Below are positions 1 through 33,182 of a stretch of 33,182 nucleotides of DNA, piece after piece. The position numbers and the translations under genes were made by a program. This stretch comes from Leptotrichia sp. oral taxon 879 str. F0557 (lineage in GTDB: Bacteria; Fusobacteriota; Fusobacteriia; Fusobacteriales; Leptotrichiaceae), in contig NZ_KI271302.1 in the NCBI RefSeq assembly GCF_000469385.1, positions 1-33,182 of the forward strand, in the 5' to 3' direction. A model generated the notes under the pieces. It ran no database searches. It was given only the letters and a program-made list of their open reading frames with translations, and was not told where the DNA came from. Positions within the stretch are counted from its first letter, which is position 1; each line of letters begins with the position of its first letter.

Positions 1-257
1 CTAGCCAGCAGCATCCCAATCAATACCGCCATAATAATTCTCGGAAACCTCACATCAATTATTATTGATTTCATCGATTCATCCCTCATTTTCCCGCCTA
101 AAAAACTTCTAAATATATCTTTTACCGAAATATTCACAGTTCCTATTTTCAAAGACAAAAATGCTATTACAATTATAAAAATTATTAATACCAAATATAT
201 TTTCCACATATTTTTATCAATTTTTATATATTTCTTTTTCTTATTTTGAATTTTCAT
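1..257 (-). CDS. FecCD-family iron/siderophore ABC transporter permease, N-terminal part (runs off the left edge)
   Basis: Only the first 85 codons are inside the window. The product begins with a lysine-rich cytoplasmic stretch (MKIQNKKKKY), then one hydrophobic helix (about residues 20-36, YLVLIIFIIVIAFLSL). It then reads VRFPRIIMAVLIGMLLA, the start of helix 2 that in BtuC/FhuB/FecCD permeases carries the motif R-L/F-P-R. Such permeases form the membrane channel that moves ferric siderophores, heme or cobalamin from the periplasm to the cytoplasm. An in-frame TAA lies two codons before the ATG, so this is the earliest possible start, although the ribosome site (AAGGA about 15 bases upstream) is weak. 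It follows a TonB-dependent receptor gene on the same strand, but a terminator hairpin and a repeat lie between them. The substrate cannot be told from this fragment. Confidence 0.85.
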   Translation of the reverse strand, partial: MKIQNKKKKYIKIDKNMWKIYLVLIIFIIVIAFLSLKIGTVNISVKDIFRSFLGGKMRDESMKSIIIDVRFPRIIMAVLIGMLLA

Positions 258-364
258 ATTTTACTTTAATCCTTGTCCATAAGTTAAAAATTTTTATAAA
301 TATTTTTTCTATAAACAAAATTAATCATACTTTTATTATAATAACAACTATTGCAATACAAACT

Positions 365-450
365 AATTTCCAAGCGAAATTGTAAGGGCATGGCGTCTGA
401 TGCCCTTACGTTAAAAAAAAATTATAAATATAAACGAAAAAATAATTATT
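365..450. repeat. Hairpin repeat family A, copy 1 (short form)
   Basis: The core at 382-409 is a perfect 10-bp inverted repeat (GTAAGGGCAT and ATGCCCTTAC) around the 8-base loop GGCGTCTG. It is preceded at 365 by AATTTCCAAGC and followed by an A-rich tail. Both flanks match the copy at 17.5-17.8 kb, but the roughly 130 bases between left flank and hairpin in that copy are missing here, so this looks like an internally deleted derivative. Neither strand has a T-run directly after the hairpin, so it is not a standard terminator. Confidence 0.8.
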
Positions 451-509
451 AACTAAAATATTTTAAAACTTAGTACAATAATTTATATAAAAAATTTATT
501 TATAAAATA

Positions 510-542
510 CAGCCAAACAACTTTATAACAATTGTTTGACTG
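510..542 (-). terminator. Terminator of the TonB receptor gene
   Basis: Read on the minus strand this is an 11-bp stem (CAGTCAAACAA with TTGTTTGGCTG, one G-T pair) and an 11-base loop, followed by TATTTTATAAAT. It lies 26 bases past the receptor stop codon. Confidence 0.75.
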
Positions 543-567
543 CCACTTTCCATATTTAAAATTATTT

Positions 568-2559
568 TTAGAAGTTATAACTTACACCAACATAGTATGT
601 TCTTTCAGCTTCTGGGATATATGAATCTCCGTTTTTATATCTGTAATATTTTTTACCAAATACGTTTTTAACTCCTGCTTGCACCCCTAAACCTGTTTTA
701 TGAGCATAACTTACTCCTAAATCTGTTGTAGAATAACCTTTTATTTTTTCATAGTTTCCATCTACAGAATTTGAGAAGTAATTGAGGTCAGCTGTTAGGT
801 TTAGTCCTGTCAATACTTCATAATTAGCTCCTAAAGTTGCTTTTGTTTTTGATACATAAGGTATTTTTTTGTTTTTATCTGCACCTTTGCTAATTTTTGC
901 ATCCACATAAGAAACTGATTCATTTACTCTAAATGTTCCAAAATATTGCTCTGCAAATAGTTCTACACCTTTTCTTTCTGTTTTCTGTAAGTTTTTATAT
1001 GTCCAGTTTAATCCATGTCCGCTTGGCATATCAATTAAAATTTCATCATTTTTATTAGTATAGAATCCTGTCAAACTTACAAATGAAGGTCCTATCATAT
1101 CTTTTATACCAATTTCATAAGTATCGTATTTTTCAGATTTCAGATTGTTTAGCACATATCCTCTTGTAATTGATTTATCAACCATTTCTGTTGGACTTGG
1201 AGATCTGTATCCTCTTTCATATTTTGCATAAACATTTCCCGTATCAGAATATTTAAAATTTAATCCTGTTTCATAAGCATTGTTACTCTTTTTAGTGTTT
1301 TTATTTATAACATTTCTTCCATCTGTTCTGTGAATATCGTAATCAGCATGTTCGTATCTATAACCCAAAGTTCCTTCAAGCTTGTCTGTAAAAGAATGTC
1401 TTCCTTGAACAAATGCTGAATGAGTATTTTTTTGCAAATCAATGTCTATAGTAGATGTTGGGAATAATCTTCTGTTTCTCATATACATTGCACCATAAGA
1501 ACTTCTGTTTGAATTATTTTTTATATATTCATATCCAAAGATTACATTTCCTAAACCATAGTTATATTTACCTTTTAAGTCAACTCCAGTTTTTCTATCT
1601 TTAAACTGTCCATCAGTCTTATGAGTCATTCTTCCAGCTGGAGCTTCCTGATCATAATCTCTAATTGTTTTCTGATTGTATCCTAACAATGAGAAAGTTA
1701 AATTGTCAGTAGGCTTAATTTCATAATTTAGGCTGTATTCTGTTCTATCCAAATCAGATTCTGTCAAAGTTGTTCCTGTCTGTTTTCTATCTTTATTTAA
1801 CTGTGCTTTAGTTATACCGTCAGATTCTTTTGATTCTTCCTTGTATCTTGTGGCTTTAAATCTTAATGTTTGATTATCAGCGATGTTATATGTAAATCCA
1901 CCTCTTAAATTCTCACCATCTCTTTTGTCCCCGCGTCTATACCCATTTCCATTAACATTTTCGTATGCTAAATCTAACAAGAAATTATCTGCAAATTTTA
2001 TGCTTGTTCCAAATCCAAATTTATTTGTATCAAATGAGCTGTTTTGATAATAAATCTTATTTTTTACAGGCTCTTCCTGAGTTTTCTTTGTAATTACATT
2101 AATTACTCCACCAGCAGTTCCTCCGCCGTAAAGTACAGTCCCTCCACCATTAATAATTTCTATTTTTTCAATATCTTCAACTGAAATTGAATTTAGAGGT
2201 AAAATTGCATGTGACATATCAAGTATGTTTAAAGGAGACCCATCCACAAGAACTTTTACATTTTTAGCAGCTCCCTGAACTCCCTGTCCTCTTACATCAA
2301 CAATATATCCAAATCCATTATTAACAAAGTTTACACCAGGTGTACGTTTTAATATTTCTTCGATAGTGTTATATCCTTTATTGTGTATATCCTGAGCTGT
2401 TACAATTGTAGTATTCTTAATTTGATTACTTTGCACATCATCAAATCCCGTGGCTGTTACTACTGATTCTTCCAATTTTACATTAAATGTGTCATTATCA
2501 TCTCCAAATGCCATCATTCCAACTACAATAAGACTTAAAATCGCTAATTTTTTTAACAT
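568..2559 (-). CDS. TonB-dependent outer-membrane receptor (siderophore/heme/cobalamin type)
   Basis: This 663-residue protein imports a large ligand across the outer membrane using energy from TonB. A signal peptide (about residues 1-19, MLKKLAILSLIVVGMMAFG) is followed by a TonB-box-like segment ESVVTATGF near residue 31. The plug domain (about 45-160) shows the typical runs IEEILKRTPGV, VLVDGSPLN and IEIINGGGTVLYG...GGVINVITK. The rest is rich in alternating aromatic strands of a 22-strand barrel and ends YYVGVSYNF, with the terminal Phe that the Bam machinery recognises. The start has an ideal ribosome site, AGGAGG, 5 bases upstream. A strong promoter lies about 80 bases upstream and a terminator follows. 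The neighbouring FecCD-type permease supports iron or corrinoid uptake. No cobalamin riboswitch is apparent in the roughly 70-base leader, which slightly favours a siderophore or heme ligand. Confidence 0.93.
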   Translation of the reverse strand: MLKKLAILSLIVVGMMAFGDDNDTFNVKLEESVVTATGFDDVQSNQIKNTTIVTAQDIHNKGYNTIEEILKRTPGVNFVNNGFGYIVDVRGQGVQGAAKNVKVLVDGSPLNILDMSHAILPLNSISVEDIEKIEIINGGGTVLYGGGTAGGVINVITKKTQEEPVKNKIYYQNSSFDTNKFGFGTSIKFADNFLLDLAYENVNGNGYRRGDKRDGENLRGGFTYNIADNQTLRFKATRYKEESKESDGITKAQLNKDRKQTGTTLTESDLDRTEYSLNYEIKPTDNLTFSLLGYNQKTIRDYDQEAPAGRMTHKTDGQFKDRKTGVDLKGKYNYGLGNVIFGYEYIKNNSNRSSYGAMYMRNRRLFPTSTIDIDLQKNTHSAFVQGRHSFTDKLEGTLGYRYEHADYDIHRTDGRNVINKNTKKSNNAYETGLNFKYSDTGNVYAKYERGYRSPSPTEMVDKSITRGYVLNNLKSEKYDTYEIGIKDMIGPSFVSLTGFYTNKNDEILIDMPSGHGLNWTYKNLQKTERKGVELFAEQYFGTFRVNESVSYVDAKISKGADKNKKIPYVSKTKATLGANYEVLTGLNLTADLNYFSNSVDGNYEKIKGYSTTDLGVSYAHKTGLGVQAGVKNVFGKKYYRYKNGDSYIPEAERTYYVGVSYNF

Positions 2560-2637
2560 GTTTTCCTCCTCATTCCTATGTATTAAATTCTTTAATTTCA
2601 GTTAATTTTTCTCCAAAAATACTTTGATTATAAAAAT

Positions 2638-2666
2638 ATTTTACTACATAAATTTATAGTTGTCAA
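2638..2666 (-). promoter_or_regulatory. Promoter of the TonB receptor gene
   Basis: On the minus strand a perfect -35 TTGACA (2661-2666), a 17-base spacer and -10 TAAAAT (2638-2643) are present, giving a leader of about 70 bases. I looked for a Fur-box-like dyad overlapping it and could not distinguish one from the AT-rich background. Confidence 0.75.
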
Positions 2667-2810
2667 TGTTTTTTTTAATTTATAATTTTAAGAAATACGA
2701 TATTAAGAGAGTTGTTTTACACTTCCAGGAATTTAAACTATTAAGAATTGTTAAAAAAATTTGTTACAAATCAAACTGGGATTTCCAGTATTTTTTATTA
2801 TAATCTAAAT

Positions 2811-2855
2811 TAAAAAGTATCCGAATGACTTTATTTTCATCAAACAGATACTTTT
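2811..2855 (-). terminator. Terminator of the DUF438 protein gene
   Basis: On the minus strand the arms AAAAGTATCTG and CGGATACTTTT (one G-T pair) enclose a loop of about 21 bases, followed by a short T-run. It lies about 30 bases past the stop codon at 2885. Confidence 0.65.
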
Positions 2856-2884
2856 ATTTTCTTTATGTTTATTAATTTCAAAAT

Positions 2885-4489
2885 TTATTTATTTTTATTT
2901 TCTTCTTCATCAATTTTAGCCTCAATCATCATAATCAAATAATCAAGTTCCAATTCCCCTCGCATTGCAATCATTTGAAGAGTCGCTATTTTAGACATCA
3001 TCATATATTGAACAGGATCTAAAAGACGTTTATATTCTGGAGAAATTAATGGCATATATTCTTTAATATACGGATATTTTTTAACAATATCGCCTATTAC
3101 AGTTTTTGCAGTCAAATTATATTTGCTTGTAAATACTTCACCAGCTTCTTCTTTTTTTTCATCTTTAGCTTTATTTTCCCAAGTCACAAGTTTTCTTTCA
3201 CCTGTCAAACTTCTAATTCTAGTAACATCCTGCATCATTTCCAGAACACCTTTAAACACGCCATTTTCATCTCTTACAGCCACATAATAAATATAAATGA
3301 ATTTTCCACGCATTTCTAGCCAAAAGTCAATCTCGTCCTGCTCCCCTTTTCTAAAAGCATCTATTATTTCAAGTACCGAACTGACGCTTTCTCTTGGATG
3401 GCAGTTTTTTACATCACGCCCTATAACTCCTGCACTTCTTGGGAAAACTCTATGTTTAGTATCTGTATAGAACTTCACAATTTCATTTTCATCCACAAAA
3501 GACAAGTCCACAGGCATATGCTGAAAAATAAGATTAATCTGTTCAAGCGTTAATTTCCCCTGCTTCACATCAAAAACTTCATTTTCACTATTTTGGCTTC
3601 CCATATTATATTTTGCCATAAGACTTGCAAGGTCATTCATAAAGTTTCCAGCATTTTGATTATTCTGAACACCAGTTTCTGATTTTAGAGTTTCTTCTTT
3701 TACAGACTGGTTACTATTGTCATCTTGTTTTTCTATGTTTTCAGGATAAAATCCAGTTGGTTTATCAATTAGGAAATACCCAATTTCATCATCTCCTGCA
3801 CGCATTTGCTTAAATTCTTCTTCATTAATCATTTTCATCGAAGTCGGAAAAAGTACTTCTTCTTCCTTATGCATGATATCAAGCGTCAATTCCCACACAT
3901 TTTCCTGTTTTTCCAAAAATTCTTCAATTTTATTATTTTCAAGTAATTTATATGCTTCACTTATACTATCTCTCACGTTATTATCAAAGCTCCACATTAT
4001 TCTTGATGGACGGTCAAACCCTTTTTTCTCTAATATTGAAAATAATTGATGCTGTTTTCTTGCAAGATGGGTAGGATTAAATTGAGATAATTTTTCATAA
4101 AGTTCAAGCCATCTGTTCTTTATAAACTTTTTCCCAAACTCTTCTTTCATTTCCGCAATCAGCTTTCTAGCCGCTTCATTTTCCAAAATATACGTATTTA
4201 TGGGATGCCCCTCAGGCAAGTCAAATTCATCCTTCACAATAATATCCTCAAAAAGCCCTAAAACATCATTCATCTTGTCATGAACCGTATTATCATCAAA
4301 TCCAAGTTCCTTAATTTTTTGCTCTGAATAAGCAAATTCGCTTGCAGTCATTTTGTCAAAATTCTCTTTTATTAATTTTTTAGTAGTCTCAAAATCAGTC
4401 TTTCCTTCAATATAATCTTTTTTTATTTGAGTCATTTTCTCAATTTTCTCAAGATCTAATTTTAGATAATTTTTCATATCCTGTGCCAT
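2885..4489 (-). CDS. DUF438 - hemerythrin-like - PAS - DUF1858 protein
   Basis: I see four modules. Residues about 1-70 match DUF438 (LIKENFDKMTASEFAYSEQK). Residues about 90-225 are hemerythrin-like (EGHPINTY, HLARKQHQLF, IMWSFDNNVRDSI, IMHKEEEVLFP). A polar Asn/Gln-rich linker follows (about 255-300). Then comes a PAS domain (about 310-430: HMPVDLSFVDENE, FPRSAGVIGRDVKNCHP, GKFIYIYYVAVRDENG, LEMMQDVTRIR) and a C-terminal DUF1858-like helical domain (about 450-520). Proteins of this design are cytoplasmic and are thought to sense oxygen, nitric oxide or redox state; the signal here is unknown. I place the start at the ATG at 4489: AAGGTGG lies 6 bases before it, whereas the in-frame GTG at 4498 overlaps that site. 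In the hemerythrin motif HxxRKE, as I recall it, the Glu is replaced (HLARKQHQ), so iron binding may differ. It appears to be a single-gene unit with its own terminator. Confidence 0.88.
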   Translation of the reverse strand: MAQDMKNYLKLDLEKIEKMTQIKKDYIEGKTDFETTKKLIKENFDKMTASEFAYSEQKIKELGFDDNTVHDKMNDVLGLFEDIIVKDEFDLPEGHPINTYILENEAARKLIAEMKEEFGKKFIKNRWLELYEKLSQFNPTHLARKQHQLFSILEKKGFDRPSRIMWSFDNNVRDSISEAYKLLENNKIEEFLEKQENVWELTLDIMHKEEEVLFPTSMKMINEEEFKQMRAGDDEIGYFLIDKPTGFYPENIEKQDDNSNQSVKEETLKSETGVQNNQNAGNFMNDLASLMAKYNMGSQNSENEVFDVKQGKLTLEQINLIFQHMPVDLSFVDENEIVKFYTDTKHRVFPRSAGVIGRDVKNCHPRESVSSVLEIIDAFRKGEQDEIDFWLEMRGKFIYIYYVAVRDENGVFKGVLEMMQDVTRIRSLTGERKLVTWENKAKDEKKEEAGEVFTSKYNLTAKTVIGDIVKKYPYIKEYMPLISPEYKRLLDPVQYMMMSKIATLQMIAMRGELELDYLIMMIEAKIDEEENKNK

Positions 4490-4668
4490 AATAACCACCT
4501 TCTATTTTTTATAATCTTTTTTAGCCAAATAAAACTTCTTTGTTAAAATTTTAAAACCAAATTTTATATGATTTTATTGCCTAAATAATATGCACTAGTA
4601 ACATTTTATGCCAAATTTTTAAATTATAGCTATTTTTCTCAACTCTTAGAAATATTTAATTTTGTTAA

Positions 4669-4760
4669 TTTATACTCAAACCTATTTAAAATTAAACTAT
4701 TAAAATTATATAGATTTAGGGTTTGAGTAAAATAGTCATAGCCTTTTAAGTTTGTTTTTA
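4669..4760. repeat. Degenerate repeat family B, copy 1
   Basis: The sequence starts ATTTATACTCAAACCTA and reads on as TTTAAAATTAAA. An inverted arm, TAGGGTTTGAGT, at 4717-4728 could pair with ACTCAAACCTA at 4674-4684. The same order of words (ATTTATACTCAA-CCTA, TTAAAATTAAA, then ATAGCCT) recurs at 18913-19010. A further partial direct copy, CTCAAACCTATTTTAA, is at 4806-4821. The function is unknown. Confidence 0.5.
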
Positions 4761-4832
4761 AAGCAGTTTTACTATAACATAAAAAAGTTCAATTATATTT
4801 TGATTCTCAAACCTATTTTAACATATTTTCAT

Positions 4833-4862
4833 AAAAAAAAGTGTGATAAACAACACACTTTT
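4833..4862 (-). terminator. Terminator of the metE-like gene
   Basis: A 9-bp perfect stem (AAAAGTGTG and CACACTTTT) with an 8-base loop runs into eight T's on the minus strand, 22 bases past the stop codon. An almost identical stem with a loop of the same length occurs at 7255-7280. Confidence 0.9.
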
Positions 4863-4884
4863 ATAAATATAAATCAAATTATTA

Positions 4885-6030
4885 TTAATTTTCTCCCCAT
4901 ACTTCATCTGCAATTTCCTTAATAAATCTAAGTTTTGCCCATTGCTCCTCTTCTGTAAGCTTATTTCCTTCTTCTGTCGAAGCAAATCCACACTGCGGAC
5001 TCAAATAAAGCCTGTCGAGCGGCACATATTTTGAAGCCTCTTTTATACGTGCAATTACACTTTCCTTTTCTTCCAATGTTGGATTTTTAGAAGTTATTAA
5101 TCCTAAAACAACTTTTTTATCTCCAGAAACTTTTGCAAGTGATTCAAAAGTACCTGCTCTTTCTGTGTCAAATTCCAAATAATAGGCATTTACATCTTCT
5201 TTGCCAAAAAGCTCATCTGCAATTTTGTCATATCCGCCTTTCCCAAACCAAGTAGAAGCATAATTTCCACGGCAAACATGCGTATTAATTACCAAATCTT
5301 CTGGATTATTTTGAAATACCCTGTTGTTTATATTTAGAAATTTTTCTGCAAATTCTTGCCTAATAATTTCTTTATCCCTATCACTTTTTTCAATAAACGA
5401 AGCAATAAAGTCATCGTCTACAAGACAACCCCAAGTACAGTCATCAATTTGCAAAGTTCTAAGTCCTTCGTTATACAAGTCATTTATAACAGTTTTGTAG
5501 GCACTGACAATGTCGTCTTCCAATCCTATAAAATCAGGATAAACTTTAAGAAGTGCCGCCACATGCTTGTCTTCCCTTACTAATTCTGCATAAAATTGTG
5601 CTGGAGCAGGTATCGTAAATCTAGCTTCCACACCTTTTTTATCTTTTACTAAATCTCGCAAAAATGTATAATGTTTCACAAATGGATGATTTTCCCCACT
5701 AATTTTTCCAGTAACAATCGCAGTATCATCACGGGTAACAACACCATTAAATTCATAACCTTTATCAGCATGCACATGCCCAATTCCATTGAATCCCCAG
5801 AAAAAGTCCAAATGCCAGTAACTACGTCTAAATTCCCCATCTGTAACACTTGTATATCCTAATTCAATTTGCTTATCCACAATTTTTCTAATTTCTTCAT
5901 CCTCAACTTTTTCCAATTCTTTCTTGTCAATTTTTCCCTTTTCAAAATCATTTCTAGCTTTTTTTAGTTTCTCAGTTCTCAAAAAACTTCCTACAGTATC
6001 GTGTCTATGAGGTGCATTTATTGTACACAT
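4885..6030 (-). CDS. MetE-like cobalamin-independent methionine synthase, catalytic domain only (YxjG/YxjH type)
   Basis: The 381-residue product matches the C-terminal zinc barrel of MetE, as in the short YxjG/YxjH proteins of Bacillus; the N-terminal MetE domain is absent. All expected zinc ligands are visible: H251 and C253 (INTHVCRG), E286 (YYLEFDTE) and C347 (LSPQCGF). The folate and homocysteine pocket motifs IDDCTW (196) and VTDGEFRR (62-69) are also present. Members transfer a methyl group to homocysteine; for the short forms the methyl donor is less certain. A strong promoter lies 39 bases upstream, the ribosome site is AAGGGAG, and a terminator follows. A LysR regulator gene lies immediately upstream on the same strand and could control it. 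I see no room for a SAM or T-box riboswitch between promoter and start. Confidence 0.9.
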   Translation of the reverse strand: MCTINAPHRHDTVGSFLRTEKLKKARNDFEKGKIDKKELEKVEDEEIRKIVDKQIELGYTSVTDGEFRRSYWHLDFFWGFNGIGHVHADKGYEFNGVVTRDDTAIVTGKISGENHPFVKHYTFLRDLVKDKKGVEARFTIPAPAQFYAELVREDKHVAALLKVYPDFIGLEDDIVSAYKTVINDLYNEGLRTLQIDDCTWGCLVDDDFIASFIEKSDRDKEIIRQEFAEKFLNINNRVFQNNPEDLVINTHVCRGNYASTWFGKGGYDKIADELFGKEDVNAYYLEFDTERAGTFESLAKVSGDKKVVLGLITSKNPTLEEKESVIARIKEASKYVPLDRLYLSPQCGFASTEEGNKLTEEEQWAKLRFIKEIADEVWGEN

Positions 6031-6068
6031 ATTATCAACTCCCTTATTTGTTATTATTTTATGAAGTT

Positions 6069-6097
6069 ATTATATACAAATATGTGCTTTCTGTAAA
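6069..6097 (-). promoter_or_regulatory. Promoter of the metE-like gene
   Basis: On the minus strand, -35 TTTACA (6092-6097), a 17-base spacer and -10 TATAAT (6069-6074) lie in the 122-base gap between lysR and the metE-like gene. The AT-rich bases just upstream (6098-6152) are where a LysR activator would be expected to bind, but no clear T-N11-A dyad stands out. Confidence 0.8.
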
Positions 6098-6152
6098 ATA
6101 CATTTATTTTTTAGTTTATTATAACTTTTATTTATATCGATATTCTTTAATC

Positions 6153-7067
6153 TTATGGAATTTCTGTATATTTCAAATGCTCCTTCAAAGCCTCCACATA
6201 AACTTTCCCATAAACACTCAGTTCAATATTTTTTTGCATTATAATTCCAACTTTCATATATTCGTCCACTTCCAGCGGTTTTGCAATAATATTTTCTCCA
6301 TTTAGCTCTTTACTAATTATTCCTGTACTCACAGTATATCCGTTAAGCCCAACTGCCAAATTAAACAAAGTCGCCCTGTCCCTCACTTTTATATTTTTAT
6401 CCCTGTCAAGTGTACTCAATATTTCTTCTGAAAAATAAAAAGAGTTATAGTCTCCTTGTTCAAACGACAGATATGGATATTCCTTCAAATCTTCAAGACT
6501 GATGCTTTCCTTTTTTGCTAAAGGATGATTAAAACTAATGAAAACATGTGGCTTTGCAGTAAACAGCTCAATAAATTTCAAGTTATTTCTTTTTATCATT
6601 TTCTCAATTACAGTTTTATTCGCTCCCGAAGTGTATAAAATTCCAATTTCACTTTTTCTCTTGCTTACATCTTCAATTATCTCATTAGTCTGTGTTTCCC
6701 TAAGTGTAAAATCATACTTATTCTCTCCAAATTTCTTAATCACATCCACAAAAGCATTTACCGCAAATGAGTAATGCTGAGTTGATACCGAAAATCTCCG
6801 AGTTATCTTATTTTCTTTTTTATATTCTTCTTCCAACAAATCCGTCTGTTCTAAAACTTGCCTAGCATATCCCAAAAACCTATCTCCTTCAAGTGAAACA
6901 ATTACTCCTTTATTTGTCCTGTTAAAAATCGTTATATTCATCTCATCTTCCAGCTCTTTTATTGCTTTCGTCAATGCCGGCTGTGAAACAAACAGCTCTT
7001 TTGCAGCCTCACTTAATGTCCCTTTTTCAGCGACTGTTACTACATATTTTAGTTGCTGTAATGTCAT
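6153..7067 (-). CDS. LysR-family transcriptional regulator
   Basis: The 304-residue product is the normal length for the family. The N-terminal winged helix-turn-helix (residues 1-60) reads MTLQQLKYVVTVAEKGTLSE then AAKELFVSQPALTKAIKELE. The rest (about 90-295) is a periplasmic-binding-protein-like effector domain with the typical segments EIGILYT, HPLAKKESISLEDLKEYPYL and YTVSTGIISKEL. The gene lies upstream of the metE-like gene in the same direction, with a separate promoter for the latter, so control of methionine or sulfur metabolism (as with MetR/MtaR-type regulators) is a reasonable inference, not something shown by the sequence. The ribosome site GAGGGAG lies about 6 bases before the ATG. 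Confidence 0.92.
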   Translation of the reverse strand: MTLQQLKYVVTVAEKGTLSEAAKELFVSQPALTKAIKELEDEMNITIFNRTNKGVIVSLEGDRFLGYARQVLEQTDLLEEEYKKENKITRRFSVSTQHYSFAVNAFVDVIKKFGENKYDFTLRETQTNEIIEDVSKRKSEIGILYTSGANKTVIEKMIKRNNLKFIELFTAKPHVFISFNHPLAKKESISLEDLKEYPYLSFEQGDYNSFYFSEEILSTLDRDKNIKVRDRATLFNLAVGLNGYTVSTGIISKELNGENIIAKPLEVDEYMKVGIIMQKNIELSVYGKVYVEALKEHLKYTEIP

Positions 7068-7251
7068 TTCCTTCTCCCTCTTTTATTCACATAATCTTCT
7101 TAATATTTCTCCTGCATCTTCTATATTTATTATGTATAACCAATACTATTTCCCATTTAAAGTTTCAAATCTTAAATTAAATAATATTTACACATATTTA
7201 TCAAATACAAATTGTTATCTTTACATACTTTCTATATTTAATTGGTTAAAC

Positions 7252-7280
7252 AAAAAAAGTGTGTTATTTATCACACTTTT
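7252..7280 (-). terminator. Likely terminator of the acpH - exported-protein unit
   Basis: A perfect 9-bp stem (AAAAGTGTG and CACACTTTT) with loop TTATTTAT (plus-strand reading) runs into seven T's on the minus strand. It lies 68 bases beyond the stop codon at 7348 and just upstream of the lysR leader. The stem is identical to that after the metE-like gene. Confidence 0.85.
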
Positions 7281-7347
7281 AATAACTTTTATATAAAAAT
7301 TTTAAAAATATTGAACTTTAAAAACTAATCTATGTAAAGCAAGAATA

Positions 7348-7932
7348 TTATTTAACAACTTGCCATTTATTATCGCTGCCCTTTACAAATTTAACTGTTG
7401 ATGTTGCCAAATTTATTTTCTTAGTTTTTTTCAAATAATCATATTGTAATTTTATATATTTTTCAATATCAACTTCTACTTCATCCTTGCTATTATCAAC
7501 TTTTGTTACATATTTGCTCGCATTATCTCCTAAATACTTATCCAAAGCCTTTTCATCGTATCCTTTTACTAAAAATACAACTTCCCCGTTATTCCCATTT
7601 TCATTCACTTGATACACAGAAACTTCAAATTGTTCAATAAGCATTGTATTCGACTCTTCCCATTGTTTCTTTAATGCTGAATTATTTGCTTTTGCTACAT
7701 ATTTATCCACATCTGGATTTATTGACTTCAACATCTTTCTTGAGCCGTAATTTGATATTTCCTGTAAAGCTTTTGCATAATCTGTTGCAGCTGTTTTCAA
7801 GGAATCATACTTCTTAACTTGTGCAGCCTCTTTTGTAGACGGTGCCGCATTCACTATGTTTGGTACAGCCGCCAATCCTCCTAGAACCATTAATCCCATC
7901 AATATTTTTTTTACTTTCATAAACTTCACCAT
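7348..7932 (-). CDS. Predicted exported protein of unknown function
   Basis: I do not recognise a family. The N-terminus is a clear Sec signal peptide: positive residues (MKVKK), a hydrophobic core (ILMGLMVLGGLAAV) and a cleavage-like site VNAAPS. The mature part of about 160 residues is lysine-rich and soluble, with a helical first half (YDSLKTAATDYAKALQEI) and a strand-rich second half (VVFLVKGYDEKALDKYLG, TVKFVKGSDNKWQVVK). This resembles small periplasmic proteins with a DUF4878- or NTF2-like fold, which is only a guess. The start is ambiguous. The first ATG (7932) has AAGGAG only 1 base away, the next codon is GTG, and an ATG at 7920 gives the cleanest signal peptide (190 residues). It is 26 bases downstream of acpH and probably co-transcribed. 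Confidence 0.75.
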   Translation of the reverse strand: MVKFMKVKKILMGLMVLGGLAAVPNIVNAAPSTKEAAQVKKYDSLKTAATDYAKALQEISNYGSRKMLKSINPDVDKYVAKANNSALKKQWEESNTMLIEQFEVSVYQVNENGNNGEVVFLVKGYDEKALDKYLGDNASKYVTKVDNSKDEVEVDIEKYIKLQYDYLKKTKKINLATSTVKFVKGSDNKWQVVK

Positions 7933-7958
7933 TCTCCTTCTTTCTCCAATTTATAAAA

Positions 7959-8570
7959 TCAGTTTTTTCTTATTCCCATATTTATAAATTTTTTTACACT
8001 TTCTTCTTTTACATAAAAAAATTCTTTTATAGATTTTTCTTCAAAAGCAGTATAATCTTTTTCCAGCTCTTTTACAGCTAGCCTTAAAATTTCTCCTTTT
8101 CTGACTCTTTGAGAAATTCCATAAAATGCACGTTCTAAAAAATCTATATTTTTATAATTAGACATTACTTTTTCACTTTCAATCCATTTAAATGTTCCTG
8201 CAAATTTTTTTGGAAAAAAACTCTGACTTTCAGATATATTATACAGTATCTTCTTTTCAATATTATTAATATTTTCATTGAATAGCCTATCAAAATTTTT
8301 GGCTAAAAAATGGTCAATAAACATATCCGATACAATTCCTTTAAAAATACCAAATTTTTCCACAAGTAATTCATTCAAAAAATTCTCATTCCTGTCAGAA
8401 ATCCCATCAATTATCCGATGCAAGACAATTCCCTCTTTCAATTCTTCAGGAAGCTCTATTTTATCAACTAACCCCTTATAAAAATCACCTGCAAAATTTC
8501 CATATAATGTCTTTTTATTTTCCTGCTCATCAATTTCGAGCGAAATTAGTGAATGTGCTAAAAAATTCAT
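7959..8570 (-). CDS. acpH: Acyl carrier protein phosphodiesterase-like protein (AcpH family)
   Basis: The 203-residue protein starts MNFLAHSLISLEID and keeps the AcpH landmarks: GNFAGDFYKGL (about 24-34), a leucine-rich helix leading to HRIIDGISD (about 51-59), DMFIDHFLAKNF (about 83-94) and a C-terminal helical half with YKNIDFLERAFYGISQR. E. coli AcpH is about 193 residues. The family removes the 4'-phosphopantetheine arm from acyl carrier protein using metal-bound His/Asp residues; activity here is inferred. It is the first gene of a two-gene unit with the exported protein. An 18-bp perfect palindrome lies 20 bases before the ATG. The ribosome site is poor (GGGAAAGAGAAAAG). Confidence 0.85.
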   Translation of the reverse strand: MNFLAHSLISLEIDEQENKKTLYGNFAGDFYKGLVDKIELPEELKEGIVLHRIIDGISDRNENFLNELLVEKFGIFKGIVSDMFIDHFLAKNFDRLFNENINNIEKKILYNISESQSFFPKKFAGTFKWIESEKVMSNYKNIDFLERAFYGISQRVRKGEILRLAVKELEKDYTAFEEKSIKEFFYVKEESVKKFINMGIRKN

Positions 8571-8589
8571 AATCTTTTCTCTTTCCCAC

Positions 8590-8607
8590 TTTAGTTTTAA
8601 AACTAAA
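8590..8607. promoter_or_regulatory. 18-bp perfect palindrome upstream of acpH
   Basis: TTTAGTTTTAAAACTAAA is self-complementary and lies 20 bases upstream of the acpH ATG, overlapping the expected 5' leader. It could be an operator or a short hairpin. In AT-rich DNA a chance palindrome is possible. Confidence 0.35.
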
Positions 8608-8832
8608 CAAGATTAAACTACGAAAATTAAATACATTTAGAATTTCTCCTACTTTTTCATTTAATTTCAAAAATAATTCGATCTAGTAATTTCATACTAA
8701 AGCCCTTTAAATAATAAAGTTATTATAAACTTTTCCAACTAAATGATATAAATCTAATATTTTCAAATAATTAAAATATGATTTTCATTTTTTAAAATAA
8801 ACTAATCCGTCAGCTTTAAAAAATTCCATTGA

Positions 8833-9591
8833 TTATTTCTCATCTAGTTCATCAGCAAATCTGAATCCTTGACTTTCCAAGTCCTGTTTTGATGTATTAT
8901 AGAAATTTTCGTAGATTCTTACAATCATTTCCTTGTATGACGGTAATTGCGGTGTTCCATTTTCTTCACGCCAAGCCACTGTATCTTTTTCGTGAAATTC
9001 CACTCCTTCTTCTACTTTTTTCGCATCATAGGTATCCTCAAATACAAATGTATCTAACGGAACTCTTGGTTTTACTCTAGTTAATTTTCTTTCCACAGGC
9101 ACTCCAAGCGTACTTCCTACTATTGGGAATACATATTCTGGTAATCCAAGCATTTTTATAAATTCTTTTGTTTCTTTTCTAATTGCTCCAATTACAGTGC
9201 TTCCATATCCAAGAGCAAGAGCTGCCGTCTGCAAGGCATTTACAACAATTCCCGCATCTACTGCACCAACTAGAATTCCATCCGCAGATTTTGGAGCGAT
9301 ATTTCTCTTGCCAAGAGAATCTGATGCATAAACTCCACGGTGAAAATCAACCAATACAAATACAAAAGCGTCAGCCTGTGCAATATGCTTCTGTCCTCCA
9401 CAAAGTTCTGCAATTTTTGCCAATTTTTCCTTATCTCTTACAACAATCAATGAAGTTTGCTGTCCATTAACTGAATTCGCAGCTCTTTGAGCTGTTGCAA
9501 GTATTGTCTTCAAATCTTCTTCTTTTATCTTTTCCCCTGTAAATTCCCTTACAGAACGTCTATTTTGCAATTGTTTTATCAATTCATTCAT
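8833..9591 (-). CDS. Nitroreductase-family NAD(P)H-dependent flavin oxidoreductase
   Basis: The 252-residue protein matches the NfsA/FRP/NfrA branch of FMN-dependent nitroreductases. RRSVREFTGEKI (12-23) binds the FMN phosphate, AANSVNGQQTSLIVV (about 37-51) is the second FMN segment, and VDAGIVVNALQTAALALGYG then IGAIR (about 111-141) forms the dimer core. GLPEYVFPIVGSTLGVP with KPRVPLD (about 150-180) is the branch-specific region before a C-terminal helical extension. Family members reduce nitro compounds, quinones, flavins or disulfides with NAD(P)H; the physiological substrate is not predictable. It has its own promoter (9628-9656) and ribosome site (GGGAAG). No strong terminator follows, only an AT-only inverted repeat near 8790-8826. 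Confidence 0.9.
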   Translation of the reverse strand: MNELIKQLQNRRSVREFTGEKIKEEDLKTILATAQRAANSVNGQQTSLIVVRDKEKLAKIAELCGGQKHIAQADAFVFVLVDFHRGVYASDSLGKRNIAPKSADGILVGAVDAGIVVNALQTAALALGYGSTVIGAIRKETKEFIKMLGLPEYVFPIVGSTLGVPVERKLTRVKPRVPLDTFVFEDTYDAKKVEEGVEFHEKDTVAWREENGTPQLPSYKEMIVRIYENFYNTSKQDLESQGFRFADELDEK

Positions 9592-9627
9592 TCAAATCAC
9601 TTCCCTTTTTTTAAGTTTATTTAATTA

Positions 9628-9656
9628 ATGTTATCACATTATATTTGTATTGTCAA
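9628..9656 (-). promoter_or_regulatory. Promoter of the nitroreductase gene
   Basis: On the minus strand, -35 TTGACA (9651-9656), a 17-base spacer and -10 TAACAT (9628-9633) lie 37 bases before the start codon. Confidence 0.7.
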
Positions 9657-9776
9657 ACTATAACAAAGTCATTAAAAAATTATAACTATTAAGTCTATAT
9701 TCTAGTATTACCCACTTTTATCAGTTCAGCATAAATAATACTATTTCCCATTCAAGTAACAGAAATCAGAAAATCC

Positions 9777-9851
9777 ATGGAATTAGAGTCTTTTTTAGAA
9801 GATTATACTATTATACAATCTATGTGGCTGTTAAAATATTCTTTTAATTAA
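9777..9851 (+). pseudogene. Possible remnant of an IS3-family transposase (OrfB fragment)
   Basis: A 24-codon plus-strand reading frame gives MELESFLEDYTIIQSM followed by unrelated residues and a stop. In IS3-family OrfB transposases the segment before the last catalytic Glu usually reads like xxxFLKExxIIQSMSRKG, so the first 16 codons resemble that region and break off right after QSM. There is no ribosome site, and no terminal repeats are visible. Sixteen residues are too few for certainty. Confidence 0.22.
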
Positions 9852-9986
9852 ATTTAATCATTAAGTATCCGTCTTAAAGACTTTTATAATTTTATTTATA
9901 AGTATTATGATTAATAATAGTTTTTTCTATTTTTGAAATGGGATTTAGTATTATATAATTATCAAACAGGTTAACAGAATATAACT

Positions 9987-10013
9987 TAAAAAACTGCTTC
10001 ATAATGAAGCAGT
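9987..10013 (-). terminator. Terminator of glgP
   Basis: A perfect stem (ACTGCTTC and GAAGCAGT) with loop ATAAT is followed by a run of six T's on the minus strand, 86 bases past the glgP stop codon. Confidence 0.9.
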
Positions 10014-10099
10014 CCTTATTTTCCAGCCTGTCTAAATTTTTTCAGAATTAATTTTACTTCAGTATTGGTAATTCTAGAACTGTTTTTTACATAAGAAAA

Positions 10100-12565
10100 T
10101 TAATCTTCTATATAGTCATGAACTTCAACTGGCTCAATATTCCAAATTTCTTTTGCATATTCGGCAATTGTTCTGTCTGAACTGAATTTACCTGCATTTG
10201 CAATATTTTTAAGAGCTTTTCTAGTCCATTCTCTTTTATCTTTGAAGGCATTTTGAAGTCTATCTTGAGCTTCTCTGTACGATGCGAAATCTTTTAATAG
10301 GAAATACACATCTGGACGAGAACCATCTACTCCGTATAATAATGAATTTTGTAGTTCTCTGAAGATTCCTGTATGATTATCGTTATAAGTTCCATCACCT
10401 AACTGATCCACAACTTTTTTAAGTCCTTCTACGCTGTTATATTCGTCAAATGGATTGTACCCTCCATGTGCTTGATAATTTTCAACTTCCTGTGCAGAAA
10501 GTCCAAAGATAAAGGCATTGTCAAGTCCAACTTCTTCAACAATTTCCACATTTGCCCCGTCCATTGTTCCAATAGTTAATGCACCGTTTAGCATAAATTT
10601 CATATTACCAGTTCCAGATGCTTCCTTACTTGCTGTAGAAATTTGTTCTGATACATCTGCTGAAGGGAATATTTTTTCTGCAAGTGAAACTCTATAGTTT
10701 TCAAGGAACACAACTTTGATTTTTCCGTTAATGTCGCTATCGTTATTTACTTTTTCTGCAACGGTATTAATTAATTTGATAATTCCTTTTGCACGTCTAT
10801 ATCCAGCAGCTGATTTTGCTCCAAAGACAAATGTTCTTGGCTCAATATCTAGATATGGATTTTCTTTTAATCTGTTGTACAGGTCCATAATATGAAGTAC
10901 ATTTAAAAGCTGTCTTTTATATTCGTGTAATCTCTTAACTTGAATATCAAAGATAGAATGAGGATTTACTTCGATTCCTGTTGTATCTTTTATATATTTA
11001 GCCAATTTTTCCTTATTGTGTAGCTTAATTTCAGCAATTCTGTTTAAAACATTGTCATCATCTAAGTATTGCTCCAATTTTTTTAGTTCATACAAGTCTG
11101 TAATCCACTTGTCTCCAATTAATTCTGTAATTAATGCAGCTAATTCTGGATTTGCTTTTAATAGCCATCTTCTTTGAGTAATTCCATTTGTTTTGTTTAG
11201 GAATTTTTCAGGATATAATTCATTCCATTCTTTTAATTCACTATTTTTAAGAATTTCTGTATGCAATGCCGCAACTCCGTTTACTTTGTGCGATCCTACG
11301 ATGGCAAGCCATGCCATTCTAACTTGTCCATCTCCAATGATTGACATTTTGTTGATTCTTTCCCAATCCCCTGGATATTTTTGCTGTAATTCTGCGACAA
11401 ATCTTCTATTGATTTCTTCGATAATTTGATAAATTCTTGGAAGTAATGGCTGAAATAATGAAATATCCCATTTTTCCAATGCTTCTGATAAAATTGTATG
11501 GTTTGTGTATGCAAATACATTTTTACAAATGTTCCAAGATTCATCCCATCCTAATTTTTCCTTATCCAAGAAAATTCTCATTAATTCAGGAATTGCAACA
11601 ACTGGATGTGTATCATTTAGCTGAATTGCCACTTTTTCTGCAAATTTTGAAAAATCATTTCCAAAAACTGATTTGTATCTTCTGATAATGTCCTGTAATG
11701 ACGCTGATGTAAAGAAGAACTGCTGTTTTAACCTTAATTGTTTTCCATCTTTTTCAGTATCATTTGGATACAATACTCTTGAAATATCTTCAGCTTGAAC
11801 TGCTTTTGCAGAAGCCTGTAAATAAGTTTGATCATTGAATAATTTTAAGTCAAATCCTTCAGGTGATCTTGCTTCCCATAATCTCAATGTATTTACAGTA
11901 TCGTTTCCATAACCAATAACTGGCACATCATAAGGTACGGCGTGAACTGTTTCGGTATTTACTCGTTTAAAGTATTCTTTCCCAAATTCATCACGATGAA
12001 CTTCAATTTGCCCGCCAAATTTTATTTCAAATACTCTGTCCATTCTTTTTATTGACCAAGGATCTCCGTATTTTGTCCAGTCATCTGGATATTCCATTTG
12101 GAACCCATTTTCGATTTTTTGCTCAAACATTCCGTATTTGTATCTAAGTCCATATCCATGTCCTGGTAATGCCAATGTTGCAAGCGAATCTAGAAAACAT
12201 GCAGCAAGTCTTCCAAGCCCTCCATTTCCAAGTCCTGCATCCATCTCACGGTCTTCAATTTTGTTAATATCTACGCCTAATTCATTCAATGTTTCTTTTA
12301 TAACGTCATTAATTTGCAAATTAATCAGATTATTCCCCAAAAATCTTCCCATTAGGAATTCTGCTGAAAAATAGTACGTTTGTTTTACCTGTTTTTTAGC
12401 ATAAGTTTTTTTAGTATTGTACCATTTTTCCATTGCGTAATCCAAAGCTACTTTTGAAATTGCATTATATAACTCAAATTCATGAGCTTCTTCAAGAGTT
12501 TTTCCATATTGCCTTCTCAGTTCCCTAAGAATATTGTCCTTTAATTCAGCTTTATCAATTTTCAT
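10100..12565 (-). CDS. glgP: Glycogen/starch/maltodextrin phosphorylase
   Basis: This cytoplasmic enzyme uses phosphate to release glucose-1-phosphate from the ends of alpha-1,4-glucans. The protein is full length for family GT35. It shows GLGNGGLGRLAACFLDS (about 115-131), the active-site block VAIQLNDTHPVVAIPELMR and RRWLLKANPEL. The pyridoxal-phosphate signature EASGTGNMKFMLNG then TIGTMDGANVEI places the cofactor lysine at about K656. I place the start at the ATG at 12565 (821 residues): AGGAGG lies 4 bases before it. An in-frame ATG 27 bases further upstream would put that ribosome site inside the coding region, and it lies only a few bases past the -10 box. It has its own promoter and terminator, so it appears monocistronic. 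Whether glycogen or maltodextrin is the main substrate cannot be decided here. Confidence 0.96.
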   Translation of the reverse strand: MKIDKAELKDNILRELRRQYGKTLEEAHEFELYNAISKVALDYAMEKWYNTKKTYAKKQVKQTYYFSAEFLMGRFLGNNLINLQINDVIKETLNELGVDINKIEDREMDAGLGNGGLGRLAACFLDSLATLALPGHGYGLRYKYGMFEQKIENGFQMEYPDDWTKYGDPWSIKRMDRVFEIKFGGQIEVHRDEFGKEYFKRVNTETVHAVPYDVPVIGYGNDTVNTLRLWEARSPEGFDLKLFNDQTYLQASAKAVQAEDISRVLYPNDTEKDGKQLRLKQQFFFTSASLQDIIRRYKSVFGNDFSKFAEKVAIQLNDTHPVVAIPELMRIFLDKEKLGWDESWNICKNVFAYTNHTILSEALEKWDISLFQPLLPRIYQIIEEINRRFVAELQQKYPGDWERINKMSIIGDGQVRMAWLAIVGSHKVNGVAALHTEILKNSELKEWNELYPEKFLNKTNGITQRRWLLKANPELAALITELIGDKWITDLYELKKLEQYLDDDNVLNRIAEIKLHNKEKLAKYIKDTTGIEVNPHSIFDIQVKRLHEYKRQLLNVLHIMDLYNRLKENPYLDIEPRTFVFGAKSAAGYRRAKGIIKLINTVAEKVNNDSDINGKIKVVFLENYRVSLAEKIFPSADVSEQISTASKEASGTGNMKFMLNGALTIGTMDGANVEIVEEVGLDNAFIFGLSAQEVENYQAHGGYNPFDEYNSVEGLKKVVDQLGDGTYNDNHTGIFRELQNSLLYGVDGSRPDVYFLLKDFASYREAQDRLQNAFKDKREWTRKALKNIANAGKFSSDRTIAEYAKEIWNIEPVEVHDYIED

Positions 12566-12595
12566 ATTTCCTCCTAAATATTTTATTTTCACTTC

Positions 12596-12624
12596 ACTTT
12601 ACCACTTTTTCAGCATTATTTCAA
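12596..12624 (-). promoter_or_regulatory. Promoter of glgP
   Basis: On the minus strand, -35 TTGAAA (12619-12624), a 17-base spacer and -10 TAAAGT (12596-12601) lie 30 bases before the chosen ATG. The position of the -10 argues against a start at 12592. Confidence 0.65.
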
Positions 12625-12691
12625 TACTTTTTGTTAAAATTAATATCATTTATCCATTATCTTAATTTTGTATAATGAAATATTCTAAAAT

Positions 12692-14473
12692 CTATCTCAT
12701 CGGAGCAACTGCTGTCAATTCCCATTTGTGAATTCCTTCATCTTTTTTTGATGAATCATATCCAATGTAAACATTTTTTAATCTTTTATTTACTGGATAA
12801 AGTTTATATCTGTACATTAACGGAACTTCTACGGCTTGTCCAATATAGTATTTTTGCCAGTTTTTATATGCTTCTACTTTATAATTTGGAACTGTTAATG
12901 ATTTTTCTCCCAAAATTTCATCTATTAATCTATCATTTTCCTCCGATACAAAACGAGAAAGGTTAAGCTGGGATTTTCTTCCTGCTGAACCAGTTGGATC
13001 TAGACTTGTTCCAACTCCCCATGCTCCAAAGAATACATCTATGTCTTTAGAATCTCCTTGCACTTTTTCGTAAAAATTCTGAAAAGCTAGCAATCTTCCT
13101 GATGTAAGAACAGCTTTTATCCCTATTTTTTTCCAACTTTGAATATAGTTTTGAGCAAGTGGTTCTGCTACATCGCCTCCTGCCATAAATGCCATCTTTA
13201 TTTCAAAAGGCTTTCCATTTTTATCTTCACGGATTCCATCTCCATTTACATCCTTGTATCCCGCTTCATCCAGCAGCTGTTTTGCTTTTTCAGGATTATA
13301 AGGATAACCTTGCAAGTCCTTTGGAAAATATTTCTTAAAAACAGGAGGAATTGATGAAGTTGCTTCCTGCCTTAACCCAAAATAAAACGCATGTGCTATT
13401 TCCTCAACATTTATCGCATACACAAGAGCTTGACGTAATCTTAAATCCGACATCTTGGCATTTGGATCTGTCACATTTTCTCCTTTTGCTTTGTCATAAT
13501 GCCCCAATTTAAAGGCCAAATACGAATAATACAAATCCTGCTGTCCTAATGTTTCTATATTTTTAAAATCCTTGTAATTATTGTAAAGAGAATCAGGCAT
13601 GCTAATTACAAAATCATATTTCCCAGCTTTTAATGCCGCCACTATAGATTGTGAATTTACTACTTGCACTATTGCCTTTTCAATTTTTGGCTTTCCTTTG
13701 TAATAATAAGGATTTGCTGTAAATTCTAGACTTTCTCCACGTGAAACTTTTGTTAAATTATACGGCCCCAATGTTACTGGTTTCATTCTAATTTTATCCG
13801 ATGAAATCAATTCTTTTATTGGAATTCCTTTTAAATAGTGCTTCGGTAGTGCATTTCCAACTAGTCCGTTTGCAACTGTATAAATGCTTTGTCCTAATTG
13901 TAAAAAAGAAATTTCCACCGTTTTATTATCTATTTTTTTTATACCTGAAATATTTGAGGCTTTCCCATCGTGATATTCCTTCATCCCAACAATTTTTTGA
14001 GTTTCTTCAGTATATCTCACACCTGTATAATCTTTATTTCCTATAATTTCATAAGGTAAAATGATGTCATCAACAGTTAGAGGCTGTCCGTCAGACCATT
14101 TTATGCCATCTTTTATTTTTATTGTAGCTTTTTTATTTTTTGCATCAACTCTAAGAGTGGCAGGTCCTTTGTCTGTTATTTCAAAATTTTCATCCACTTC
14201 AAATATACCCGAGCTTAAAAACATTGAAATAATCTCACCATCATAACCATCTGAATAGAATGTCTCATTAAAGACTCCAACCAATGGATCATCCTTTACT
14301 ATCGCCACTTGCAAAGTTCCGCCTTGCACTGCAGGCTCATTGTTTGATGTTTTTTCTGGAAATAGTGATAAATTTAGTTTTGCACCCGGCATTTCACTTC
14401 TCTTTTTACCAGGATTGCACGAAACTACGAATATCAATACAAGAAGCGTGATTAATAATTTCCATTTTTTCAT
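12692..14473 (-). CDS. oppA: Peptide ABC transporter substrate-binding lipoprotein (OppA/family 5)
   Basis: The 593-residue protein captures the substrate in the periplasm for the OppBCDF transporter. The signal peptide ends in a lipobox, VVSC, so Cys19 should be lipidated. The mature part is a family 5 solute-binding protein: DGIKWSDGQPLTVDDI, LGPYNLTKVSRGESLEFTAN, LRLRQALVYAINVEEIA and YNPEKAKQLLDEAGYKDVNG (a hallmark of the family). The C-terminal part, VPLMYRYKLYPVNKRLKNV, closes the fold. It is the last gene of the oppDFBCA cluster, 20 bases after oppC, with ribosome site AGGAG. The substrate is probably oligopeptide, but family 5 also includes nickel, heme and sugar binders. I see no strong terminator between it and glgP. 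Confidence 0.93.
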   Translation of the reverse strand: MKKWKLLITLLVLIFVVSCNPGKKRSEMPGAKLNLSLFPEKTSNNEPAVQGGTLQVAIVKDDPLVGVFNETFYSDGYDGEIISMFLSSGIFEVDENFEITDKGPATLRVDAKNKKATIKIKDGIKWSDGQPLTVDDIILPYEIIGNKDYTGVRYTEETQKIVGMKEYHDGKASNISGIKKIDNKTVEISFLQLGQSIYTVANGLVGNALPKHYLKGIPIKELISSDKIRMKPVTLGPYNLTKVSRGESLEFTANPYYYKGKPKIEKAIVQVVNSQSIVAALKAGKYDFVISMPDSLYNNYKDFKNIETLGQQDLYYSYLAFKLGHYDKAKGENVTDPNAKMSDLRLRQALVYAINVEEIAHAFYFGLRQEATSSIPPVFKKYFPKDLQGYPYNPEKAKQLLDEAGYKDVNGDGIREDKNGKPFEIKMAFMAGGDVAEPLAQNYIQSWKKIGIKAVLTSGRLLAFQNFYEKVQGDSKDIDVFFGAWGVGTSLDPTGSAGRKSQLNLSRFVSEENDRLIDEILGEKSLTVPNYKVEAYKNWQKYYIGQAVEVPLMYRYKLYPVNKRLKNVYIGYDSSKKDEGIHKWELTAVAPMR

Positions 14474-14493
14474 ACTGTTCTCCTTTTTTAGTT

Positions 14494-15426
14494 TTATCCT
14501 CTTCTCTGTTTTGCGTCAGCAGCCCTGTTTAAAGCCTGTCCGACATAATTAATACATAGCATCATAATTAAAATCAATATTGATGCTGGAAGCCAAATCC
14601 ATAATTTTGTTGACAATACTTCTGGATCTGCTGCATAACCAACCAAAGTCCCAAGGCTCGGAGTAGAAAGCGGTAATCCAAAGCCAAGAAAACTAAGCCC
14701 TGTTTCAATTCCAATATTTCCAGCAAATCCTAATGTCAATTCCACAATTATAATTGAACTCAAGTTAGGCAGTATTTCCCTGAAGATTATCGTAAAATCC
14801 TTTGTCCCCATAGTCTTTGAAGCCAAAATATAATCTTTCTGACTTTCAGCAAGTGCCTTACTTCTAATCAGCCTTGCTGCTCCAACCCAGTAAAATGCAC
14901 TCATTATCAGCACAAAAGTTGCTATAGTGTACTTTGGAACAATAGTAACAAACACAATAATGATCATAAGTGTAGGCAAAATCGTAATAAAATCGATAAC
15001 CCTCATAATTACATTATCCACCCATTTTCCATAATATCCTGCAATCAAACCAAAAAATATCCCAATTCCTGATGTCAAAATTGTTATTGTAAAACCAATA
15101 ATAATCGAGTTTCTAGCACCTAGTATCAGTTGCCCCAATATTGAACGCCCACCAGAATCAGAACCTAGCCAAAATCCCTCTTTCATAGGAATGGCATATT
15201 TATCTAGAAGGCTTATTTTCATAATTTCCTCCTGATTTGCAAAAAGCGATCCAATAAAAATTATTCCAAAAAGAATTACAAGAATAATAAGCGAAGCAAG
15301 TGCCAATTTATCTTTTAAAATCTCCCTCACAATAACACTAATTCCAGTCGGCTTGCTACTTTTCTTAATTTCATCAAAATTTTCTGCTTTTTCATTATTT
15401 TTCTTTAAAATTTCATTATTAGACAT
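14494..15426 (-). CDS. oppC: Peptide ABC transporter permease (OppC type)
   Basis: This 310-residue inner-membrane permease has a polar N-terminal tail (about 1-40), a first helix (ALASLIILVILFGIIFIGSL) and an OppC-type external loop that ends FWLGSDSGGRSILGQLILGAR. Five further helices follow, with the cytoplasmic EAA-like loop ILASKTMGTKDFTIIFREIL and then ETGLSFLGFGL, typical of the BPD_transp_1 domain that docks onto the ATPases. It ends NYVGQALNRAADAKQRRG. It lies 11 bases after oppB and 20 before oppA. Confidence 0.94.
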   Translation of the reverse strand: MSNNEILKKNNEKAENFDEIKKSSKPTGISVIVREILKDKLALASLIILVILFGIIFIGSLFANQEEIMKISLLDKYAIPMKEGFWLGSDSGGRSILGQLILGARNSIIIGFTITILTSGIGIFFGLIAGYYGKWVDNVIMRVIDFITILPTLMIIIVFVTIVPKYTIATFVLIMSAFYWVGAARLIRSKALAESQKDYILASKTMGTKDFTIIFREILPNLSSIIIVELTLGFAGNIGIETGLSFLGFGLPLSTPSLGTLVGYAADPEVLSTKLWIWLPASILILIMMLCINYVGQALNRAADAKQRRG

Positions 15427-15437
15427 TTTCTCACCAC

Positions 15438-16400
15438 CTACTCTATTCTAATTCTAGGATCAACAATGCTAAGAATAATATCTGAAAGCAAACTTCCAAG
15501 CAATGTTAAAAATCCAAACAGCAGTATTAATGCTGTAACAACGCTGTAATCCCGTGTTATAATTGAATTTACAAATAGTCCTCCCATTCCAGGATAACTG
15601 AATATTTTTTCAATAAAAATTGAACCTCCCAGAAGCCCTGTTATCGAATAACCAAAAAACGCCGCAATCGGTAAAATCGAATTTCTGAAAATATGTCTTG
15701 AATAAACTTTATTTTCAGGTACCCCCTTACTTTTCGCCGTTTTTACATAATCCAGATTCTTAGCGTCAATTACTTCATTTCTCAAATACTGCACAATCCA
15801 AGTTGTTCCCAGCAATGCATACGTAATTGCAGGCAATATGATGTGATAAATCCTATCCAAAATATGTCCCAAAGTACCAGTATTAAGTCCAGCCGTCACC
15901 GATCCAGTTGTCGGAAACCAGCCAAGCGTATATCCAAAAAACCAAATCATTATAAGCGAAAGCACAAAAGTTGGAATCGCATAGCTCACATAATTATAAA
16001 ATATGACAAATTTATCAAGAAATGAGTTCTGATAACGTCCAGCAAGCATTCCAAGCGGTATTGCAATACAATATGTCAAAATAAGGCTAAGCAGTGACAA
16101 AATAAACGTGTTTACTGCCCGTTCTCCAATAAGCGTCTTTACAGGGACATTATAAGTGTAGCTCATTCCCAAATTTCCAGAAACGGCATTTTTTAGCCAT
16201 CTTACATACTGAATATGCCAAGGATCCAGCAATCCTGCCTTTCTTCGCAACTCTTCAAGTGCCGCAGGATCAGTCTGTGGTGTAATCAGTCCTGTAAACG
16301 GATCTCCCGGCATAAGTTTTGCCAAAATAAAGATTAATAGGCTAAGTATAAATAGTTGCGGTATCATAACCAAAATTCTTCGTAAAACTGTTTTCCACAT
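15438..16400 (-). CDS. oppB: Peptide ABC transporter permease (OppB type)
   Basis: The 320-residue inner-membrane partner of OppC. It begins with the hallmark first helix VLRRILVMIPQLFILSLLIF then KLMPGDPFTG. It continues with GNLGMSYTYNVPV, six membrane segments in total, the EAA loop DYVKTAKSKGVPENKVYSRH and IFIEKIFSYPGMGGLFVNSI, ending LSIVDPRIRIE. Its start codon is 3 bases past the oppF stop, with the ribosome site GGGGGA inside the end of oppF, which suggests coupled translation. Confidence 0.95.
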   Translation of the reverse strand: MWKTVLRRILVMIPQLFILSLLIFILAKLMPGDPFTGLITPQTDPAALEELRRKAGLLDPWHIQYVRWLKNAVSGNLGMSYTYNVPVKTLIGERAVNTFILSLLSLILTYCIAIPLGMLAGRYQNSFLDKFVIFYNYVSYAIPTFVLSLIMIWFFGYTLGWFPTTGSVTAGLNTGTLGHILDRIYHIILPAITYALLGTTWIVQYLRNEVIDAKNLDYVKTAKSKGVPENKVYSRHIFRNSILPIAAFFGYSITGLLGGSIFIEKIFSYPGMGGLFVNSIITRDYSVVTALILLFGFLTLLGSLLSDIILSIVDPRIRIE

Positions 16401-16403
16401 TGA

Positions 16404-17366
16404 TTATTTTCCCCCTTTTCCGTTATTTTGCATTATTTCATCTTTAATAGCGACAAAATGGGTATCTGTTAATTTTTTTAAATTAAATACACGCCCATTT
16501 TCATCATAATATTTTTTTTCATTTTTCAAATATTCCTTTTCAATTTCTAATCGTCTTTTTTTATTTTCTAACCTTTTTTCAGGATGTACTTCTGGAATTG
16601 CAGCAATTAGCCGTTTTGTGTAAAAATGTTCAGGATTTTTATAAATATCATTTTTTATCCCAGTTTCCACAAATCTTCCACGATACATTATAAACATATA
16701 ATCGCACATATGCTTTACAACTCCCAGATCGTGAGAAATAAAAAGATAACTTAGCCCAAACTGCTCCTGAATGTCCTTCATATAATTCAAAACTTGTGCC
16801 TGAACCGATAAATCAAGTGCCGACACAGGCTCATCTGCTATAATCAATTTAGGCTTAGTTGCAACAGCCCGTGCAATTCCCAGCCTCTGTCTCTGTCCTC
16901 CAGAAAATTCATGTGGATATTTATAAATATCTTCTCTATTAATCCCTACAATTTCTAGCAATTCCGACACTTTCCTCTTTTCCTCATCTGAAGTCAAATT
17001 CTCAAAATTTCTCAAAGGCTCAGAAATCAAGTCAATCACTCTCTTCTTAGGGTTTAAGCTAGATAGCGAATCTTGAAAAATCATCTGCACGTTTCTATTG
17101 TATTCACTCCTTCTATCCCGAAACTTCCTATCAATTTCCTTACCTTCGTAAATTATCTTTCCACTTTTTATCTTCTCAAGCCCAATTATCGCTTTTCCAA
17201 TCGTAGACTTTCCAGACCCCGACTCCCCCACAAGTCCATAAGTCTTCCCTTCTTCAATAGTCAAACTGACACCATCCACAGCATACACATGGTCAATTAC
17301 CTTATTAAAAAAGCCCCCACGAATAGGATAATGAACCTTCAAGTCTTTCACTTCAATAAAACTCAT
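16404..17366 (-). CDS. oppF: Peptide ABC transporter ATP-binding protein (OppF type)
   Basis: The 320-residue ATPase shows the OppF-type start VHYPIRGGFFNKV, Walker A GESGSGKST (about 49-57), the Q-loop MIFQDSLSSLNP, signature FSGGQRQR (about 150), Walker B LIIADEP and the switch histidine in FISHDLG. The C-terminal oligopeptide-transporter extension (about 255-320) is lysine/glutamate-rich and ends with the NGRVFNLKKLTDTHFVAI block common in OppF proteins. The start has AAGGAA about 10 bases upstream. It is separated from oppD by 462 bases that contain a repeat element, an unusual gap inside a peptide transporter cluster. I see no convincing promoter there. Confidence 0.95.
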   Translation of the reverse strand: MSFIEVKDLKVHYPIRGGFFNKVIDHVYAVDGVSLTIEEGKTYGLVGESGSGKSTIGKAIIGLEKIKSGKIIYEGKEIDRKFRDRRSEYNRNVQMIFQDSLSSLNPKKRVIDLISEPLRNFENLTSDEEKRKVSELLEIVGINREDIYKYPHEFSGGQRQRLGIARAVATKPKLIIADEPVSALDLSVQAQVLNYMKDIQEQFGLSYLFISHDLGVVKHMCDYMFIMYRGRFVETGIKNDIYKNPEHFYTKRLIAAIPEVHPEKRLENKKRRLEIEKEYLKNEKKYYDENGRVFNLKKLTDTHFVAIKDEIMQNNGKGGK

Positions 17367-17828
17367 ATTTTTGTTTATTCCTTCCTTCCAAAATATTCAA
17401 TAACTCAAATTCTAAATTAAAACTATAATTTCTCATTTTGATTTTAATTTATTTTAATTAATAATTATTTTATCTATAATTTTTATATTTTTTATTTTCA
17501 AAAAAATACGACATTTTTAATTCAATCATAACAAGTAATTTGCTTAAATAAATTTCCAAGCAAAATTTCGTTAGAAGAAAAAGAACTGTTTGAGCTTTTG
17601 AAATATATTTGAAATAAAATTCACTTATTCATAATAAAATAATCTATATTCAAAAGCGAGTTTTCTTTTTCTTTTATAAGAAAGTTTTGCGTTAAGCGGG
17701 GTTGTAAGGGCATGGCGCTTGATGCCCTTACGTTAAAAGAAATTTGAAAACATAAAAGAAAAACTTATTATTCTTCAAAAAATTTTAAATTTTTTTAATT
17801 TAAACTAACCTTCTAAGGTATGATTGAT
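17367..17828. other. 462-base gap between oppD and oppF
   Basis: No gene is seen. The gap contains repeat family A copy 2 (17550-17775) and AT-rich sequence on each side. I could not find a clear promoter for oppF or a clear terminator for oppD, so transcription may continue across the element. Confidence 0.6.
17550..17775. repeat. Hairpin repeat family A, copy 2 (long composite form)
   Basis: There are three parts. The left flank is AATTTCCAAGC. Next is a long imperfect inverted repeat with arms 17559-17601 and 17650-17690; they share GAAAAAGAA and GCTTTTGA with their complements, around a spacer of about 48 bases. The core hairpin at 17704-17731 has stem GTAAGGGCAT and ATGCCCTTAC and loop GGCGCTTG. 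An A-rich tail like that of copy 1 follows. It resembles a small non-autonomous mobile or REP-like element. No flanking target duplication was recognised. Confidence 0.75.
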
Positions 17829-18821
17829 TTATTTTTCAAAATGAAAATTTTTCCAGCAAGTACATCTCACAAAATGCTCTTTTTCCACTTCATGCAATGT
17901 TGGATTTTTTTCGTGTTCACTTTCCTTTATCCACGGAATTCTTTGAGAAAAACGACAGCCTGTTCTTTCTAATTTGGTTAGCGACGGAACAATTCCTTGA
18001 ATTACGCGTAATTTTTCTGTTTCTGTATCAAGTTGCGGGATTGAATTTAACAGAGATCTTGTGTAGGGATGTTTTGGATTATTGAACAAATCATTTACGT
18101 TTGCGATTTCTACAATTTCTCCAGCATACATTACTGCCACTCTGTCCGCCATTTCAGCAACAACGCCCAAATCATGTGTAATCAATATAATCCCAGCGTT
18201 TATTTCACTTTGCAAAGTTTTTAATAAATCCAGTATTTGTGCCTGTATTGTAACGTCCAATGCTGTTGTCGGCTCATCGGCTATAATAATTTCGGGCTTG
18301 CAGGAAAGTGCTATTGCAATCATTACTCTTTGACGCATTCCTCCAGATAATTCGTGCGGAAATTGCCTTGCTACACGTTTTGGATTTTTTATTCCTACAT
18401 TCTGTAGTAATTCCAGCATTCTAGCTTCTCTTTCAGTTTTGGACAATTTTGTATGATAAATCATTCCCTCCTCAATTTGCTCTCCTATTCTCATAAGTGG
18501 ATTTAAAGCCGATAGAGGATCCTGAAATATCATCCCAATTTTATTTCCTCTAATTTTATTGTATTGTTCTTCATCAATTTCTACCAAGTTTTTCCCTTCA
18601 AAATTGATTTCCCCTGTCAATTTTGTGTTAATCGGATTATGCAGTCCAATAATAGAAGTTGCAAGCGTACTTTTTCCACATCCTGACTCCCCCACTATCG
18701 CAAGTATCTCATTTCTTCTAAGTTCCAGCGAAATATTATCCACAGCGGGAAAATATTCATCTTTTATCCGAAAACTTGTAACAAGATTATTAATTTTTAT
18801 CAATGTTTCAGTTTGCTCCAT
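17829..18821 (-). CDS. oppD: Peptide ABC transporter ATP-binding protein (OppD type)
   Basis: The 330-residue ATPase shows Walker A GESGCGKST (about 44-52), the Q-loop MIFQDPLSALNPLM, signature LSGGMRQRV (about 158), Walker B IIIADEPTTALD and switch histidine LITHDLGVVAEMADR. The C-terminal extension has the family end TGCRFSQRIPW ... FVRCTCW. Many OppD/DppD proteins have four conserved cysteines there that can hold an iron-sulfur cluster. Here the expected second one (usually xRCPxx) is Ile (RIPW), leaving three Cys. It is the first gene of the oppDFBCA cluster, with ribosome site AGAGGAG and an extended -10 promoter upstream. Confidence 0.95.
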   Translation of the reverse strand: MEQTETLIKINNLVTSFRIKDEYFPAVDNISLELRRNEILAIVGESGCGKSTLATSIIGLHNPINTKLTGEINFEGKNLVEIDEEQYNKIRGNKIGMIFQDPLSALNPLMRIGEQIEEGMIYHTKLSKTEREARMLELLQNVGIKNPKRVARQFPHELSGGMRQRVMIAIALSCKPEIIIADEPTTALDVTIQAQILDLLKTLQSEINAGIILITHDLGVVAEMADRVAVMYAGEIVEIANVNDLFNNPKHPYTRSLLNSIPQLDTETEKLRVIQGIVPSLTKLERTGCRFSQRIPWIKESEHEKNPTLHEVEKEHFVRCTCWKNFHFEK

Positions 18822-18872
18822 ACTTTTCTCCTCTAAAAGTTCTTTGTTAAAAATTTATTTTTTTATACAGGT

Positions 18873-18881
18873 ATTGTAGCA
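18873..18881 (-). promoter_or_regulatory. Possible extended -10 promoter of the opp cluster
   Basis: The minus strand reads TGCTACAAT, an extended -10 element, about 55 bases before the oppD ATG. The -35 region is poor, which is usual for this promoter class. Confidence 0.45.
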
Positions 18882-18912
18882 TAATTTTTATTTTTTTTCC
18901 TATTATTTTTTA

Positions 18913-19010
18913 AATTTATACTCAACCTAGCTTAAAATTAAAGTAAAAAAACATCTAAAAAGTGACAGATTATAGCCTAACCTTCTATTCTTATTTAAAA
19001 CTGAAATTAT
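18913..19010. repeat. Degenerate repeat family B, copy 2
   Basis: It starts ATTTATACTCAACCTA, continues CTTAAAATTAAAG and later ATTATAGCCTAACCTT, following the same word order as 4669-4760. Identity decays after the first 30 bases. It lies upstream of the opp cluster. Confidence 0.45.
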
Positions 19011-19037
19011 TGTAATATTTTTATAAAATATTTACAT

Positions 19038-19085
19038 AAAAAAATAGAGCCGGCTTAAAGACTTTATCTTTATCAACAACTCTAT
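19038..19085 (-). terminator. Terminator of the small lipoprotein gene
   Basis: On the minus strand ATAGAGTTG pairs with CGGCTCTAT (two G-T pairs), with an inner small hairpin AAAGA/TCTTT, and seven T's follow. It begins 18 bases past the stop codon. Confidence 0.8.
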
Positions 19086-19102
19086 ATTATTTTTAAATAA
19101 TT

Positions 19103-19276
19103 CTATCTTTTAGCAGCATTATTTATGTAATCACAGTATCTCCAGTTTCCTGCATCGCCATTTCTACATTTTTCTCCTCTTTCTTGTCTCTCTCTCTCAA
19201 GATTTTCAAAAGAGGCACAGCTTGCTAATGAAAATAGCAATATACTCAATATGGAAAACATAATTGTCTTTTTCAT
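19103..19276 (-). CDS. Small predicted lipoprotein (57 residues)
   Basis: No family is recognised. From the ATG at 19276 the protein has a lysine N-terminus, a hydrophobic core (MFSILSILLFSL) and a lipobox, LASC, placing the lipidated Cys at residue 20. The 38-residue mature part is charged, with the run FENLERERQERGEKC and a second cysteine motif WRYCDYINN; those two cysteines could form a disulfide. I choose the ATG at 19276 because AAGGAAG lies 8 bases before it; an in-frame GTG at 19285 overlaps that site. It has its own promoter and terminator, so it is a free-standing gene expressed divergently from yebC. Its role may be an entericidin-like or cell-envelope lipoprotein, but this is speculative. 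Confidence 0.75.
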   Translation of the reverse strand: MKKTIMFSILSILLFSLASCASFENLERERQERGEKCRNGDAGNWRYCDYINNAAKR

Positions 19277-19315
19277 CAAGATCACTTCCTTTTAACTATA
19301 TTATTATTTAGTTAT

Positions 19316-19344
19316 ATTTTACATTATTTTTTCATATTTGGCAA
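19316..19344 (-). promoter_or_regulatory. Promoter of the small lipoprotein gene
   Basis: On the minus strand, -35 TTGCCA (19339-19344), a 17-base spacer and -10 TAAAAT (19316-19321) lie 39 bases before the ATG. Confidence 0.55.
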
Positions 19345-19401
19345 ATTTATTTTTATATTGAGACAATAATCTTTTTTATTATCAAAAATTCCTTTTCCCC
19401 A

Positions 19402-19430
19402 TTGATTAGACTTTTTTTTTATGATATAAT
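19402..19430 (+). promoter_or_regulatory. Promoter of yebC
   Basis: -35 TTGATT (19402-19407), a 17-base spacer and a consensus -10 TATAAT (19425-19430) lie 28 bases before the ATG. Confidence 0.75.
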
Positions 19431-19458
19431 TTTTATATAATTAATTTAGGAGGAAAAA

Positions 19459-20178
19459 ATGGGAAGACACGGTACAATAGCTGGGCGTAAGGAAGCACAG
19501 GATAAAAAAAGAGCCGCATCATTTACAAAACTTGTTAGACTTATAACAGTAGCAGCAAGAGGCGGAGAAAATCCTGAATTTAACGTAGCCCTAAAACATG
19601 CAATCGAGAAAGCAAAAGCAATCAATATGCCTAATGACAATATTAACAGGGCAATCAAGAAAGGAGCAGGAACTGATGGCTCAACAGCCTTTGAAACATT
19701 AAATTATGAAGGTTATGGTCCTGCAGGAGTTGCTATTATTGTAGAAGCTCTTACTGATAATAAAAATAGAACTGCTTCATCTGTAAAAGTGGCTTTTGAT
19801 AGAAATGGCGGAAACCTAGGAGTTTCTGGATCAGTTTCATATATGTTCGGAAGAAAAGGTGAAATTATCATTGAAAAAACTGACGATATTGATGAAGAAG
19901 CACTAATGGAAGTTGCACTTGAATCTGGAATGGAAGATATGGAAACTCTAGAAGATAGTTATTATATCACAACTGAAACAGCGAACTTTGACGCAGTAGC
20001 AGATGCTTTAAGAAACGCAGGATACACTTTGCTTGAAGCAGATATTCAATACTTACCATCTATAGAAGTGGACACTCTTAGCGAAGAAGATTTACAAAAA
20101 TTAAGAAAGTTAATCGATACTCTAGAAAATGACGATGATGTTCAAAAAGTTCATCATAACTACGCTGGAGAATTATAA
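19459..20178 (+). CDS. yebC: YebC/PmpR/TACO1-family protein
   Basis: The 239-residue protein covers the full three-domain family. The N-terminal helical domain reads MGRHGTIAGRKEAQDKKRA then FTKLVRLITVAARGG. The central block is NPEFNVALKHAIEKAKAINM then PNDNINRAIKKGAG, with YEGYGPAGVAIIVEALTDN and NLGVSGSVSYMFGRKG. The C-terminal domain contains DAVADALRNAGYTLLEADIQ. Classical members start MAGHSKWANIQHRK; this one has the variant MGRHGTIAGRK start. The family was annotated as a DNA-binding regulator and has more recently been linked to easing ribosome stalling; which role applies here is not known. It has a consensus promoter, the ribosome site AGGAGG 5 bases before the ATG, and a terminator. 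Confidence 0.95.
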   Translation: MGRHGTIAGRKEAQDKKRAASFTKLVRLITVAARGGENPEFNVALKHAIEKAKAINMPNDNINRAIKKGAGTDGSTAFETLNYEGYGPAGVAIIVEALTDNKNRTASSVKVAFDRNGGNLGVSGSVSYMFGRKGEIIIEKTDDIDEEALMEVALESGMEDMETLEDSYYITTETANFDAVADALRNAGYTLLEADIQYLPSIEVDTLSEEDLQKLRKLIDTLENDDDVQKVHHNYAGEL

Positions 20179-20208
20179 TAAATATTTATGAATTTATAAA
20201 TTTTAATT

Positions 20209-20240
20209 GCGGGAATTATTTTCCGCATTTATTTTTATAA
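20209..20240 (+). terminator. Terminator of yebC
   Basis: GCGGGAA pairs with TTTCCGC (one G-T pair) around loop TTAT at 20209-20226, followed by ATTTATTTTTAT. It starts 30 bases past the yebC stop codon. Confidence 0.8.
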
Positions 20241-20279
20241 TAAATTACAATATTAAGATATTTTACAAAATTTATTAAA

Positions 20280-20303
20280 TATTCCCTATTTAAACGGGGA
20301 ATA
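20280..20303 (+). other. Inverted repeat in the trmN6 upstream region
   Basis: TATTCCC (20280-20286) and GGGAATA (20297-20303) pair around a 10-base loop, just upstream of a TATAAA-like -10 (20311-20316) and the ribosome site AAAGGAG. It may be an operator or a second terminator-like stem; no T-run follows. Confidence 0.35.
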
Positions 20304-20337
20304 GTATTAGTATAAAAAGAAAAAGGAGTTACATTTT

Positions 20338-21066
20338 ATGAAAAAAAACGGAGAAGAAACAGTTACTCCAATAAAAAATATGAAAGTTATTCAACGAAAT
20401 GACTTTCAAAACTTTACACTTGATTCCGTCTTGCTTGCAGACTTTGTAAAAATTAATCGAAAAACTAAAAAAATTCTTGATATTGGAACTGGCTGTGGAA
20501 TTATCGCTTTACTTCTGGCACAGCGGTCAAAAGCTCAAATTACAGGCATAGAATTACAAGAAACAATGGCAGAAATTGCCATAAGAAATATTAATGGCAA
20601 TAAATTTGAAAATCAGGTTAAAATAATAAACGAAGATATAAAAAATTATAATAATATTTTTAACCGTGATGAATTTGACACCATTGTTACAAATCCCCCA
20701 TATTTTGAATTTACTGGCGATATTTCCCAAACAAACAATTTGGAACAACTGGCAAACGCAAGACATAATATTAATTTAACACTTGAAGAAATAATAAAAA
20801 TTTCTTCTTATTTATTAAAAAATATGGGAAGTTTCTCAATTGTATTCCGAAGTGAACGTCTAGTAGAAGTTCTATCACTTTTACAAAAATATAATTTAGA
20901 GCCAAAACGAATGAAAAACTGCTATACAAAATGGAATGAAAACTCAAAAATTTGCCTTTTAGAAGCAATAAAAGATGCAAAGAAAGGATTTTCTATTGAA
21001 ATGCCGATTTTTGTTTATGACGAAAATGGAAGAAGAAGTGAATATGTTGAGAATTTGTATAAATAA
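20338..21066 (+). CDS. trmN6: tRNA1(Val) A37 N6-methyltransferase-like protein (YfiC/TrmN6 family)
   Basis: The 242-residue protein is a class I SAM-dependent methyltransferase. It shows motif I ILDIGTGCGIIALLLAQRS (about 46-64), an acidic strand end ITGIELQE, and the N6-adenine catalytic tetrapeptide in VTNPPYFE (about 118-125). It also has the YfiC/YabB-type start QRNDFQNFTLDSVLLADFV and ANARHNINLTLEEII. The family methylates adenine 37 of a tRNA in E. coli; the exact target here is inferred. The ribosome site AAAGGAG lies 9 bases before the ATG. It follows yebC after a terminator and is convergent with fucO, with a repeat element between them. Confidence 0.88.
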   Translation: MKKNGEETVTPIKNMKVIQRNDFQNFTLDSVLLADFVKINRKTKKILDIGTGCGIIALLLAQRSKAQITGIELQETMAEIAIRNINGNKFENQVKIINEDIKNYNNIFNRDEFDTIVTNPPYFEFTGDISQTNNLEQLANARHNINLTLEEIIKISSYLLKNMGSFSIVFRSERLVEVLSLLQKYNLEPKRMKNCYTKWNENSKICLLEAIKDAKKGFSIEMPIFVYDENGRRSEYVENLYK

Positions 21067-21432
21067 AAAACTTTAAAATATATTTTTTAACTTCTCTTAA
21101 TTTTTATATTTTGATTAAATATTCGCTTTTATATCTGATACAATTATTGTAGTTAAATTGAAAACGTCGTCATTTTTTGGGAATGAAAACGATTGTTTGA
21201 ACGAAGTAATACGGAGCGAGTTTCGTTTTCGTAGTAATTCAGGTTTATCCAAATAATAAATGTTTTGACTACTTTCCCAAATAAAATTTGAGAATATTTC
21301 AAAAAAATGCTTAGATAAGCCAGGGATGCAAGGGAAATGGCGATTGATTTCCCTTGCTTTACAAAAAGAAAAAACATAAAAATTAAAAGAAAATTTTTTA
21401 TACAATTTATATAATTTTAAAAATTATAATAA
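21067..21432. other. 366-base gap between the convergent trmN6 and fucO genes
   Basis: No gene is seen. Most of it is repeat family A copy 3 (21185-21357) plus its A-rich tail. Short AT-only inverted repeats near 21400-21432 might end fucO transcription but lack a GC-rich stem. Confidence 0.6.
21185..21357. repeat. Hairpin repeat family A, copy 3 (divergent)
   Basis: The first hairpin has arms GAAAACGA (21185-21192) and TCGTTTTC (21223-21230) enclosing TTGTTTGAAC and GAGCGAGTT. Those words match TGTTTGAGC and GCGAGTTTTC of copy 2's long inverted repeat. After a spacer of about 97 bases, the core hairpin at 21328-21357 has an 11-bp stem (GCAAGGGAAAT and ATTTCCCTTGC) around loop GGCGATTG. The stem differs from copies 1 and 2 on both arms in ways that keep pairing, and the loop keeps the pattern GGCGNNTG. 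Confidence 0.75.
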
Positions 21433-22581
21433 TTATAATAATTTTTTATATAATTCTTTTATATCTTCTAAATTTGTATCCCGTGGATTTCCACCTGTAC
21501 AAACGTCATTTAATGCAGATTCAGCAATAAAGTCCAAATCTTTTATATCCATAATTCCTTTTAGATTGTTTGGAATTCCAACATCGCTTGCTAGTTCTCT
21601 TACTTTATCAACTGCAGCTTTTCTATATTCTTCTGGTGACATTGTTCTTGTATGTTTTACACCGAATGCTTTTGCGATAGCTTTAAATTTTTCTCCAGTA
21701 AATTCAGCATTGTATTCCATTACAGTTGGAAGAATTATTGCGTTTGCAATTCCATGTGGAGTACCATAAAATGCCCCTAGCGGATGTGCCATTGAGTGTA
21801 CAATTCCAAGTCCTACATTTGAGAATCCCATTCCAGCCAAATATGAAGCAAGTGCCATTTTTTCACGTCCTTCAGGTTCATTATTTACAGCGCTTCTCAA
21901 ATATTTTGCAATCAATTCAATGGCTTTTAAGTGGAACATGTCAGTCATTTCCCAAGCAGCTTTTGTTGTAAATCCTTCAATTGCATGAGTTAAAGCATCT
22001 AGTCCAGTTGCAGCAGTAAGTTCTTTTGGCATGCTTGTCATCATTCCAGGGTCAACAATTGCCACAATTGGTAAATCATGTGGATCAACGCATACAAATT
22101 TTCTGTCTTTTTCAACATCTGTGATTACATAGTTAATTGTAACTTCTGCAGCAGTTCCAGCTGTTGTCGCAACAGCGATAATTGGTACACATTTATTTTT
22201 AGTGTCTGCAACACCTTCAAGGCTTCTTACATCAGAAAATTCTGGATTGTTGATAATAATGGCAACTGCTTTTGCAGTATCCATTGGTGAACCTCCACCA
22301 ATTGCGATAATGTAGTCAGCACCTGAAGATTTGTACTTTTCAACACCATCTTTTACATTTTCAATAGTTGGATTTGGTTGAATATCAGAAAAAACTTCAT
22401 AAGCTAAATTTTCCTTATCCAGCAAATCTGTAATTTTTGATACTCCACCAAATTCTAAAAGCCCTTTGTCTGTACATATAAGCGCTTTTTTGAATTTATT
22501 TTTTTTAACTTCCTCTGGGATATGGTTTATTGCTCCAAAACCATGATACGAAATTTCGTTCAAAATAATTCTTTGTGCCAT
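21433..22581 (-). CDS. fucO: Iron-containing alcohol dehydrogenase, lactaldehyde:1,2-propanediol oxidoreductase (FucO) type
   Basis: The 382-residue protein, the same length as E. coli FucO as I recall it, follows it closely: AQRIILNEISYHGFG, GADYIIAIGGGSPMDTAKA (NAD-binding) and TTAGTAAEVTINYVITD. It also has FVCVDPHDLPIVAIVDPGMM, AATGLDALTHAIEGF and GLGIVHSMAHPLGAFYGTPH. Metal ligands are the Asp of this group plus the His residues in THAIEG, HSMAHPLG and TPHG. It interconverts lactaldehyde and 1,2-propanediol, or other short aldehydes and alcohols, in the cytoplasm using NAD(H). I place the start at 22581: AGAGGT lies about 7 bases upstream, and the longer in-frame ATG at 22626 sits only 5 bases from the promoter -10 box. 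No fucose or rhamnose genes are in view, so the physiological role is open. Confidence 0.93.
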   Translation of the reverse strand: MAQRIILNEISYHGFGAINHIPEEVKKNKFKKALICTDKGLLEFGGVSKITDLLDKENLAYEVFSDIQPNPTIENVKDGVEKYKSSGADYIIAIGGGSPMDTAKAVAIIINNPEFSDVRSLEGVADTKNKCVPIIAVATTAGTAAEVTINYVITDVEKDRKFVCVDPHDLPIVAIVDPGMMTSMPKELTAATGLDALTHAIEGFTTKAAWEMTDMFHLKAIELIAKYLRSAVNNEPEGREKMALASYLAGMGFSNVGLGIVHSMAHPLGAFYGTPHGIANAIILPTVMEYNAEFTGEKFKAIAKAFGVKHTRTMSPEEYRKAAVDKVRELASDVGIPNNLKGIMDIKDLDFIAESALNDVCTGGNPRDTNLEDIKELYKKLL

Positions 22582-22630
22582 TTTTCTACCTCTTTTCAAA
22601 TTTTTGTTTTTAATAAGTATTTTCATTCTA

Positions 22631-22658
22631 ATTATACTACACTTTTTTCATTTTTCAA
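22631..22658 (-). promoter_or_regulatory. Promoter of fucO
   Basis: On the minus strand, -35 TTGAAA (22653-22658), a 16-base spacer and consensus -10 TATAAT (22631-22636) lie about 50 bases before the chosen ATG. Confidence 0.65.
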
Positions 22659-22695
22659 GTTTAATACTAAATTTATTTTAAATAATTTTTAATTA

Positions 22696-23097
22696 CTATT
22701 TTTTATTGAAAAAAAGTTTTTCTTTAAAATGACACAATAAATATGCAGTTTTAAAATTTAATGCTCCAACTCCTGTTGCTACAATATTTGTTAAAACATG
22801 ACTTTCAAAATATTTTTGACTAACTTTCCCAACAATAAACATCCCAAAGCAAAATATAGCCATTCGTTTTAAATATTCAAAATTTCCCCTAAACTTTGGA
22901 TTGTTCTGAAAATAGAGAATTTTATGCACTCCATTTACAAGTAAATTTATATTTATTAGAGAAATAATGGCTCCGACTAAATATCCAAAATAAAGTTCCA
23001 CACAATTAAGAATTATTCCCACAATAACAAGAAATATCATAATAAAAATCGAAACAGTATACACCTTTTTTATATTTTTTGGCATTCTTTCCAGCAT
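22696..23097 (-). CDS. atpI: AtpI-like membrane protein (ATP synthase I chain family)
   Basis: The 133-residue protein has about four membrane segments: VYTVSIFIMIFLVIVGIIL (about 12-30), YFGYLVGAIISLININLLV (about 36-54), MAIFCFGMFIVGKV (about 78-91) and NIVATGVGALNFKTAYLL (about 104-121). The G-x-x-x-S-x-x-N pattern in helix 2 and the overall layout fit the ATP synthase I family, which acts with AtpZ in assembly or Mg2+ supply of the F1Fo enzyme. It lies 40 bases after the atpZ-like gene. No other atp genes follow; the next gene is fucO. Assignment rests on topology and pairing more than on strong motifs. Confidence 0.65.
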   Translation of the reverse strand: MLERMPKNIKKVYTVSIFIMIFLVIVGIILNCVELYFGYLVGAIISLININLLVNGVHKILYFQNNPKFRGNFEYLKRMAIFCFGMFIVGKVSQKYFESHVLTNIVATGVGALNFKTAYLLCHFKEKLFFNKK

Positions 23098-23137
23098 TTC
23101 CCCTGCCTTTCTCTACAATTAACATCTAAATCCAATA

Positions 23138-23479
23138 TTATTTTATGTTGTTTACCTGCTTTATGAGCGACCAGTAGCCTGATACTGCCCCAATTACAAG
23201 AAAAATGACAAGAACAAGAGGCTGATCCGCCTTAAACAGATATTTTTTTAGAAGCATATAAAGTCCAAGCATAAGAAGAATTGGCAAGGACAAAATATAC
23301 ACCATATTTGTAGCAAGTGCAAAATATTTCATTATTTTATTATTTCTTCTATTTTTCATTTCCTTCTCATTATTATGCCTTCCCAACTTCTTTTCAATCT
23401 CAAAGATCCTTTGTTTTCGTTTTTCCTCTTCAGTCAAGTTATTTTTTTCTAAAATTTCATTTTCATTTTCAAATTCCAT
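23138..23479 (-). CDS. atpZ: AtpZ-like membrane protein (F1Fo ATPase gene-1 family)
   Basis: The 113-residue protein has a highly charged N-terminal half (about 1-48, NLTEEEKRKQRIFEIEKKLG and KEMKNRRNNK). Two membrane helices follow: FALATNMVYILSLPILLMLG (about 53-72) and PLVLVIFLVIGAVSGYWSLI (about 86-105). This two-helix layout with a gap of about 15 residues and a G-x-x-x-G-like second helix (IGAVSG) matches AtpZ-type proteins, normally encoded first in atp operons next to atpI. Here it is followed by the atpI-like gene but not by atpB. It is 98 bases after the upstream methyltransferase gene, so it may share that transcript. Confidence 0.65.
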   Translation of the reverse strand: MEFENENEILEKNNLTEEEKRKQRIFEIEKKLGRHNNEKEMKNRRNNKIMKYFALATNMVYILSLPILLMLGLYMLLKKYLFKADQPLVLVIFLVIGAVSGYWSLIKQVNNIK

Positions 23480-23577
23480 AAAATTACTTCCTTCTTATTT
23501 TGTAGTAAAATTACAACTATTCCCCTCGTATTTCTTAATTTTTCAGCGTAATATCAAAAAGTTCAAGTATTTAAAAA

Positions 23578-24369
23578 CTACAATTTTTTTAATACAAAAA
23601 ATATTCTGCTTTCTCCAAATTCAGGATTAGAAGCTGTATCAAATACTTCAAACCCTTTGTTCTGAACAATTTCCACAATCCATTCAGGATCATAGATGAA
23701 TTTTTCCTGAATTTCATTATATTTCCTGAATAAATTATCATTTTCATTCTCACGAATAAACAAATCAATCTCCACGATATGTTTTTTCTTACTTATTTTC
23801 TCATGCCGCCAAATACTTGTGTATTTAGGTTCTTCATCTAGAAATATGTCGTTTTCAAATATTTCCTCAAAAATATCCTCTGTTACAACATCAAAAATTA
23901 AATATCCACCTTTTTTCAGATTTTTTTCACATTTTTCAATAAATTTAAAAAAATCTTTTTCATTTTTTAAATAATTTACCGTGTCAAAATTACAGATAAT
24001 ATAGTCAACTGGATGTATTTCATCATAATTTTCACTAATTTTCTCATTTTCACTAACATCCAAACTTTTGTAAAATACTGTCTTATTTTCATAATTTATA
24101 ATATTATCCTTTATCAGCTTATAACTGCTATCTGTTAAGTTTTTTCCAATCAGTTTTTTTTCTGAAATATCTAGCATTTTTTCAGATAAATCCACTCCGA
24201 TTACAGGAAATCCATCCCTAAGAAATCTCCAGACAAATTCCCCTGTTCCACATCCTAAATCAAGAACTGCTCCTTTTTTCTCAATAAACATTCTTAAAAA
24301 TTTATACCATACATCATAATTTACATATTTCATAAAAATATCGTAAATTTCTGCAAATTCCCTATGCAT
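23578..24369 (-). CDS. Class I SAM-dependent methyltransferase of unknown target
   Basis: The 263-residue protein has motif I VLDLGCGTGEFVWRF (about 35-49), the acidic strand end VIGVDLSEKML (about 56-66), motif IV DYIICNFDTVNYL (about 122-134) and LKKGGYLIFDVVTED (about 150-164). The C-terminal part, DEEPKYTSIWRHEKISKKKH, VEIDLFIREN and GFEVFD, resembles the small-molecule methyltransferases with an inserted beta hairpin that are common in Firmicutes and Fusobacteria. The substrate is not predictable. A good promoter (24401-24429) and a GGGGGAA ribosome site precede it. It is the first gene of a likely unit with atpZ and atpI. Confidence 0.82.
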   Translation of the reverse strand: MHREFAEIYDIFMKYVNYDVWYKFLRMFIEKKGAVLDLGCGTGEFVWRFLRDGFPVIGVDLSEKMLDISEKKLIGKNLTDSSYKLIKDNIINYENKTVFYKSLDVSENEKISENYDEIHPVDYIICNFDTVNYLKNEKDFFKFIEKCEKNLKKGGYLIFDVVTEDIFEEIFENDIFLDEEPKYTSIWRHEKISKKKHIVEIDLFIRENENDNLFRKYNEIQEKFIYDPEWIVEIVQNKGFEVFDTASNPEFGESRIFFVLKKL

Positions 24370-24400
24370 TTTTCCCCCATTCCATTATCTATTTGTTATT

Positions 24401-24429
24401 ATTATATCACTTTTACTACTACTTGTGAA
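24401..24429 (-). promoter_or_regulatory. Promoter of the methyltransferase (and possibly atpZ-atpI)
   Basis: On the minus strand, -35 TTCACA (24424-24429), a 17-base spacer and consensus -10 TATAAT (24401-24406) lie 31 bases before the ATG. Confidence 0.7.
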
Positions 24430-24471
24430 CAGCAACGACAAATCTAAATTAAATTTAAATATACTCAAAAG

Positions 24472-24497
24472 AAAAACTCCTAAATGTTAATCAGGAG
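24472..24497 (-). terminator. Terminator after the cyclophilin gene
   Basis: CTCCT and AGGAG pair around a loop of 11 bases, followed by five T's on the minus strand, 10 bases past the stop codon at 24508. Confidence 0.7.
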
Positions 24498-24507
24498 CTT
24501 TTATTCT

Positions 24508-25152
24508 TTAACGTTTTGCAGGTTTCACAAGCTTACTTTCCCATTCGCTAACTTCCTCAGGAAAATAATCCAGAAATTTATCAATTTTTTTACCTTTTAT
24601 ATCAATATTCAATATCTTGTCATCCTGTCTCAATGTTCTTAACACGCCCAGATCTTCACGAGTTTTTGTTCCTCCAATAATAGTATGCTTTTTATTAAGA
24701 TTAGTCATTGGACTCATCGTTATGAAAAACTGGCTACTGTTCGTATCAGGCCCCGAATTTGCAAAAGCAAGCATTCCTTCATGTGCAAATGTCAGCCAGT
24801 CTGTAAACTCATCTTTCAAATAATAGCCAGTTGTTCCCGTTCCATCTCCCACAGAATCTCCTCCCTGAATCAGTCCATTTGGAATAATTCTATGAAAAGT
24901 GAGTCCATTATAAAAGTTATTTTTCGCTAGAAAAACAAAATTTGCCACATTTTTAGGAGCGGCTTCGGGATATAGGTAAAAAGATATATTTCCCTTCGTT
25001 GTCATAATAACCGCTTCCATTTCAAAACTTCTCATGGCTTTTTCAAATTTTTTATTTTCTCTTGACTTATTTACCTTTTTTTCTCTTGCACCTGTAATTC
25101 CTATTATTAAAATCATTAATATGCCAACCAATATTGTTATTTTCTTCTTCAT
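24508..25152 (-). CDS. Cyclophilin-type peptidyl-prolyl cis-trans isomerase, membrane-anchored or exported
   Basis: The 214-residue protein has an N-terminal hydrophobic segment (MKKKITILVGILMILIIGIT) that should export or anchor it, then a basic linker, then a cyclophilin domain from about residue 44. The active-site blocks are visible: FHRIIPNGLIQGGD (Arg and Gln of the site, about 91-104), GMLAFANSGPDTNSSQFFIT and NLNKKHTIIGG. A C-terminal tail of about 40 residues is rich in charged residues. It catalyses proline isomerisation in protein folding, probably outside the cytoplasmic membrane. It is the last gene of an apparent ppaC - unknown - cyclophilin unit that ends in a terminator. Confidence 0.93.
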   Translation of the reverse strand: MKKKITILVGILMILIIGITGAREKKVNKSRENKKFEKAMRSFEMEAVIMTTKGNISFYLYPEAAPKNVANFVFLAKNNFYNGLTFHRIIPNGLIQGGDSVGDGTGTTGYYLKDEFTDWLTFAHEGMLAFANSGPDTNSSQFFITMSPMTNLNKKHTIIGGTKTREDLGVLRTLRQDDKILNIDIKGKKIDKFLDYFPEEVSEWESKLVKPAKR

Positions 25153-25207
25153 AAACTTTCCTCACTATATTTAAGCTAATCACTATATATTTTCCCATAA
25201 TAAATAG

Positions 25208-25567
25208 TTAGTTGCTATACAGCCTTTTTATATGCTCTATCATTTCTTCAATTTCCATTTTACCATTGAAATCAAATTCCAGAATTCTGAAATCTATGTC
25301 CTCAATTTCCAAATTATATTTTAGAAGCTCCTTTTCCTCCATAATATTATCATAAATTACAAGAACAGAAAACTGATTTCCAAATCCATCAACTAATTCT
25401 AATGTATTAATTACTCTATTTTTTTTCATATTAAGAGAATTTCTTATTGCTTCATTCGCTGTCTTTTTACTTCTGACTTCCTTATAAAGTTCAGAAATTA
25501 TTGTAGGCAGCTTTATTGCAAATAATATTTTTAATTCTTCTCTTTTCCTAAATTTTACTATTGCCAT
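25208..25567 (-). CDS. Conserved-looking protein of unknown function (119 residues)
   Basis: I do not recognise a family. The protein is soluble, with no signal peptide or membrane segment. A helical first half (ELKILFAIKLPTIISELYKEV, ANEAIRNSLNMKKNRVINTL) is followed by a strand-rich part (ELVDGFGNQFSVLVIYDN) and an acidic C-terminal region (EIEDIDFRILEFDFNG, then helix MEIEEMIEHIKRLY). It lies 32 bases after ppaC and 55 bases before the cyclophilin gene with no visible promoter between, so it is probably co-transcribed. The ribosome site is AAGGAT about 9 bases before the ATG. Base and codon use look like the neighbours. Confidence 0.75.
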   Translation of the reverse strand: MAIVKFRKREELKILFAIKLPTIISELYKEVRSKKTANEAIRNSLNMKKNRVINTLELVDGFGNQFSVLVIYDNIMEEKELLKYNLEIEDIDFRILEFDFNGKMEIEEMIEHIKRLYSN

Positions 25568-25599
25568 TTTTAAAATCCTTATTTTTTATTTTTATAAAT

Positions 25600-26520
25600 T
25601 TATCCTTGAATCGCTTTTGTCAATGGCGGAATAATTTGTTTCTTTCTTGAAACTACACCTTTCAAAGTTACTAAGTTGCTATCAACTTTTTCTCCAAACG
25701 CTTTTTCGATAATATCATTTCCATCTCCTGAAACTAGAGCCACAGAATTATTTGATAAAATATTTGTGATTGCAAACATAAAGAATTTTAATCCTTCTTT
25801 TGCAATGATATTATCAATTTCAGCAAGTAATTTTTCTTTTCTTTCCAAAACTTCTGATTCATTTACAGTATTAACTTGTGCAACACCGATTTTTGCACCA
25901 TCAATTTCAAAGATTTTCATATCCATATTTAACAGTTCTGCTTCAGATTTATCCCCAAGTGCAGTTCCAGCCTTTAACATTTCAAGACCATACTCATCCG
26001 TATTTACTCCAGCGATTTCAGCCAGTTCCTTACCAGCCTTCACATCACATTCTGTACAAGTCGGAGATTTGAACAATAATGTATCTGAAATAATAGCACT
26101 TAACATAAGTCCTGCTGTTTCCTTGCTTGGTACAAGATTATTTTCCTTAAATAATTTTAAGATAATTGTCGCAGTACATCCAACAGGCTCTAATCTTGCA
26201 TATAAAGGCTCATCTACGTTAAAGTTTGAAATTCTGTGATGATCAATTAGTTCCAGAACTTTTGCTTCTTCAAATCCTTCAGCAGTTTGAGTTCTCTCAT
26301 TATGATCTACCAGTATTATTTCTTTTCCAGCCACATTTTCCACTAACTCAGGCTTTTCAACTTTAAAATAGTTCAAAGCATACTTGGTTTCTTCATTAAT
26401 TTCTCCAAGTCTTGCAGCCTTAACATCTTTTCCCAACTTATTTTTCAGTTCCGCATAAGCAATTGCTGAACAAATTGTATCTGTATCTGGATTTTTGTGT
26501 CCAAAAACTAATATTGACAT
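25600..26520 (-). CDS. ppaC: Manganese-dependent inorganic pyrophosphatase (DHH family)
   Basis: The 306-residue cytoplasmic enzyme splits pyrophosphate into two phosphates. Family II motifs are complete: GHKNPDTD (7-14, metal His and Asp), ILVDHNE (about 69-75), LIDHHRISNF (the DHH motif, about 91-100), the DHHA2 domain from about residue 190, and the substrate-binding SRKKQ near residue 292. The ribosome site AGGAGG stands 8 bases before the ATG. A TATAAT box lies just upstream in the 92-base gap after addA, giving it an independent promoter. It heads an apparent operon with the unknown 119-residue gene and the cyclophilin gene. Confidence 0.96.
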   Translation of the reverse strand: MSILVFGHKNPDTDTICSAIAYAELKNKLGKDVKAARLGEINEETKYALNYFKVEKPELVENVAGKEIILVDHNERTQTAEGFEEAKVLELIDHHRISNFNVDEPLYARLEPVGCTATIILKLFKENNLVPSKETAGLMLSAIISDTLLFKSPTCTECDVKAGKELAEIAGVNTDEYGLEMLKAGTALGDKSEAELLNMDMKIFEIDGAKIGVAQVNTVNESEVLERKEKLLAEIDNIIAKEGLKFFMFAITNILSNNSVALVSGDGNDIIEKAFGEKVDSNLVTLKGVVSRKKQIIPPLTKAIQG

Positions 26521-26554
26521 ATTTTTTCCTCCTAAATTTTAATCATTTCATATT

Positions 26555-26560
26555 ATTATA
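26555..26560 (-). promoter_or_regulatory. -10 box of the ppaC promoter
   Basis: Consensus TATAAT on the minus strand, 35 bases before the ATG. The -35 candidate 17 bases upstream (TTTCAA) is weak. Confidence 0.5.
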
Positions 26561-26612
26561 ACCTATTAATCTTATTTTTGAAATAGAAAAATTCGTTTTT
26601 TTCAAAAATTCC

Positions 26613-29600
26613 CTAAACTTCTAATAATTGGATATCGATTTCATAATCTGCTGAAACTTTTTTGCTTAAAATATCCCTATATTCATTAATCTGTTCCTGA
26701 TATTTCTCATTCGTTTCAGGTTCAAATCCAGTTTTGTAATCATAAATATAAATTTTCTTATTTTCCTCATCAATGTTAATTCTATCAATGATACGTTTTT
26801 TCCCTTTAGAATCATAAATTTCAAATTCTGTATAAACTTTGTATTTCTCATTATAAATATCGCTGTTTTTTTCAATAAATTTTTCCATTCGGACAATTAA
26901 TTCTTCTACAATTTTTTTTCCAAGCATATTTCCATATCGGCTCAAAAGTGCAGATTTTGCAATTAATTTATCATTTTCCAGATTATTTGAAATATGTTCA
27001 AAGTAATAGTGCATTGCAAGCCCTTTTTTTCGTTTAAATTCCTTTTCTAAAGTGATTGAAGATTTCTTGACAACGAATTTATCGTCATCAAAGTATGTTT
27101 CAAATAAATTATTGCTCACTTTTACATCCGAAGTATCTGTAATTTCTTCTGGAATTTCTGATTCTATAATTTCACCTATTTCATATCTGTTTTCATCTTC
27201 ATAAACATCAACCACTCTTTTCACTAAAGAATCAGCATATCGTTTGTCTTTTGTTATTTCAGCGTCAAACAATAATATCAGATTTTTTTTAGCACGAGTT
27301 AATGCAACATAATCATTATTAATTTCTTCCATCATTTCTTTTTGAGAATTTTTATCTCTCATTTCACTCAATTCATTCTCAAACATTTTTTTATTATAAT
27401 CTGTAAACAGCACAATAAATTTTTTTACAATATTAAATTTTTCATCAAAATCTAAATAGCTTTTAAAATTATCTTTATCTGTACGCCCCTTATTTGTTTC
27501 TCTTTTATAATAAAAGACCGTATCAAATTCTAATCCTTTTGAAGCATGAATTGTCAGCAAATTTATCGCATTTATATCCTTGCTGCTAACCTGTTTCAGA
27601 TTTTCCTTTTCTTCTTCGACAAATGTTATAAATTCATATAAATTACTGTATTTTTTCAAAATGTTAAAAAATATAAAAATGTTTTTCAAATCACTGTTTG
27701 TTGAATAAAATTTTGTTATTTCAAATTTCTCAACAAGTTTTCTTGAAAAATTTTCTTTTTGATATTTATCATTTAAGTTTATTGACAAGACTTTCAAATC
27801 CTTAATTTTATTGATAATTTCATCAAAAATCAGTCCATTTCTTTCTAAAGTATTAATTTTTTTATATTCTAAAAGTTTTTCTTTTATCTCATCATCTTTT
27901 TGAATATTAATAAACTCTTCAAAGCTTTTTATTTTAGAATTTCCGGCAATATACCTCATAATCTCATTTTTATTTTCTAACAGATATTTTACATGGCTAT
28001 TTAATCCACCAATTAAGTCACTTCTCACAAATTCCAACAAATACTTAAAATTATCAAATGCAAAAAATTTAATTAACTGATACATCGGGATTATCGGTTT
28101 ATACTCCAAAATCGTTGCCTTACTTTCAAGAGTATATGGAATCTTTTCTTCATTCAGAACTGATGCAATTTCTTTTAAATGAGCATTTTTACGACATATA
28201 ATCGCACTTTTCCCTAAATTTCTAATTTGACCTTCTTTTATCATATCAATAACTTTTGTATAAATTCTCTCTTTTTCTTCCTTCGTATTTTGAATAAAAT
28301 ATCCAAAATATCCTCTTTGATACTCTTCATCTTCCCTATAGCCAGAATCTGTATAATTCCACTTGGCATCATAATCATTAAATATTTTATTGATATTTTC
28401 AATAATCTCTTTATAGCTTCTATACGATTTATCCAAATTTTGTACATTTCCTTCAAGCATTGTTTCTAATTTTTCAAACAATTCCTTTTCTCCACCACGC
28501 CAATTATAAATGCTTTGCTTCTCATCACCAACACAAATAATATTTTCAGAAGTATTTAACATTAACTTTAAAATTTTCCATTGCAAAATACTCGTATCTT
28601 GGAACTCATCAATCATAATCGTATCTATTTTTCCACCAATTAATTCAAGAAATTCTTCTGTAACTTTGTCATTTTCCACAAATTTTAGTTCTTTATTGAA
28701 AATAAATTCATAAGTGTATACCAAAATATCATTGTAAGTAAATCTTTTTGAAGAAATTTTGATTTTTTGAGCGATATTAAATATCGTTTGAGCGATATTT
28801 TTTAATTTTTTGTCTAATGGCAGTACTTCTGTCAAATAGATGTATTTAGATAATCTTTCTTTAAGTTGCTCTTTACTTTTTTCAACACTTTCTCTCTCTG
28901 CTGACATATCTACTTTTTTAGTATCGTTTACAACCGTCTTTTTCCAATATGTCTCGTTCTCTTTAATCATTATTAATAGTTCTTTATTTTGTTGAACCAA
29001 TTCTAATTTTTCTTTTAATTTTTCATTTTCATTAAACTCTTGATTTTTTAAAATTTTTGTATATTCAAGAAAAAAAGTTTCATATTCTTTTTTATAAATG
29101 TTTTTACTTTCTTTTTTATTAGATGCTTCTTCCAATGTTTCTACAATATCATCTAAACTATTTAAAAAATTATACGATACTTTTTCTGTATTTTCTTCTA
29201 TTTTATTCAAGTCCCCTGCCAAAATAAATTTTGGATGCATTGTCAGTATTTCTTCAATAATTTTTATATAGACTCCTATATTTTTTTTCTCTTTTTTCTC
29301 ATCAAAAATAAATTTAAAATTTTCAAAATTATCTTTATTTTCAATAATCTTAATCAGAATTTTCGAATAAAATTCGTCAGTTTCCTTCTCTAAAATCTCA
29401 TAATTATAAATATTAAAATAGGGTGCTATCGTATTTTTAAAGATTTGGTTAGTAAAACCATCAATTGTGGAAATTCGAATTTCTTCTTTATTTTTTATCA
29501 TTTCAAAATAGATGTTCTGTAATTCCTTTTTATTCAAGTTATCAAATTTATAAATTTCTTTTAAATTTTTTTCTAATTCTGCTCCATTTGCTTTATCAAA

Positions 29601-29786
29601 AGCAATTTGATATAAAAAATCGTAAATTCTCTCTTTAATTTCAGCCGTAGCCTTTTTTGTAAAAGTCATCACAATAATATTTTTATAATTGACACCCCGT
29701 ATCAAATTAGCTATAAATTCTAATGACAATCTGTAAGTTTTCCCTGTCCCCGCACTAGCCTTTAAAATCACATTATTCTTCATCAC
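26613..29786 (-). CDS. addA: AddA-type UvrD-like helicase/nuclease of the AddAB recombination complex
   Basis: The 1057-residue protein has all superfamily 1 helicase marks: Walker A ASAGTGKT (10-17), VMTFTKKATAEIKERI (motif Ia), DEFQDTSILQWKIL (motif II, about 390), GDEKQSIYNWRGGEKELF (motif III) and LTIHASKGLEFDTVFYY. NNDYVALTRAKKNLILLF is motif VI. The C-terminal RecB-like nuclease domain (about 930-1057) shows IDRINIDEENKKIYIYDYKT and a downstream QINEYRDIL, so the nuclease residues are present. With AddB it resects double-strand breaks to feed RecA and degrades foreign linear DNA. The start overlaps the addB end by about 14 bases, typical of a coupled addB-addA pair; GTG at 29786 or ATG at 29783 could be used. 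No terminator is clear before ppaC. Confidence 0.93.
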   Translation of the reverse strand: MMKNNVILKASAGTGKTYRLSLEFIANLIRGVNYKNIIVMTFTKKATAEIKERIYDFLYQIAFDKANGAELEKNLKEIYKFDNLNKKELQNIYFEMIKNKEEIRISTIDGFTNQIFKNTIAPYFNIYNYEILEKETDEFYSKILIKIIENKDNFENFKFIFDEKKEKKNIGVYIKIIEEILTMHPKFILAGDLNKIEENTEKVSYNFLNSLDDIVETLEEASNKKESKNIYKKEYETFFLEYTKILKNQEFNENEKLKEKLELVQQNKELLIMIKENETYWKKTVVNDTKKVDMSAERESVEKSKEQLKERLSKYIYLTEVLPLDKKLKNIAQTIFNIAQKIKISSKRFTYNDILVYTYEFIFNKELKFVENDKVTEEFLELIGGKIDTIMIDEFQDTSILQWKILKLMLNTSENIICVGDEKQSIYNWRGGEKELFEKLETMLEGNVQNLDKSYRSYKEIIENINKIFNDYDAKWNYTDSGYREDEEYQRGYFGYFIQNTKEEKERIYTKVIDMIKEGQIRNLGKSAIICRKNAHLKEIASVLNEEKIPYTLESKATILEYKPIIPMYQLIKFFAFDNFKYLLEFVRSDLIGGLNSHVKYLLENKNEIMRYIAGNSKIKSFEEFINIQKDDEIKEKLLEYKKINTLERNGLIFDEIINKIKDLKVLSINLNDKYQKENFSRKLVEKFEITKFYSTNSDLKNIFIFFNILKKYSNLYEFITFVEEEKENLKQVSSKDINAINLLTIHASKGLEFDTVFYYKRETNKGRTDKDNFKSYLDFDEKFNIVKKFIVLFTDYNKKMFENELSEMRDKNSQKEMMEEINNDYVALTRAKKNLILLFDAEITKDKRYADSLVKRVVDVYEDENRYEIGEIIESEIPEEITDTSDVKVSNNLFETYFDDDKFVVKKSSITLEKEFKRKKGLAMHYYFEHISNNLENDKLIAKSALLSRYGNMLGKKIVEELIVRMEKFIEKNSDIYNEKYKVYTEFEIYDSKGKKRIIDRINIDEENKKIYIYDYKTGFEPETNEKYQEQINEYRDILSKKVSADYEIDIQLLEV

Positions 29787-32643
29787 TTAATTCATCCTCT
29801 CCTCTGCAAATATTCGCATATTCTCTGTAGAGATAATTTCTTTGATTTTTAATATTACCTAAATCATAAAATTCTTCATTTTGATATTTTCTAATTATTT
29901 CACCAACATCTTCTTTTGTTAATATCTTATCATCTGTTCTCTCATCTGGCACTAACTTACCTTCCCAAGTATCAATAACGATTTTCTCAACTTTTTTCTC
30001 ATAATCATTTTCAAGCATCATTGAATAATAATCCAGCTGTTCCATCGCTCCATAAACTTTGTCATTTTTATACCCTGTTTTTTTATCTTTTAATTTTCCT
30101 GTCTTATAGTCAAATAAATAATCCTTGTCTCTTGTTTTTATATGTAAATCTGTAACACCATTAATATATACATTCTCAAACAGCTCTTTCTCTGAAGATA
30201 ATTTTATTCTCTCCTCAAAATAAATTTCAATATCTTTTTCTGTTTCCAGTTCCTTAATCAGTTCGTTAAAATATTTTTCAGCTGAATTTAAAATTTCCTC
30301 AAATGAAACTTTTTTATAAAACTCCAAATATTCTTTAGGAACTTTATAATCAAATGAATTTATTACTTTTTCCAAAATTTCTGACAACTGCTCCCTATCA
30401 ATTTTAAAAGTTTTATTTTCAAGCTCTGTCTTATTTCTCATAACAACATTTTCATAAAAAGCATGTATTATTATTCCAAATATCTTAACATTTATTTCAT
30501 CTTCAATCTCTTCAACTTCCTGTTCTCCAATTGATTTTTTCAAATAATATCCATACTCGCAATCTTTCATATCCTTAAACGAATAATATCCCAATCTCAA
30601 TTTTTCATTATTTATCTTCTCAAGATTTTTTTCTAATTTTGATGGAATAAACTCTCCAATTTCCTTTTTCTCCCATTTTTCCTTTTTATTTTTTAGAAAA
30701 TATTTTTTCACAAAATAAAGTTCTTCTGCTTCACTTATTTCATCTTTTACAACCCCAATTCCATACTTTAACTTCAATTCCTCAATAACACTTGCTGAAT
30801 CAATATTATTCTCCAAATCCTTGACATAAGCCAAATATACATTTTTAGCACTTAATATATTTTGATAAATTTTAAACATCTCAATTAGTTTTTTATCATC
30901 ACTTGTTGGAAGTCCCATTTTTGCACGTTGAATTTTTGAAAATAAAAAGTTGTGAATCTTTACTTTGGGAAATGAATCCTGCAAATTCAAAATAATTATA
31001 TTCTCTTTTGTATTTTCAGAAATATTTTCAAATGAATTTATTGAAAAACTATTTTCCGAATCATCTTCCGTACTCTCCTCTAAATTCAACCCAATCGATT
31101 TTTTATCCAAATATTTCAAAAATAATTTCAACAAATTAGCCGAAATATTTTCATCAAAAAATTTATCCCACAAATTATCAAAACTAAAATCTTCCAATAC
31201 AATCATTTCTGACAAAGCTTCAAAATACTTATCTTTCACATTTTTATCTTCTTTCACTTTTTTTTCATTATTCAGATAAATATTTTCTAAATAATCGCTA
31301 TATTCCTTTAATGTCGTATACTCATATATTTTTTCCAATTCCTCAACAAATTTTATAATTTTATCAATAGACAACATTCTTCGTTTATATATATCCTTAA
31401 ATTCTTCATTTTGGATTTCTTTTTCTAATTTTTGCAAATTTTCCTTATTTATTTTTTCCAATTCCTCTTTTGAAATATACTTGTAATCTTTAGAAACTAA
31501 ATCCTGAAAAATATGATAGCTTTCTTCTAAATCAAAAATATTCAATAAGTCATTAGATTTATATGCATCATAAAAATCTTTTGTTTTAAATATAAATAAT
31601 TTCCCCTTATCTTTTCTATCAATTTCTTTCATGTTATCTAGCAAATTGTAAATTAAATTTAATATTTTATATATTTTCGTGTCTTTCATTGTTATTTCTA
31701 AATTTGAAGAAATCTTTTTCTGTTTCAAAAGATGATAATCGCTTTTCGCCACTTGAGAATTTTCCTGTGCCTCAAAAATTCTATAATTTCTAATTGAATT
31801 TCCATTTTTCTTGTTCTCTCTTTTATTCTCTTTCTCAACTTCTTCTAATTTTCTCACTAATCCCAGTAATTCTCCAAATTTACTGCTAAATTCATGAATT
31901 TCCACATTTATATCTTTCTTATCAAATATCTCTTTCGATGGCAATGAAAAACTATCCTTTATTTTCAATTTTTCTTCATTAAAATCATTTTTTGAAAGCT
32001 GCAAAATATTTTCTACATTAATTCCTCTATTTTCAATTTCTCCAATTAACTCCTTTTCAAATGGAGTAATTTTAACTTTATTCACAAAACAAATTTTAGA
32101 AAACTTTTTCAAAAAATTGTCCGAAATATTTTCCACATTTCTAAGCATATATGGTAAAATAAGCCCTTTCTGCTGCACAACTTTTTTCATCTCATTATTA
32201 ATCTCAACCAAAGTTCCAAAAGTTTCAATTTGCCATTTCTCCAGCTCAATTTTTTCCAAATCAATTTTATATTCCTGCAATTCTACAAATAAATTGTAGT
32301 AATTATAGGCAACATCAATAATATCATAATAATTATTAACCTTTATATCCTTTTTCAGTTTTTTAGTTAAAGCATTGTAAAACAGCACAACCTGTTTCTC
32401 TTCTTTTACCACAATTTTATCAGTAACAAAAACATTCTCATAAAAATCATAACTATTCATCATCTTAAAATTCTGAAAAATTCCCAATTTCTGCTGCATT
32501 TCCTCATTCTGCAAAAATTCCCTTTTTATTTCAAAAAACGAAGCCGAATTTTCAAATACAAAAAGCGTATTTTCATTCTTTTCAAACTCTTTAAATAATA
32601 TATTTTTTAAATCAGATCCAATCCCTTTATAAGTAATTTTCAT
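29773..32643 (-). CDS. addB: AddB-like PD-(D/E)XK nuclease subunit, apparently without a complete iron-sulfur site
   Basis: The 956-residue partner of AddA. The first part has the inactive-helicase character of AddB (LFVFENSASFFEIKREFLQN, KKLIEMFKIYQNILSAKNVY). The C-terminal nuclease domain (about 680-956) shows FGIIIHAFYENV, INGVTDLHIKTRDKDYLF followed by DYKTGKL (about 845) and AMEQLDYYSMML, so catalytic residues are present. Two features differ from Bacillus AddB. No Walker A is visible near the N-terminus. Of the four iron-sulfur cysteines only two positions seem kept: KDCEYGYYLKK (about 693) and NICRGE (946); the C-x2-C partner positions are Tyr937 and Arg940. The start has ribosome site GAGGAGG; a perfect 28-base palindrome lies 53 bases upstream. 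The long Lys/Glu/Asn-rich middle is low in recognisable motifs. Confidence 0.85.
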   Translation of the reverse strand: MKITYKGIGSDLKNILFKEFEKNENTLFVFENSASFFEIKREFLQNEEMQQKLGIFQNFKMMNSYDFYENVFVTDKIVVKEEKQVVLFYNALTKKLKKDIKVNNYYDIIDVAYNYYNLFVELQEYKIDLEKIELEKWQIETFGTLVEINNEMKKVVQQKGLILPYMLRNVENISDNFLKKFSKICFVNKVKITPFEKELIGEIENRGINVENILQLSKNDFNEEKLKIKDSFSLPSKEIFDKKDINVEIHEFSSKFGELLGLVRKLEEVEKENKRENKKNGNSIRNYRIFEAQENSQVAKSDYHLLKQKKISSNLEITMKDTKIYKILNLIYNLLDNMKEIDRKDKGKLFIFKTKDFYDAYKSNDLLNIFDLEESYHIFQDLVSKDYKYISKEELEKINKENLQKLEKEIQNEEFKDIYKRRMLSIDKIIKFVEELEKIYEYTTLKEYSDYLENIYLNNEKKVKEDKNVKDKYFEALSEMIVLEDFSFDNLWDKFFDENISANLLKLFLKYLDKKSIGLNLEESTEDDSENSFSINSFENISENTKENIIILNLQDSFPKVKIHNFLFSKIQRAKMGLPTSDDKKLIEMFKIYQNILSAKNVYLAYVKDLENNIDSASVIEELKLKYGIGVVKDEISEAEELYFVKKYFLKNKKEKWEKKEIGEFIPSKLEKNLEKINNEKLRLGYYSFKDMKDCEYGYYLKKSIGEQEVEEIEDEINVKIFGIIIHAFYENVVMRNKTELENKTFKIDREQLSEILEKVINSFDYKVPKEYLEFYKKVSFEEILNSAEKYFNELIKELETEKDIEIYFEERIKLSSEKELFENVYINGVTDLHIKTRDKDYLFDYKTGKLKDKKTGYKNDKVYGAMEQLDYYSMMLENDYEKKVEKIVIDTWEGKLVPDERTDDKILTKEDVGEIIRKYQNEEFYDLGNIKNQRNYLYREYANICRGEDELSDEE

Positions 32644-32695
32644 AATATTTTGCCCTCCTCAAACTACAATTTTCTTATTTTGAAATTTAATTTTG

Positions 32696-32723
32696 TTATC
32701 AAATAAGTTAATTTATTTGATAA
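32696..32723. promoter_or_regulatory. Perfect 11-bp inverted repeat upstream of addB
   Basis: TTATCAAATAA and TTATTTGATAA are exact complements around the 6-base spacer GTTAAT. It lies 53-80 bases upstream of the addB ATG. It could be an operator for a dimeric repressor or a leader hairpin; it has no T-run suitable for a terminator. Confidence 0.4.
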
Positions 32724-32946
32724 TTTATTTTAAATTTTTTGATTAACAAATATTCTTTCTATAATTCTTATATTTTTTCTTCTTTTATACTAGTCGCCAT
32801 CTCATTTATAATCTCAGCTCATCTAAGCATTTTTTTAAATCACGACATTAAATTATAAAGATTGCTATATTTAAATTTCAGGTTTTTAAACTCGAAAATT
32901 ATTAAATAAAAAGCTAGGCTTTCAACCACATTCTATTTATTTTTTC

Positions 32947-32977
32947 AAAAAAAAATCTCAAAAAATTAATTTTGAGA
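32947..32977 (-). terminator. Terminator of the tRNA unit
   Basis: On the minus strand TCTCAAAA and TTTTGAGA pair around a 6-base loop, followed by nine T's. It lies 36 bases beyond the 3' end of tRNA-Arg. Confidence 0.85.
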
Positions 32978-33012
32978 ATAATATCATTATTTGCATTATT
33001 TAATTTATTTAA

Positions 33013-33089
<77 letters not shown>

Positions 33090-33125
33090 ATTTTTTTGAT
33101 TATTAATTTAATTATTAAAAAAAAA

Positions 33126-33182
33126 TGGCGGAGAAGGAGGGATTTGAACCCTCGATCCAAGTTTTAGCCCGGATACTCCCTT
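33126..33182 (-). tRNA. tRNA-Ser, 3' part (5' half lies beyond the right edge)
   Basis: The visible 3' half ends CTTCTCC, discriminator G, CCA. The T-arm GAGGG/CCCTC encloses loop TTCAAAT, and a long variable arm (ATCC pairing with GGAT) marks a class II tRNA. The acceptor and T-arm match tRNA-Ser(GCU) of Bacillus as I remember it, and the visible anticodon-stem end AAGGGAG is compatible, but the anticodon itself is outside the window. It lies 36 bases upstream of tRNA-Arg and is probably co-transcribed with it. Confidence 0.85.

Follow-up and report, generated by a model that had tools for sequence, protein, structure and literature searches.

An opp cluster on the minus strand of the window (the whole stretch of 33,182 nucleotides from Leptotrichia sp. 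oral taxon 879 str. F0557 that was analysed here) raises the question of what has come to lie between two of its genes. Its genes (12692-18821) code for two ABC ATPases, a pair of permeases and one family-5 binding protein. According to Pfam, both ATPases are ABC_tran plus oligo_HPY, the permeases are two BPD_transp_1 proteins and the binding protein is SBP_bac_5; the names oppD and oppF are assigned from gene order and domain content. The ATPase ORFs occupy 16404-17366 and 17829-18821 (both minus strand) and leave a gap of 462 bases (17367-17828), while the remaining intergenic gaps of the cluster are 20, 11 and 3 bases: the sequence-only reading, which had called the oppD-oppF gap oddly long, was right. 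The ORF list holds no internal ORF of at least 100 amino acids in the gap, as would be the case for a MITE; an antisense ORF (17073-17420) extends over the first 54 bases of the gap.

We consider the insert to be a remodelled remnant of a non-autonomous, modular MITE/BOX-like intergenic repeat of Leptotrichia, with a probability of roughly 0.8. It would go back to a single insertion event in the common ancestor of seven occupied species, with a transposase that has been lost or escaped recognition acting in trans, and would later have been reshuffled through recombination between dispersed copies; its intergenic position presumably explains why the insert is tolerated. The parts of the insert and the related pieces in the window are:

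About 17452-17489, no strand assigned: remnant of the left AT-rich end (TTTTAATTAATAATTATTTTATC...), common to G010 and G008.
17490-17557, plus: inner left part of the composite, which by eye weakly resembles the sequence before module a in G011 and G006.
17558-17697, plus: module a, a long imperfect inverted repeat ending in AAGC, with arms at 17560-17601 and 17650-17690.
17704-17731, plus (outward): core hairpin of class I, GTAAGGGCAT-GGCGCTTG-ATGCCCTTAC (model R1, 67.8 bits).
17732-17790, plus: AT-rich outer end, shared with other copies.
372-467, plus: second copy in the window, hairpin I and AT-rich end without module a (right end only).
21298-21372, plus: end of the opposite type, module b and a class IV hairpin (from similarity and the hairpin model).
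9736-9953, no strand assigned: element of 218 bp that has an outer inverted terminus on either side, TAATACTATTTCCC...GGGATTTAGTATTA (from terminus matches).
20289-20309, plus: outer terminus TTTAAACGGGGAATAGTATTA without recognised partner, ending 28 bp before a methyltransferase ATG.

Several details of the sequence-only reading hold up. Its repeat arms (17559-17601 and 17650-17690) nearly coincide with the pairs of the 34-copy consensus (17560-17601 with 17650-17690), and its core hairpin is real: 17704-17731 forms a perfect 10-bp stem and has a near-identical second copy at 382-409, with two mismatches (mean in shuffles 0.00). The A-rich tail that it described is present and is really an AT-rich end common to other copies. 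Its span of 17550-17775 captured a real insert and is slightly narrow, as the divergence from G010 and G008 begins at about 17490. The first 124 nucleotides of the gap are 99% identical to G010 and 96% to the L. hongkongensis strain JMUB5056 (G008), and sequence similar to the left AT-rich remnant is found at the same place in other occupied species. At about 17490, the own genome (G000) switches from this G010-like sequence to a version 75-80% like the inserts that other species carry in the opposite orientation. Going by this switch, the left border appears to be an old one held in common, and the interior to have been exchanged. A left hairpin end was not recognised in the opp copy, which keeps only the class I end, and the true outer border of the unit is uncertain because the whole region is AT-rich. 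The insert is thus a mosaic of modules: the proposal of a small non-autonomous element has the type of repeat right, but one simple element it is not.

The oppF-oppD spacer differs widely among relatives, and the 460-base gap is not common to them all. In three of 13 Leptotrichia genomes (G002, G003, G004) the spacer is 50 bp long; a check of the junction in relatives had been proposed, and this short spacing is the empty site expected of a MITE. Together with the dispersal of the family, it bears out the proposal that a non-coding repeat of mobile type landed in the operon. Hairpin-type spacers measure 462 bp in G000, 616 bp in G001, 674 bp in G006, 604 bp in G009, 603 bp in G011 and 478 bp in each of G008 and G010, and model R1 finds the core hairpin in all seven (lowest best score 41 bits, in G006). 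The spacers of G005 and G012 (183 bp) are filled by another dispersed repeat, with 45 BLAST hits in the collected DNA including the loci themselves, and that of G007 consists of some 305 bp of AT-rich sequence, which has weak AT-rich similarity only. Outside the genus, the gap is -20 to 104 bp in 8 of 11 family genomes searched by a simple ORF-based estimate, which for G022 gives 9 bp where flank matches give 48 bp. When a tree is built from the coding flanks (465 columns), the seven hairpin-bearing genomes form one clade with moderate support (85/97) and the three short-gap genomes are its sister (96/95). Two stretches of the window, 4653-4776 and 18887-18959, are 82% and 77% like the repeat in the 183-bp spacers.

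Among the occupied species, G001, G006, G009 and G011 have a common insert that is inverted with respect to G000 (same-strand pieces of at least 100 bp are 90-100% alike), and the inserts of G008 and G010 are 98.5% alike and consist of a class IV hairpin end and a third dispersed repeat with 141 hits. Inversion in place as the sole change was rejected: the G000 insert is only 75-80% like the inverted ones while the coding flanks of these species are 89-97% like its own, and copies elsewhere are equally close or closer (up to 87%). The inserts in the spacers of G006 and G001 (L080, L075) are 99% identical over 478 bp, although the flank tree puts G006 outside G001, G009 and G011; an exchange between species may account for this segment.

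The repeat is widely dispersed. Within the 79 contigs (2.4 Mb) of the own genome, at least 59 pieces match 17550-17800, a lower bound since scoring covered 40 of the 239 candidate places; a single element may account for more than one of the pieces. A covariance model found 60 core hairpins in the own genome, 62 in L. hongkongensis JMUB5056 and 71 in G009 (150 candidates scored in each). A dispersed family with this many copies is what a MITE would leave. Matches to the opp-type element occur in 23 of 33 family genomes; the 13 Leptotrichia genomes have between 0 and 39 matches each with at most 23 candidates scored per genome (none in G012), and matches outside Leptotrichia are weak (E 6e-8 or worse). 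Phage and plasmid collections gave no match to the element at the sensitivity used, which led us to reject an origin from phage or plasmid, and the exact hairpin pattern is absent from viral contigs. Nearly all hairpin clusters (58/59) lie outside simple ORFs. Typed clusters lie between same-direction genes in 46 of 53 cases, with simple ORF calls used as genes and the orthologous clusters of each species counted separately; operon spacers are therefore not preferred, as this resembles the background, where it holds for 557 of 640 gaps and, at a length of at least 200 bases, for 169 of 223.

On the minus strand, the RNA of 17550-17760 folds with -47.6 kcal/mol, compared with -28.0 +/- 4.0 in 200 shuffles, none of which folds as well (z -4.9). 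The core hairpins share an AT-closed loop, GGCGNYTG, and their stems fall into several sequence classes: I (GTAAGGGCAT), II (GCAGAGGTAT), III (GTAAAGGGGAT) and IV (GCAAGGGAAAT). Pairing was assessed in windows picked by module a or by the loop motif, which are fairer tests than rows picked by pairing. When windows were picked by module a alone, 48 of 64 had a stem of at least 8 (29 of 320 base shuffles); two of these 48 stems enclose a different loop, and some of the 16 windows without such a stem look like chance matches or bear a further module. In the 50 of 64 module-a windows that have the loop motif, 490 of 500 stem cells are Watson-Crick pairs, two are G.T and three A.C. Module a itself is 98.4% paired over 32 base pairs in 34 copies picked by similarity. 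Ten of its pairs have two-sided changes (5.8 +/- 1.0 in shuffles, 0 of 500 as high; 0-2 in slid structures), although the cells are not independent events because the copies are related. Counted for a strand preference, its wobble pairs comprise 34 G.T and seven A.C cells, but one column gives 12 of the 34 G.T cells; in the core hairpin the counts are two and three. Module a is nevertheless kept as a paired structure, through selection or palindrome-correcting repair.

The strong fold and the compensatory changes in module a could also belong to a regulatory RNA or attenuator under selection in the opp operon, with no mobile element involved. This is very unlikely: the same sequence is present at dozens of other loci, orientation and content at opp vary between sister species, three Leptotrichia species have no insert, and no Rfam family matches at gathering scores, where the only hit in the window is a tRNA.

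The hairpins are arranged in a regular way: in all 32 close pairs, spaced 274-559 bp apart, the hairpins point outward and are of unlike class (I/II with III/IV), and it is such a pair that bounds a complete unit. This count treats orthologues from different species as separate copies and covers neither the 20-kb blocks nor the window. Unlike ends around a variable middle are also the hallmark of the BOX repeats, and the Leptotrichia repeats resemble BOX in this and other respects. BOX elements have a host of a different phylum. As described in part of PMC3049150, the BOX of Streptococcus pneumoniae is modular, 67-637 bp long, with boxA and boxC ends around boxB, and the likeness extends to unlike end modules, terminal inverted repeats, target duplication, folding and insertion of repeats into one another. 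The likeness is one of description, and there are differences: the stems of the Leptotrichia hairpins belong to several compensatory classes that share one loop, and some Leptotrichia copies are enclosed by an outer element with a TWA duplication. One rather doubtful explanation of the unlike ends is that they are recognised by their fold, as an extruded cruciform or a single-stranded hairpin, by a putative recombinase that joins only unlike ends. If so, Leptotrichia would have a fold-guided mobile system of its own that re-sorts inner modules, and the recombinase could flip a unit; the opposite orientations seen at opp may be a sign of this.

In G008 and G009, a larger element that ends in TTTAAAYGGGRWWTAGTATWA (TACTAWWYCCCRTTTAAA ends) encloses some of the copies; the ends are inverted and 21 bp long. 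With up to two mismatches, there are 114 of these ends in G009 and 107 in G006 (0 and 1 with the reversed pattern as control), and with up to one mismatch they are present in all 13 Leptotrichia genomes (4-80 each) and in none of 83 other genomes of the order. Outward pairs of termini are 74-861 bp apart in many sizes (69 pairs, up to four mismatches), and G012 has a clean 119-bp form. Since some forms of about 170-220 bp lack the hairpin unit, this unit seems to be nested in an outer element. The 218-bp element at 9736-9953 belongs to this family, which elsewhere encloses hairpin units, and is found with the same flanks in G006. In the window, a lone outer terminus lies at 7141-7161 (minus) and a copy of module-b sequence without recognised hairpin at 32794-32839 (minus). 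The terminus at 20289-20309 precedes the methyltransferase gene (20338-21066) and may supply it with a -10-like box.

The ends of the outer element duplicate a TWA target. In G012 and G003, 18 of 19 outward pairs (16 loci) have the same TWA on both sides, and among the G004 rows listed four of eight do by eye. Across the whole collected DNA, with orthologues included, 102 pairs divide into 57 with equal TWA, 20 with opposite TWA and 25 others, i.e. counts are mixed but favourable, and the rule is not universal. Two empty sites reveal the duplication directly. When L275 (G012) is compared with L168 (G002), whose flanks are 90-92% alike, a single TAA stands against the two of the occupied site; when L251 (G008) is compared with L325 (G001), with flanks 76-83% alike, there is a single TTA. 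A third comparison, of L217 with L146, is compatible with one TAA, but with a change of about 20 bases alongside. Two further candidate sites (L137, L232) are unreadable. Gene order around opp is heavily rearranged between close species (G008, G010, G006 and G002 blocks, L133-L172), and large-block synteny therefore yields few usable empty sites. Of the five matches to the outer terminus in the window (up to three mismatches), none is in the opp spacer. The family has terminal inverted repeats while the opp copy has AT-rich ends and one hairpin; a target duplication, which the sequence-only reading proposed to look for at opp, is not readable in this old, remodelled copy, and its insertion is inferred from the short gaps of relatives alone.

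No mobilising enzyme was found at 78 transposase loci (30 rve, 30 DDE_Tnp_1 and 18 Y1, up to 30 loci per search), and no outward pair of termini hugging a transposase gene was seen by eye among the scanned loci. Transposase loci do lie near some termini (L310, L314, L316, L322/L330, L325, L328, L336). At L325 (G001, 1122-2400), two perfect outer termini in identical orientation flank a DDE_Tnp_1 insertion (about 1427-2381). DDE elements that duplicate TWA/TNA include IS5-like elements and the Tourist MITEs of PIF/Harbinger, and the outer element shares the 3-bp TWA duplication with these; the DDE_Tnp_1 copies of G001, which we take to be IS5, do not share its terminus, and the printed copy begins near GGGCGTGTCTGAAAACTC. 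Candidates for an autonomous copy were rejected. In two cases, the paired hairpins lie 4.2 kb (L173) and 3.6 kb (L174) from each other; the ORFs between them match the window's yebC-type and methyltransferase genes in length and order, so that these hairpins are separate copies around host genes. Of four outward pairs of termini in the collected DNA that are 0.86-5.5 kb apart, three enclose host-like ORFs by eye; the pair of 861 bp encloses no ORF of 80 amino acids, and the ORFs within a 1.5-kb pair in G003 also occur in G004.

A palindrome with a conserved loop that is intergenic and dispersed could equally describe a repeat of the REP/BIME type, moved by a RAYT-like Y1 transposase. The distribution of Y1 transposases makes this highly improbable: Y1_Tnp has no match in G008, G010 or G011, where the element matches number 28, 28 and 35, respectively, while G012 gives nine matches for Y1 and none for the opp-type element. 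The 18 Y1 loci, which do not include the degenerate own-genome loci L102-L104, show no linkage and have terminus matches only with four to five mismatches. In close pairs, the hairpins are inverted and differ in class. The non-autonomous MITE/BOX-like repeat remains the preferred reading.

What does the insert do to opp expression? The sequence-only reading had suggested that it uncouples oppD from oppFBCA, and an intrinsic (possibly bidirectional) terminator or promoter cassette would do so. In its favour are the hairpin with an A-rich side and the fact that outer termini elsewhere end in a TAGTATAA-like, -10-like sequence. It is nonetheless unlikely: both strands of 17300-17900 have no terminator-like site (a GC stem followed by a T run), promoter-like sites are at the level of shuffles (4 versus 3.1), and the class I hairpin is followed by GTTAAAA outward and by AACCCCGC inward on the other strand, with no T runs. 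The suggested uncoupling thus finds no basis here. With no terminator-like site and promoter-like sites at shuffle level, read-through is expected, and the opp transcript likely carries a long folded stretch. By analogy, its long hairpin is a possible processing site of RNase III type or for RNase E. According to parts of PMC3049150 and PMC10969869, the folded Correia and ERIC repeats are transcribed within operons, with RNase III cleavage of Correia and a putative RNase E site in ERIC; the likeness to these repeats, which also lie inside operons, is by description alone.

The Chunjie MITE of Geobacter uraniireducens is similar in being a repeat with terminal inverted repeats in an uptake operon, with many intergenic or partial copies; as described in part of PMC10969869, Chunjie is 178-235 bp long with conserved termini, in contrast to the opp copy, which lacks outer ends and is a mosaic. 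A description of such a Leptotrichia repeat was not found in open-access full text: the sections available of the L. buccalis genome paper (PMC3035221) do not mention one, and the main text of a review of prokaryotic MITEs (PMC10969869) has neither Fusobacteri- nor Leptotrichia. The repeat system is new and, being MITE/BOX-like, ordinary in kind; the nesting and the unlike, compensatory hairpin ends are unusual. Leptotrichia hence gains a genus-wide system of nested non-autonomous repeats, and one operon spacer displays the short, the occupied, the oppositely oriented and the swapped state among close species. With their compensatory stems, the unlike hairpin ends are a clean starting point for tracking down the missing enzyme that mobilises the repeats.

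Draft assemblies suffer from the repeats as well: at five loci of the own genome (L002, L015, L021, L024, L028), runs of N lie inside or beside element sequence, and the draft assembly seems to have been broken or patched at these repeats.
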